NCBI GenBank assembly: GCA_002007465.1
Contig: LNAC01000741.1
Location: 101,417-165,416 of the forward strand
From: Ailurus styani
Lineage: Eukaryota; Chordata; Mammalia; Carnivora; Ailuridae
Direction of reading: 5' to 3'
DNA length: 64,000 nucleotides
The notes beneath the pieces were generated by a model. The model made no database searches. It saw only the letters and a program-made list of their open reading frames with translations, and was not told the DNA's origin. The stretch's first letter is position 1; each line of letters opens with the position of its first letter. Shown one piece after another: positions 1 through 64,000 of the stretch. The translations under genes were made by a program, and so were the position numbers.

Positions 1-1299
1 TGTGGCCACAAAGACCTGATTGATTGAGCTCTTGACAATTGTGCTCAAAAACCAATTAAGTTACTGCTTAACTTACCATGGCCTTCAATGATGTTTTCTC
101 CCAGTGGTCTTTTCTCCCATTGGAGACCCGTCTATGGAAAGGGCTTTGCCTTTGATTTAATGGCCAAGATTCTACTGATTTGCTCCACTGATTTATGCAC
201 TCATTCATTCACCAAGTATCCATCGAGGACGTGCTATGTGCCTATGGCTGCCCCTGGTGACAAGGGCTCCACGACACATCCCTGGCCCCAGCTACGGCTC
301 TAGTGTTCTTTGTTCTTCCTTCTGCCCTGGCCTCTGTTTACTGCTTAACTGGTCAGGCTGCAGTGGTGTGTGAAGGGGGCGTGGGAGAAAGTAAAGGAAG
401 TGGGTCCTGGTGAGAGACAACCAGCCCCCCGGAGAGGGAGGGGAACAAGCCCCTCAGAGCCACTTTCCCTTCCCCTTAGGCTCTCAGAGCAGCAAGTCAC
501 CACCCCAGGTGACCCAGCAAAAACAGAGTGTTTACCAGCGGGGTGGTCTCCACTCTGGCTTCTGGGGCTCTTCTGGAGGGTAGGAGGGGGAAGAAGGGGA
601 GCACACCCCCACACCTGTTCCTGGCTGCTGAAACAGCTCTGGGCTGTCCTGCCCACGGCCCCTCTCTCCCTATTTTCCGTCCCTTCCTCCAGTGAAGGCC
701 TCTGCCTGGGGCCCACAGAGCCCCACTCTGCAGGTCTGCAGACCCCAGAGCATGACAGAGGTGGAGCTTGACTGCGCTGTGGGTCGCGGGTTCTCGCTGG
801 GCAAGGGAAGGCATGAGCAGGCCGTGGGGTGCGGCTACAAGGTGCTTCGGGTGGCTGTGATGCTATCTGGGCCTAACGGTTTCCTTTGGGTAGGCACTTC
901 CGGCCTCCTGTTTGTGAAGCCAGAAACCTGTGCTGGGGCAGCCCCACTCTGAGCCAAAAAGACGAGTTGGAGACAGAAAGAAAAAGGCCCCATGAGTCAG
1001 GCTTTGAAGACATGGTAAGAGACTATGTTCCTATCACCCGCTCAGTCCCGCACCTTTAAAAGGGAGAAAGGAAAAGAGTCACAAACACAAGCATTCGTTG
1101 TAAGGTACTGGGAAATTTCCCTCCTGCTGCCAAGTCTGCCCTAGAGTCCTCGCCTCTGGAGCTGTGTGGCTGACATGGGAGGGGACTTGCCCTCAATTCC
1201 TGGGGGCAGGAGGCCCTTTCATGGGTCCCCAGAATGCCCTGCTCTAAATAAAAGAAATATCGGGTCCCTATTCATTTGAGCTTGTACACACAGCTAAGC
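1..1299. other. Left edge, no gene or clear repeat
   Basis: Mixed-composition single-copy sequence. I see no exon with convincing splice sites. It is presumably upstream flank of RCSD1 if exon 1 is in the gap. Confidence 0.5.
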
Positions 1300-1455
1300 A
1301 TCATAGAAATAGCTACTCTTCCCAGAGTGCCGACTCAACCGTCTGGCTGAGGAAGCGGAGGATCGGAGAGGTTAAGTGACTTGTCAGAGGAAACCCAGCT
1401 AGAAAGTAGCGGAGCTGGAATCCAACCCACTCTCTGTTTCTGAAATTGAGGTCTT
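1300..1455 (+). repeat. MIR
   Basis: GAGAGGTTAAGTGACTTGTC, CCAGCTAGAAAGTAGCGGAG and CTGGAATCCAACCCACTCT match the MIR core and 3' region. Confidence 0.85.
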
Positions 1456-2890
1456 GCCCTATGTTCAGAACTGGAAAATACTTTGGCATTTGGGCTGCCG
1501 GGGTTTTAGAAAGTCAGGCTTTCAGAAGGTTCCTTGATAGGAAGAAGGTCATGTTTCTAAGACGGGTACCCAGTGCAGCGGTCGAAGTGCCTGAAAGACA
1601 CCCGTGCTGTTGGGAAGAAGCGCTGAATCAGAGCCGTTTTTCCTAGTTTTGAGCAAACTCTCCACTGGTTTGGCTTTTCAGGATTCTCCGTTTGTTTCCC
1701 TCCACAGGGCTCACGGTTGCCCACGCTGCTGTTGCTCTCTGACACTGCTTGCCCGCCCTGTCCGGGTGAACTTGGATGAGGCCCTGGGGAGGGGGCAGGG
1801 CAGCCGAATACTGGGGGACACCGAGGCACCCCTCCCTGCCAGCCAGTCCCCTTCTGTTCGGTCTTTGCACGCATCTCCCCATCTCCCCTCCTCTCTCTGT
1901 CCTGGGGGGAGGGATCCAGAAGGGGCCCCCGGGTTGGGGGGGGGCAGTACACTGGCTGGCAGTGAGAAAGAACCTACTGCGGATTCCAGGTCCCTCATCC
2001 CTCCCACGCAGCCTCCTCTTCTTCGGCCTCTTGCTGCCCGAGCGCGGGACAGCCCTGGGGGAGGGCTGCTCGGCCGGGTCTTACGGGAATCGGGTGCTCA
2101 GGATCCTGCCCTTTACTCTATTTAATAGGAAAGGCCTTTCAGCGCGCAGCTTGTGGGAGCTGAAATTCCCACAGAGTCCAACGCGTCAAGCAGACCGGGG
2201 GGAGAGAAAGATTAATGCTACAGGGAACTTGAAACTCCTTGCTTGGATTCCTTGTGCCCGCCACCCCCGCCCCGCACACGGATGCCAGACGGATAGATTG
2301 ATGGGGTTTCCTGAAAACGTGACGATGCACGTGGAGAGGGTGAGAGATGAGGGGAGGGAAACGTGGTCGTGTGGGTCGCACACGGAGCGCTGGAGGCTGC
2401 GCTGGAAGAGCTCCGGTCGGTGCCGGCCGCGGGCGAACACGGCCGCCTCGTGGTCCCCCCGCTCCCACGCCCACGCCGGAGCGCCGGGGACGCAGGGGCC
2501 ACACGAACGCCAGGCTTTCTCCCAGAGGAGGAAAGCAGGCACGAAGTGTGCCGGTCAACGAAGGGACGAGAGCAGCGGGGGGTCGGAAGAATAAACGCGC
2601 GGCTTTGCCGGCGAGGGCCCTGACAGGGCACTTTCCACGGGGGGCGAGGTCGAGAGGGGCTGGGACGCGGCGCAGACCCGGGTCCTGCGGAAACCTCGCG
2701 CGGAAGAGGGGCCGGACGGCTGTCCCATCCCCATGTTTGGGCAGATTAATGGAGTCGTGACTCCCTCGCTCGAGTCCTGCCCTGGGAGGGGACAGTATCT
2801 GTTTAGATTTGTGTCTAAATTTAAACCCTCATCGCCGGCCTCCCTCCCCCGCTCCCCACCCCTTCCCCCTCCCGCGGCCTCCCCCTTCCT

Positions 2891-3749
2891 NNNNNNNNNN
2901 NNNNNNNNNNNNNNNNNNNNNNNNNNNNNNNNNNNNNNNNNNNNNNNNNNNNNNNNNNNNNNNNNNNNNNNNNNNNNNNNNNNNNNNNNNNNNNNNNNNN
3001 NNNNNNNNNNNNNNNNNNNNNNNNNNNNNNNNNNNNNNNNNNNNNNNNNNNNNNNNNNNNNNNNNNNNNNNNNNNNNNNNNNNNNNNNNNNNNNNNNNNN
3101 NNNNNNNNNNNNNNNNNNNNNNNNNNNNNNNNNNNNNNNNNNNNNNNNNNNNNNNNNNNNNNNNNNNNNNNNNNNNNNNNNNNNNNNNNNNNNNNNNNNN
3201 NNNNNNNNNNNNNNNNNNNNNNNNNNNNNNNNNNNNNNNNNNNNNNNNNNNNNNNNNNNNNNNNNNNNNNNNNNNNNNNNNNNNNNNNNNNNNNNNNNNN
3301 NNNNNNNNNNNNNNNNNNNNNNNNNNNNNNNNNNNNNNNNNNNNNNNNNNNNNNNNNNNNNNNNNNNNNNNNNNNNNNNNNNNNNNNNNNNNNNNNNNNN
3401 NNNNNNNNNNNNNNNNNNNNNNNNNNNNNNNNNNNNNNNNNNNNNNNNNNNNNNNNNNNNNNNNNNNNNNNNNNNNNNNNNNNNNNNNNNNNNNNNNNNN
3501 NNNNNNNNNNNNNNNNNNNNNNNNNNNNNNNNNNNNNNNNNNNNNNNNNNNNNNNNNNNNNNNNNNNNNNNNNNNNNNNNNNNNNNNNNNNNNNNNNNNN
3601 NNNNNNNNNNNNNNNNNNNNNNNNNNNNNNNNNNNNNNNNNNNNNNNNNNNNNNNNNNNNNNNNNNNNNNNNNNNNNNNNNNNNNNNNNNNNNNNNNNNN
3701 NNNNNNNNNNNNNNNNNNNNNNNNNNNNNNNNNNNNNNNNNNNNNNNNN
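2891..3749. other. Assembly gap, 859 N
   Basis: The run of N starts directly after a pyrimidine-rich stretch and ends in G-rich DNA. This is typical of sequence lost in GC-rich promoters. The round surroundings give no measured size, so the true length may differ. Confidence 0.99.
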
Positions 3750-4319
3750 CTGCGGGGTGGGGACCGGGGGGGGCTCCCGGGACCCCCCAGCAGCAGCGCA
3801 CCGCGCAGGCCGGGTGGCGGAGGACCTCCGAGGGCGGGCGCGGGGGCTGCGGGGCTCCAGGTGTTGGCTTCAGGACCTCGGTGCGTCCGGATTAAAAGTT
3901 AGGGGCAGCCGACTTCGTAAATGGGCAGACATGCGCGCCAATGAAAAGAAAAAGAAAAAGAAAGAAACACACGATCGCCGTGAAGCAGAAAGGCCGGCAT
4001 CCGCAGAGCTGGGCACTGAAAAAGAAACAGAACAGGCGACGGGAGGCGCTTCCGTGCCAGCTCGGGCTTCCCTTTTCGGTGAGGACTGACCTTTAGGAGA
4101 GTCCTCCCGCTCCTCTGGTCCCTCTCTGTCCGTCGCATCTTCTTCGGAACTTTCTGAAAAGCTCCATTCGTGGGCGGTCCCATGGCGCCGCTTCGGATGG
4201 ACTGGAGGCTCGGGGCGCCTGCCTCTGGACTCAGGCTGTGGGGGGAGCCGCGGCCGCGGGGGCTCCGGGGGCTCCAGGTGCTTTCCCGGAGCTGTCCCCG
4301 CGGCGGGGCGGGGGGGGGG

Positions 4320-4320
4320 N
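4320..4320. other. Single unresolved base after a G run
   Basis: The N follows a homopolymer of about ten G in a CpG-rich stretch. It probably marks uncertain G-run length rather than a real gap. Confidence 0.9.
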
Positions 4321-4475
4321 AGCCGTGTGCCCGCCCAGCCTCCCCGCATTTCCGGGCTTGCGTGGGTCTGCCCCTCGAAACCGAGACCTGTGGTGTAGCC
4401 CTTGGCCAGTCTTAGCGGGACGGTGCTAAGGAGAAGGTGCAACTGTCAGGTAGCTTGGAAGGTGACTCCCAGCCA

Positions 4476-5625
4476 CAGTCGGAAGGCAGACGGTCGCTTG
4501 GGGGCTGCAGGCCGCACAGTCGGAAGGCAGACTGTCTCTGGGAGGCTGCAGGCCGCACAGTCGGAAGGCAGACTGTCTCTGGGAGGCTGCAGGCCGCACA
4601 GTCGGAAGGCAGACTGTCTCTGGGAGGCTGCAGGTCGCACAGTCGGAAGGCAGACTGTCACTGGGGGCTGCAGGCCGCACAGTCGGAAGGCAGACTGTCA
4701 CTCGGGGGCTGCAGGTCACACAGTCAGAAGGCAGACTGTCACTCGGGGGCTTCAGGTCGCACAGTCAGAAGGCAGACTGTCGCTGGGAGGCTGCAGGCTG
4801 CACAGTCAGAAGGCAGACTGTCTCTGAGAGGCTGCAGGTCGCACAGTCGGAAGGCAGACTGTCACTCCGGGGGCTGCAGGCCACACAGTCGGAAGGCAGA
4901 CTGTCACTCCGGGGGCTGCAGGCCGCACAGTCGGAAGGCAGACTGTCTCTGGGAGGCTGCAGGTCGCACAGTCGGAAGGCAGACTGTCACTGGGGGGGCT
5001 GCAGGCCGCACAGTCGGAAGGCAGACTGTCACTCCGGGGGCTGCAGGCCACATAGTCGGAAGGCAGACTGTCTCTGGGAGGCTGCAGGTCGCACAGTCGG
5101 AAGGCAGACTGTCACTCCGGGGGCTGCAGGCCGCACAGTCAGAAGGCAGACTGTCTCTGGGAGGCTGCAGGCAGCACAGTCAGAAGGCAGACTGTCACTC
5201 CGGGGGCTGCAGGCTGCACAGTCAGAAGGCAGACTGTCTCTGAGAGGCTGCAGGTCGCACAGTCGGAAGGCAGACTGTCACTCCGGGGGCTGCAGGTCGC
5301 ACAGTCGGAAGGCAGACTGTCACTCCGGGGGCTGCAGGCCGCACAGTCGGAAGGCAGACTGTCACTCCGGGGGCTGCAGGCCACATAGTCGGAAGGCAGA
5401 CTGTCTCTGGGAGGCTGCAGGTCGCACAGTCGGAAGGCAGACTGTCACTCCGGGGGCTGCAGGCCGCACAGTCAGAAGGCAGACTGTCTCTGGGAGGCTG
5501 CAGGCAGCACAGTCAGAAGGCAGACTGTCACTCGGAGGCTGCAGGCCACACAGTCAGAAGGCAGACTGTCACTCGGAGGCTGCAGGCCACACAGTCGGAA
5601 GGCAGACTGTTGCTCGGGGGCTGCA
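4476..5625 (+). repeat. Minisatellite, 41-42 bp unit, about 28 copies
   Basis: Each unit carries CAGTCGGAAGGCAGACTGTC followed by either TCTGGGAGGCTGCAGG or ACTCCGGGGGCTGCAGG. Successive CAGTCGG starts at 4517 and 4558 are 41 bases apart; the CTCCGGGGG form is 42. Every unit has a PstI site (CTGCAG) and the inverted repeat ACAGTC-8 nt-GACTGT. A block at 5048-5200 recurs without change at 5381-5533, a 333-base (eight-unit) offset, so blocks of units were copied. Open frames of up to 268 codons across the array come from the stop-free units and are not genes. Confidence 0.97.
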
Positions 5626-5639
5626 GGCAGCAGCAGGCA

Positions 5640-8510
5640 GGACTCACAGGGCTCCCCGGAGCTAGACCCCCGCGGGGCCTGGAAGCCCAGTGACTTCGCG
5701 GGGCCCTGGGTGGGTGCTGAGCAGGCAGCGCGTTCAGGTATCCCGACAGGCGTCCTCACGGAGCAGGGAGCATCGTCAGGGAGCCTCCAGGGCCTGCGAT
5801 CCACCCCCATAGAAACCCTGCGGAGCTCCCACACACCAGGGCTGGGGCAGGGCGCTGGGGCCCACACAGCGAAGCTCAGCAGGTGGCTTCGGGTCCGCCC
5901 AAGGGCCCTCCAAGCACACAGCATCGGCATTCTCTCCTCGGGGGGCTACAGCTTTGGGGCGTGGAGTGGGGCACCCAGCGTGTCAGGCGGGATGAATGGA
6001 GGCTCCAAAAGCAGTGGCTGGAGAAGTGGGTGCCCTCCTCTGGGCGAGTACAGGGGGCCTCGGGCTCTAGGCTAGAGGTTCGATATCACAGAGGACCCGT
6101 CTAACCTCTTGCAGAAATGGACTGGGGATAAGAGCAAAGCCTCAGGCTTAAGAGCATGGGGCTGCTTGGGGGCCAAGCGCATGTGCGGACTTTGCTCTGG
6201 GAGGACACAGAGGGACTCAGGCCACAGAGGACTGCCACGGAGAATGGTGTGTGGTAGAGGCCCTGCAGTTGTCACCTGAGCCACTTCCTGGGTGGCTTGG
6301 GCCGGGAAAAGGCAAGGCCCTCAGTCTGCAAAGGGAGCCGGGATCGCCTTCCCCTGGGGCTGGGAGGGAATTGCGGGGTCAGCCAGGAAGCGCATCGGTG
6401 CGCAGGCTCCACCACTGGGCGCCGGTGCTGATGAGCTTGAGCGGTGACGGCTTTTGAAGTTTCTTTGTCGAAATGCCTGAAAAGAGAACTGCACCGCTAG
6501 CTCTGGAAAAGGAAGCAAAGAGGAAACCGAGAGGCTGGGGACGTGACGACCCGCAGCCAGGAAGTAGACGTTTTCTGGTGGGACACGGTACGCAGGAGCC
6601 GGCGGGGACATCTCCTGAGAAATCTCAGAGCAAACCCCTCTTTTGAGAGATTAAAGCTATTTTTGAGGCGTGAAGGCACCACTCTATTTGGGGAGAAAGT
6701 GACTTCTGTGACTTCTCAGTATCAGGAGTTCAAGCCAGACCAACAAGGCTTACTCAACACTCATTCTCTAGAACCCACTGAACGTATCGCAAGTCTTTGG
6801 GAAATCTGTTCTTTGTTTTTAAGTCACTGTTAGCAATATCAGTCATTACTTTAGCCCTCGTGAAGCCCCCTGGAATAAACAAGACAAGGATGGCTTCTAA
6901 AAGCTCACAATGCGGTAGGGTAAATGAGACTTACTGGATCCTGGCATGTGTGTGTTTTCAAGTCTGCAAATGCCAAACGGATGCCTACTGCCGATCCCAA
7001 GTGTTCTGGTGCTTTGAGGTGAGACCTGGCAGAAGCCTTAGGAGAAGGGTGGGTGGTGAGGAGAAGGCATAGGAATGGGTACCGGGACAGCGTGCCAGCT
7101 TTGCTCGGGAAAGTAGGCCAGTTGGCTGCACAGGAAGGTAGGGAAACATGGAGAGAAAAAAAGAAAGTAGTAAAGATAAAAACCACAGGGCCTCCAGGTA
7201 TAGTGGGTGCTGGCCACGTGGGTGAGCGGGAGCTGCAATCCAAGCCGTCTGGAGGAAAGGGTTACTTTTTCTTCACACAAAGTCTCCTTGTCTAGCTGTG
7301 CCCCCAAAGGGGTGCCTTTTTCTAATTCAGACAGAGGCCGGCTGCAGGCTCCGAGGCCAGAGTGGACGGCCCTGGGTTCTACTCCACAGAGAGCAGGACA
7401 CCCCGCAGGGCCTGAGGAAGACGGCGCCCAGGAGCAAGCCGAGGTGAGGCGGCAGAAAGTTCACAGAGTGAGCGAGGGAACCAGGCTGAGAAGCTCCTCC
7501 GAGCGTCCACGCAGACTCCGCTTCACGAGAGAGCACGGATGGGAGAGATGGAAGAGGAAAGGCCACGTGTCAAAGGAGAAATCAGGACTGACAGCCGTGT
7601 CGGAGCTCGCAGGGTGCCCAGAAGGCTGGCGTTCCCCGAGACACCCGGAGAAGAGTGCGGCTTTGACGGAAGCCTGGCAGCCTTTTGTGAGCAGGATCTG
7701 TCCTTTGGGTCTTCCGGTCTCCAGAGGTGAGCACAGTGCCTAGAATTATAATCATCTCACTTCTCAAGAAGAGTTTGCTCAGTAAATGAGTGACCAGAAA
7801 CAGGGAACTCCTCGCCGTCTCAGTCCACATGTCCCGCGCCGCCACCCCGGGAAGCCTTCCCGGATGCCCTCAGCCTCTGCAGCTGTCTCCCGGAGCACTT
7901 CGTACAAGCGGGATCCCCGTCCGCGGCCCACTTGTGACTGTCGGCCCAGCTGCCTCTCTCCCCGGGAGGCCCAACGGAAGCTCAGGAAATGCTTTTTGAA
8001 TAAGTAAACAAATGATTAATGATGGGAAAAGATCCATCTTTTAAAAGCAAGGTTTAGGTATATTGGTTTTGAGATGCCCAACGCTCCACGAGAAATACGG
8101 ATGTCTTAGGGTGCGAATAGGATGCGTCTTTAGAAGGGCGAATGGGGGACATCACGGTGGATGGGAGCCCAGAAGAGTAAGGAAAGAGCTGGAGACTTAG
8201 GACATCCAAAATAAATGATGTTCTCTGTTGTTTAACTGTGAGTTGTAGGCCCTACCAAATAGCCTGAGAGTGCTGCCAAAAAGCTTAATCTTCACGGATG
8301 AAATCCTTCATTTGTTCAATGAATAGTAGACACATGAAAATTAAACTTCTCCCCCACAACCACGTGTCTGCTATTTAGTTGGACGTATGAAGGAATTCGT
8401 CTGTGAAGACTAACCTTTCTTGCCACTGAACAGATAATTAATTTCTAATTTAGATGGGACAATTAATGAGTCCTTTTCTCTGAGGCTATGCCAAGTCATT
8501 TCCAGATATC
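5640..8510. other. Single-copy intronic sequence
   Basis: No recognisable gene; no clear transposon. The part from 7,740 is AT-richer and mostly free of repeats. Confidence 0.5.
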
Positions 8511-8514
8511 TTTT

Positions 8515-8660
8515 ATTCTTCATCCATTTATTGAGCATTTATTATATACTGAACCTTGTGTTTGAAATGTTACTCAAAAGTTACGGGGCTAGTATTTATT
8601 GAGCATTTATTACATGCTTAAAATATTACTGGGCTATCATGTCTTTTCCTCCTCACAGAC
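8515..8660. repeat. L2-like fragment
   Basis: CCATTTATTGAGCATTTATT occurs twice (8525 and 8597), in the style of the L2 3' end. Confidence 0.45.
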
Positions 8661-8669
8661 TATCAGTAT

Positions 8670-10085
8670 TACTGACGAGAGAGAAAGAAAGGGACACAGA
8701 GTGTGTGTGTACCTGTGTGTGTCCCTGCCTATAGAATGTGTTCAATTTGTAACCTACTTTTTCACTGATTTTTTTTTTAATTTCATTAGAATTTTTTTAC
8801 CACAATTTCAGCAACAGCCTCTGCTGGTTTTGGACCCATCCTTTCACGGAGCCATACGTTGGCGGCTGGCTGGAGCTTATGGGTCATAATTAGGGATCGT
8901 CTGGAAGCTGGCGTTCAGCTCGGAGGGCTTGTGGGCGCCCCCAAGCACCCTCACATTCCCGTGTGGCCCCCGGTGCCTGGCAGGACCCTCGAAGTAACAC
9001 CGGCTTCCACTTGACCGCCACCTCCCGGTGGTGGCCGGGAGTTTGGGGCCCAGGCCCCATCCCAGGAGGGCCGAGCGTGCATTCCTGCGACGGAGTCGGG
9101 TTTCAGGGCCTGATCCGCAGCGTGCCTCCTCAGGCAAGGCGAGCCAGAGCAGGGCTGCCGTGGGAAATCGGAGCGCTGGCGGCTCAGCCGCCCAGTAATC
9201 TTATCGGGGCCGCAGGGGAAAGCATTCTGGTTCCAGAGAAATCTGAAGGCAGCCCTGCCTTCCTCTAGTCCTAGCTTCAGGTTTGCAGGCAGTTTGACCA
9301 CCCCTACTCAACTCACTTCGGAGCTGTGGGTGGAAGGAGCCCTCCTCTGGCCGCCCCTGCCTCACGGGGAGGGAGAAGACAGAGGCGGCGGGCGGCCCTT
9401 CGGAAAGCCGACAGCTTGCAGTGGTGCTGTGCTCTGGGGAGCAGGCAGCCTAAGCCTTAAGAAGGAAGGTCATCGGTTTCATCCCAAAAGTAGTATCCAC
9501 ATGGCGTGTGGCCTTCAGGGCGTCATGTTGATATGCTCATCTCTCTGTGCGAAAGAGGACGCAAGGATCCTGCTGACACAGGGCTCGGGCTCGGTGGCCA
9601 GCGCCAACCTCACGGCTCTAGGGCTTTCCAGAAGCTCTTCTCCCGAACGATCTGCCCTTATGCCCTGCTCATGTGGGCAGTGTGCACCCCATCTTTTTCC
9701 TCTCGGGCTGCCTGAATACCTGTCTTCTGGGAATTGTGGAACATGACCGCCGAGCCCGTGAGCCCCCCAGATCCTCTCCCGAGAGGAGGGGTTCCAGCCC
9801 CTGCAGTCACAAACCCCAGTAGCTCCGGGGGGGGGGGCGCTTCCGAGATGCCATCAGAGCCCATCCTCAGGATAATGCTGGCGCCCCCAGGCTGGAAGCA
9901 GGCAGAAATTCCAAACCTTGGAACTCGACATTCTCTCCAGCCAAGAAGCTAAGCTCTGCATTGTCAGATGGCCCCAGCCCTTTGTTTCGAAACCGCTCGT
10001 GCCATATCAAGACCACCCTCCTGGCCTCAGGGCAGCAGTCCTGGTCTTCCCCAGCCTGGCTCTTGTATGATCGATCGCTAACCAC
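8670..10085. other. Single-copy intronic sequence
   Basis: Moderate to high GC with a G12 run near 9825. Nothing gene-like was recognised. Confidence 0.5.
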
Positions 10086-10089
10086 TCAC

Positions 10090-10420
10090 AGGGCACCACA
10101 GCCTTGCTCTTTAATGAGGTCCAGGGAGCGGGCATGGAGGCCAGGCACTGGGGCCACAGAGCTCAATGCCTCACTCTGCCCGGCCTCGAAGAGCTCAGGT
10201 CTCGGAGCAGGGCGAGCACCTAACCGGTGAGCGCAGAGCCAAGGTGTGGGCTCGCGAGGACGGAGGACAGATGGTGTACGCAGCCCAGGGTTCAGGGAGA
10301 CTTCCTGGTAGCGGCAGTTTCTCAGTTAGGTCTTGAGGGAGGAGTAGGAGTTGTAGTGCAGAAAACGGGGACAAACATGCCAGGCAGAGCGCGCGACGGA
10401 GCAAAGCCTCTGGTGCTCGA
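10090..10420. repeat. Old interspersed repeat, L2-like
   Basis: GCATGGAGGCCAGGCACTGG followed by AGGTCTTGAGGGAGGAGTAG and CATGCCAGGCAGAGCG resembles ancient L2-type sequence, much diverged. Confidence 0.4.
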
Positions 10421-10639
10421 AGCAACACGGCGAGCCCCCCACGGCGTGCCCCCCGCAGCCCATCCCGGAGGACGGAGCAAGATAAAGGTCTTTGAGGTTG
10501 GAGGACTGGATGGAGGGTACAGAGAAAATCAGTCACCGTTCCTGCCTTAAAGGAGCAGGAGAGATTCCGTTTGGGGAAACAAGACGTGCACACGCGACGC
10601 CGTACAGAAATGCCAGATACCATCTTGACAAGCCTCGGG

Positions 10640-11340
10640 TACGGGGGGAGGGGGGGTTCAAAGTCAGCTTCTGTCCGGGCATCGAGAGTGAGCTTGCTTC
10701 CTCTGCTGGGGATGCCCCGCCCCCACACGGCAGCCTCCTGGGGCCCCGGGGGGGACGTCACCCCGCGGGGAGCTGCACCGCCCGGGCCTGCGCAGGAAAT
10801 CCCTCCGAGACAGGCCTGGGCCCCGAGGGCGTGCCTTGGTCTGGCGCACCAGGGGCCACCGCGTGGAGCTCGCCTCCGTCAGAAAGACGCCTCTGGAACA
10901 ACCGTGCTCACGGGAAACCTCCACCCGCCGCCGCTCGCCCTCCTCCCCCGCCCCCCGCGGCCACCCATCCTGCGCGCGGTCAGAGAGGCCGGCATTTCTG
11001 TCTTTGGCCAACGCAGCGCAAGGACAGGCTGAGGTGGGCCCGGTACCGCAGACCCCGGGGCTGAGCCCAGCGAACACAGCAGCAGAAACAGGAAGCTGGG
11101 CCTGTGGCTGCCGTTACACAAGCCCGGCTCCCACCCCGGAGGTGGCCGAGAATGTGTGTGTCGCAACATGCCACAGAGGGCTGCAGGCCTGCGGGGCCTC
11201 CCCTGCAGAGCCCGCCCGCCCGAGTCCCTCCGAGCGCGGGAGCGAGAGGGACACCTGTCCCGGCCCCACCTCGCCCCGCCTCTGAAACCCGTCCCCAGGC
11301 TCCAGGTCCCCGGCTCATCTCGCTTTTGAGCCGCGTTTGC
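10640..11340. other. GC- and CpG-rich block, no gene recognised
   Basis: Contains GGGGGGGACGTCACCCCGCG and GCCTGCGCAG-type sequence. The open frames on both strands are overlapping, compositionally biased and lack recognisable domains. It could be an intronic CpG island. Confidence 0.5.
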
Positions 11341-11344
11341 ATGG

Positions 11345-14140
11345 ACGATGGGAAATCATTGCTGGGCGGCCACATCGGTGTCAGCGTGGGGAGAAACCTA
11401 AAGCTTCGCATCCGGGTAATCACTACCCCTTGTGGAAGGCTGACTACATACAGATGTTTTGCAGAAGTTTATCATTTTGAGTCCTCATAAAGTCCTGTTA
11501 CCTCTGTTTTCTAGATGAGAATGCTGGGGCTCCATATGATTACGTGCCCAACACCTCGAAGGTGACCACCAGAAGAGCCAGCCTTGGAACCCACCGTACC
11601 GGGTGGGATCCCGTGGCCCCTGTTCTTTCTCCCGTCCTAGGGAAGCTCTGGCTGCCCGCGTACTGTCCGTGTGCTCCCAGGGAGACCACAGGCCCCTGGG
11701 CCTGGCCGGTCCTGCTCCGGCTCGGGGCCCGCCCATAGCGGAGGCCCGGTGGCTCAAGGCATGGGGCTCGTCCGGTCTGACAGGCATTCACCCTGAGCCC
11801 TCCCCACGTGTCTGAAAGGCTTCGCAAAGGTCCCAGCTGTATCTCTGCGGGAAACAAGTGCGAACGTCTATGGCAAAAAAAAAGGAAGTTTAAATAAAAG
11901 TACAATTTTAAGGCTTCGAGTTTTGAGAGCAAGAAGGAATGCTAGCGATTTCTGCCACTCCCTTCATTTTAAAGATGAGGAGCCTGCCCATAAATGCTTT
12001 ACTGGGGTCACACTTTAAACCAGTCGGTGGGAAAGTCAGACCAGAGACGCAGCCTCCCGGCCCCAGCACCGGACATGCCCCGCTCAGGTCGCTGTGGACC
12101 GTGTGTGGGAATCAGCTAGTCGTCACCATCTCACGGCCCCGTGTCTGAGCATCGTCTCCCTGAGGCTCTCCCAGGGCCACAGTGGGGGCCTCGGTTTTCT
12201 AGGCCTTACCTAGCAAGCAGCATCATCCGGGGGGTGACACGGGCAGGGAGAGGAACGGCTTTTCCTGTCACTCTTCTGGCCCGCGAGGGCGCGCCGTCGG
12301 GGCTAAGCCGGGAAGCCCAGCCTCACAGGTGCAGCGCGGTTGCTACTGCCTTCCGGGGGGTCTTCCTGGGACAGCCTGACCCGTTACCAGTGCTGCCTGA
12401 GTCCCCTCCCCGGGGTCTGAACGGAAGTCCAGGGCAGAGGAAACGCCAGGGTGGTTCCAAGCCCTCGTGTGTTCTGGGGCCGGGAGGGAACCCAGCCTAC
12501 ATGCCAGACTCGTTCTGGGGCCGGGAGGGAGCCCAGCCTACACGCCAGACTCGTTCTGGGGCCAGGAGGGAGCCCAGCCTACACGCCAGACTCGTTCTGG
12601 GGCCGGGAGGGAGCCCAGCCTACACGCCAGACTCGTTCTGGGGCCGGGAGGGAGCCCAGCCTACATGCCAGAGCGCGGCCTCGGGGACAATCCAGAGCCA
12701 GCCGGGCGCGTGGCCGAGGAGTTTGCTCGGACTCCCATCACGCGGCTACACACCGGGGGCTTGAAACAGGAGAAGTGTCCTCCCAGTGCCAGAGGCCAGG
12801 TCTCTGAAATCCAGGTGTCCCCGGGCCCCATCCCCTCCGAGGCTCTAGCGGATAAGTCGTCTGGCGCCTCTTCTGGCTCCTGGTGGTTGCTGGCTTCCTG
12901 GGCTCGTGGCCACAGTAAATCTCTGCCTCACGATCACCTCCCTTCTCCCTGTGCCTCTCATGAGGACACGTGTCATTGGATGCCAGACCCACACTGATCA
13001 TCCCGGGTGATCCCGCATCTCGAATCGATAGCCTTTACTAAATAAGGGGACAGTCACAGGTTCCAGAAATTTGGGTGTGATCATCCATTCTCGAGGGGCC
13101 AGCGTGTAGCCTATGACAGCAGGCGACTTGCTGTCCATCACAGGGCCCAGGGACTTGGGGGTTTGGCAGAGGGAATCCTCGGTTATGTCGGCCGTGTTGT
13201 GACACTCTGTCTGTCACTGCCCTCGGGTGAATTCCTAGGGAATAGTCACGGACATCGGTGTGCGACTCATTTCCTGCCTTCTGGGTAGCCTCCAACACCC
13301 ATACTGGGAGGGCCACGCACACAGCTCTCTCCGGCCCGCGCCTCGGCGGGGGGAAGAGGCCACAGGGTGCTAGCAAGCATTCCCACGGGGCTTTAGGGGT
13401 TCTCTCCCTCTGGTCTGCTCTCTTCCCGATGAGACAAGTATGGGGTTGGCAGGCTGGGAAGAGCGACTTGCCATTATTCAGGATCCTGCCCACCTTCAGA
13501 AAGGGTCATGCCGAGCAAGATTATCAAGTTGCCTTTGTGCGGCCTCACTTGCTCTTCTGCTATCAAGTACCGTCCTCTTGATTCATCCCTTGATGCATGT
13601 ATCTAAGGACACGTTTCAGCAGCTGCCAAGTGGGAGCTAAGGAAACACAGTACCTGCCCTAAGACCCGTGCAGTCTGGAGGTGGAGAGGGGGCAGAGATG
13701 GAAGAAATGACACCAAACAAAGTGATCGGCCCTGCACAGGCCGTGAGCAAACAGTCTGGGGGCAAGCGCGATGACAGGTAACTGCAAGGGTTGGGACAGG
13801 CTAGAGCGTGGCTGCAACAACACAGGTTGGTTTCTCTCATGCTGCGTGTCTGTCAAGGGTGGGGCTGGGCGCGCTGCTCGTGTCATTGCTGTCCTCCCCG
13901 GGACCCGGGTTGGCAGGGCAGCTTCCATACGCAGCCTCGTCAGTTGTCATGAGGGAGGGAAGGTTCCAGAGGCCCTGCACTGGCCATGGCCTGGAAGCGT
14001 CAGAAGTAGCCCACAGCTACACCCAACCTCAGGAGAAGGAAGGTCGACCCTCCCATGTGCCCTGAAGGATGAGAGCTGGGAGTGTGTCATGAACATCATT
14101 GGTGGCCCTGCGGAGGCTTACAGGACTTCCAGAGGAGCCC
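11345..14140. other. Intronic sequence around the 41-bp array
   Basis: Apart from the array at 12471 I see only short, uncertain MIR/L2-like fragments, such as CCTCTGTTTTCTAGATGAGA at 11500. Confidence 0.45.
12471..12671 (+). repeat. Minisatellite, 41 bp unit, about 4.9 copies
   Basis: GTTCTGGGGCCGGGAGGGA starts at 12471, 12512, 12553, 12594 and 12635, exactly 41 bases apart each time. The remainder of the unit reads CCCAGCCTACACGCCAGACT with one or two substitutions per copy. Near-identity suggests recent expansion. It is unrelated in sequence to the other 41-bp array at 4476. Confidence 0.97.
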
Positions 14141-14145
14141 GTCGG

Positions 14146-14305
14146 CGATCCGGGTCCGGAGGGAAGACGGAGACCGGTGACCCGGGCCCGGAGGGAAGGC
14201 CGGGATTGCCCATCCAGGCCCGGAGGGAAGACCGAGATGGGCGATCCGGGTCCCAAGGGAAGACGGAGACCTGCGATCCGGGTCCCGAGGGAAGACGGTG
14301 TCTCT
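14146..14305 (+). repeat. Degenerate minisatellite, about 30 bp unit
   Basis: Five imperfect copies of GATCCGGGTCCGGAGGGAAG with variable linkers such as ACGGAGACC or GCCGGGATTGCC. Copies differ by several substitutions, so it is older than the array that follows it. Confidence 0.85.
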
Positions 14306-14334
14306 CGGGCTGACAAAGGTGCGAAGGCTGTGGA

Positions 14335-14456
14335 AGAGAACTCGGGTCTGCGCCCGTCACGCTCACTCCCCGGAAGAGAACTCGGGTGTGCGCCCGTCAC
14401 GCTCACTCCCCGGAAGAGAACTCGGGTCTGCGCCCGTCACGCTCACTCCCCGGAGA
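14335..14456 (+). repeat. Minisatellite, 40 bp unit, three copies
   Basis: GAGAACTCGGGTCTGCGCCC plus GTCACGCTCACTCCCCGGAA is repeated three times, almost identically (one copy has GTGTGCGCCC). It starts within 40 bases of the unrelated 30-bp array. Confidence 0.92.
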
Positions 14457-15049
14457 CTTACACAACTCTCGTGCTCGGAGGCCTTCGTCCTGATGACAGT
14501 GAAGGCTGCTGCGCAAGCACAGGCAGTGTTTTCAGTGATTCTCACTCTTCTCCCTGCTTTGGGGCACCTTTGGAGGGGCAGGTAGGTGGAAGGGGATGTC
14601 GTGGGGTGAACATGCACCCCATTTCCATAGGAAGATGATACCAGTGAGGTATGCACATCAACCATTAGGTGCAACTGTTTACAGTGTTTCTTAAAGAATA
14701 AATAAGTAAAATTTTTAAAAGAATGTTTCTCGAACATCTTAGCCCTGGAAGAGCCAATTCCACAGACCATGCCATTCACAGCTTCCGGCCACCATTTTTG
14801 ATTGGGAGGTAGTCCCCCCAATAGTGAACAGGGAATCCATGCTTTTTTTTTTCCTGCATGTAGTCACAGAATAGTCAGAATTCGAATTTTTGCATAAGCC
14901 TTATACACAAGCCCGCCCCCTGTGCTTGAAGAAAGGGTCAGTGAAGGAACAGTGGAATTGGGCAGTGACTTTTGAAGGGAATGGTGACAACAGGCTGCCC
15001 TCTGCCTTCTGTCCTCAGGTTTTCCTTTTCTGATGGTTGCGTCTGGAAC

Positions 15050-15200
15050 AGGCTGACAGGGTTGCTTGTGGACAGAGAAACCCCGAAACCTGAGTTCAGG
15101 TCCAGAGTCAGTAACCGCTTTAGGGCCCGGGTTCGTGTCTCCATCTGTAAAATGGGTGCCCTCGTTATTTACCTTCTAGGGCTAGTTTGAGAAAGAAGTG
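15050..15200 (-). repeat. MIR, antisense
   Basis: TCTCCATCTGTAAAATGGGT with GTTTGAGAAAGAAGTGAGAT, the reverse of the MIR 5' half. Confidence 0.65.
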
Positions 15201-15629
15201 AGATCATGTGTGATTTTTAAAAAATTATTAAACTACCTTGGAACGTTAAACTATTCCGTGGATATATAATCATGGCGATATGATTATTAATATTTACTTA
15301 GTGGATATAATGGGAAATCGTAACTTTCCTGAGTGTGTCTTCTGGAAGAAGGTCCTGGTGTTCTCTTTGCCTGGTGGAAGGTGGCAGAGGGAGTGCAAAG
15401 AGGGTGACGTGGGTGAACACGAGCAGAGCTAAGGCTTCCTCCTAGGTCAGATGATGCACAAAGTGGTAAAAAGGAAAATACAACTTTACCACGCTTTCTT
15501 TTTAAAGCACTCTCCCTGGCTCTTGAACTAAGTAGTGAGCTCTAAAATTCTCCATCGCTGTTGCTACTTATCCTACAGTGAGCATAGTAGGTTTTCAACA
15601 CACGCTTTTGAATGGAGGCAGAAGGCAGG

Positions 15630-15890
15630 CTTTGCACAAAGTCGGCCTGAGATAAGGGTTAAGAGCACAGCCCCGGGAGTCACACGGCTGGCTTGGAATC
15701 CTGATTTTTCTAGTTACTACTACCCTGTGACCCCTCTGTGCCTCGGTCTTCCCATCTGTAAAGTGGAAATCGGAGTCGCCCTACAGGATTGGAAGGTTCT
15801 GAGGATTAAATGAGTTAAATGTGTGTGTAAAGTGCTTCGAACAATGCCTGGCACGTCCTAGGTGTGACATGATTGGTTGCTGGAATAAAT
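15630..15890 (-). repeat. MIR, antisense, near full length
   Basis: AAGAGCACAGCCCCGGGAGT, TCTTCCCATCTGTAAAGTGG, AGGATTAAATGAGTTAAATG and CAATGCCTGGCACGTCCTAG in order. Confidence 0.88.
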
Positions 15891-15929
15891 AAGCCAATTC
15901 TTAGAGTCATTTAAAGGCGGGCAGTCTCC

Positions 15930-16420
15930 CTTGCTTCTCGGGCGGCTGTGGGACCCAGGACAAGAGGCCACCCGAAGTTCCGTCCAGGAGCGTGTGCGAG
16001 GGGCGGGCGGGCGGCCCCCGGCGTCGGACGGGCCGGTCCCCGGGGCCGTGCCAGAGCCGTCAGGCCAGGCCAGAGCCCGGGCCGGCTCGGCCAGGGAGCA
16101 GCCCACCCAGGCTGCAGGCTTCCCAGCAGCCAGAGCTGCCAGAGGAGAGCGGCGTCGCTGGTCAATAAACGCAGTTCAGGGAAAGGGAGGGGAAGAGAGG
16201 AGCCGGCCCGCGTGTCCTGTGGCTTCTTCCTGAGAGGCCGGTGGGCGAAGCGAGGAGGGCGAAGTGGGAAGGACAGTCAGGCCGCGCTACCGCCCCCCTC
16301 TCGCTTACCGTGCGCTCGTCTTCCCCGACCCGTCCTCACGTCTCGCGCCTGCCTGGGAGGCCCTGCCGGGGCGGCGGGCCCCTGAGAGGGGCTCGGACAG
16401 CCGCTAGGGATTGGAGAGGC
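15930..16420. other. CpG-rich block in intron 1
   Basis: GGGGCGGGCGGGCGGCCCCC and GGCGTCGGACGGGCCGGTCC. It is a candidate CpG island, possibly an alternative promoter or enhancer; no exon is recognisable. Confidence 0.5.
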
Positions 16421-16654
16421 TGAAGCCGACGTTTGTCTCTGGGGACGTCCGTCCTGAGCGGCTGGCTGGGCTGAAGGAATTGAGGGCTTGCTCATGCCAA
16501 CCAGGGTATTCTGATTTTTCAAACAGTTACATTACTTGTATCATGAAGGGTTTTTTTGGCAAGAAGAATTCAGAGCAGAAGGAGCTACCTTGCCCAAAGT
16601 GTAGTGCGCTCCACTTTGCTTCTCAGGTTTTTCCTGAGGAGTGGCTCCAGGGAC

Positions 16655-17000
16655 AGGCCCCAGGGCTCCGTCCTTAGCCCTGGCTTGTCAAACATTTTGG
16701 TTAATGACTGGGATGAAAAGTAGAAAGAATGCAGGTGACCCACAGCCAGAATCGTTAATACGCGACATGACATACTCAAGTTCAACATGACGTATATGGG
16801 GTGGGTTGCTGGGCCAAAACCAACCGAATGAAATCAAACAGGGACGCGCGTAAAGTCCTCTGCTTAGCTTTAGGAAAATGTCACGCGGCGCTGAGGGAGA
16901 GACGGGGCTTAGACATGCACGTTCACGTGGTCAGTCGTTGCGCACGTCTTTACTGGGCCTCCTGTAAGAAGACGCTGTCGGGATCCTCACAGCGGGTCCA
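16655..17000 (+). mobile_element. Relic of a CR1/L3-like LINE (reverse transcriptase part)
   Basis: Conceptual translation gives SNILVNDWDE-stop-KEC near 16685 and WAKTNRMKSNRDARKVLCL at about 16810-16870. These resemble the CR1-type reverse transcriptase blocks NDLDEGIEC and WAERNLMKFNKGKCKVLHLG as I remember them. Stops and frameshifts separate the blocks, so it is a dead fossil. Confidence 0.55.
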
Positions 17001-17362
17001 GATATAAAGACGGTGCTCAGCAAGCTGCCAGTTGACTGGTGGTCGTGGGAAGGCACACGACGCGTCCCCAAAGAAAGGCAGGGCACAGGCTGTTACGGAA
17101 GCACCAGACCACGGGGCTGCAGGACCTTCTCAGAGGAGGAGCACCCTCAGGGGTGCGGCTGGAGGAGGCTTCGCAGGAGGGGGACTTCAGAGTGGACACT
17201 GCACACTAGGAAGATTTTTTTAAACAGGCGGCAGGGGTGCAGAGGCAAAGAAGAAACGGTGGGGAGAAGCTAAGGGATGAGGCGGAGGAATGAAGGACGT
17301 GTATGGGCAATGACGGGTATCTGAAGTGACCAAAACAGAGGGTCTCTCAAGGGGGGGGTCTC

Positions 17363-17765
17363 TGTGCACGCGAAGGTGCATATATGTGTGTGTGCACAGG
17401 GGCGTGCGTGCATACGTGTGGACACGTGTACGTGCACACGAGGGTGTGCGTGCAAATGTGCACACATGTGTGCACACAGGGAGGGGCGTGAGTGCACTGT
17501 GGGGGGGGTGCGTGCGAACATGCATACATATGTACATGGAGAGGACTGCGTGCAAACATGCATGCACGTTTATGTACACATGGGGGCATGCGTGCAAACA
17601 CGTGTGCACTTGCACACAAAGGGGGCGTGTGTGAAATGTGCATATATGTGTACGTTCACACGGGGGCGTGCATGCATACGTGTGTACACGTGTGTGCGCG
17701 CGCATATGGACAGTCCATGGGGGCATCTGTGCAAACGTGCGTACACGTGTGTGTGCACACGGGGC
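17363..17765. repeat. Alternating purine-pyrimidine tract, possible Z-DNA
   Basis: About 400 bases of GTGTGCACAC-, GCATACGTGT- and CACACGGGGG-type sequence, dominated by TG, CA, CG and TA steps. It is loosely repeated with GGGGGCGTGCGTGCA blocks every 30-45 bases. Such sequence favours Z-DNA and slippage. All frames across it encode low-complexity Cys/His/Val/Thr-rich peptides that are not genes. Confidence 0.85.
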
Positions 17766-17769
17766 TGGG

Positions 17770-18775
17770 GAGGGGAGGGTGAACGCTGGCTCAAAGACAG
17801 GATGAGAGCAGACTGTGCTCTAACTAGAAAGAGCACGTTGGTGTTGTGGGCATTCTTCCGTGGGAAACGAAGGCCCTGGAGGAGAGGGCTCCGGGGTCAG
17901 CGGGCGCCGGAAGGCCGTTCCTCTGGTCCCGGCGCACAGGGGTTCGGATGGGGAGACCCTAGAGGCCCAAGTGCCAGGGGCGGGGCTACAGCACCCATGA
18001 GAGATGGCCTTGAGATGGGAGAGGCAAAGAAGCCGTGCGATAACCGAGGGAGGTCTCGCAGTGCTCGGTGCCGGTGGGAGGCTGCCGGCGGGGCCGTGGT
18101 GGGAGAGAAGGGTGGGCACGGAGCAGGGCGAGCGCCCCTTCCGCCCGGGAGCGGGGACGAGGACGTTGCTGGTTTGGGCAAGGAGACGCTGCGTTCCGGG
18201 TGAGGCCTCGGCGGGCTACTTCCGGCAGGGAGTTGAGCGCAGAGCTTGGAGGGGCTTTGGGCGAGGCTGTTCCGCGGCCACCTGCTCAGAAGTGGTCTCG
18301 GAAGCAGGGGAGGTGAGAGCCACTGCACGGAGAATCAGGCCAAGGACGAGGGTCACCAGGAGGCCTGTGAGGGTCACCAGGAGACTTAAGGACAGCGGAG
18401 GAGCACTTCAGCGTATATGCCGAGGGGGGAGTCTGAACCCTGCTTGAACTTCACACAGACCAACCCTCGAGCAGAGAAAGGCTCCGTCTCAGGCTCGCCC
18501 TCTGTACCCCACCAGTGAGGACCTGGACTCTTCACCCGCACAGGTGGCCTCCCCAGGTCTCTCCCTGGTGGGATCCCATCTTCCCATTCCCTTCCCCCGG
18601 CTGTCTCTCACTCGCGGCGGGGAGGCCCCGGGGACCGTGATGTGCTAGTCCAGACGGACAGACCGAGGGACAGGGGCCGGAATTCGTCACCCGCTGGCAG
18701 AGGCCTTTGACTTGCCTTGAGCGGCAGTGAGGCTTCCAGGTCCCATAGCCCAGATCACCTACAGGTCTCCAGCCA
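17770..18775. other. GC-rich single-copy sequence
   Basis: Includes a small tandem GAGGGTCACCAGGAG duplication near 18350. There is no gene. Confidence 0.45.
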
Positions 18776-18779
18776 CACA

Positions 18780-19230
18780 GGGGGTCGGAATTAGCGATGT
18801 TCCTGTTATTACTTGTAAAACGAAGCGAAGACTGCGATTAACAAAAGTCATCGGTGTGTATGCAAGTCTATATCTTCTCTCTTATGTTATTTCCAAGACA
18901 ATATGCTCATTTGACATAGTCCTAGTTTCGTTTTGAATATTTGAATGGTGTTCTGTTATACAAATATACCATAATTTCTTTAATTCTTTTTCTATTTTGG
19001 GACATGGCAATTGCTTTCGGTTTCTCCTTATTGTAAATAACAGAGCCGTAAACAGTGCATGTATCTTTTTTTGTTGTTCTTTTGAATTATTTCTCTGGAA
19101 GCAATTCCCAGGAGTGGAATTATTAGGTCAAAAAATATGAATGTTTTTATGGTTCTCGGTAAGTGTGGCCACACTGTCCCCATCCTTCCTTCCTTCCTGA
19201 AAGCCTCATGCACCTGGCGGCACAAGCTGT
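18780..19230 (-). mobile_element. Old LINE-1 3' fragment, antisense
   Basis: TGTTCTGTTATACAAATATACC, then CAATTCCCAGGAGTGGAATT and TATTAGGTCAAAAAATATGA, an eroded version of the L1 sequence block around CTAGGAGTGGGATTGCTGG. Confidence 0.6.
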
Positions 19231-19629
19231 AGGCTCAGTGAGATGTGCCACGAAGGGAACATGAGCGGAGAGTGACCCGTGGCGCCAGGGGTCAGTGCAG
19301 AGCTCTGTCCTCCCAGGTACTCCTGCGGGTCCTCCGCCGCCAGCAGGGAGGGGAGGAGAGGGCAGGAAGGGGTTGTGGGCACCCTGGGAAATGAAGCAAC
19401 AATCTGGTACTTCCTGCTGGAGCAGCTGCAGAGGAGGGGAAATTACAAACCGGCGAAGGGAGGCAGAGGAGAGTGAGCGAGAGCCTTACCCCCCGCCCCT
19501 AGTCAAGGATGCGGGCAGAACACCCTGAGTGTTTGGAATGGCCTCTAGGGAGTGTGGACTTGCTCCTAGGAAATCCCTCAGGGCATGGGCAGACGGGTCT
19601 GGATTAGGGAGGAGAGACACTCGATTGTT

Positions 19630-20110
19630 TGCTTCATAAATATTAAATGAGTGCCCACCATGTCAGGTTCTGGGCCAGAAATTCTGCACACAAAAGGGAA
19701 CAAAACTTGGGTCCTGGGGCACCTGGGTGGTTCAGTCGTTAAGCGTCTGCCTTTGGCTCAGGTCATGATCCCAGGGTGCTGGGATCAGGCCCCACGTCAG
19801 GCTCCCTGCTCAGGGAGCCTGCTTCTCCCTCTCCCTCTGCTGCTCCCCCTGCTTGTGCTTTCTCTCTCTCTGGCTCTCTCTCTCTCAAATACATAAATAA
19901 AATCTTAAAAAAATAAATAAATAAAATAAACTTGGGTCCTGCCCTCAAGGAGCTTGCAGTCCAGTAAAGAAGTCGGAAGGGTGACAGGGATTGCAAGAGC
20001 GTGATCACCTCTCCTTCCAGATCTATGCTCAGGACGCGGATGGGGGTGGGACTTGCAGGAAGGAGAGGTTTCCAAAGGAGGTAACACCGAGCTCAGTGCC
20101 CTGGTGCAGT
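19630..20110 (+). repeat. L2 3' end, interrupted by a SINE
   Basis: TGAGTGCCCACCATGTCAGG, TTCTGGGCCAGAAATTC and, after the SINE, CCTGCCCTCAAGGAGCTTGC reproduce the L2 3' end layout. The SINE at 19717-19927 cut it in two. Confidence 0.75.
19717..19927 (+). mobile_element. Carnivore tRNA-derived SINE
   Basis: Full-length: leader GGCACCTGGGTGGTTCAGTC, box-B-like GATCAGGCCCC region, CT-rich stretch and A-rich tail. A perfect 14-bp duplication AAACTTGGGTCCTG flanks it (19703-19716 and 19928-19941). It interrupts an L2 copy. Confidence 0.95.
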
Positions 20111-20824
20111 CTGAGGCGGTGGGGCGCTCCCGCGAGAGGGATGTTCGGGCTGGGGACGCCGCGCGGGGCGAGAGGGGAGTGTGCGACGTGGCAGACCCTG
20201 CGAGACCCTGGGGAGGCATGAGGATTCCCCTGCAGGGGCACTTAACTCACAGTCCCAAGGGCAAGGGGGAGCCTGAGGGTCCTCGAAGCTGCATTTGTAG
20301 CTCACACTTTTTTATGTCAATGGGATGTTTCTTCGGCATCATCGCTGATGAGATCATGGGGAAGTCAAAGCTCTCCAAAGCCACCTCTTTGCATCACCAC
20401 TCATTGGATGCCCAGAGCTCTGGGAGGCAGCGAGTCGTGTGACCCGATTTACATTTTGGAAAGGTTGCCGTGGCTCGGGTTCGCAGAACGGACTGCAGAG
20501 AGCGTGGCGTGTGCTCCTTCAGGCGGCTGGTCAGCCATGTGATAGAGATCAGGCAAGCCCTGCAGATCAAGGGGGTGGAGGGTGACCCTTCCTCCCAGGG
20601 CCAAGAACTTTCTCCCTACAGGCCTTGCTGAGGACTCAGAGAGGGCTGCTGGTTCCAGGGGCCCCTGCTTTAATGGGGGTGCCCAGATGCGACCATAGCA
20701 TTCAGCGGGAGGGCAGGCCCGGGGCTGAGTTTCTAGGGTCTGTAATGAAAGGCAGCTCACCTGTGCCCCCAGGGCCTGTGAAGGTGCCCTGTGTGGGCGG
20801 GATGAGAGCCGAGTGTTACAATCC

Positions 20825-21010
20825 AGCTGCAAGGAGCCAGGCACAGTGGTATCAGAGTTCAGGGCCCTGGACTAGATTCCACCACTGAATCGCTGTGGGA
20901 TCTCGGACCGACAGCACAAAATTTGGGGTCCTTCCCGGGGTGATAATTCCGTCCCTGCCTGGGTTATTGGGAGGATTAAATGAGACAGTGTTTTCATAGT
21001 CGAGGCCTTG
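20825..21010 (-). repeat. MIR, antisense
   Basis: GTATCAGAGTTCAGGGCCCT through GAGGATTAAATGAGACAGTG in the order of an antisense MIR. Confidence 0.75.
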
Positions 21011-21589
21011 GAGAAGGTACAAAGGACGCCACAGAGCCAGAGTGTCATCACCTCTGCGCTTTGGAAAACACAGGGAAATATCTGGAAATAACTTGGTGCC
21101 CCAGAGAGAAGCAGGCACCCTGGAGCCCGAGAGAGGGAGAGAGGGAGGAGGGCTTAGGGGGAGGTGAGGAAGCTGGGTCTCTGCTTCCTCCTCTTCCGGG
21201 GTTTGCCTCTGAAGCTCAGAGCAGCTGTTAGATGAAGGACCAGGTCCTGCCCAGCCCAGGTCAGTGCGCTCGGAGGCAGAAGTCATGTTCGAGCCCCAGC
21301 AAGGAGACCAGCAGGGGCCTGGCGGCTCTGCCGGGCTCTGTAGTGTTTGCACGTCTCTGACCTGATGCCCCCAGGGCCCCCCAGGAGCCGCCGGGTGGTC
21401 CACACCCCGGGGCGGGGGTGGGGGTCCGCCGCCCATCACTCCAGCCTGGAGCTCTGTTCCAGCCGCGGTCAAGGGCGAAGCTCTCAGGACCCCATCTTCT
21501 GTGCAGCGAAGATGTTAGTTTTCAAAACAAAAGTCCCCGTTAAGAAAGAGCAGGGATCGGCCAAGGTCGCCGTGCCAGCCCAGCAGTCT

Positions 21590-22350
21590 CTGTTGGCGTG
21601 AACCTGGGCAGGGTCGACGGCGTGGGGCGAAGGAGCGCGGCACGTGGGTCCCGACCGACTCTGTGCGTGAGCCGTCGGCTGCCGTGGGGGACGTCGGGGC
21701 ACAGCCCAGAGGCGGCGGCCACAGGCCGGGGACACGCCGTGTCAGCCGGGGGGGCCGCCCGAACAGCGGGCTCCCTCGGCAGACGCGGCTCGTCACGGCC
21801 GCGAGCCCTTCGCAAAGGCCAAGGTGCAGCGTCCGCCGCGCTGCTCTCTGCGCGTCTTCTCCTGGATGCGCACACGGTCTTCCCTCTCCGAGGCCGCGTC
21901 CTCATCTTTCCTCGCATGGACCCTGGTCACGCTGGATGCGGACCCACCCGCGGGACCGCCTCCTAACGGAACCGTCTCTCTGAAGACCTGTCTCCCCGGA
22001 GTCTCATTCTGGGGAACCGAGGGTTAGGACACCAACGTAGGAATCCGGGGGACACCCCTCGGCCCATAAAAGCACCCCCGGACCCGGAGCCTCACTTCCG
22101 GCCGCGGCTGAGAAAGGACAGGGCGCTGGGGGTCAGGCTCCCAGGCACGGCCGCCGGCTGGAATGCAGCTGCGAGGGCTCCGGAGGCCAGAGCGTCGCCC
22201 AGGGCCGACCTTCCACGCCGAGCCGGGCTCCTCGTGCGACTGCGGCCATGCCGTGTCCTGGAAAGGGCGCACGCTGAACCCGGAGCTGGCAGGGCTGCTG
22301 CCGGGCTCTCCTCACGCCCCCTCCCCGGGCACAGCTTCCGCCGCCTCCTC
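21590..22350. other. CpG-rich block leading into the 32-bp array
   Basis: GGTCGACGGCGTGGGGCGAA and GGGGGACGTCGGGGC-type sequence borders the large minisatellite. The start codons of the long repeat frames lie here by chance. Confidence 0.45.
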
Positions 22351-22529
22351 CCGGCACCCTGTCCTGTCCACGCAGAGTGCGGGGCTGTGGCCTGTCCCCA
22401 CGGCGTTTCCAGCCCCTCCGGAAAACTCTCCCAGCTTCCTGGCTCATAGGCCTTTGCCCGCGCTGGTCTCTCCGCCTGGACTTCACTGCTCCTCCCCAGC
22501 CCCTGTGGGTGACGTTCTTGCTCCCCAGT

Positions 22530-24487
22530 CACTGTTCAATCCGGGAGGCCAGGTCCACACTCACTGCTCCGTCCGGGAGGCCGGGTCCGCACTCACTGCT
22601 CTGTCCAGGAGGCCAGGTCCACGGTCACCGCTCCGTCCGGGAGGCCGTGTCCACACTCACTGCTCCGTCCGGGAGGCCGGGTCCACACTCACTGCTCCGT
22701 CCGGGAGGCCGGGTCCTCACGCACTGTTCCGTCCAGGAGGCCGGGTCCACGGTCACCACTCCGTCCGGGAGGCCGGGTCCACACTCACTGCTCCGTCCGG
22801 GAGGCCGGGTCCACACTCACTGCTCCGTCCGGGAGGCCGGGTCCTCACTCACTGCTCCGTCCGGGAGGCCGGGTCCTCACTCACTGCTCCGTCCGGGAGG
22901 CCGGGTCCTCACGCACTGTTCCGTCCAGGAGGCCGGGTCCACGGTCACCACTCCGTCCGGGAGGCCGGGTCCACACTCACTGCTCCGTCCGGGAGGCCGG
23001 GTCCACACGCACTGTTCCGTCCAGGAGGCCGGGTCCACGGTCACCACTCCGTCCGGGAGGCCGGGTCCACACTCACTGCTCCGTCCGGGAGGCCGGGTCC
23101 ACACTCACTGCTCCGTCCGGGAGGCCGGGTCCGCACTCACTGCTCCGTCCGGGAGGCCGGGTCCGCACTCACTGCTCCGTCCGGGAGGCCAGGTCCACGG
23201 TCACCACTCCGTCCGGGAGGCTGGGTCCGCACTCACCGTTCCGTCTGGGAGGCCGGGTCCACGGTCACCGCTCNTCACGCACTGTTCCGTCCAGGAGGCC
23301 GGGTCCACGGTCACCACTCCGTCCGGGAGGCCGGGTCCACACTCACTGCTCCGTCCGGGAGGCCGGGTCCGCACTCACTACTCCGTCCGGGAGGCCAGGT
23401 CCACGGTCACCACTCTGTCCGGGAGGCTGGGTCCGCACTCACTGTTCCGTCCGGGAGGCCGGGTCCATGGTCACCGCTCCGTCCGGGAAGCCGGGTCCAC
23501 GGTCACCGCTCCGTCCGGGAGGCTGGGTCCGCACTCACCGTTCCGTCTGGGAGGCCGGGTCCACGGTCACCGCTCCGTCCGGGAGGCTGGGTCCGCACTC
23601 ACTCTTCCGTCTGGGAGGCCGGATCCACGGTCACTGTTCGGTCCCGGAGGCCGGGTCCACACTTGCTGCTCCATCTGGGAGGCTGGGTACGCACTCACTG
23701 TTCCGTCCGGGAGGCCGGGTCCAAGGTCACCACTCCGTCCGGGAGGCTGGGTCCGCACTCACCGTTCCGTCCGGGAGGCCGGGTCCACGGTCACCACTCT
23801 GTCCGGGAGGCTGGGTCCGCCCTCACTGTTCCGTCCGGGAGGCCGGGTCCACGGTCACCACTCCGTCCGGGAGGCTGGGTCCGCACTCACTGTTCCGTCC
23901 GGGAGGCCGGGTCCACGGTCACCACTCCGTCCGGGAGGCTGGGTCCGCACTCACTGTTCCGTCCGGGAGGCTGGGTCTGCACTCACCGTTCCGTCCGGGA
24001 GGCCGGGTCCACGGTCACCACTCCATCCGGGAGGCTGGGTCCGCACTCACCGTTCCGTCCGGGAGGCCGGGTCCACGGTCACCACTCCGTCCGGGAGGCT
24101 GGGTCCGCACTCACTGCTCCGTCCGGGAGGCCGGGTCCACACTCACTGCTCCGTCCGGGAGGCCGGGTCCGCACTCACTGCTCCGTCCGGGAGGCCGGGT
24201 CCGCACTCACTACTCCGTCCGGGAGGCCAGGTCCACGGTCACCACTCTGTCCGGGAGGCTGGGTCCGCACTCACTGTTCCGTCCGGGAGGCCGGGTCCAT
24301 GGTCACCGCTCCGTCCGGGAAGCCGGGTCCACGGTCACCACTCCATCCGGGAGGCTGGGTCCGCACTCACCGCTCCGTCCGGGAGGCCGGGTCCACGGTC
24401 ACCACTCCGTCCGGGAGGCTGGGTCCGCACTCACTGTTCCATCCGGGAGGCCGGGTCCACGGTCACCACTCCGTCCGGGAGGCTAGG
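22530..24487 (+). repeat. Large minisatellite, 32 bp unit, about 61 copies
   Basis: The unit is CTCCGTCCGGGAGGCCGGGT plus CCACACTCACTG; successive starts at 22631 and 22663 are 32 apart. The left half is mostly GCCGGGTCC(A/G)CACTCACTG units. The right half, from about 23400, is dominated by a 64-bp dimer pairing a CCACGGTCACCA unit with a GGCTGGGTCCGCACTCAC unit. A marker variant GCACTGTTCCGTCCAGGAGG recurs at 22721, 22913 and 23009 (192 and 96 bases apart). Because 32 is not a multiple of 3 and no unit contains a stop, long frames of 711 and 815 codons run through it; these are artefacts. Confidence 0.98.
23274..23274. other. Hidden gap inside the 32-bp array
   Basis: A single N joins CACCGCTC to TCACGCACTG. 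The unit predicts 19 bases at this point, so the repeat phase jumps by 18. Confidence 0.9.
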
Positions 24488-24489
24488 TC

Positions 24490-25075
24490 TACCCGGCCGG
24501 GCCGCAGCGTGAGGTGGGGCAGGACTGTGGCCACAGTGAACAGCCCGCTGCCCGTCTGCCCTCTTGGACAGGGTTCCCGGAGCCCCTGCCAGGCTCCCGG
24601 CCGTTCCTGAAGGGGCTGCTCGCCTCCCCACCTCACTCGTATCTGGGGCGGGTCCCAGATGGGTCCCTGCACCCAGACAGTCACCGGCGCCTTTCCCACA
24701 GCAGGGCAGCGCCCTGTGACCAGGCCCGGGGAGGAGACGCCCCCACCGTGGCTCCCGCTCTGCTCACTCTCCCCTCCTCCTGAGCCAGAGATTCCGTTCC
24801 TATCGTCCGGACTGGGGAGGACTTGACTTGAAAAGGAACTGGGCCCCCGAAAAGCCGCAGCGTCGCCGTGGCCAGACGGGGAATGTATTTCCCGCCAGGA
24901 GGCCGAGGCGAGGGGACGAGCAGGTGTCAGCCGGAGCCAGGCCGCCCTGCAGGGACAGACGCTGACCAGTTGCTGCCCCGGCTGGGGACACGCACGTTCT
25001 AATCATGAAAACTGTGAAGGCCTTCAACGCCGACGTACATTACCTTCCAAATTCACTTCTCGTCCTTGTCCATTT
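24490..25075. other. Single-copy sequence after the 32-bp array
   Basis: No recognisable feature. Confidence 0.45.
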
Positions 25076-25078
25076 ATT

Positions 25079-25260
25079 TTAAAAGGTTTTATTTATTTAT
25101 TTCGTGCTGGCAGGGGAGGGGCAGAGGGAGGGAGAATCTCAAGCCAGCTGCCCCCCGGAGCGTGGAGCCCGACGTGGGGCTCGATCCCACAGCCCTGAGA
25201 CCAAGACCCAAGCAGAAATCAGAGTCAGACGCTGAACTGACCGAGCCACCCAGGCGCCCC
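25079..25260 (-). mobile_element. Carnivore SINE, antisense
   Basis: Reverse complement of the SINE: an A-rich tail complement (TTTTATTTATTTATTT) at the left, GAGCCACCCAGGCGCCCC at the right. It is well diverged and has no clear duplication. Confidence 0.9.
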
Positions 25261-25949
25261 TTGTCTTTGTCAATTAATATTTATGTGTTTCGGTGCGTCT
25301 CATCGCTGCACACAAAACTGAATTTCTCCAGCCCCTGTTGGTTTTGTTCAGTGCACATGTCTGCGTTAGGAACGTCGAGGACGCGTCCCTCTGAATGGGA
25401 GTGCAGTATCTTACTGCCTTCATGCTGCAGACTTTACTCCGACCCTTCGCTCCGATTTAATATTCAGATGGTTTCTAACCTTTCAGCTTTATGTAACTAA
25501 CAGGGTTATAGATAATTCTGTATAAACCGCGTCTTCCTTCTTTATTTCCTTAACGTCTGTTCTAAAAATAGAGCGAATCGTTTTCGAGCTCTTCTTGCAC
25601 AGTTCCATTGTCTCAGAAGAGGGCAGAATTAATCAAGATGTAACACGAACAGCAGTTTTTAAAGAAACAGTTTTCCCCATAACCCTGGCAACTCTGGCTT
25701 TTTATCGTTGTGACCTATTTTGCCAACGTAATGGCTGTGCGATGTTACCTTGAAGTTAATTTGCGTTTTAGTATTGACTGTCGACATTCTGCGCCCTCCC
25801 GAATGATAACTGTGGGTGTTTTCTCCCTTGGTGTTGGAAGTGTCTCTGCCCCGTTGCCTTCTGGGTGCTTATTTGGCCAAGATTTCACAGGCATCTATGT
25901 GTCGTGTGACTTCCCTTATGAGCGTCCACGCTGGCAGCCGTGTCACCGA

Positions 25950-26115
25950 AATGCCATCCGTAGACCAAGCAAGGGAGTCACGTGGGAGAGTTTGTAAAAC
26001 CCAGTCCTTAGCCCCACCAGAAGGACAGGAAAGGAGCTGTTGGGTTCCGCTAACAGAGACCCCGAGGCCCAGAGACTTGATCCAGAAACCAGAACCTCAG
26101 TCTTTATCCAGTGGC
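25950..26115. mobile_element. Possible MER20/MER5-like DNA element
   Basis: GAGTCACGTGGGAGAGTTTG followed by TAAAACCCAGTCCTTAGCCC and GACTTGATCCAGAAACCAGA resembles old hAT MITEs. Diverged and tentative. Confidence 0.35.
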
Positions 26116-26499
26116 TGATGTCTTCAAACCAATAAATACTTTGCACCGATACTTTGCTACGAATTGGCCCCTCTGCCAGGAAGGGGAGAAAGCCGAGTAA
26201 AGTCCGTGGTGGGTGCCTTCCAGGGAAGTCACACCAGCGAGAGGGACAGACAGTTCAGTGTAGCCAGCGAAGTGCTACGGGACAGGGCCTCGAAGGCTCT
26301 TGGAGGAAGCAAGAAGTGGGGCTTGAATGAAGAAGAGCCGTCCGGGTGGAGCGAATAAGGAGGAAGGCTTTGCCCCAGAGGAATGGCGTGTGCAGACACA
26401 GAGGCGTGAAAACGGGTGGTGGGCCGGGCGCTGTGGGAGCACAGGCTGGGAAGGGCAGGGCGTGGAGCTGCCTGCCAGGGCTGGAGGCCCAGCCCCACG

Positions 26500-26690
26500 A
26501 CAGCTTTGTCATCTCCAGCAAGTCACATAGCCTCTCCAAGCTCCCGTTCTGCCATCACCCCACGATGACCGTAACGCCTGGCTGGCTGGCAGCGGGTTGA
26601 CCGAAGGAGGTCATCCTCATTGAGCCCGAGGTGTTACTCTGGGCACACGGTAAATGCTCGCTCGGCAAGTATTGGCTCTGGCTATTGAGA
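26500..26690 (-). repeat. MIR, antisense
   Basis: CAGCAAGTCACATAGCCTCT, GTTCTGCCATCACCCC and CACACGGTAAATGCTCGCTC. Confidence 0.7.
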
Positions 26691-26699
26691 AGGTGTAGC

Positions 26700-28160
26700 C
26701 TTGCAGGAAGGAGGGATGCACGGGCCTTGTACTCTATACTGAGATGACTCGGTCACAGAGCAGAGACGATAGAGTAGGTAAGCCAAGCAAAGACGTGACC
26801 AGACTGAGTTTAGACGGGTCGTTGGGGCAACAGTGGGGAGAATGGACAGGAAAGTGAAGGGCAGGGGCGAAGCAGTCAGGTGGCCACATTCTCTGTCCAC
26901 AGTCGAAGGAGCAGTGATGGGGGCCTCAGGTGCCGTGGCCACTGTGGGAGTGAAGAGGCCAGACCACAAGCACGGATTACACAGGAGACCGTGACTAGAC
27001 TCGCTGACCTATGGGACGTGGGAAGGCAGGGCTCAGGGGGCAGAATCTGCTGTTTCCGAATTCCACGGCCTGCAAGTCTGTTCCTTGGCTCCGCCTGATC
27101 GAGCCGCCGCAGGACCCCGTCCATCGCCTCCGAACGGGCCCGTTGTCCCCGGTCTTCCCGGCTCCCAGAGACCGATCCCAGGGGTCAGGAAAAGTACGGA
27201 GGAAGAGCTCCGGGCCCTGCTTCCACACCAGCTGGGGCTGCCCCTCTCCCCAAGGAATGCGCTCGGCTTCCTCCGTCCCCACCCCCGCCAAAGACATCTC
27301 AAGCCCTGTGACTTGGCAGCTGCGCAGGACCTTCTCTGACGACCGTCTCAGGCATCCGGGCGTCTTGGGCTGTCGAAGCACATGGGGCAGGCACATCGCG
27401 GCCTGTGTCCACGGGAGGGAGGTGCTCTGCAAAGAGGAAATGGCTCCAACCAGATATGGCCTTGTTTGTTTTCCCCGTGAAGACAGGAGACCATTTTACT
27501 TTCCTCTTTTATTTATTTTTTAGGGATGAGGCAGATATTTTTAATTCCTCTAGTTTCCTGCTGTCTACAGGTGTTTCCTATGGTCTTGCTGCCAGAAAGA
27601 CCGGAGCCCATGACATAATCAGCTCTGGTCCTGAGATTTCCAAAAAGTCTCCCTGCTGTGACCTGCAGGTGCCACCTCAAATCCCCTCTGGGCAAGGTGG
27701 GCGAACACACAGCCCCCCCCCCGACCTGCGCGGGTTTTCCACCGATCGCCTGTGCTGCAGGCAGGGCTCATTCCTAAGAGCCCCTGGTGAGAGGTCGCCG
27801 TGGGGGGACTGGAGAGGAGGAAGTCTCTGGTCTCCAGCAGCACCCCGTTCTTGCCTTCTTAGCCGATGTGACATTCAGGAAAGGGCTGCCCAGTAGTGCC
27901 GGTAGACTCATTCCTTCCTTCTCATTCGCAGGACAGTTCTCCGGCCTCCAGCCAAGTGGGATAGCCTTGTAGAGCAGCTGTTGAAAAGGCAGAATGCTTG
28001 TTTATTTTTACCCCAAAAAGTTGTGCACAAACTAAAACTTTGGGGAAAACATCCCATTTATCATGCACCCAGAGAAATCTTATGGTGTTGGGAAATCCTC
28101 TTACAAAGTGAGGAGACCATCAGCCAAGCAACGTTCTCTCTCTCACTTTAGACATGAACT
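26700..28160. other. Intronic sequence, mostly unassigned
   Basis: The first 300 bases look like diverged old repeat. The rest is single-copy with no convincing exon. Confidence 0.4.
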
Positions 28161-28164
28161 TGTG

Positions 28165-28350
28165 GAGCCTCATATCTGTCTGTACAAGGAATGGGACAAA
28201 TGTTTATTGGATACTTTTATTACACGATGTCTCTTTTAGAACCGTCACTGCTCTTCTCTGAGTTGGGTATCACTGGTCCATCGTACTGAGTAGGAGACTG
28301 ACGCTCAGGGTGGGCAAGTGGTCTGGTCGCCGCCGACGGACAGAGACAGA
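28165..28350 (+). repeat. MIR
   Basis: TTTATTGGATACTTTTATTA, GTAGGAGACTGACGCTCAGG and a GGGCAAGTGGTCTGG region. It lies just before the young SINE. Confidence 0.6.
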
Positions 28351-28464
28351 GTGTAGCCCGGGCCCCCCCCTCGTCCCATCTGCAGTGCACGCTGGTCCCC
28401 CTGAGAATTCGAAGAGGGGGTCATGATGCTTGTGATGGTATTTAACATGAAGAGCAATGAATCC

Positions 28465-28655
28465 AGGGGCGCCTGGGGGGCTCAGTGGGTTAAAGCCTCT
28501 GCCTTCGGCTCAGGTCATGATCTCAGGGTCCTGGGATCGAGCCCCACGTAGGGCTCTCCGCTCAGCGGGGAGCCTGCTTCCTCCTCTCTCTCTGCCTGCC
28601 TCTCTGCCTACTTGTGATCTCTCTCTCCATGTCAAATAAATAAAGTTTTAAAAAA
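28465..28655 (+). mobile_element. Young carnivore SINE, mustelid-like subfamily
   Basis: The leader has CTCAGTGGGTTAAAGCCTCT and the 3' part CTACTTGTGATCTCTCTC, variants I associate with mustelids. It is flanked by a perfect 15-bp duplication, AAGAGCAATGAATCC at 28450-28464 and 28656-28670. Sequence and duplications are nearly undecayed, implying recent insertion. Confidence 0.95.
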
Positions 28656-28671
28656 AAGAGCAATGAATCCG

Positions 28672-29700
28672 TGACGTCCCTAAAAGAATTACAAATAAAT
28701 TCACGTCATAAGCCCAAAAATGCCTCCTGGGATTTTCCAGGCAACAGGTCAAATTGGATAAAACATTGTTCCCACAAATCAGAAGTCGCAAACTCCCGGA
28801 TCCCGAGCTGCAGGTGGACGCGCTCTCCCCGCAGCGAAGCAGGGGTCCGTCCCACCCGCGCCCACCCGTGTGCGCGGCCTGCCTGGGCTCCGCGGGTGCT
28901 GGGGAGGCCGGAGAGCGGCAGGAAGACAGCGCCCAGAGCTGCGCTTGGGGCCAGAGCGGGTCTCGCACACTGGGAGCGCCTCCCGCTGACTCTGACGGAG
29001 GCGGCGTCTCCCCAGGGGCCAGCGGCGCCCTCCGAGGGCCAGCTCCGGGTCAGACTGCCAGCATCGATCTCTGGCCTGCAGACAGACCGCGCAGACGCAA
29101 GGATGGCTGCGTCGTGGGCAGAGTCACACCGCCGAGTTTCGAACCCGCCTCCTCTACAGGGCGTGGGGTCTGGGCAGGCTCCTGCCTCGCGGTGGCTCCA
29201 TGTCAGACGGGACGAGACGACGGGAAGGTGTTCTTCACGCGGCTGTGGAGGGGATCAGGCGAGCTTCATCCCCGATGCGCCGTGAACAGGGTACGCACTC
29301 CGTCTGTGCCGATCCCGTCCTCGCCTCCTCTCGGGAACGTTCGCGTGCACGGCTGCCTCGGGGACACCGGGGGGACGGGGTCTATTCATCACCGAGGACG
29401 GAATGGCTCTGTGCTGACTTGTCCAAGACCCGCAGAAAATCGGGGTGTGGGGCCTAAAGGAGATGGCCTGTGTCTCCCTTCTCTTGCCTTACGATTTGTC
29501 TTGTTTGGTTTCTTTCTCACCATATGCTGAGATGGAAGGGACATTTTGGCTTCGGATCGATCATCTTGAGCAGAGACCAGTATGTACTAACAAAGCAACA
29601 GCATTTAAAAACGTATGTGGGGCTCCTGCAAATGGGGTAAATTGGCCTAGATTTTACTAAACCTAAAAACAGCTTCAAGGAGCATGTATTTAAATTTGGT
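28672..29700. other. GC-rich then AT-rich intronic sequence
   Basis: CG-rich at 28790-29060, with long overlapping frames but no domain. From 29450 it becomes AT-rich ahead of the L1. Confidence 0.45.
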
Positions 29701-29710
29701 GACACAATAT

Positions 29711-31185
29711 CTTTTTTTTTTCATTTGAATTCCAGTATAGTCAACATACAGTGTTATGTAATCTTTAGGTGTACAATACGATGACTCGGCAATTCCATCC
29801 ATCACCCCGTGCTCATCACAAGTGCACGCCTTCATCCCACCACCTGTTTCACCCACCCCTCCCCCAACCCCCCGCTCATAACCATCAGTTTGTCCACTAT
29901 ATTAAGCATCTGTTTCTTGGTTTGTGTGTGTGTGTGTGTCTCTCTTTTATTCTCCTTTGCTTGCTTTGTTTCTTAAATTCCACATGCGAGCGAAATCATA
30001 TGATATTTGTCTTTCTCTGATTTATTTCACTTAGCATTATATTGTCTAACTCAATCCATGTCTTTGCAAACGGCAAGATTTCATTCTTTTTATGGCTGAA
30101 TCATATTCCATTGTATACATACCACATCTTCTTTATTCATTCGTCCATCAATAAACACTTGGGCTGCATCTATAATTTGGCTCTTGTAAGTAAAGCTGCT
30201 AGAAACATGAGGTGCATATATCCCTTTTATTTAGTATTTTTGTATCCTTCGGGTAAATACCTAGTAGTGTGATTGCAGGATCGTACATTAGTTCTATCTT
30301 TAACTTTTCGAGGAACCTCCGTATTGTTTTCCACAGTGGCTGCGCCAGTTTGCATTCCCACCAATAATACAAGAGGGTTCCCCTTTCTCCGCACCCTCAC
30401 CAACACCTGTGGTTTCTTGCGTTTTTATTTTAACCATTCTGACAGGTGTGCAGTCATAACTCATTGTAGTTTTGATTTGCATTTCCCTGATGACAAGTGG
30501 CATCAAGCATCTTTTTCATGTCTCTGTTAACCATCTGGAGGTCTTCTTTGGACAATCTCTGTTCAAGTCTTCTCATTTTTAATTGGATTATTTGGGTTTT
30601 GGGTGTTGAGTTGTATCCGTTTTTTATATATTTTGGATACTAACCCTTTGTTGGACATGTCATTTGCAAATATCTTCTCCCATTCCATAGGCTGCCTTTT
30701 AGTTTTGTTGACTGTTTCCCTCACTGTGCAGAAGCTTTTTATTTTGATAAAGTCGCAATCATTTGGTTTTGCCTTTATTTCCCTTGCCTCAGGAGACGTC
30801 TCTAGAAAGAAGTTGCTCTGGCCGGTGTGGGAGGCCTTACTGCCTGTTCTCTCTTCTAGGATTTTTCTGGTTTCAGGTCTCACGTTTAGGTCTTTCATCC
30901 ACTCTGAGTTTATTTTTGTGCACAGCGTCAGGCAGTGCTCTGGTCTCGCTCTTCCACGTGGAGCTGCCGGTTTCCCAACAGCAGATGTTGCAGACATTGT
31001 CCTTTTCCCACTGGATAGTTTTTCCTCCCTTGTCCGGGATGAATTGACCACATAGCTGTGGGTTTCTTTCCGGGTTTTATATTCCGTTCCACTGATCTGC
31101 GTATCTGTTTTTGTGCCGTACCATATCACGGTGATCACTTCAGCTTGGTAGTATGACCTTAAGTCTGGAATCGTGGTGACGACAC
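29711..31185 (-). mobile_element. LINE-1 3' fragment: end of ORF2 and 3' UTR
   Basis: The element is antisense, with its poly-A seen as a T run at 29711-29721. Then comes the carnivore L1 3' UTR, and from about 30570 to 31140 a near-intact reading frame on the minus strand. That frame contains WMKDLNVRPETRKILEE, IKIKSFCTVRETVNKTKRQP and EWEKIFAND, the conserved C-terminus of L1 ORF2 protein. It is 5'-truncated at about 31185. No reverse-transcriptase or endonuclease domain is present, so it cannot be autonomous. Confidence 0.93.
29919..29943. repeat. TG microsatellite
   Basis: TTTGTGTGTGTGTGTGTGTC within the L1 3' UTR. Confidence 0.9.
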
Positions 31186-31393
31186 GGTGTCTTTATGGAA
31201 TCACTGACTCCACCTCCTCCTTCTCCCCTCTGGGCGTACGTGTCCTGTCCCCGACACTCGGGCCCTGGGTATGATATTTTGAGAAGACTGACGACTCACT
31301 CCAAAGTTGTTTTCAGGTGTTTGTTCCCCTGCTCAGACCGTTCCTTCCCAAAACATTGGGGGAGTAGAGTTTAAAACTCTTATTTCAGTATTT

Positions 31394-31590
31394 TATTTTA
31401 TTTTAAGATTTTATTTATTTATTTGACGGAGAGAGACTGCAGGAGAGGGAACACAAGCAGGGGGAGTGGGAGAGGGAGAAGCAGGCTTCCCGCTGAGCAG
31501 GGAGCCCGATGCAGGACTTGATCCCAGGACCCCGGGATCATGACCTGAGCCGAAGGCAGATGCTTAACGACTGAGCCACCCGGGCACCCC
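31394..31590 (-). mobile_element. Carnivore SINE, antisense
   Basis: A TTTATTTATTTG tail complement at the left, GAGCCACCCGGGCACCCC at the right, with the body in between. Flanking TTCAGTATTTTA and TTCCAGTATTTTA are the likely duplication. Confidence 0.92.
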
Positions 31591-31680
31591 TTGTTCCAGT
31601 ATTTTAAACATTTTTCTTTATGTTTATCTTATTATACATCTTGGTAACTGCCTTTCTTTCCTTTGAAAATAATCATTGGT

Positions 31681-31905
31681 GGGGAGCCTGGGTGGCTCAG
31701 TTGGTTAAGTGTCCAGCTCTTGATTTCGGCTCAGGTCATGATCTCCAGGTCGTGAGATCCAGCCCCGCGTCAGGCTCTGTGCTCAGTGTGGAGTCTGCTT
31801 GAGACTCTCTCCCTCTCCCTCTGCCTCTCTCCCCACTCACGCACTCTCCCTCTCAATTACATGAATAAAAGTGTTTAAAAAATTAAAAAATAAAAAAGGA
31901 AAGAA
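31681..31905 (+). mobile_element. Carnivore SINE
   Basis: GGGGAGCCTGGGTGGCTCAG leader, CAGCTCTTGATTTCGGCTCA variant, CT-rich stretch and a long A-rich tail with GAAAG repeats. Flanks AATAATCATTGG and AACAATCATGGG are a diverged duplication. Confidence 0.92.
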
Positions 31906-31970
31906 AAGAAAACAATCATGGGCAACCCTATAAATCAGTTCTAGTTTGCTCATTCGAATACACATACACG

Positions 31971-32149
31971 GGGCGCCTGGGGGGCTCAGTCGTTAAGCAT
32001 CTCCCTTCGGGTCAGGTCATGATCCCGGGGTCCTGGGATCAAGTCCCTTGTCGGGCTCCCTGCTCAGAGTCTGCTTCTCCCTCGGCCTCTGCCTGTTGTT
32101 CCCCTGCTTGTGCACTCTCTTTGTCAAATAAATAAATAAAATATGTTTA
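31971..32149 (+). mobile_element. Carnivore SINE
   Basis: GGGGCGCCTGGGGGGCTCAG leader, CAAATAAATAAATAAAAT tail. It is flanked by AATACACAT on both sides. It is the third SINE in less than 800 bases. Confidence 0.92.
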
Positions 32150-32159
32150 AAAATACACA

Positions 32160-32600
32160 TCCAGAATTTGACGTGACTGAAATCATATCAAGCCTGCTGG
32201 GTTGTTATAGGCAATGGTTTTGTTTTGTTTTGTTTTGTTTTGTTTGCTTCATCCAAACCAGCTTCCCTTCCCACACTCCAGCCTCCACAAATCTCGTAGA
32301 ACACTTTCTGTAGGACACTTCCTATCCTGCAACTATGCAAATGGTGGCATGTACGTCATGCAAACACACGGGTCGATGTACACATAGCACGGGATGGGGG
32401 TGGCTCGTCGACTTGTTGCTTCATCAAACTGGGGCCGTATTCGACACACTTCTGTGCGTCTTACTGTTCTCGCTTTACAGTTTTCCACGGGAATTTGGGG
32501 TGCTCTAATTCATTCTTTTTAATGGTTTCACAATAACCCGCTGTGTGAATGACCATAAACCATTTCCCTCTCTGTGGGCCTTCGCTTTGCTCCTGGTGTT
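32160..32600 (-). mobile_element. Probable old LINE-1 fragment with TTTTG repeat
   Basis: TCTTTTTAATGGTTTCACAA and GAATGACCATAAACCATTT resemble the L1 3' UTR block. A (TTTTG)n microsatellite lies at 32217-32247. The family call is tentative. Confidence 0.4.
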
Positions 32601-33780
32601 TTGCCGCTGGAAGCAGCGCCGTAATCAGCCTTCGCGTCCTTCTGTCCTGGGCCTCTTACGTTTCTGCAGTAGTCTCGGGAGCACGGGGCCGAGGGGCAAG
32701 GTTTGTCGTCTCATTTAATGAGCGTTGCCAGATAACATTCCCGAAAGGCGGTGAGCATCACAGCCGCTCCAGCCGAGTCCGAGCGCTCCTGCTCCCGGGC
32801 CCCAAACAGCACTGGCTACTTCGCGCTCTGCCCCTGCTCCCAGCCTCTCCGCTCTGCTGTCTGCTGAGCACAGAGAGGTCTCCGTGTTAACTTCATGTCT
32901 AGTTCTCTGACAACTTATAAATCTGACCTCTTTTGCTTCTCGGACTTTCGGGGTTTGCTTTTTTCTGGGAACCGCTTATTTGTAGGTATATTGTTCCCGT
33001 CATTTTGTGAGAACATTTTATATAAAAGACACAGTCTCCTCATCTGTGTTACACTGTTTCCAATCTATTGTTTTCTCTTTACTTCATTTATAGTACTTTT
33101 GCCATAAAATTTTTACTTTTTTTATGGTTAGAGGGGCCTTTTTTAATAGCTCCTATGACGTCCCTCTTGGTTAAAAAAGGGAAATATTTCATGTTAACAC
33201 TCTTTTATCCTGCATATCCTGTGCTTAGCTAAGTAAGCTCCGTGCCTTCCAAATGTCATGAACCCCCGAGCCAGGCGTGGGACTTTAGCAGAGCACGCCG
33301 GGCACGGTTATTGCAGGCTCCCCTCGGGCCACGTGTCTATGCTCCGGCTGGATCCGCTCGCTGATACCGGTCTGGAATTTTTCCATCCGCAGCTCTTAGC
33401 TTCTGTCTTCTCCTCCCGCCCCTGACAGCCCCCTCCCCCATTTGCTCCTTGACTGGGATCTTTCCTTCCCCTTTCCCAGCTCTCTGCTCTATTTTCTGCT
33501 TCCTTCCGCCAGGATGCACGTGGAATGTCCCTGAACTCCGCATGCCCTCGCTCCAGGGCCGCCGAGGTCCCGGGGGCCCTTCCTGCCGCCTGAGCCAGGC
33601 CGCCCACCCTTCCCTGAACACCCACCCTTGTCTCCAAGACGATGTGTGCGCCACCCACCGTGGGGCTGCCCAGTGCCCCTTTGCCGCGGGGTTCGCGTTG
33701 CAAGAACTCAGGACAAACGTTTTCCTTTCCATTCCCTGGGATTTAAGCCTTCAGGATAAGTCTCACTCCTTGGGCCTCAT
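32600..33780. other. Single-copy intronic sequence
   Basis: Nothing recognised beyond short poly-T stretches. Confidence 0.45.
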
Positions 33781-33784
33781 GTGT

Positions 33785-33970
33785 GCGAATAGCCTGCATT
33801 TCTTGAGGACTGACTCCGCGCCGGGCTCCAGGCTAAGCGCTGTCCGTGCTCTCACTTGACTCTTAGGCAGGCCTGTGATGGGAACGTTGCTCTCCGCACT
33901 TTGCTCATGAGGCCCCTGAAATTTAACGAGGTTCAGTCTCCTGCGCGTGGTCGCGGAGGGCGTGCGGTGG
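33785..33970 (+). repeat. MIR
   Basis: CTTGAGGACTGACTCCGCGC, GGCTAAGCGCTGTCCGTGCT and CATGAGGCCCCTGAAATTTA in MIR order. Confidence 0.6.
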
Positions 33971-34265
33971 GGACAGGCGGCAAACACGCGGTCTCCAGAG
34001 CACCGCCTTCTGACCGTCTCACCCCTCCTCCCGGCCCCGTGGTCACCGCTCCTCCTCGGGGCCTCAGAGGCGCCACGATTCCAGCCTGTCCTGCCGCTCG
34101 GCCCTTCGTCACGTCCCGCAGAGACAGGACTGCTCTGTACATCGTCTTCCTAACTCACTATTCACTCGACCTTCGTGCACATTTCCCCAGCCGGACTCTA
34201 CAGAGCAGGGACCGTGACTGGATTCCTCTGCAACCAGCCCCCCCTCGACATGTGTTCATTCATTG

Positions 34266-35090
34266 CTTTTCTTCATTTTAATTTCCAATATAGTTAATAC
34301 ACAGCGTCATAGTCACGTCAGGTGTGCAATATAGTGATGCAATGGTTCCCTGCATTACTGAGCGTTCATCGCAGTAAGTGCACTCTTAATCCCATCCCTG
34401 TTCTACGCATCCCCCCCACCTCCCCCTCTGTGACCACCAGTTTGCTCTCTGTTGTTTAGAGCCTCGTCTTTGTTCATCTCTTTTTTCTCTGTTCACTTGT
34501 TTTGTTTCTCAAGTTCCACATAGGAGTCAAAATCGTACGGTATGTGTCCTCCTGTCTAACTTATTTTAACTAGGATAACACCCTGTAGGTCCATCCACGT
34601 TGTTGCCAATGGCAAGATCTCATTCTTTTTTATGGCTGAGTCATATTCTGTTGTATGTGTCCACCACATCTTCTTTGTCCATTCACCAGTTGATGGACAT
34701 TTGCATAGTTTCCATATCTTAGCTATTGTAAGTACTGCTGCTATAAACACGGGGGTGCACAGATCTTTTCAAATTTGTGTTTTCGTTTTCTCTGGGCAAA
34801 TACCCAGTAGTGAAATTACTGGATCATAGAGTATTCTGTCTTTAATTTCCTGAGGACCCTGCACACTGCTTCCCAGAGCCGCTGAACCAGTTCACACTCC
34901 CACCAACAGTGCAGGAGGTTCGTCTTTCTCCACATCCTCACCAGCATCTGTTGTGTCTTGTGTTTGTTCTTTTAGCCATTCTGAGGGTGGGAGCTGAAAT
35001 CTCATTATAGTTTCAGTTTGCATGTCCTTGATGGTGAGTGAGGTCGAGCATCTTTTCATGTGTCTGTTGGACATCTGATTGCTTTTTATG
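34266..35090 (-). mobile_element. LINE-1 3' fragment, antisense
   Basis: It shares the arrangement of the copy at 29.7 kb: CCAATATAGTTAATACACAG near the 3' end, then TTTTTTATGGCTGAGTCATA and CCACCAACAGTGCAGGAGG. It is more diverged and shorter, ending before the ORF2 C-terminus is well represented. Confidence 0.88.
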
Positions 35091-35369
35091 TTTCAGGAAC
35101 TTTCTCTAACCTTCACTAATGTGAGGTTTAGCCATGACTCCCGGAGGGCGATATCAAATCTTCTTAAATCTCACTTGGCTTTTTTTTTTTTTTTTTTCAC
35201 TTGGCTTTAAAATACCTGCAATGATGAACCTACAGAGAAGTCCCTGCTTAAATGAAGTGTCTCGATGACCAAGCATGCTCTAACCCTAGCAAGGCCTGGT
35301 TCTTGGCAATATCAAGTAAAGTCAGCGGGAACTAGGAAAAATAACTATGGGCCTGTAAGACACTTCCCA

Positions 35370-35500
35370 CCACATTTTATTTAGCCTTCATGACAACCCC
35401 ATGTAGCAAGTGTCCTCATTTTACAGAAGAGGAAATGCAGTCTAGAGACAGGCCCCTGCTGAGAGGAGCGGATCTGGGACTCAACTCTCCTTGGGACTCC
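35370..35500 (+). repeat. MIR
   Basis: TTAGCCTTCATGACAACCCC, TCATTTTACAGAAGAGGAAA and GGATCTGGGACTCAACTCTC. Confidence 0.7.
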
Positions 35501-35879
35501 TCCCACTGCATCTCACTGGCCAGTGCTGGCACGGCAGCCTGGCTGGGCCCGTCTGACCACTTGACCAGCCCCATGCCGCCCCTGACATGGAACTGAGCAC
35601 CGCTTCCTCCCTGCTTTCACTGGGTGTTACGGGGGTCCTGTGGCGTTCCCAGATCCGCCTGGAAGCCCCTGGGAGTGGAGCCACCCGGCCCAGAGAAGCC
35701 AGGGCAACGGCCATGCCGGCTCCCCGCAGGCAGGGAGCGGGGCTGCGGGTGCGGGAGTGATGGGATGAGGCATCGCCTGGGCTGTCCGCAGCCCCATTGT
35801 GGATAAGAAAAACCGAATCGTCCTGTGAGTCATCCGCCAGGTATCTGGGTGAGGAGCACGCTGGCTGGTGTGCTAAGAG

Positions 35880-36850
35880 AGCCTTCTAGTGCGCGGGCGG
35901 TGGGGGCGGAGCAGGTGCAGGGACGAGGATGGCAGGACCAGGCTGGGTTGTTGGTGTCTTCGGCCTGTACTTGCTTCTGGGGCTGCGATCCGTGCATTTG
36001 CGCAGGCTCGCCCCTGCGGGGACCCGGCCCGGGACTCCTGCGAGGAGCGGCTGCTCAGGCCCTGGGCGCCCCTGTGGAAACGGAGATCCCCCTCCTGCCC
36101 GCGGAAGGGGTCCGCGTCCCCCCCGGTGACCGATCCTCGGCGCCCTGGTTCCTGCCTCCCCCTTCCTGCTCCGGGGCCACGAGGCCCTGAGCCCGGGCTG
36201 GGGAGCGCAAAGGGAGGACCGGAGCGGCGTCCCCCGTCGGAGGACCCGCCCAGCTCGCCCGCGCTGACAGGAACCGGAGCGAGGGCTACTCCTCGCCCAG
36301 CCGGCGGGAGCCGGGGACCCTCCTGGGTTTGCACCCTCGTTCTCTGGAAGCGCTGAGCGCCTCCTCGGCTGCTGGAGCCTTGCGTTCTTGCTGGCCCAGC
36401 CTCTCCTTGCCCAGAGAATCACTGAGCTGAAGCGCTGCCCGTTTTCTTCGTAGTAGCGTTAACTTGAACAAATCAGGAGCGAGCCAGCTCGAGGGGCCTG
36501 AGCCAGTCGCTCCTGTCACAGATGAGGAAGCGGAGGCGGAGGCAGCCGTTCACGCGGCTCCCCTGACGGCTGGGTCCGGGGCCGCCCGCCCCAGGCGGCT
36601 CGGCTCGCGAAATAGCTCCTCTGGCTCTCCCTTCTGCAGGACAGGCCTTGCCTTCCCAGAAGCTTAACCCCTTCGTCCCAGTCCCCGCACCGTCTGGACC
36701 CCGCATGCTCCCCGGAGAGCTGCCCGAGCCATTCGCCCGCCGTCGTCCCGGCACCTGCTCCCACCCGCGAGCCGGTCCGCCCAGCCCTGCACCTGCGGGC
36801 GCGGGCACCTCCCTCACGCTCGGCTTCCGGGGCTCTCCTTCTCTGGCCCC
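35880..36850. other. CpG-rich block in intron 1
   Basis: GCGCGGGCGGTGGGGGCGGA and many CG dinucleotides over about 1 kb. It is a candidate CpG island with no recognisable coding content; an alternative first exon cannot be excluded. Confidence 0.5.
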
Positions 36851-37289
36851 TCATGGTGCAGGGTCCTGGGTAAAAGGCCAGACCCTTCTCCACCTACGGA
36901 AGCCGAAGCGAGCTTCCGTCCAAGGGCTGGCATGGCTCCACCACCCCCTCCACATCCCGAGACTTCCCGTGACCCCAGCCCGCGAACGGCCCTGCCGTGA
37001 GTTAGGCTGTTGGTGGCTGGAGTCGAGTCCCGCGGGAGGTAGCCCGTCTGTGTTTTGCACGATTCCGAAGATTCCGTTTGGTAAATCCCTCTGACACAGA
37101 GATGTGGTGCCAGCCCCCCTGGTCTGCCAACTCTTCCTGCAGGATGAGCACGGAAATGACTTGGCAGCAGCGGGATCCCTACCCAGCCCTTGCAATTCTG
37201 CAACGCGAGCCAGCAGCCGCCTGGCGCCTCTGTGAGGAGGGCAAGTGAGCCCGCGTCCCAACTGACACCCACCGTGTGGCAGTCAGTAC

Positions 37290-37620
37290 CTTAGTGACAA
37301 CAACGTGAGGGAAAGCTTATCATGGGCCAGGCATGACGTGCATTATCTCCTCTGGGCTTTACAACCCAAATAATAGCATATAATCAGATGAGGTAAGCCT
37401 TATTTCGCAAGCAGGGAAACTGAGGCTGGGCGAAGTTAAGTGTCTTGCCTAAGATCACATTTCTGGTAAGAGGACGGGTTTGCTCTTGAACCTGAACTAT
37501 CTGATCAAACACTAGCTCTTAGCATCCCCATGACCCCCTCGGGGCTGTTATTATCCACATTTTACAGATGAGACTCTAAGCAGATCTGTCAATTGCCTGA
37601 GATTCCACCACCCACGATGG
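37290..37620 (+). repeat. Two adjacent MIR copies
   Basis: First copy: GGGCCAGGCATGACGTGCAT, GGGAAACTGAGGCTGGGCGA, AGTTAAGTGTCTTGCCTAAG. Second copy: TTATCCACATTTTACAGATG and TCTGTCAATTGCCTGAG. Confidence 0.8.
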
Positions 37621-37699
37621 TAAAAAATCTCGACTTGTTGGCCTTCAGATTCTGTGCTTGCTTCACCATTCCTGCTTGCTGTATCACATGAGGAAGGTA

Positions 37700-38530
37700 A
37701 ACTTTATACACAATGAAACTCACCTATTTCAAGTGTACAAGTCAAAGCGTTGACAGCTGGATACAGTCACGTAACCACCGCCATGAGGTATAGACCACAG
37801 TCGAGAGGTGGCACAGTTCCATCCCCCCGAAGTTCCCTTGCACCCTCTGCGGTCAATCCCATGTCCCGACCCCTGGTCCCGGCCGATCGAGATCTGCTCT
37901 CGGTCATTACAGCTTTGCCTTTTAAAAATATTATGTGAATGGAACCATACTAGTAGCGTTTTGTGTCTGACTTCTTTCACTTGGCCTACAGCCTTCAAGA
38001 GTCATCCGCGTGTGCATCACTGGTTCATGCCTTTGGGTTGAGTAGCGTTCTGTGACACAACGCACGATATGCTGGTTTGCCCACTCACCAGTCGAGACTT
38101 TTGGGTTGTTTCTAGATCCGGGCCATCCAGAATAAAACGGCTCTAAATATTTGCAGAGGAGTTTTTACGTGGACCTATGTTTTCCCGTCTCTTGGGCAAA
38201 TGCCTAAGAGTGGGATTGTTGGGTTCCTCAGTTCGCGCATGTTTAACTCGATGAGAAGGTGCCAGGCAATTTTTCTAAGTGGCTGTCGCATCTAGCATTC
38301 TCCCCAGCCGTGCGGGCGTTCCGGTTGCTCCGTAGTCTCCCCAGCGTTTGGTATTATCAGGTATTGGCCATGCTGTGGGTGCATAGGGGTGTCTCTTTGC
38401 AGTTCTAATTTGCATTTACTTGATCACTCCTGTGCTTATGAGCCACTCGTATATCTTTTCTGGTGAAGTGTCTGTTCGAATCCTTTGCCCATTTGTTTCG
38501 GGTCTTATTATTACCGAATTTGATTTCATC
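37700..38530 (-). mobile_element. Older LINE-1 3' fragment, antisense
   Basis: CTATTTCAAGTGTACAAGTC at the 3' end, then CATTGGTTCATGCC-like, GAGTGGGATTGTTGGGTTC and CTTTGCCCATTTG blocks in the order of an older L1 3' UTR. It is heavily substituted. Confidence 0.75.
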
Positions 38531-38569
38531 CCAGAATGTGAATTCCCAGATGCCTTTCTGCAGGAAGCA

Positions 38570-38795
38570 GGACAGTACTGTGTTTGGGAAAACAGGCTTG
38601 AGGATCACATCTGTGCGTGGCTGCTAAGCTGCGCTACACGGGCCCCGTTACTTGAGCTCTCGAGCTGTGTTCTCGTCAGCAGATTGGAAGTGATTATGAA
38701 ACCCACGTCCCAGGGATGTCGTGAGAATTGAAAGCGATGATCTTAACATAGCACCTGGCATGATAAACCTTCAGCAAATGAGCTGCTTTATTACA
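38570..38795 (-). repeat. MIR, antisense
   Basis: GTCGTGAGAATTGAAAGCGA, TTAACATAGCACCTGGCATG and CTTCAGCAAATGAGC mark the MIR 5' part in reverse. Confidence 0.75.
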
Positions 38796-39974
38796 GGGGA
38801 GAAAATACGTGGCAAAAGGCTACTATTACTAATTAAAAGCCAGTTCCTAAGGAGAGAGGTGTAAGCAATGGTAGCAGGTGTGGAAAGATCAGCGGGAGCA
38901 TTGACAGCGCTGGGCACAACAGGGACCTGAGCAGCGCCCCCCGCCAGGGTCACCACACGCAGGTGTGGACTCAGGTGGGACTGTGTCCTGGAGTGCTCTC
39001 GGTGGCACCCGGAGGGGACCCTCCCACTGTGACTCAGCCCCAGACCCAAAGGGAGCAGCCGGAGTGAAGAGCAGAGGAAAAACAGTGGTCTGGCCATTGA
39101 CCAGCCTCTCCAGGCTGACGGTCAGACTCCCCGGGCTTCCCAGTCTCCCCGTTTCATGCCAAGGAGGACTGCCGTTTTGCTCTGTAAAACCCAATAGACC
39201 TTTCAAGCAAAACCACTACACTCAGCTAGGTAGTTTCCTTTTCTCTTCTCTGAAGGACGTGGCAAGAGGAGACGGGGCGATCATTAAATGATTCCGAGAC
39301 CCCCTTGGGCCGCATCCCCGCTGAGTAGGCTCCTTGGGCAGGTAGAGCCCGGCCCACGCAGGGCGCATCTTCGACGCAGCTGAGATTGGGCGCTTGTGCC
39401 TAGAGCGGCCCGGGGAAGCACGGGCGTGGGGGACAGCTGCCGAGCCCAGACCAGGGCTGCGGAGTTCAGGTCCCCTGGGACAGACGTCCTTCTGCCTTGA
39501 CAGGGGCCTCGTGCCTCCCTGGGCCTCAGTTTGCTCCTTGATGAAATGTGTCTGAAAATATCAACAGCCGACACAAAGGTTCGACCACTCTAGGTACAGA
39601 AGCAGACACATCTTAAGAACATTTTAGGTATGTCATGTTTTAGGATAAATTGAGTGGTTGAAAGTGGAGACGACAGATGCCCAGGGATGGGAACCTGAAA
39701 TTATGATGGAATGATTGCCTAGCTCCAAGTAGAGGCCAGAGGCTCAGATTGCTAAGTATTAGACCCAGCACAGAAGATCGCCTTCTCTGCCCTCTAGTTC
39801 CTGCTCCAATGACCTTGGATGCGTCAATGAGCCTGAATGAAAATACCCAAGGGTGGAATGCCCAAAGCCAGCCCTGGCTGATCCTTTGTTTCCATTTTCA
39901 CTCGAGGTCCTGATCTATATTTATCAGGCTTCCACAGTGTCAGCCCAGAGGTGCTGGCTAGACCTGCAGCACCC

Positions 39975-40110
39975 TTCGTTTCTTCATCCATTCATTTACT
40001 GGCACTTACGACAGGCCCAGCAATGGGCTGGGGTGGGGACGTGAATAATACAAGGTGCCCGTGCTCAGAGACTGCAGCCGAGGAGACAGCCGTGCACAAG
40101 TGTGGGCCTC
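39975..40110 (+). repeat. L2-like fragment
   Basis: CATTCATTTACTGGCACTTA, CAGGCCCAGCAATGGGCTGG and a GTGCTCAGAG end follow the order of the L2 3' consensus. Confidence 0.5.
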
Positions 40111-41619
40111 GGATCAGCCCTCTGAGCTCCAGCCTCTTCTCAGTGGCCTCAAACACCTGCTCTTCTGGTTTCTCGGCCTTTGTGTTTTGTGTCAGCTCTA
40201 CTTGGGAGGTGAAGACCCCCTTCTCTCCCTTCTACACACGCCTTGCTTGCCTCCTGTCCCTCTGTAGCATTTTCTGCCCTGAGGAAAGATAAAGTGGGGG
40301 TGAATCTAAGGATGGTGTTGCCTGCACGGCTTCCTCACTCACTTGCATGAGGAAAGGACCAGTGCCCCCTGGTTCGTCGTCACAGCCCGGCGCGGGGCCC
40401 GGGGTGCACGGAGAAGGGGTGGATGGACAAACGAGTCCTAGATGTGCCCTGCCCGCGGTGACCCAAGCCACAGAGCGTCCGTCCGAGGGGCTCCGTGGGG
40501 AGGGCCCGGCTTCAGACGGGGAGGGGGAGGGGAGGCTGTAACAGGAGAGGCTGCAGCTGACTGGAGGCAGGCCCGGGTCCTTGGGTGACTTGTTCTAATC
40601 TTAGAAGGTATGTCTCGGCTTTCTGCTGCGGCCCGGGGACACATGTCCCAGACCCCAGGACACCCGCTGACTGTCACTGTCACTCCAGAAATCCCTGGGG
40701 GGCACTTGGGGCGGGAACTGTGCCCTAACCCTCCCGGGCACCCCCCTCGCCCCAGCCAGCCCGGCCTCTCTTCCCCGCCCACCCCCTCCCCGCTCCCCGG
40801 CTCCCCGGCTCCCCTCTCAGGAGAGGGCGCCCCTGCCCCTGGCAGCCAGAGCCAGAGATCTGGACAGGACCCGGACTCCTCCCCACACCACCTGCTCAGT
40901 CACCCATCCTGCTTTGTAACCCTTTCTCCTAAACAGCTTTCAGGTCCCGTCCCCGTGTCCCTTCCCAGGTCAGGCCAGCATGGCCCTCAGCCCGCAGACT
41001 CCCGAGATCGCAGAACGCTCTCTCCAGCCCTCTGGCCATGAAGCCTCCCTTGCTCAGGACAGCCACGGGCTCCCGAGTGGGACGGAGCGCTCGCAGTCAC
41101 CTCTGAGCCCTGCTCTCAGCCCCTGCGAGGTGCTCGTCCTCACTGTCCTGCGGGGACAGTGGCCCCAAGCTCCCCACGCGCCCGTTCGCCATGAACCCCT
41201 GGAGTCCTCCGCCGTGCGGTGGGGACCCGTTCAGATGCTCTGAGCGGGGCGAGTCCACAAACTGGCAAACTCACGAGGCTCAGTGTCCAACAGCTACAAA
41301 CCACTGACGGCAGACTCACCATCTTCAAGACCCTCCGGCCCCCGCCACCCGACTTTCTGCATCCTGGCCGCTGCCCCCAGACGTCGGCGGCCCTCAGCCT
41401 CTCTCAGGGCCTCAGCCCCCTCCCGACCCTCCACACGCTCTTCCCAAATGCTCCTCCCAGATACAGTGCTCCCTCGCAGAGCCAGATGCAGGAAGGGGCT
41501 TGGCCCCGTGCAAGCGTCGTTCAGGGCCAGGGTCCACCTCTGTGAGCACCCAAGGGTGTCCATGCACTCAGGTCCACCTCTGATCCCAATGGCAACAGCC
41601 TCCAGACCGGGCTCCCTGT

Positions 41620-41960
41620 CCCCAGCCCGTCCGATGCTCAACCACAGGGAGCATTGAAATAAACGCAGTGGTTTTGCTTAAAACCTGCTGATGACTTTGC
41701 ATGGCCTTTCGAGCAGGGTCCCAGCTTAGAGGCCCTTTCCATTCTGGCCGCTGTTTTCCCTCCAGCCCCCTCACGTCCCTCCCACCTCAAGCCCTGCACC
41801 AGGCTGGGGGACCCCTTGTGCCTCCTAAGCTGCCCCTGGCCTCCCAACCTTCACACATAGTGCTCCCTCCGGCCAACCACTCAGGGCATTAGCACCCAGA
41901 GTACTCCGCATTCATTGTTTATTTGTTCACGGCCGGTCCCTCCACCAAACATGGCTTCCA
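41620..41960 (-). repeat. L2-like fragment
   Basis: Pyrimidine-rich run with CTGATGACTTTGCATGGCC, CCCTCACGTCCCTCCCACC and a TTGTTTATTTGTTCA block, typical of antisense L2. Confidence 0.45.
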
Positions 41961-43149
41961 CTGACAGCGGGCACCGTGTCTTCACCACGACATGCCCACA
42001 TCTCGGGGCGCACAGCTCGGGGTGCTCAGCAAACCCTGGCCGGCTCGCCGTAGTCCTTCTCCGTGGCCAGGGCAGCGAACGGCAGAAGCCCATCACGCCG
42101 CCCGTCTGGCGGTCACAAGTTTGAAATGGGTCTCGTTGCACTAAAATCAAGTTGCTGGCAGGGTTGTGGCTCTTCCGGAGGCTCTCGGGGAGAAACTGCC
42201 TCCTGGCTTTTTCCAGCTCGGAGGCTGCCTGCGCGTCCCGGCTGCGGCCCCTCCACCTCCGGGCCCACAGCCTCACTCGGACGCCCACTGCCCTTCCGCC
42301 GCGCCCCGCACGTCCGGGAAGCCTCCCGACTGCGCTGGGACCACCCAGCTCATTCAGCGCAATCTCCCTACTTTAAGGGCCTCAGCCTTCGTCCCCCTCT
42401 GCCGTCGAACCTGCCGTATTCACGGGTCCCAGAGATTAGGACGCGGTCATCTTGGGGGCCGTTATTCTGCCTACCAAGCAGATGCATCACACTTTAAATA
42501 CTTTAAGTCCCCAGGAGCCCATGACCTCTGGGGTGCACACCGCACCCCGTGGCCGCCTCTGTCTCCTGGCAGCCAGTGGGCATTCGCCATCACGCGTGCA
42601 GAGCCTAACTCCCCCATGAGGGAGGGGAGGCAGGGACCCCCACCACACGGGTGAGGAGGCCGAGGCTTCAGGAGCCCATGTGAGGTGACCAAAGTCACCC
42701 AAGAAAGGGTCAGATCCAGGACCATGCTCCGGACCTACCCAGGGTCCTGACCAGCCAGCCGCCGCGTGCGCCCTGCATGACGTGTGGTAGCCAGCAATGA
42801 CCATAATCAGGGACGGCGAAGAGGAGGAAAAAGATGATGATGGACACACCCTCCTTCCCAACAGCCTTCAGAGAGCAGCCGCAGGTCCCTCCTGTCTCCC
42901 AGGATGGCAGAAGGGGTAGAAACACAGGCTGTTGCACCATCTGCTTCCGGAAGCTTCTCCCACACAGCAAACCCTATAGCTCCCCCATCACGACATTTTC
43001 TTAGCTCACCTGCCCCTGGGAAGTAAAGTCCACGTTCCCGAGGGCCGCCCCGGCAGCCCGGCTTTCTTGCGCATGGCCGCGAGTGATGGGTCTAGCACAG
43101 AGGTCGCTCTCAGCAGGTGTCGGCTCCAAGGGCCCCTATCATCCCATGT

Positions 43150-43510
43150 CCTCATCACAACACAGTAAGACCGGGATTATCGACCTCATGCAATACGTGG
43201 TCTTCTGTGACGGGCTTCTTTCCCTGAGCACGCATGTCTTCGAGGTTCATCCACATTGTAGCGTGATCAATACTTCGTTCCTTCTCATGGCCAAGTAATA
43301 GTCCAGTGCATGGATATGCCACAGTTGCCTTCCATTCAACCGTGAGTTGAATGAGTGAGTGGCCATGGATTTGATATTTTGATCCAACTGTTTTGATTTG
43401 ACCCAGAGTTTTGGACGGTTGGGATGTGTCTGTATTCCTGATCGATGTCACGACCCTAAGAAGCATAAAAGCATGCTTCGTTTATTGTTTTAATCGTTCG
43501 TTGCCATGCA
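43150..43510 (-). mobile_element. Old LINE-1 3' UTR fragment, antisense
   Basis: CATGTCTTCGAGGTTCATCC, CTCATGGCCAAGTAATAGTC and CATGGATATGCCACAG correspond to the L1 3' UTR block also seen at 30.0 and 34.6 kb. Confidence 0.65.
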
Positions 43511-43794
43511 CATCAGTTTCTCAGTGATGGTTTGGACACTCAGTGGTGGAGTGTGTGTTGAGAGTCGCCCTTGGTGCTAAGATAGGCAACTAAAATGGTT
43601 GCGTCAAGACGCCCCCCGTGAGCAACAGATGGCAGGGAACAGCAGGGAGCACATCTTACCCAGGGGGCTCCCCCTGAGGCTTCGGGGATCCAAAGGAAAT
43701 GGGAGAGCAAGAGTAGACTAGACGAGAAGCTGACACCCCTTGGCATACTCCGGGGAGCCACTGGCCCCATAGCCAGCTTTAGTAACAGCTAACA

Positions 43795-44250
43795 ATTCTG
43801 GAAAGCTGACGTCATGCCATGCCCTGTTCCAAGCATTTTACATGTGTGAACTCATTAAACCCCTCCAATGACCACGTATCACAGGTGCTACCATCATCAT
43901 CCCCATTTTACAGATAGAAACCGGGGCACGGTGCTCACTTGGGCAGCGTATATACTAAAAGGCGCGTCTGGGTGGCTCAGTGGGTTAAGTGTCTGCCTTC
44001 GATTTGGGTCATGATCCCAGGATCCTGGGTTTGAGCTCTGTGTCGATTCTCCCTCTGCCTCCCCCCTCCACTGCTCGTGCTCTCTCTCTCTTGCTCACTC
44101 TCTCTCTCCAATAAATAAATAAAATCCTAATAAAATAAGAAACGGAGGCACAAAAAAGTTAGGTACCTCGTCCAGGGCCACAGAACTAGTAAATGCAGAG
44201 GCCGGATTTGAACCCGGTGCTCTGACTCTCAGCCTGAGCTCTGCGCTCTC
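43795..44250 (+). repeat. MIR split by the chimeric SINE
   Basis: The left part (to 43929) has AAGCATTTTACATGTGTGAA and CCCCATTTTACAGATAGAAA. The right part resumes after 44151 with CACAGAACTAGTAAATGCAG and GGATTTGAACCCGGTGCTC. Together they make one MIR of the usual layout. Confidence 0.85.
43930..44137 (+). mobile_element. U6 snRNA / carnivore SINE chimeric retrocopy
   Basis: Bases 43931-43960 match the first 30 nt of U6 snRNA (about 26 identical, including the block TATACTAAAA). They are followed without a gap by a carnivore SINE leader (GGCGCGTCTGGGTGGCTCAG), SINE body, CT-rich stretch and AATAAATAAATAAAATCC tail. The whole is flanked by one 14-bp duplication: AGAAACCGGGGCAC at 43916-43929 and AGAAACGGAGGCAC at 44138-44151 (12 of 14 identical). 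This shows the two parts inserted together. The target was an older MIR, which continues on both sides. LINE-1 template switching producing U6 5' chimeras is known in other mammals. Confidence 0.88.
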
Positions 44251-44719
44251 CTGCCCCGCGTGGAGCATGAGAACGCTGCCAGCTGTGCCTCCTCCCGGGT
44301 AGACAGGGCTCATCTGGACCTCGCGGGGACTCTGGGGACGCGGCCACCCCCTGGTGTCTCCGGGAGAACGATGCCATAGCCTCCAGGAAGCGGCGCGTGT
44401 GCTGCAGATCGGCTGGAGCAAAGGCTGATGGATCTTTAGAATTCTGTTTACAAATGAGGAGACTGGGGGTCGGCGAGACCCACGTGCAGGACGTTTGGGA
44501 GCCAAGATTAGAACGCAGATTTGACTCTGTATTAGTTCTTTCCTCTTCCGTCAAACACTCCCTGTGCCTCCCCAGCTCCGCCAGACTCAAAGCAAAGGCG
44601 TTTTCCGTGTGCTTGTCCGGGAGCTAACGGGTTCGAGAGAGAGATCTAACATCTCATCTCCCGAATCACGTCTAAGGTCCTCGCTCTCCAACGGCGCTCG
44701 GGATGACCATGTCGGTCCC

Positions 44720-45300
44720 CTTCTCTGTTGTCTTCTCTGCTCTCCCTGTGCCGCCCGGGCCGCCGCCGTGAGCCCAGCCCGCCCTGCCTGGACGGCCCGC
44801 CGCGCCCCCGAGGCCGCGGCTACACGGGCTCTCAGACCACTCAGCGTCCGCCGTGCGTCCCACCGACGAGGGCTGCTGACCTCCGTCCACGCCGCGGGGC
44901 TGCGGCCACAGCCTGGGAGGAAGTGGGAAGCCCTAAAGGTCCTGCGGAGGGACACAGTCCCCGGGGCAGGGGTCTGGGACTCCTTCTCGTGCACAGTCCC
45001 TCGCCGGGGTTTCCCGGGGGAGAATCTCAGCCGCCAAGAACCTGCCATTTTCAGATCCTCACAGCCTGCAGGTGGGCAGATCGGGCATATTTGGGACTTC
45101 GGGGCCTTACGTGAAATTCCTGGTCCGCGTCCACACACACCGTTTCTGTTCCTCTGCCTCATCCCGCGCTGGTCTTCCCCTTCCTCCCCCGCCCCACGCC
45201 CCCCTCCTCCAACAAGGGCCGTTTCCTCCCCGAGGGCGCGCACGGCGGTCCAGGGCCCGCGGCGGCGTCCGCAGGGCTTCCAGAAGTGATGGGGAGGGTC
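44720..45300. other. CpG-rich block in intron 1
   Basis: GCCGCCCGGGCCGCCGCCGT near 44755 and CGAGGGCGCGCACGGCGG near 45230. A 372-codon minus-strand frame crosses it, but the composition is that of GC-rich non-coding DNA. Confidence 0.45.
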
Positions 45301-45802
45301 TGCGCAGCACCGGCAGACACAGTGTTCCTTCTGTGCGGTGACATCCCGGGCGTCTGACCCTCTGTCAGCTGAGCCACGGGCATCTTCAGCCCGAGCCGTC
45401 GCATCTGCAGGAAAATGTGCGCCCGGGCCGCTCCCTGGTGAACGACACCGCCCCGGTTCGTAAGGAGATGGCCCAGAGTTCGGTCTGTGGGCCCTTTCTT
45501 TGCCCCACTCTGTGTATCGTCTGATTTCATCTAGTCCTGTGCCTGCAAACACCAGCTCTACCGAGTGACTGTCCAGTTTCAGGCCCAGCCTGGACGTCTC
45601 CTCTGAGCTCCAGACGTGGTCCCCTTCGGTTCCCTCTCCTGCATCCGCACTTGGATGCCTAACACATGTCCAGCGTGCACGACCAAGAGACACCGGCTCC
45701 TCCACCGTCTGCCCTCACGGCCACCTCTCCCCGCAAACCATCCCTAGCGCAGGAAAAAGTACCCCGGCCCCCACGGTCCACGTCAGACCTCCAGGAGCCA
45801 TG

Positions 45803-46450
45803 CTTGGCTGCCCCCTTCCCTTGCTCCCGGGCCGGTGCAACAGTCCTTCCTCACTGTCTGCCCCCAGATGCTCCCGGGCTGGTGCAACAGTCCTTCCTCA
45901 CTGTCTGCCCCCTTCCCTTGCTCCCAGGCCCGGTGCATCAGTCGTTCCTCACTGTCTGCCCCCTTCCCTTGCTCCCGGGCCCGGTGCATCAGTCCTTCCT
46001 CACTGTCTCCCCCAGATGCTCCCGGGACCGGTGCATCAATCGTTCCTCACTGTCTGCCCCCAGATGCTCCCGGGACCGGTGCATCAGTCCTTCCTCACTG
46101 TCTGCCCCCAGATGCTCCCAGGACCGGTGCATCAGTCCTTCCTCACTGTCTGCCCCCTTCCCTTGCTCCCCGGGCCGGTGCAACAGTCCTTCCTCACTGT
46201 CTGCCCCCAGATGCTCCCGGGCCGGTGCATCAGTCGTTCCTCACTGTCTGCCCCCAGATGCTCCCGGGACCGGTGCATCAGTCCTTCCTCACTGTCTGCC
46301 CCCTTCCCTTGCTCCCAGGCTGGTGCATCAGTCCTTCCTCACTGTCTGCCCCCAGATGCTCCCGGGCCTGGTGCAACAGTCCTTCCTCACTGTCTGCCCC
46401 CAGATGCTCCCGGGCCGGTGCATCAGTCCTTCCTCACTGTCTGCCCCCAG
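45803..46450 (+). repeat. Minisatellite, 47-51 bp units, about 13 copies
   Basis: GTGCATCAGTCCTTCCTCAC plus TGTCTGCCCCC starts at 45835, 45882, 45933, 45984, 46031, 46079, 46127, 46178, 46225, 46273, 46323, 46371 and 46418. Two unit types are mixed: a 47-48 bp form with CAGATGCTCCCGGG and a 50-51 bp form with TTCCCTTGCTCCCGGG. The copies are nearly identical. The open frames of 253-276 codons across it are by-products. Confidence 0.97.
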
Positions 46451-46589
46451 ATCCCCCCCGACCCGGCCCCACGAGCCTGGCCGCCCGCCTTAGCGCTCAG
46501 CAGGACCACCCGCCGAAGCTCCCTGCTGGTCCTTGCTTCCACAGCCGGCCGTCTCCACAGACAGCCTCTGCGGGTGACTCAGCTCCCCC

Positions 46590-47040
46590 TCCTTGACACC
46601 CTCTGCATGGCGTCCAGTGCCTCAGAGTGAACTCCAAACGGCTTCCCACCGTGTGGCCCCAGTCTCTCACCCTCACCTCCCTCGTCTCATGGACACACCG
46701 TGTCTCCATCCTGCTTGTCACACTGGCCCTCAGCCTTTGTTTCTGTCTGCGTTTCCTCCTCAGGAGAGCTTTCGTCCCATCTTTTCTTTCCCAGCTGGGG
46801 CTTCACTCAGATGACCCCTCCTCCTGTCTCCCCCACCCCCAGAGATAAAATGCCCTCTGGTAGCTCTTCTTTAGCATTTACCGAGTCATCTTGTGAACCT
46901 GTGTACATGCTTGTAGCTTGAGTCCCTCCTTGGAAGAGCAAACCCTGAAGGGCAAGGGCTCTGTCTTGTTTACTATTACACCCCAGCGGCTAGGACAGTA
47001 GGTGTTTATTGACGACAGACTATAGTAATGGCTGAGTAAG
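46590..47040 (-). repeat. L2 fragment, antisense
   Basis: The block from GGCGTCCAGTGCCTCAGAGT to GTAGGTGTTTATTGACGAC, including AAGGGCAAGGGCTCTGTCTT, matches the reverse orientation of an L2 copy. It follows directly on the 47-51 bp minisatellite. Confidence 0.6.
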
Positions 47041-47084
47041 ATGACCCTTCCCGGAAAGTTCTAGAGTCCCTAGCACGTTGTTCT

Positions 47085-47290
47085 GGAAAGAGCTGGAGCT
47101 TTGCTGTCTCTAGATAAGTCCGGTGCTGGCCCTTCCTGACTTGAATGGCAAGTGACTCAGCCACTCGGGGCGGGTTCTTCTTCTGGAAGAGGCGCTGTGA
47201 GAGTCGGAGCGAGTGTACCTAGTGCTACAAGCACAGAGCTTCCCGCGTAGCAGGTGCGCTAAAAACGCAGGTAGGTCCCATGGGCCTTCC
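47085..47290 (-). repeat. MIR, antisense
   Basis: AAAGAGCTGGAGCTTTGCTG, GTGACTCAGCCACTCGGGG, GAAGAGGCGCTGTGAGAG and TAGCAGGTGCGCTAAAAACG. Confidence 0.75.
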
Positions 47291-47294
47291 TGCT

Positions 47295-50200
47295 TCCCAG
47301 TCCACAGCCATTTGCTCCGTCTCAGTGTGGTAAGGGCTGGACGCTGGGTGAATGGAAGAGTCAGGGGTAAGGGAAGAGGGTAAAGGAAGACTCTGGAACC
47401 ATCGTGGCTTCCCAGAGACACAGCCTGTTGATCCTTCTGAAGGATCCTGCTGGAAGGGTATGAATCCCTTGAAGGACGGTGTTCAGATCGGTCGTCTCTC
47501 TGGAAGAGCAAAGAAGCAAACGCTCCACACGTCCAAGGCTCTGGTCACCTGGCCTGTTTCGGGTGAGCAAGAGAAGCTTCCTTTTAGCCAAGAGCAGGGG
47601 TTCCTCAGCCCCCACGCTGGTTCTCTCATTGCTTCTCCTCGCCGCCGTACATGGAGAGGCCTCCCTTGGGGCCCTGTTGCCTTAATCCAGGGCCCAGACG
47701 GTGTCAGACACTTAGACCTTGGACCAAGGAGGAGGATGGGGAAACAGGGCAGGGCCGGGAGGGAGCTAGAGCCCCATTCAGGCCTGTGCACAAAGGTTCC
47801 ACTATGTGCATGGTCGGCAGCATGCAAATGGTATTTGCTCAACACGGCAACAGCTTGGGGGAAGTTCCATGCTGTCCAGACACAGGGACTCCTCAGTTCT
47901 CAGAAGAAAGTCCCATAGAAAAGGAAAGTAAACACCAGAGGTGATTTTTTTTTTTCTGGCCTCGGCAAAGTCAGACAGGAACCACAGGAGTGGTTTCCAA
48001 GCTGGCTGGCAGATCCAGGCTGGGTCGGCGGCAGGGAGGGCTCGCTGAGCAAGGTCTGGGCCCAGAAGGCTGGAGCGGAGACCCACAGTCTGGAAAGATG
48101 AGCGTCAACTAAAGCGGGGCACAAGGGAGATGAGTCCAGAAACCAGACTGAAGACCTAGACGTTGGCCCAAGAAGAAAGGACACGCTGAGGTCTCGGCAG
48201 TGACTCAGACCCAGTCTGGATGCAGGCCGGGGAGAGCCTGTGCCCAGCGTGGTCCCGAGGGGGTCGGTCAGGGGGTCAGCGACTCTGGGAACAGGTAGGG
48301 CCCTGACGCGGCAGGGGGGCAGGAAGCCCCCTTTGACAAGGACTTTCCACACTCTGGGCTCTGCATTAAATGCTTTATGGACATATTAGGGACAGAGGAA
48401 GAACACTTAACCCCAGGGAGGTTGCAGGGACCCTGAAGTCCTCCTCAGTCCAGGGGAGAGCGTGGCCTTCCCAAACCAGCCTCAGGGCCGGGAGAGAAAG
48501 CTGAAGAAGTCGCTCACCTGGAGCCCACGTGGCTCCCCTTTGAGGCCTGGAGGAGGACGGCAGCTGTACCAGCCAGAGTGGCAAGGCAGAACCCCCCAGG
48601 CGGAGCCTCAGGGAGGCTGAGCCGTTGGCCTCTGGCCATCTCCAAGGCCATGCTCCTCCACTGTACCCGTGCAACCCAGGGGCTAATAATAGTTTCACTT
48701 CTTACAGAAGACTTCCCAGTTTTCCAAGCACCTTCACAAATGATACTACCTCACTGATATCCATTGTTGGATTATCAGGTGTTGGAGAAAAGCGTCTCAT
48801 AGATGATTCTGTTTGGCTCCCGCTGTGTGACTCCGGCTAAGTGACTTGCCCTCTCTGGGCTTCACTGTCACAGCTGGGAGAAGGCAGTCTTCCACGACAT
48901 GGAGTAAGAGTCTGGAGGCAGCGGGTGGTGCGTGGATTTTCCAGGTTTCAACAAGTTCTGGAACGTTAGACGCTCCAAAGAAGAGCCATTCACTGGGCTC
49001 CAGGAAAACAAACTCAGATGCATCATAATCTTTCCTTCAGCCCAGCTTGGAAGCCCGAAATGCTTCCAGAAGCCTCGTCGTTCTGTCACTTCTGTGAGCC
49101 CCTTGCCAAGCCCCGTTTCGAGACAAGGAAGTTAGGGAGGAGATCTTGATTCCTGTACAGCTCTATTTTTATCTGGAACGTATCTTCCTGCACACCCGTC
49201 CTGGTGCCTGGGAAGCGGAGGTAAAGCACGCTGTCAGCAGGACCGGGCAGTAAACAGCAGCAGACAGAGAGACGGATCTGTCACGTGGGCAGGAAGTCAG
49301 GCAGATGGACAAACCACTCGGCCCGGCGTCTTTGCCAAGAGGGGCTCTGTTCGTCGCACTGGGCTAGAGCCTCCCCGTGGGACCTGCAGGACAAGATGCT
49401 CGCCGCTGCTGACCACTCCTGTCCTAGCAGGTGTGAACCCCGGGGCTCCGCCCAGCGGGGCCCGACTCGGGTGGGCCTCGGGCTCCCCGCTTTTCCCCAG
49501 AATTACGGGGCGCGGTGTGAACCCTTTCACATCTGTATGCGAAGTCAGCCCTGGGTGTTTAGGCTGGAACGGGCTTGTCCTTGAATTACAGCAGGAAAGA
49601 GTGAAGACGAACTGGTCTTTCCTCCAGAACAGCCTGTTCCCAGATCTGCAGGTCCGTGTTCCAGCCGCTCCTTTCCATCTCTAAACAAAGGCGTCTTCAC
49701 AGGGCTCGGCCCGGTCGCTTGAGTTCACTGCGAGGTTAGTGGGGCTTGCCTTACCCTTGGCCCCAGGCAGGGTCTAGGATGACCAGTGGCATTTACTTTG
49801 GAGGGAGCCCCCAAACAGGAAGGGCTGGAGACCCCTTCTAGCACAAAAAGGAGGGCCTAGGAAGTGCGTGTGCCTGTGTGTGCTTGCACGCGCGCCGCGT
49901 GCGTGAATGTGAGCATGTGTGTGTGGCGTACACGGGCACAGGCCTCGTTGCCGTGGGCCACGAGCCCCGTGCAGAGACCAAGGGGGGCTTTCTCATCCGC
50001 CACTGCCCAGATCCCCGTTTCAGGCGACACACGAGGGGGGAGCGGCGGGGGCATCGGCAGCTATCTCCCTGGTCCCCCAAACAAAAGCCTAATGCCTCTA
50101 GGACTGGGCATTTGAGGAAATCCTGCAACCAGGTGGTTACGTGGGCCACATGCCACACGGCAGACGGGGTTACAGCCCCGACTGTGTCTCGGTGACAAGT

Positions 50201-50515
50201 GGCACGTGGGTGCAAACGGTGTCCAGGGAGAGTCTTGGTCGCGTCAGGAGCCTGGAGGCACCCGGAGGGAGTCCCGGTGACCTGCGCGGGTGACCGAGCA
50301 GGGGCCCCTGCGTGCTTGCAGCCAGCTTGGAGAAACCTAACTTCCAGGTGGTTCCTCCCCAAAAAGGAGCAGCAGGGGAACGGGCTGAGCTGCTCTCGGG
50401 AGGTCGCCGTGGCGAGCAGAAATGCTCCATGCAAGGCCCTAACGTGACTCAGCAGAAGGGCTCTTGCAAGGGCCCCGCTGCTGGTCGTAGTAACAAGCCT
50501 CCCAGAGCTCCTCAC
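47295..50515. other. Intron 1, right part
   Basis: Mixed composition with faint MIR-like traces near 48700-48870. No exon is recognised before exon 2. Confidence 0.45.
49858..49945. repeat. Short alternating purine-pyrimidine tract
   Basis: GTGCGTGTGCCTGTGTGTGC and CACGCGCGCCGCGTGCGTG, a smaller relative in composition of the tract at 17.4 kb. Confidence 0.7.
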
Positions 50516-50519
50516 AGGG

Positions 50520-50670
50520 TGCCCGGCCTGGGCCCGGCACTGCAGCTGGTGAATCATTCAGTCCACGCAAAGGTGCAGAAAGGTCGAGCCATCGGCCCAG
50601 CTCGCCGAGCCTGTAGCAGCTGGAGGAACGCAGGGCTAGAACCCAGGCGGTCTGGCTCTCTTCTGCTCGC
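50520..50670 (+). repeat. MIR
   Basis: GGTGCAGAAAGGTCGAGCCA and GCAGGGCTAGAACCCAGGCG, a CpG-rich, diverged MIR. Confidence 0.55.
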
Positions 50671-50879
50671 TACGTGCCCCCCAGATCATTTCTTGATTAA
50701 TCCAACAAAGAGGCACCGAACCCTTCTTCGTCCAAGGCACTCACTTAAGGAGAGAGCCAAGACCTATATCCACGCTCCAAGTTCAGGAAAGGGCATTTGC
50801 TCACCCCGTTCCCTCCACTGAAAGCCCTGCTTTCCAACGCATTTGCCAGCCCCCGTTTCTGAAAGTCTCTTCTGTGCCA

Positions 50880-51070
50880 TCTCTATAGACCCCTGTCCAG
50901 TCTGGGTCTTTGCAGAACGAGGGACATGATGCTTATACTACTTGCCAGATACTGGGGGCCCCTTCGGGACAGGGCCCGGTTTTATTCCTCTCCAGACCCC
51001 CAGAGCCACACCCAGGGCCGAGCCTGTCATCAGTTTGCACTAAAAGTGGATGAGTAGACGGGCTTTAAAA
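50880..51070 (-). repeat. L2-like fragment before exon 2
   Basis: GGACAGGGCCCGGTTTTATT, CCAGAGCCACACCCAGGGCC and GTGGATGAGTAGACGGG follow an L2 3' end. It ends about 175 bases before RCSD1 exon 2. Confidence 0.45.
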
Positions 51071-51244
51071 TCCTTGGATGCCAGGGCCATGTTCAAGATG
51101 CTATTAAAATATGTTGTTGTCACTGCTTCCCTGCGCACGGCCACAGCCCAGCGCCCTGCGTGGCACCCAGGAACAATGACGCGGAAAGAGCCGAGCACGC
51201 AGTGTTAGCTGCCCACTAACGTTCGCTTCTCCTTGGTTTGCCAG

Positions 51245-51346
51245 GAAAGATCGGCAGTGGCCAGTGCCCACGTGGATGACTCGGCGCCCCCCTCGGTGGC
51301 CCAGCTGGCTGGGCGGTTCAGGGAGCAGGCGGCCCCTGCCAAGGAG
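51245..51346 (+). CDS. RCSD1: RCSD1 (CapZIP) coding exon 2
   Basis: This exon encodes 34 residues, beginning ERSAVAS and ending REQAAPAKE. It contains the block [16 protein letters not shown], which I recognise as the conserved N-terminus of CapZIP, a cytoplasmic protein that binds the actin-capping protein CapZ in muscle and immune cells. The acceptor is a pyrimidine-rich stretch ending CCAG at 51244, and the donor is GTGAGT at 51347. The length is 102 bases, phase 0 at both ends. Human CapZIP starts MEE-R-P, so the missing first exon should contribute only ATG GAG; the first codon here (GAA) is then residue 3. No ATGGAG followed by a usable in-frame donor was found upstream in the visible sequence. 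Identity is strong because the four following exons continue the same protein in order. Confidence 0.95.
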
Positions 51347-52434
51347 GTGAGTCAGGCGGCTTCGAGCCCCTCTTCTGGGAGGGGGCTGGAGGAAGGGGAA
51401 GTCTGGGTCAGGCCAGAGGAGAGGGAGGGAGGAGGCTCGGTCATCACCAAATTAGGAAGAGAAGCCCGAGAGGGGTCCCTCTGAATGTGAGGAATGTGGC
51501 CGGGCGGGCGGCCGGGCCGTGCAGAATCTTTCCCCACTAGAGCGAGGCTTACCCTCTGGCCGGGAGGGGGCGGACACAGGCCAGAGAGCTGGAAACATGG
51601 GAGCCTGGCTTCGTTTCCATCTTGATCATGCACCGTGGGAGACTCAGACCCTGCCCGGCGTGCCAGCCCGGACGGGCTCAGAATACAGAGCTGCCCCGTG
51701 CTCGGCTCCCGCCCCCACGTCCAGGAGTCAGGAGCAAGGCGAGAGGGGGGCAGATTCCGAATCGAGAACAGAAGAGGAAGAGAAAACTTTTCAGGGAAGT
51801 GCATTCTGATAGGGGCCGGGGATCAGGAAGGACAGGGATCCAGGGACCACCGGACCCCAGGGGATTCCAGCTGGGAGGACAGTGGAGAAGGGTCATTGCA
51901 TCGCTGGAGAGAGTTGGGCCAGACTGTCCTGAGTGACAGGAAGGAGAGGCCCCCCAAGGTGGGCGCTGGCCCGTTGGGGCAAACAAGGGTGCGGCTATCA
52001 GGCTTTTTTAGGTGCGGTGTTCTGGGCTTTGGTTTTCCCATATGAAAACCGGTCTTTAATTTCGAGAGAGTACCGCAGCGTCATAACAGGTGAGGAAGAT
52101 AGTGTTGATAGAAGGTGCCAGCAACCCTCGGAGGCCAGAAGCAGGTGTCGTTCTGAGAGGCTGTTTCAGGCCCGTGGCTCTCAAGTCAGAGAGGGTGCGC
52201 CAGCAGAAAAGGACCAGGCCAGGAGCCTGGACGCCAGAAGGCGCGGGCAGTGGAATAGAATCGATGCGTACAGCTAACGGGCAGGGTTGAAGACGGGCAC
52301 CCCTCCCTCCATCGTTGCTCCGGACATCCCTGAACATCCCTGAAACCAGCTTCCACTTCAGCTCTTCCTCCTCGTCTCCTGACTAGCTCTCTCTCTTTTT
52401 CTGTCTGTGTGTCCGTCTGTCCCCCTTCCCCTAG

Positions 52435-52524
52435 ACACCCGCCTGCAAACCAACACGAAGGAAACCGCCCTGCTCCCTGCCCCTGTTCCCCCCCAAGGTA
52501 GAGCCAGGCCAGAATGGGGAGGAG
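52435..52524 (+). CDS. RCSD1: RCSD1 (CapZIP) coding exon 3
   Basis: Thirty codons, starting [12 protein letters not shown] and ending EPGQNGEE. The acceptor follows a long CT tract (CCCCCTTCCCCTAG) and the donor is GTAAGT at 52525, both consensus. It is phase 0 at both ends and 1,088 bases downstream of exon 2. With two residues from exon 1 it covers residues 37-66. The basic TRRK cluster followed by the proline- and leucine-rich CSLPLFPPK block matches the human protein as I remember it, with substitutions such as ACKP for ASKP and VEP for VDL. There is no frameshift or stop. Its biochemical role is not established beyond being part of the disordered N-terminal half of CapZIP. Confidence 0.95.
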
Positions 52525-53739
52525 GTAAGTGTCACGCCCGGGCGCAGGGGACGCCGGTGACGGGTCTCCTTTCTCCTGCTGGAGGAGGGGGCACGAGACA
52601 CACACATTTAGACCCGGAAACCTGTGCAGGCAACTTCTCCCCTCCAGACTCAGGGATGCAGCTCCTCTTCTTAATGATTCCAGAACCCTTGACTTCGGAG
52701 CCCGTGTCTCACGGAGCCTGGTTTAGGACTTTTCTAGGGCAGGAGCACTGTTTTCCAAGCTGGGGGCTTTCACCAGAGAGAAGGAACAGGCCACACCAGA
52801 TTCAGGAGTCTCCAAGGTTATGTCTCACTCCAGGTCCGACTTCTGGAACCTTCTGCACCGGGAAGGTGCAGAGGGCACCTGGAAAGAGCGGGTACACTTG
52901 CGTAAGGCAGGATGGCCTCGTGACGGAGGGCACTGTGGTTTCGCGCTGTCCGCGTCAAGACGGGCTCCCGTTCTAGACCGCTAGAAGGAAATCAGAGCAT
53001 CCGCAGGCCTCGTCGCCCTCACATACAAATAGCCGACGTTACCAACAAAAGAAAGGCTCTGGTGTCACAGACCCCCACCAGCAGATTCCCAGGCTGGGTA
53101 CGTACCTACCCTTACTTATCTCATCGTCGCTGCAAGAGCGACTTCTCTGTGCCCCCGTCCAGCAGCCCATAAACCTTCACTGTGGCCACATCACGGCCCC
53201 CCGGAAAGGAACGTGCATGTTCTCCCGTCCAGCCCGGAGACCCAGCCCGAGAGGGAGCGAGGAAGCCAGCGACAGCTCAGGTCCAGACCCCACCTCAGCT
53301 GCCCTCTCCTCCTTCCTTTCTGGGGACCCACGACCTGATCATAGACACTAGATACCCATGTGACCTTGAGCACCTACGGTCGTGACCGTGTGGAGGAGAG
53401 CGACTGTTTCAGGCCTTTCCCACCCAAGGCTGACAGGCCGAAGCCCACGAGAGAAGGCGGAAATCCGCTGCTGCTGCTGGTCAAGGGGGGGCGTCTGGAG
53501 CCCCGCAGCTCTGAGGTGACTCCCCAGGCCCTGAACAAGGGTCTTCCGGAAGGGGAATCCCAGGAAACACGCTTTGTAAAAACGGAGGGTGTTTCGGAAT
53601 TTCTTCAAGCACTAGCATCATGATTCTGTGGCCGCGTGGAGTTAGTGGCCGGTGCTCTGACCAAACACATCCCAACAACTTCTCTCTACGGAGGGTCGAC
53701 TTCTCCTTGTGACTTCCAGCGCCGGGGCTTGGTGTCTGT

Positions 53740-54460
53740 GCCAGGCCACAGGCGAGGCCGCGGCCCTTAGGCGCCTCCGCTGCGGCTGCCCCCCAGTGAC
53801 CCGGGCTCAGCCCCGGAGAAGCCCCTGTCTTGCCCTGAGCCCGCTTCCTTTTTCGCCACACGGGACACGAACGCTGACCAGACGGGCGCCGGGGCTGCCC
53901 GGGGACGTCCCGTTCCCTGCAGTAGACGCCGAGCCGGTCGGGTTTGCCCCGCGGCGCCGGGAGGACGCAGCCCAGCAGGGCGACGGCCTCTCAGGGCCAA
54001 GGGCTGACGCGGAGGACGGCGGTTGTAGAAGGAGGACCCTGCCTGGAGTGACGGGCTGCTCGCACGGAGGAAGGACACGGCTTCCAGGACCGACGGCCTC
54101 TTGTCACCTCGGAGTTCACGTAGGAATGCGAGGAGCCAGCAGCTCTGGCGGCCGGGCCGCAGGGAGGCGGCTGCCGTCAGGAGCCCTAAGTCCGGGAGCC
54201 GGGCCGGGGCCTCCGGGGAGCCCCGTCGGACACTGCTCGGTGCAGGAGGGGTCTTCCCGCCCCCGCTCCACGCCTCCCCTCCAACCACACGGTCGCTGCG
54301 TCAGCCCTCGGCCAACGAAGGCTGAGAGCGCTCCCGCCTGACAAATCCGCTTCAGTGTCTAGACAGGACAGGGACGTCACACGTACACGATGCGCGTCCA
54401 TCCGGAGCTCGAGCCGGTTTTTCTCTGCGGAGGGGGCTGGGCCCGCCGCCGGCCAGGGCC
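53740..54460. other. CpG-rich block in RCSD1 intron 3
   Basis: Dense CG dinucleotides (GCCGCGGCCCTTAGGCGCC; GACGGGCGCCGGGGCTGCCC), ending in the 19-bp minisatellite. Overlapping open frames on both strands reflect lack of stops at high GC. Confidence 0.45.
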
Positions 54461-54630
54461 TGGGTGACACGGCGGGGCCTGGGTGACACGGCGGGGCCTG
54501 GGTGACACGGCCGGGGCTGGGTGACACGGCCGGGGCCTGGGTGACACGGCGGGGGCCTGGGGAACACGGCGGGGCCTGGGGGACACGGTGGAGCCAGGGT
54601 GACACGCAGGGCCTGGGTGACACGCGGGGG
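54458..54630 (+). repeat. GC minisatellite, 18-20 bp unit, about 9 copies
   Basis: CTGGGTGACACGGCGGGGC is repeated with starts spaced 18-20 bases (54461, 54480, 54499, 54518, 54538, 54558, 54577, 54596, 54614). It lies in RCSD1 intron 3 within a CpG-rich block. Confidence 0.95.
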
Positions 54631-55033
54631 TGTGCTGCCCCCTGCTGCCGTGTCCGGGGATTGCACGCGCTGCCGCTAGGGTGGTGGAGCCCGGTCCCCA
54701 GCGCAGCCGAGAGCCCAGGGGCTGCGTGGTCCAACGTCCACTCTCTCCGGAACATCGCCGTCGCCCAGGGACGACAAGCATTTCCAGTATTACACAAAGT
54801 GAGCTTCGTCAGCAAAATCCTTGCTACAGTTCCCAAAACAGTGTCCTCGGAAACATGGCTCCTGCAAAATTACACCATAAAGCACAGAAATTAAAAACGA
54901 CTGATTTGGGGCTGGAAGCTCTTTGGATTCATCAGGGACACGTGGCTCCTTGCAAGACTCCTCTAGGAATATGTCTGAGAGGGTGAACGCGTGGGACCGG
55001 AGGCGCCCTCGCACTGCAGGAGCCCTTAGAATC

Positions 55034-55220
55034 TTTTTTTGTTGTTGTTAAGACTTTATTATTTATTTGAGAGAGAGAACATGAGCAGAGGAGAAAGGAC
55101 AGAGGGAGAAGCAGGCTCCCCGCTGAGCAGAGCGCCTGACGCGGGGCTCGATCCAGGACCCTGGGATCAGGACCTGAGCCGAAGGCAGTCACTTAACGGA
55201 CGGAGCCACCCAGGCACCCC
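55034..55220 (-). mobile_element. Carnivore SINE, antisense, in RCSD1 intron 3
   Basis: TTTATTATTTATTTGAGAGA at the left and GGAGCCACCCAGGCACCCC at the right, with the typical GAAGCAGGCTCCCCGCTGAG body. It lies antisense to the gene, away from the splice sites. Confidence 0.93.
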
Positions 55221-56412
55221 TGGAATCATTTATTCTAACTCGCCTTCCTGGTCTTGGTTAGGAGGCTGAGGCAGGGGCACCATCCGGCTCCTGTCAAAGC
55301 CCCAGTCCGAGCTGGAAACTGAACCAGTCCAGCCCCTTTCTCTCAATGTCGGGCCTTAAAAAGCTCCCAAGAAGTTTGCTTGAGTAAGTCTTCCTCCTTC
55401 CATCGCTAACATGCAATCATCTCGCTCAGTAAATACCTCGGACTACCTCCAAGAGATGGGTGCTACTCTTCTTTTTATGATTCAGGGAAACTACGATTTG
55501 GTGGCAGGAAACATATGTGGGGGTCTCCAAACTATAGACAAGTCCCTTTTCTCCTGTGGCCTCTACTAAACCGCATGGAAGTCACCGCCACCACCATCGT
55601 CATCACTGTTATCACTCCTGCGTGTTGACATCCATTTATCTGTGGACCCAGATTCAAGTGACAGGGATCTGACACAAAACAAGGAGTCTGTTCTTTAGAT
55701 AAAATAAACTGCGGACAAGATTCCTGGCATACGTTCATCGCAAAAGTATCTCCAACTAGCAGAATGTTTGTATGGTTTTCTATGCACGTGGTAACCACTG
55801 ACCGCTTCTGGAGGCCAGACACTCCATCACACTCATCTGCGTAGAACCAACATGATGCCCAGAAGGCAGTAGACAATAAATGTCCGCTTAATCAAACTGA
55901 AGAGTCAATGTTTTGGAGAATGATAATCTATAAATAGCACACCGGTCAGATTTTTCCAAAATATCATTAGTTCAAGGGAGGGATTTCAGTGGTACCTCTG
56001 TGAGGTGTCAGCGTTGGCCTGTGGTTTCTCGTTTTGTTTGTGCAAACAGAACAAATGGTCATTTTGCCCTTTCTCTCTGGAATTCCCTCCTGTTGTTGGC
56101 TCACTCTGTTGAAGGTGAAGATCTCATGCCCTCAGACGTAGTCTGTTCTCGAATAGTGAGCACGAGGTCATCCTTCCTGTCCTGCCTGCTCTGATGCATG
56201 GATTCAAGTGGTCTCGTGGGCTGTGCGCCGAGGGAGGGGTGCGGGGGAGACTGCGCTGGCGGGGCCTGGACGAGGTACGCGGGCAGCCGAAGCGGAGTGG
56301 GAGAGTGGTGAAAGCAGCTTCCGCCCGTCTTCCGCGCCTGTGCCTTGTGAGCTCCAGCCAGCACGCCGCCTCCCTCCTGGCTCATGTGGCGTTTGGTCCG
56401 TTTGCTCTACAG

Positions 56413-56484
56413 AAATCAGCGCCCAGTGCAAGCCATCCTCCTAAAATCAAGGTGAAGAGCTCGCCTCTGATTGAGAAGCTTCAG
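56413..56484 (+). CDS. RCSD1: RCSD1 (CapZIP) coding exon 4
   Basis: Twenty-four codons, KSAPSASHPPKIKVKSSPLI then EKLQ, bounded by the acceptor CTCTACAG and the donor GTAAGT at 56485, phase 0. It covers residues 67-90 if exon 1 contributes Met-Glu. On that numbering the SSP serine is Ser83, a reported stress-kinase (SAPK) site in human CapZIP. The serine at position 68 is also present, but the residue after it is alanine, where I remember proline in human. The KIKVKSSPLIEKLQ block is the most conserved part of this exon. The short, in-phase exon could be skipped without breaking the frame. The large intron before it contains a SINE and a GC-rich minisatellite. Confidence 0.95.
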
Positions 56485-57084
56485 GTAAGTGCAAAATGGT
56501 TACCCTTGCTACCCTGACCCCCCTCCATGTCTTATCCAACATCTGCATGTCTTTGGGGCTCCTGGGGGTAGCACCTGCTGTCACCGGAAAAGCTGATCTC
56601 TGATAAGCAGCGTGAAGGATGAGGAGCTCTATCTAAGGGCAAAGGGCGAAAATAAAGATCCCACCAAGCACAGGCTCAACACCTAACGGTTAGTGGATAA
56701 TGGGGTGCCCCGAGTCTGGAAAAAGACATTATAGCACAAGAAACACTCCAGAACTAGCCAAGTCCTCTCCCCCAAGGCCTGAATGCCCCCACAGACCATT
56801 TCAGTCTTACAGAAAGCTGAAATTCAGCGGCTAGGCATAGCATTGATATGGCCAAATCTGTCCTTAGGAAAGCCTGCCTCTCTCCCTGTCACCTTGTGAG
56901 CGCGGAGCCCTCCCCACTGTGCCCACAACTGGCTGGCTTTCCTCGGGGTGTAAATGAACCATGCGGCACGGGACTTGAGCTCGCGGTCTTTTGGGGGAGA
57001 CGAGATGTCCACGCATGATACAATAAAAGACCCACGGGAGAGTAAATACCGAGATCTAAATTGTGTTCACCACCCAACTCCTAC

Positions 57085-57310
57085 GGCTCCAAATCGGGGT
57101 TTCTCAACCTGGGCAATTCTGGGGCAGGATAATTTTGTGGCAGGGCACGGCCTTGTGCACTGCAGGATGCTTAGCAGCATCGCTGGTCCCACTGGATGCC
57201 GGCAGCACCCTCCAACAAGCCGGGGCAATGGGAAACATCTCTGGCATTAGCAAACGTCTCCCCGGGACACAACCACCCCCACCCTCACCCCAGGTCAGAG
57301 CCAGTGCTCC
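57085..57310 (+). mobile_element. Non-autonomous hAT-type DNA transposon
   Basis: GGGGTTTCTCAACCTGGGCA, then TGTGCACTGCAGGATGCTTA, GCAGCATCGCTGGTCCCACT and GGGAAACATCTCTGGCATTA. This is the layout of a well-known old mammalian hAT-Charlie MITE; I cannot give the subfamily name with certainty. It lies in RCSD1 intron 4. Confidence 0.7.
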
Positions 57311-58719
57311 GGGATTGTAGAGCGAGGCAAGGGTCGAGTGGGCAGGAGTCGTGAATGAATGCTAAGCCCTGCGCCGGTTCTCAAGGATGGGTGGCTGGAA
57401 AGGAAGGAGGAAGGTGCTCCCTACGTGGGAACAGCATGAGCTAAAGTGCACCGGAGGGTGGGCGAGGGTCTCCGTGGGGCCTGTGGAGGCGGCTCCGGCT
57501 CTCTCCCCAAGGTCTCTGAGCAGCCACCCAGGAGAACAGCAAGGCTCTTATGCACGGAATCCTCCCATCTGGGCCCAGCTAAGAAAACCAGCTCATCAGC
57601 TTTGCCCCGGAGCGGTTATTAGGGGTGTGTCGGGCAAGTAGTGGCAGATCTGCAGTTCCACCTCTGGGGGAGCCCGAGGAGTTGGCCCCCAGCCTGATTT
57701 GGGGTTAAGAAAAGCATCTCGGGTTTCTGGCCATGAGCCTACCCTGCGGAGGGTGGGAGGGGGCGCCCCTGAAGTTGAATTCCTCCTGAGAAGCCCAGGG
57801 GGCTGCCTGTCACGCGGGGAGGCTGCAGGGGTCCCACGTCCACAAGGAGGATCTCTCAGAAGGGATCCAGATGTGCACATCCGCCCCGTAGGGTGCAGCC
57901 CAGAACTCGCACCCCTGCCTCCCTGCCCTCATCGGGGTGCCAGAAATTTGTTGCCACATGCTCCGGGCCCCACAGTCTCGGTCTCCTTCCCCAACATTAA
58001 GGAGCCTCTCTGGGAAGCACAGCAACTAAGAATAAGGTTGTGATTGTTGATCATTCAGTCTCATTAAGAACATCAGCAACAGGATGACAAATCGGCCAGA
58101 TCCCATAGGAAGCTTACTTTGTTGGGAAGGGGCGGGGGGTGGGTAAGAACTAAGAGACGCATCGTCCGCTAGACTTTTCATCCAAATATTCTGTTAGATG
58201 AGTTATGAAGTATGATTTTCTCCCCTGGAGTAGTCCATGATTCAAAGTTCAAGTTTCCTGCTGGCTAGCAAGATGTATTTTATTTGCAAGCAGCCTTACA
58301 GAGAGAACTTCCCCGCTGGAACTTGGGCGGGGAGGGAGACCTCCTTTGACGCCCAGCCCTGGAGCCCTGTCACCAAGCCTGCCCCTTGGTGCTCATCACA
58401 CGCTGCTTTTGAACGTGACTCGGGCTCACATTGTTGCTATGTAACTTTTATGTTTTTAATTCCTACAATGACTCAGTCTTGTCCATGTTATAAGTTCTTC
58501 CTTCAAATCACAGTCGAAAATACTGCCGCTTGCCTAAACTTGAGTAACTCTGTGTAGTCTGCAGTCCTAAAGCACCCGCAGGAGTTCTCCGAAACAGGGC
58601 TCTGGTGGAGGAAGCGGGCACCCAGGCAGCTCTGGAGGGAGGCAGGGGGGCATGAGCGGGTGGTGGCGGGAGAGAGTCCCGGGGGTCGGATCATGAAGGA
58701 CTGGCGGGCAGGCTCGCCG

Positions 58720-58815
58720 CTTTGGACAAGTAAAGACTCTGAGGCTCGGAAAGGCTACTTACTGAACTCACTGAAGATCAGACAGCTGTTAGGAGAAAGA
58801 TCCGAGTTTTGCAGT
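58720..58815 (+). repeat. MIR fragment in RCSD1 intron 4
   Basis: AAGACTCTGAGGCTCGGAAA and GATCAGACAGCTGTTAGGAG resemble the MIR core. Confidence 0.6.
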
Positions 58816-59750
58816 CCACTCTGTCTGTGTGGAGACCTTTCCACGGAGCCACCTGTCCCTTCCCTGTGAGGCCTCCCTGCCGTCCGCTGGTCTGGAGGAC
58901 GTCTGTGCAGGAGTCTGCCGACCCAGAGGGTGACGAGCTAGGAGAGTGCCCCGAGATGGCGCTAATGAGGAGCCGGCACAGTCCGCAGCCCACACAGCCA
59001 TCCGGCACCACCACCTTCTCCACAGCCACGGATGGAGCTGGGCCTCCCTGCCTCCTCCCCCGGCCCAACTCTTGGCTCCCTGAGGCCTCGGTTCCCTTTG
59101 GGTCACCTCCCCTCCAGCCCGGCCCTCCGGATTCATCTGAATCTGGTTTCACCTGCCCCGCGATGGCCCCGGTGGCGCCCACGCTGGCGTCTGGTCCACG
59201 GGCCCCCTCTTGGGGGGCTGGGCCGCCTGCTGTGTGCACCCCTCTGGCCATCTACCAGCGAGCCTGGAGGGACAAGCCGGCCTGGCTTGAGTCCCAGGGC
59301 AGGCTCCGTGGCCACTTTCCTGATGGGCGCACCGAGAACAGACGGACTGTGCAGGGCTGCTGTGTGCCCGCAGGTAGTGGGCGTTCGGGAAGCAGTGACT
59401 GCCCGGGGCGCCCCCGAGAACCCTGACCAGGGGGCGGACCTGCCGTGAGACTGTGTGTCTGCAGGTGTTGGTAGTTGCCGTTTCGGCCGCCTTGTCTCCA
59501 AGCTGGGGCTGTTCCCATGGCATTTTCGTTGGCTCCAAATCAGCCCTTGCGGGGCATTCTGGAACGCAGCCTGTGGTCAGTCAGGGAGCAGGAGACAGCT
59601 CGACTGGGCATCGCCTCCAGGGCCAGGACATGCCAGGACAATGGTACTTGGTTAGGGAGCGACACGAAAAGCCTCGTGTTACCTGGTTACCTGGCCGCAA
59701 CCACTTCCAGGCCACGTACGCAACCAGCTCTAGGAGAAGCACTCATGGTG

Positions 59751-59782
59751 CTTCTACAACTTCCCACAACTTCCCACAACTA
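59751..59782 (+). repeat. 10-bp repeat, three copies, before exon 5
   Basis: CTTCTACAAC, TTCCCACAAC, TTCCCACAAC in tandem. The array ends 28 bases before the exon 5 acceptor, within the usual branch-point zone. Confidence 0.9.
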
Positions 59783-59810
59783 CTGGAAATGCCTCACCTT
59801 TTCTTGGCAG

Positions 59811-60014
59811 GCCAATTTAGCTTTTGATCCAGCGGCCCTGCTGCCTGGGGCCTCGCCCAAGAGTCCGGGACTTAAGGCCGCGGTGTCGCCATTCCAGAGC
59901 CCGCCTTCCACCCCCAGCAGCCCTGGCGTGCGGGCTCAGGCCGGGGAGCCCGAGGAGGTGCCCGTGAGCTTCGACCAGCCTCCTGAAGGGAGCCACCTGC
60001 CCTGTTATAATAAG
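59811..60014 (+). CDS. RCSD1: RCSD1 (CapZIP) coding exon 5
   Basis: Sixty-eight codons, starting [20 protein letters not shown] and ending [10 protein letters not shown]. The acceptor is TTTTCTTGGCAG and the donor GTAACG at 60015, a weaker +5/+6 than the other introns. The exon covers residues 91-158. The serine in SPKSPG then falls on residue 108, the Ser108 phosphorylated by p38-family kinases in human CapZIP, which independently supports the exon order and the two-residue exon 1. A run of Ser/Pro pairs ([11 protein letters not shown]) gives further proline-directed sites. The C-terminal HLPCYNK runs into basic exon 6, and the capping-protein-interacting (CPI) region probably spans this junction. 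Three copies of a 10-bp repeat lie just upstream of the acceptor. Confidence 0.96.
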
Positions 60015-62125
60015 GTAACGTCGGGGTCAAAGCCCTGTGGCGCGTCTGTGGAAATGCGGGCACGGGACAGTCTTGAATTATCTGTGCTTTCACGCTGGGG
60101 GAAGGATGACACATTTGAGCTGTCGCCAGAGTTGGTTTTTGACAGAAAGGAAATTTCTCTTCCTGCCAGCCATCTGTGCCTGAGATCGCCCCTCTCCCTA
60201 GCCTGGCTCTCTCATCCCCTCTCCCAAAGCCGCGCCACTCACCAGAAGGCACTCCTGGGGGATGGAGTGCTCTAACCCTCGTGGAGAGAGGGCTGAGTGT
60301 TCAGGAGGGATCCCAGCCGCACAGAGTTGTGTCTGAAGGCCCGGCCAGCGAGTCACACAGAGGGTGGGCAGGGTCCTTAGGACTCCAAAACACCTGGCTC
60401 TGGCTCGGTGTAAATACTTTTAGGTGCCCCACTAGGGGCTCAAGTCATTCTTACTGCAGCTCGCTCCATTTAAAGAATATCCAAACTATGCCCTTTGCAA
60501 AAAGATGTACGGGGGCCCCTTGCGGCCGATGCTGCCCTGACACCCGAGTGTGGTTTCCCTCGTCAGATCCTCGGCCCTACTGTACACAGTGAGGATCAGA
60601 GATACAGTCCAGTACTGTCCGTGCAGGTGCCCAGCAAAGCGGGGCCAGAGCCCGGCAAGGGCCCGCATAAAGGGATCTGATGCCAGAGGATGGCAAATGG
60701 ATGGAACTTTAATGGATGGAAAGAGTGGGGTCTTCTGGGCCATTCCAGAAAATCCATAGGGGTAAAGGTCAAATGTGTAGAAACAGGTAGGACCCAGGGA
60801 AACAAACTGGTGCTAAGTCTTGAGCCTGCTGGCTGGGGATAGGGTGGAGGTCCTCCGGCTCAGGGTAATGGAGAGACCTCTGACAGCAGAGAGGAACCCA
60901 GGGCGGAGAACCCTCTCTTCAGGCTTTACTCACTAGAGATGGGGGGCCGGCGGGGAGGCGGGGCCGGCGGGGAGGCGCGGTCACCTGGTTGTAACGGGGT
61001 CGCGGGACTGCTCTAGCCTTCGGAGGGCGGAGGGCGGCAGGGACCCTGCTGACTGGGAGGGCGGGGCCGGGCCTTGAGAGCCGGCAAGGACGGCAGCGCC
61101 ATGGTCTCAGGAATGAGCCTGGGAAGTGCCTATAAGTCAAGTATTGACTCCAAATTTCTTAGAAGGAAGTAGGATTGACAAATACCAAAACGTAAGCCAG
61201 TGGGAAAATAAGATTTACAGAAAGAAGATTTAAGGTTTATGAAATAAGACTTCATGTACATATAAAATTTTAAAGGACACACGACTTGAGTAGAGTAGGG
61301 CATCCAAATAAACATTTCCATCGCAATTGGGGCAAAGTCCTGTGGGCCTAGATGAGGCCCGAGTGATCCTGAGATCCACACACTTCCCGGACAGGAGGCG
61401 ATTTTCAGGCAGCTGGGCTGGGGGTTCCTAAGGCATGGCTGCTGCTTGCGGTGGACCTGAGCCCAGGAAAGGGAGGGCGTCCGTCTCTGTAGCTTTCCCG
61501 GGATTGGCCAGCTCTGCGGAGGGCTGGGAGGGCCAGGCTGGGGAAGGGGACGAAGCTGGTCACAGGATGTCCAGCTCTGTCCCCGTGAGGTTCCTGAGCA
61601 AAAGGCCAGGCCACCTGCAGGCCCCCAACCCTCTTGCTGTCGGGTTCACCCTTGTCAAAGTAAAGTGTCCTAAATGTTAAAATATGACTTTTATATAAAG
61701 TAGAGATCGATTTTATTCAGTTTGTCAGTTCGCGAGGAAACCTACAGTATGGTAAAAAAAAAACACGCAAAGAACATTCAAAGAGCTGGTTATTTGTAGG
61801 CAACTGACAAAACAAATGCTAGAATTAAGTTGTTAAATCAGACACCAAAGGATTAATGTTTTACAGGATAATAAAAGTATCAGTAGGTTATCATGTTTGG
61901 TGGGTGGAAATCACTTGCATCTTCATGAGGCAAAAACCCACAGGTCACTCTGTGTCTTCACAGCCCTGGATACACAGTACACAGGGGTCCTTTCTCCAGG
62001 AAAACCAAGGGCCCCTTAAAGGCAGGCTGACAACGCCGTGCCTTCCACTGACGTTGAAAGCCACGCAGTCCCCTCTTGGCCTTTTTCACAGGTCGTGGGC
62101 AATCTCTCTTAACTCGTTCTTCCAG
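60015..62125 (+). other. RCSD1 intron 5
   Basis: It has a small GC-rich stretch at 60940-61090 with a duplicated GGGGAGGCGGGGCCGGC-like unit, then AT-rich single-copy sequence. No other exon was recognised. Confidence 0.7.
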
Positions 62126-62809
62126 GTGCGGACCAAGGGCTCGATAAAAAGGCGCCCCCCCTCCCGGCGGTTCCGAAGGTCTCAGTCGGACTGTGGGGAC
62201 CTGGCCGACTTCAGGGCCCCCGAGTCGTCCCAGGAGAATGGGGCCAAGGAAGAGCCTGGGGATGAGGTGTTCCCATCCAAGAGCAAGGCCCGGGGGTCTC
62301 CTCCACGCAGCGAGGGGCCGGTGGGCGCGGAAGTGTGGAGGCAGCGGGGGTCCCCGCAGAAGCCGCCTCTGAGGAGGACGTCCAGCAGATCGGAGAAGGG
62401 CGGAGACGCGGGGGAAGCCCAGTGTCCCCAGACGGCTGCGGGGGGCCCTGAAGAGGGGGCTGGCCCGCGTCCCACCGCAGGGGAGGCGCTCCAACAAGCC
62501 CAAGCCTCCAGCCCCGAGGCCACGAATGCATGCAGCAGCCCCACGGAAGCAGCAGCAGCTGGAGAAGAGGCAGAGGAGTCTGAGGAGGTGAAGGAGGAGA
62601 GGGCGGGAAATGAAGAGGAGGAGCCCAGACGAAGGAGCCAAGACGCAGAGGGGCCGGCGGACGGAGCTGGGGGGGAGGCCCCGCCAAGCCCCCCCGAAGG
62701 GGTGGAGGGCCCCCACTTCCCGGAGCAGGGGAAAGGCCAGGAAAAGGATGAGGAAGGGGCCCTTCTGGAGCCAGGCAGCAAGCCCATCGAGGAGGCCCCC
62801 AACACAGAG
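62126..62809 (+). CDS. RCSD1: RCSD1 (CapZIP) coding exon 6, large acidic C-terminal exon
   Basis: Two hundred and twenty-eight codons between the acceptor CGTTCTTCCAG and the donor GTAAGT at 62810, phase 0. It begins [20 protein letters not shown], a strongly basic segment (residues 159-178) that I take to hold the C-terminal half of the CPI motif. The serine two residues after RRFRRS is residue 179, the MAPKAP-K2 site reported for human CapZIP. Downstream the sequence becomes low-complexity and rich in Glu, Pro, Ser and Ala, with acidic runs such as [12 protein letters not shown]; it is likely disordered. It diverges from human and is about nine codons shorter than I remember. The reading frame stays open past the donor to a stop at 63239-63241. 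The final exon (about 20 residues in human, ending DTKM) is not in the window. Confidence 0.95.
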
Positions 62810-64000
62810 GTAAGTGGCCTGCACCTTCTCCTAAGGAGGCCAGGGCCACAGTGTGTCTGCTTATGCTTCCTCGCAAATGGGCTCCAGTGCGCAGGCAAAA
62901 GGGCGCAGATTGAAACGGGCTATCGTGGACAGGGAGGGGACAGACATACAAGAAAGGGAAGCACGTGCTGTGCCCCGTCCGCCCTCCTGCCCACGCGGGG
63001 TTCCGGCGCGTCCGGAGCATGTGTGGAGACCCAGCACAGCTCGGTGGCTGAGGCCGCGCGCAGCTTCCGCAGGCCCGGGAGGCAGGGCTCTGGGCTCGGC
63101 CCATGGCTGGGGGTGCTCCGAGAGGAAGGGGGTGCACCTTTCCCTCAACTCGGGCTAGCATGGGAGACCGGCAGCTCCGGAGGGCGCAGGAAGGTAGTGG
63201 CCCGGGGCAGGGTGTTCTTGGGGGAAGCCAAGAAGGGTTGATGTGTTCGGAGAGGGGCTCACCAGGGACCCTCACATTATTCCCACTCCACCTAGACGAG
63301 GGAGAAGAAAGTGTGAGTCCCAAAGACTCCTGAGACATGGCTGGGAGTCCTCTGGCCGGGCAAAGAGGTTCCACATTTCTTCACCACCATCCATTCTAAA
63401 GGCGTGCTCCGATCCCGTCAGCCCGGAGATCTCTGCCAGGTGTCCGGATGGCAAACACGTGATCTGAGGCATGGGATTCTCCTTCTTTTGAGGAGGAAGC
63501 CCCCAAGTCCACGTAGTCCCCTCCCTGTGGCTGTCACACCTTAGTTTCAGGCTCGGAGCGGCCTGTCCAAGCAGGAGAACTTCCCATCTCCCTGGCGGCA
63601 CCTTCTGGCCCCGAGGCATTAAGCAATCGCCTGGTTGAAAAGCTTGGGGATGGTCTCATGTAGACGAGGTCTCCTGCAGAAACTGCAGGAGCTTCGGAAC
63701 AGGCTCCCTCTTGGGCCACCTCTACATTCCCACTGTGCCCAAGCCCCGGCGGGGACGCAAGACGCCTGCACCCTCGCAAGAGCTCTTCTTCCAAACCGGT
63801 TCCCCGGGGAGGCAAAGAGTAGCTCCACGCACCCCTCCCCATGCTTTCCCTCTCCTGCTCTGCCGCAGGCACACAAAATTTTGACTCCCTTAGCCCAAAC
63901 CCCCGGTTTTAGAGAGGAAGGCACTGAGGTTCCAAAAGGGGCATGAACTGTCCAAGGTCACAGAGCTCCAGGTTGACGTGACGGACGCCGGCTCCACCAG
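62810..64000 (+). other. Start of RCSD1 intron 6
   Basis: The donor GTAAGT opens an intron that runs off the window. I found nothing resembling the conserved C-terminal exon. Confidence 0.75.
63900..64000 (+). repeat. MIR fragment at the window end
   Basis: GAGAGGAAGGCACTGAGGTT and TGTCCAAGGTCACAGAGCTC match the MIR core. It is cut by the window edge. Confidence 0.75.

What the first reader, a model, noticed from the sequence alone, without database searches (positions are those of the whole stretch)
43930..44137. U6 snRNA 5' end fused to a carnivore SINE in one insertion
Thirty bases that match the U6 snRNA start with about four differences run straight into a tRNA-derived SINE. One 14-bp duplication (12/14 identical) encloses both, and an older MIR encloses that. 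So this was a single target-primed event, best explained by the LINE-1 enzyme jumping from SINE RNA to U6 RNA. U6-L1 and U6-SINE chimeras are described in primates and rodents; I do not know of a described carnivore SINE example. If other carnivore genomes carry more, this is a chimera family.
Basis: partly seen in the sequence, partly recalled or inferred. Interest (0 to 1): 0.75.

Follow-up and report, generated by a model that had tools for sequence, protein, structure and literature searches.

The report
Short U6 RNA fragment fused to SINE
A carnivore-type jumping element landed inside an older one carrying the first 30 bases of the splicing RNA U6 on its front end, most likely because the copying enzyme jumped from one RNA to the other; this kind of accident is known, but the short U6 piece is unusual.

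Summary
Window 43931-43960 matches U6 snRNA nt 1-30 at 26 of 30 bases; the next best place scores 19, and 100 simulated windows peak at 17-21. It runs flush into base 1 of a Can-type tRNA SINE (43961-44137). A 14-bp duplication (12/14) brackets both, and both copies are the same stretch of an interrupted MIR. In the seven other SINEs found here the duplication abuts the SINE (0-2 nt); here it ends 31 nt upstream, at the U6 5' end. One target-primed insertion with a template switch from SINE RNA to U6 RNA is the best reading; a SINE landing later beside a tailless U6 pseudogene remains possible.

The class is known: U6/Alu, U6/Mon-1, U6/AnolisSINE2. What departs is the U6 piece: U6 in U6/L1 chimeras is typically full length and sense, and internal starts after a switch were reported as never observed there, though they are for U5. 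No carnivore genome could be searched, so recurrence and the orthologous empty site are untested. A self-copying family is unlikely: pol III should start at the SINE and leave U6 behind.

The parts
43783..43915 (-). left part of an interrupted MIR (aligned as its reverse complement)
   Evidence: local alignment to a recalled MIR consensus from 43783 through the 5' TSD copy, score 118.5; joined empty site 193.5 against a maximum of 29 in 100 shuffles
43916..43929 (+). 5' target-site duplication AGAAACCGGGGCAC (MIR sequence)
   Evidence: 12/14 to the 3' copy; same MIR consensus positions as the 3' copy
43930..43930 (+). single G between TSD and U6: base 15 of the TSD (A in the 3' copy and in MIR) or an untemplated base
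   Evidence: read directly; MIR letter
43931..43960 (+). U6 snRNA nt 1-30, 3'-truncated, sense to the SINE
   Evidence: 26/30 ungapped, next best 19, simulated maxima 17-21; first 30 U6 letters agree with a printed U6 sequence
43961..44137 (+). Can/SINEC-type tRNA-derived SINE from its base 1 through its A-rich tail, with an internal deletion
   Evidence: BLAST to a recalled Can-SINE probe, 72.1% over 190 columns; aligned with the seven other copies found in the window, 46 of 171 compared bases differ from their consensus; A-box-like TGGCTCAGTGGG at 43973, my B-box pattern gave no match
44138..44151 (+). 3' target-site duplication AGAAACGGAGGCAC (MIR sequence)
44152..44242 (-). right part of the interrupted MIR
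   Evidence: alignment to the recalled MIR consensus, score 93 for 44139-44242

Best explanation
One LINE-1-driven insertion made this locus. Inferred steps: ORF2p nicked the MIR at the start of AGAAAC..., primed on the A-tail of a Can-SINE transcript, copied the SINE to its first base, then jumped to a U6 RNA at nt 30 (end of its AAAA run; either inside an intact U6 or at the 3' end of a U6 fragment) and copied to U6 base 1. Second-strand cleavage about 14 bp away gave the duplication. Shown: the order, orientation, exact ends and shared duplication. Inferred: the enzyme, the switch, and whether U6 was intact. The product is most likely an inert fossil; a further SINE transcript would start near SINE base 1 and drop the U6 piece.
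For: One TSD brackets U6 plus SINE and both copies are the same MIR stretch; the MIR aligns across the joined empty site. In 7 of 7 other SINEs found in the window the TSD ends 0-2 nt before the SINE; here it ends 31 nt before the SINE and 1 nt before U6 base 1. Both RNAs are copied to their 5' first bases and joined flush, with no extra A at the junction. Same orientation, as template switching predicts (models). U6 and SINE divergences are compatible, 4/30 against 21/90, Fisher p 0.31, a weak test.
Against: In U6/L1 chimeras U6 is typically full length, and internal starts after a switch were reported as never observed for them. Tailless U6 pseudogenes are the main U6 class in dog, cat and ferret, so a tailless U6 hit later by a SINE has good prior support. 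No orthologous empty site was seen; the MIR consensus used in its place is recalled. The endonuclease site is poor: bottom strand TTTCT/AT rather than TTTT/AA (read). The 12/14 repeat by itself is reached by about 2% of random placements.
Confidence: 0.74

Rival explanations
1. Two events: a tailless 3'-truncated U6 pseudogene, primed at its AAAA run, first inserted in the MIR with the 14-bp TSD; later a Can-SINE inserted exactly at the U6/TSD junction with a TSD of about 4-8 bp or none.
For: Tailless U6 is the dominant class in three of four carnivores tabulated: 316 of 415 in dog, 236 of 279 in cat, 440 of 504 in ferret, but 1 of 24 in panda. Such copies break in single-stranded purine-rich segments, for most snRNAs just after a thymine, as CT|AAAA would be, and internal A-rich priming is the favoured cause. 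A weak abutting repeat TACTAAAA/TAATAAAA (7/8) exists.
Against: The weak repeat lies inside the SINE's own tail and 16.9% of 5,000 random placements score as well. None of the 7 other SINEs found here has so short a TSD; their best repeats span 12 or more bases. A normal second TSD would repeat U6 or MIR bases left of the SINE; none is seen. No extra A remains at the junction.
Confidence: 0.16
2. RNA ligation before retrotransposition: a U6 5' fragment was ligated to a SINE RNA and the fused RNA was retrotransposed.
For: RNA ligation is one of the two routes proposed for sense U6/L1 chimeras.
Against: The SINE is joined at its transcription start, which would carry a triphosphate, and U6 at nt 30, not at its mature 3' end; RtcB needs a 5'-OH and a 2',3'-cyclic phosphate (recalled, not tested).
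Confidence: 0.07
3. The 30 bases are not U6 but a chance likeness or another sequence.
For: Rfam reports no U6 hit.
Against: 26/30, anchored at U6 base 1 and 1 nt from the TSD; about 3e-7 expected per window.
Confidence: 0.03

Closest known systems
U6/L1 chimeric retrogenes (Doucet 2015 PMC4476161; Law and Burns 2026 PMC13174262)
   Same: U6 at the 5' end, sense, flanked by a TSD, single insertion, template switch or ligation proposed
   Different: partner is a SINE copied to its first base, not a mostly 5'-truncated L1; U6 is only nt 1-30, whereas U6 there is typically full length. One 3'-truncated U6/L1 is described, but inverted and ascribed to twin priming
U5/L1 and U3/L1 chimeras with 3'-truncated RNA in sense
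   Same: truncated RNA joined in sense, read as internal initiation during template switching (three sense U5 chimeras, truncated at nt 83, 78 and 98) or as prior cleavage (U3)
   Different: other RNAs; partners are L1 or, for one U5, a sequence of unknown origin. So internal landing after a switch is known in principle, only not for U6/L1
U6/Alu and U6atac/Alu, U6/Mon-1 (platypus), U6/AnolisSINE2, mouse B2-U6-L1
   Same: U6-family RNA joined to a SINE, mostly with a TSD reported
   Different: other hosts and SINE families; Mon-1 and AnolisSINE2 are thought to use L2; in mouse U6 lies between B2 and L1; only one of two U6atac/Alu had a TSD; lengths of the U6 pieces in the Alu cases were not seen
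tailless (3'-truncated) U6 retropseudogenes
   Same: U6 kept to base 1 and cut at an internal purine run
   Different: there the truncated U6 is followed by its TSD; here a SINE lies between
WEIRD-MgSINE chimera of Magnaporthe (PMC2104539)
   Same: non-coding RNA joined to a SINE inside one 12-bp repeat
   Different: fungal RNA and SINE; the SINE there is 5'-truncated

Membership tests
snRNA-retrotransposon chimera (Group IV of Doucet 2015) | snRNA joined to a non-LTR element inside one TSD | tested here: met
   12/14 TSD around both, same MIR positions; class as described
snRNA-retrotransposon chimera (Group IV of Doucet 2015) | both parts arrived together (orthologous empty site) | not testable with these tools
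   no carnivore genome reachable; the genome search unanswered eight times; a recalled MIR consensus stands in for the empty site
classical U6/L1-type template-switch chimera | full-length U6 segment | tested here: not met
   homology stops at U6 nt 30; trait ('consistently', 'typically')
classical U6/L1-type template-switch chimera | U6 in sense to the element | tested here: met
classical U6/L1-type template-switch chimera | L1 endonuclease site TT/AAAA | tested here: inconclusive
   AT/AGAAAC, a weak likeness
tailless U6 retropseudogene (Group III) | truncated U6 followed by its own TSD | tested here: not met
   177 bp of SINE lie between U6 and the 3' TSD
Can/SINEC SINE of Carnivora | tRNA-derived head, polypyrimidine tract, AATAAA repeats, terminator, A-tail | tested here: inconclusive
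   72.1% to a recalled probe; pyrimidine tract, AATAAA repeats and A-rich tail seen; A-box-like match but no match to my B-box pattern; traits from PMC9599045; not tested against a repeat library
self-propagating chimera family | several copies sharing one U6-SINE junction | not testable with these tools
   junction pattern 0 hits in viral contigs; a SINE motif 0 hits in viral contigs and genome contigs, so the first zero says nothing

The most novel reading that the evidence does not exclude
Carnivore LINE-1 enzyme, which makes so many tailless U6 pseudogenes, also starts inside U6 after a template jump, so that truncated-U6/Can-SINE chimeras broken at the U6 A27-A30 run recur across Carnivora and show that internal priming and template switching share one landing site.
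Probability: 0.25. Interest if true: 0.55.

Novelty: new variant of a known kind. Interest (0 to 1): 0.32.

Why it matters
U6 chimeras are used as a read-out of how LINE-1 picks its templates. A U6 piece cut at an internal A-run but joined to a complete SINE end would mean that such a site can serve after a template jump as well as at first priming, as already proposed for U5. Dog, cat and ferret, rich in tailless U6, are where this could be counted. As a single decayed locus it is a curiosity, with no likely function.

Tried and rejected
Rfam at gathering and E-value thresholds, including a 42-base stretch: no U6. Search of the window's own genome: eight identical requests, none answered. Pattern scans: U6-SINE junction in viral contigs, 0 hits; a Can-SINE motif that this SINE itself carries, 0 hits in viral contigs and genome contigs. 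As the motif alone is missing, the junction's absence says nothing. More U6 in the window: apart from offsets of this same copy, the best 30-mer is 21/30, within the range of the simulated maxima. tRNA genes: none by ARAGORN. Rejected: U6 inserting second, between TSD and SINE, since GGCAC/GGGGC offers no L1-type A/T target and I see no second TSD (reading; no separate scan made); twin priming, which gives opposite orientations. Free U6 folded alone pairs nt 27-30 with its own U-tail, so that prediction does not support a single-stranded landing site; LSm proteins bind that tail (mentioned).

Literature, what I saw. PMC4476161: outline, sections 3, 5, 6, 8, 9, 10, 11 and 15, passages. PMC13174262: outline, sections 10, 11, 12, 17, 18, passages. 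PMC2104539: passages. PMC9599045: abstract and passages. PMC5322556: passages and section 16. PMC12458276: term search, no occurrence. PMC10045129: one passage. All others: search listings only. No carnivore U6-SINE chimera appears in what I saw of searches (20 of 47 papers listed; 5 of 5; 15 of 63; 0; 15 of 43; 12 of 20; 10 of 10).

Full report
What is there. Left to right on the + strand: a MIR in reverse orientation (from 43783), the 14-mer AGAAACCGGGGCAC (43916-43929), one G, thirty bases of U6 (43931-43960), a Can-type SINE from its base 1 to its A-rich tail (43961-44137), the 14-mer AGAAACGGAGGCAC (44138-44151), and the rest of the MIR (to 44242).

Is it U6? The 30 bases match U6 nt 1-30 at 26 positions without a gap, and the match ends at nt 30. 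Over both strands of 64 kb the next best place has 19 matches; 100 simulated windows peaked at 17-21, and a binomial estimate gives about 3e-7 chance matches per window. Apart from offsets of this same copy, no U6 30-mer in the window does better than 21/30. Rfam did not report U6, which counts against, though a 30-base piece may be too short for that model.

Is it one insertion? The duplication alone is not overwhelming: 413 of 20,000 random placements in this window reach 12/14, probably helped by its long minisatellites. The MIR settles it. The left flank with its 14-mer and the right flank from 44139 each align to a recalled MIR consensus, and they overlap there by 13 positions, the duplicated bases; the joined empty site scores 193.5 against 118.5 for the filled site and a maximum of 29 in 100 shuffles. 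As an internal control, BLAST found seven other SINEs of this type in the window. In 7 of 7 the best duplication ends 0-2 nt before the SINE start. Here it ends 31 nt before the SINE and 1 nt before U6. The best repeat that would abut this SINE is 7/8 and sits in its own tail.

How it most likely arose. Shown: order U6-SINE, same orientation, both parts reaching their own 5' first base, flush junction, shared duplication. Inferred: LINE-1 ORF2p primed on the SINE tail, ran to the SINE end, jumped to U6 at nt 30 and ran to the U6 end. Whether U6 was intact or a fragment cannot be told. The main rival is a tailless U6 first and a SINE later with almost no duplication. It deserves weight because tailless U6 dominates in dog (316 of 415), cat (236 of 279) and ferret (440 of 504), though not in panda (1 of 24), and because a break at CT|AAAA looks like the purine runs used in that process.

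Age. The SINE is the most diverged of the eight from the consensus of the other seven (26.9%; that consensus mixes subfamilies and leaves this copy out, so the figure is inflated). U6 has 4/30 changes, the first 100 alignment columns of the SINE 21/90; the two do not differ significantly (p 0.31).

What is known. Chimeras of U6-type RNAs with SINEs are in print: U6/Alu (rare) and two U6atac/Alu, one with a TSD, platypus Mon-1 and six AnolisSINE2, two mouse B2-U6-L1. Carnivore U6 copies joined to retrotransposons were counted (26 dog, 17 cat, 11 ferret, 5 panda) without naming partners in the text I read; that survey's 97.5% identity limit would have excluded this 87% copy. U6 in U6/L1 chimeras is described as consistently or typically full length, and internal initiation during template switching as never observed for U6/L1. 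But the same paper reads three sense U5 chimeras that way and describes one inverted truncated U6/L1, and concludes that initiation can be internal in either pathway. So the broad class is met, the usual full-length trait of the U6/L1 type is not, and the departure is one of degree.

Family? The hope for a chimera family is weak: SINE promoters are internal and transcription should begin near SINE base 1 (established knowledge of tRNA SINEs), so U6 would be lost at the next round. Human U6/L1 chimeras likewise usually do not propagate further. Independent recurrence is possible but was not testable: the collections scanned gave no hit even for the SINE motif and the genome search did not complete.

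Verdict. A real, well-marked, probably single-event U6-SINE chimera; ordinary in kind, unusual in its truncated U6 piece.

Noticed in passing
window 61829-63238 (+): Open frame of 470 codons with a Pfam RCSD region match (E 1.7e-11; five of the 158 listed frames were tested), perhaps a coding exon.
   Followed up: no
window 22112-24607 (+): 832-codon open frame that is mostly a 32-bp minisatellite (60.9 copies, 22522-24483); its MG2 Pfam hit (32.4 bits, cut-off 32.8) is likely an artefact of the repeat.
   Followed up: partly
window 4474-5632 and 45822-46452: Long minisatellites with 41-bp (28 copies) and 48-bp (13 copies) units in a mostly GC-rich window.
   Followed up: no
window 31393-32153: Three Can-type SINEs within 761 bp, one inverted, each with its own duplication next to its start.
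   Followed up: partly
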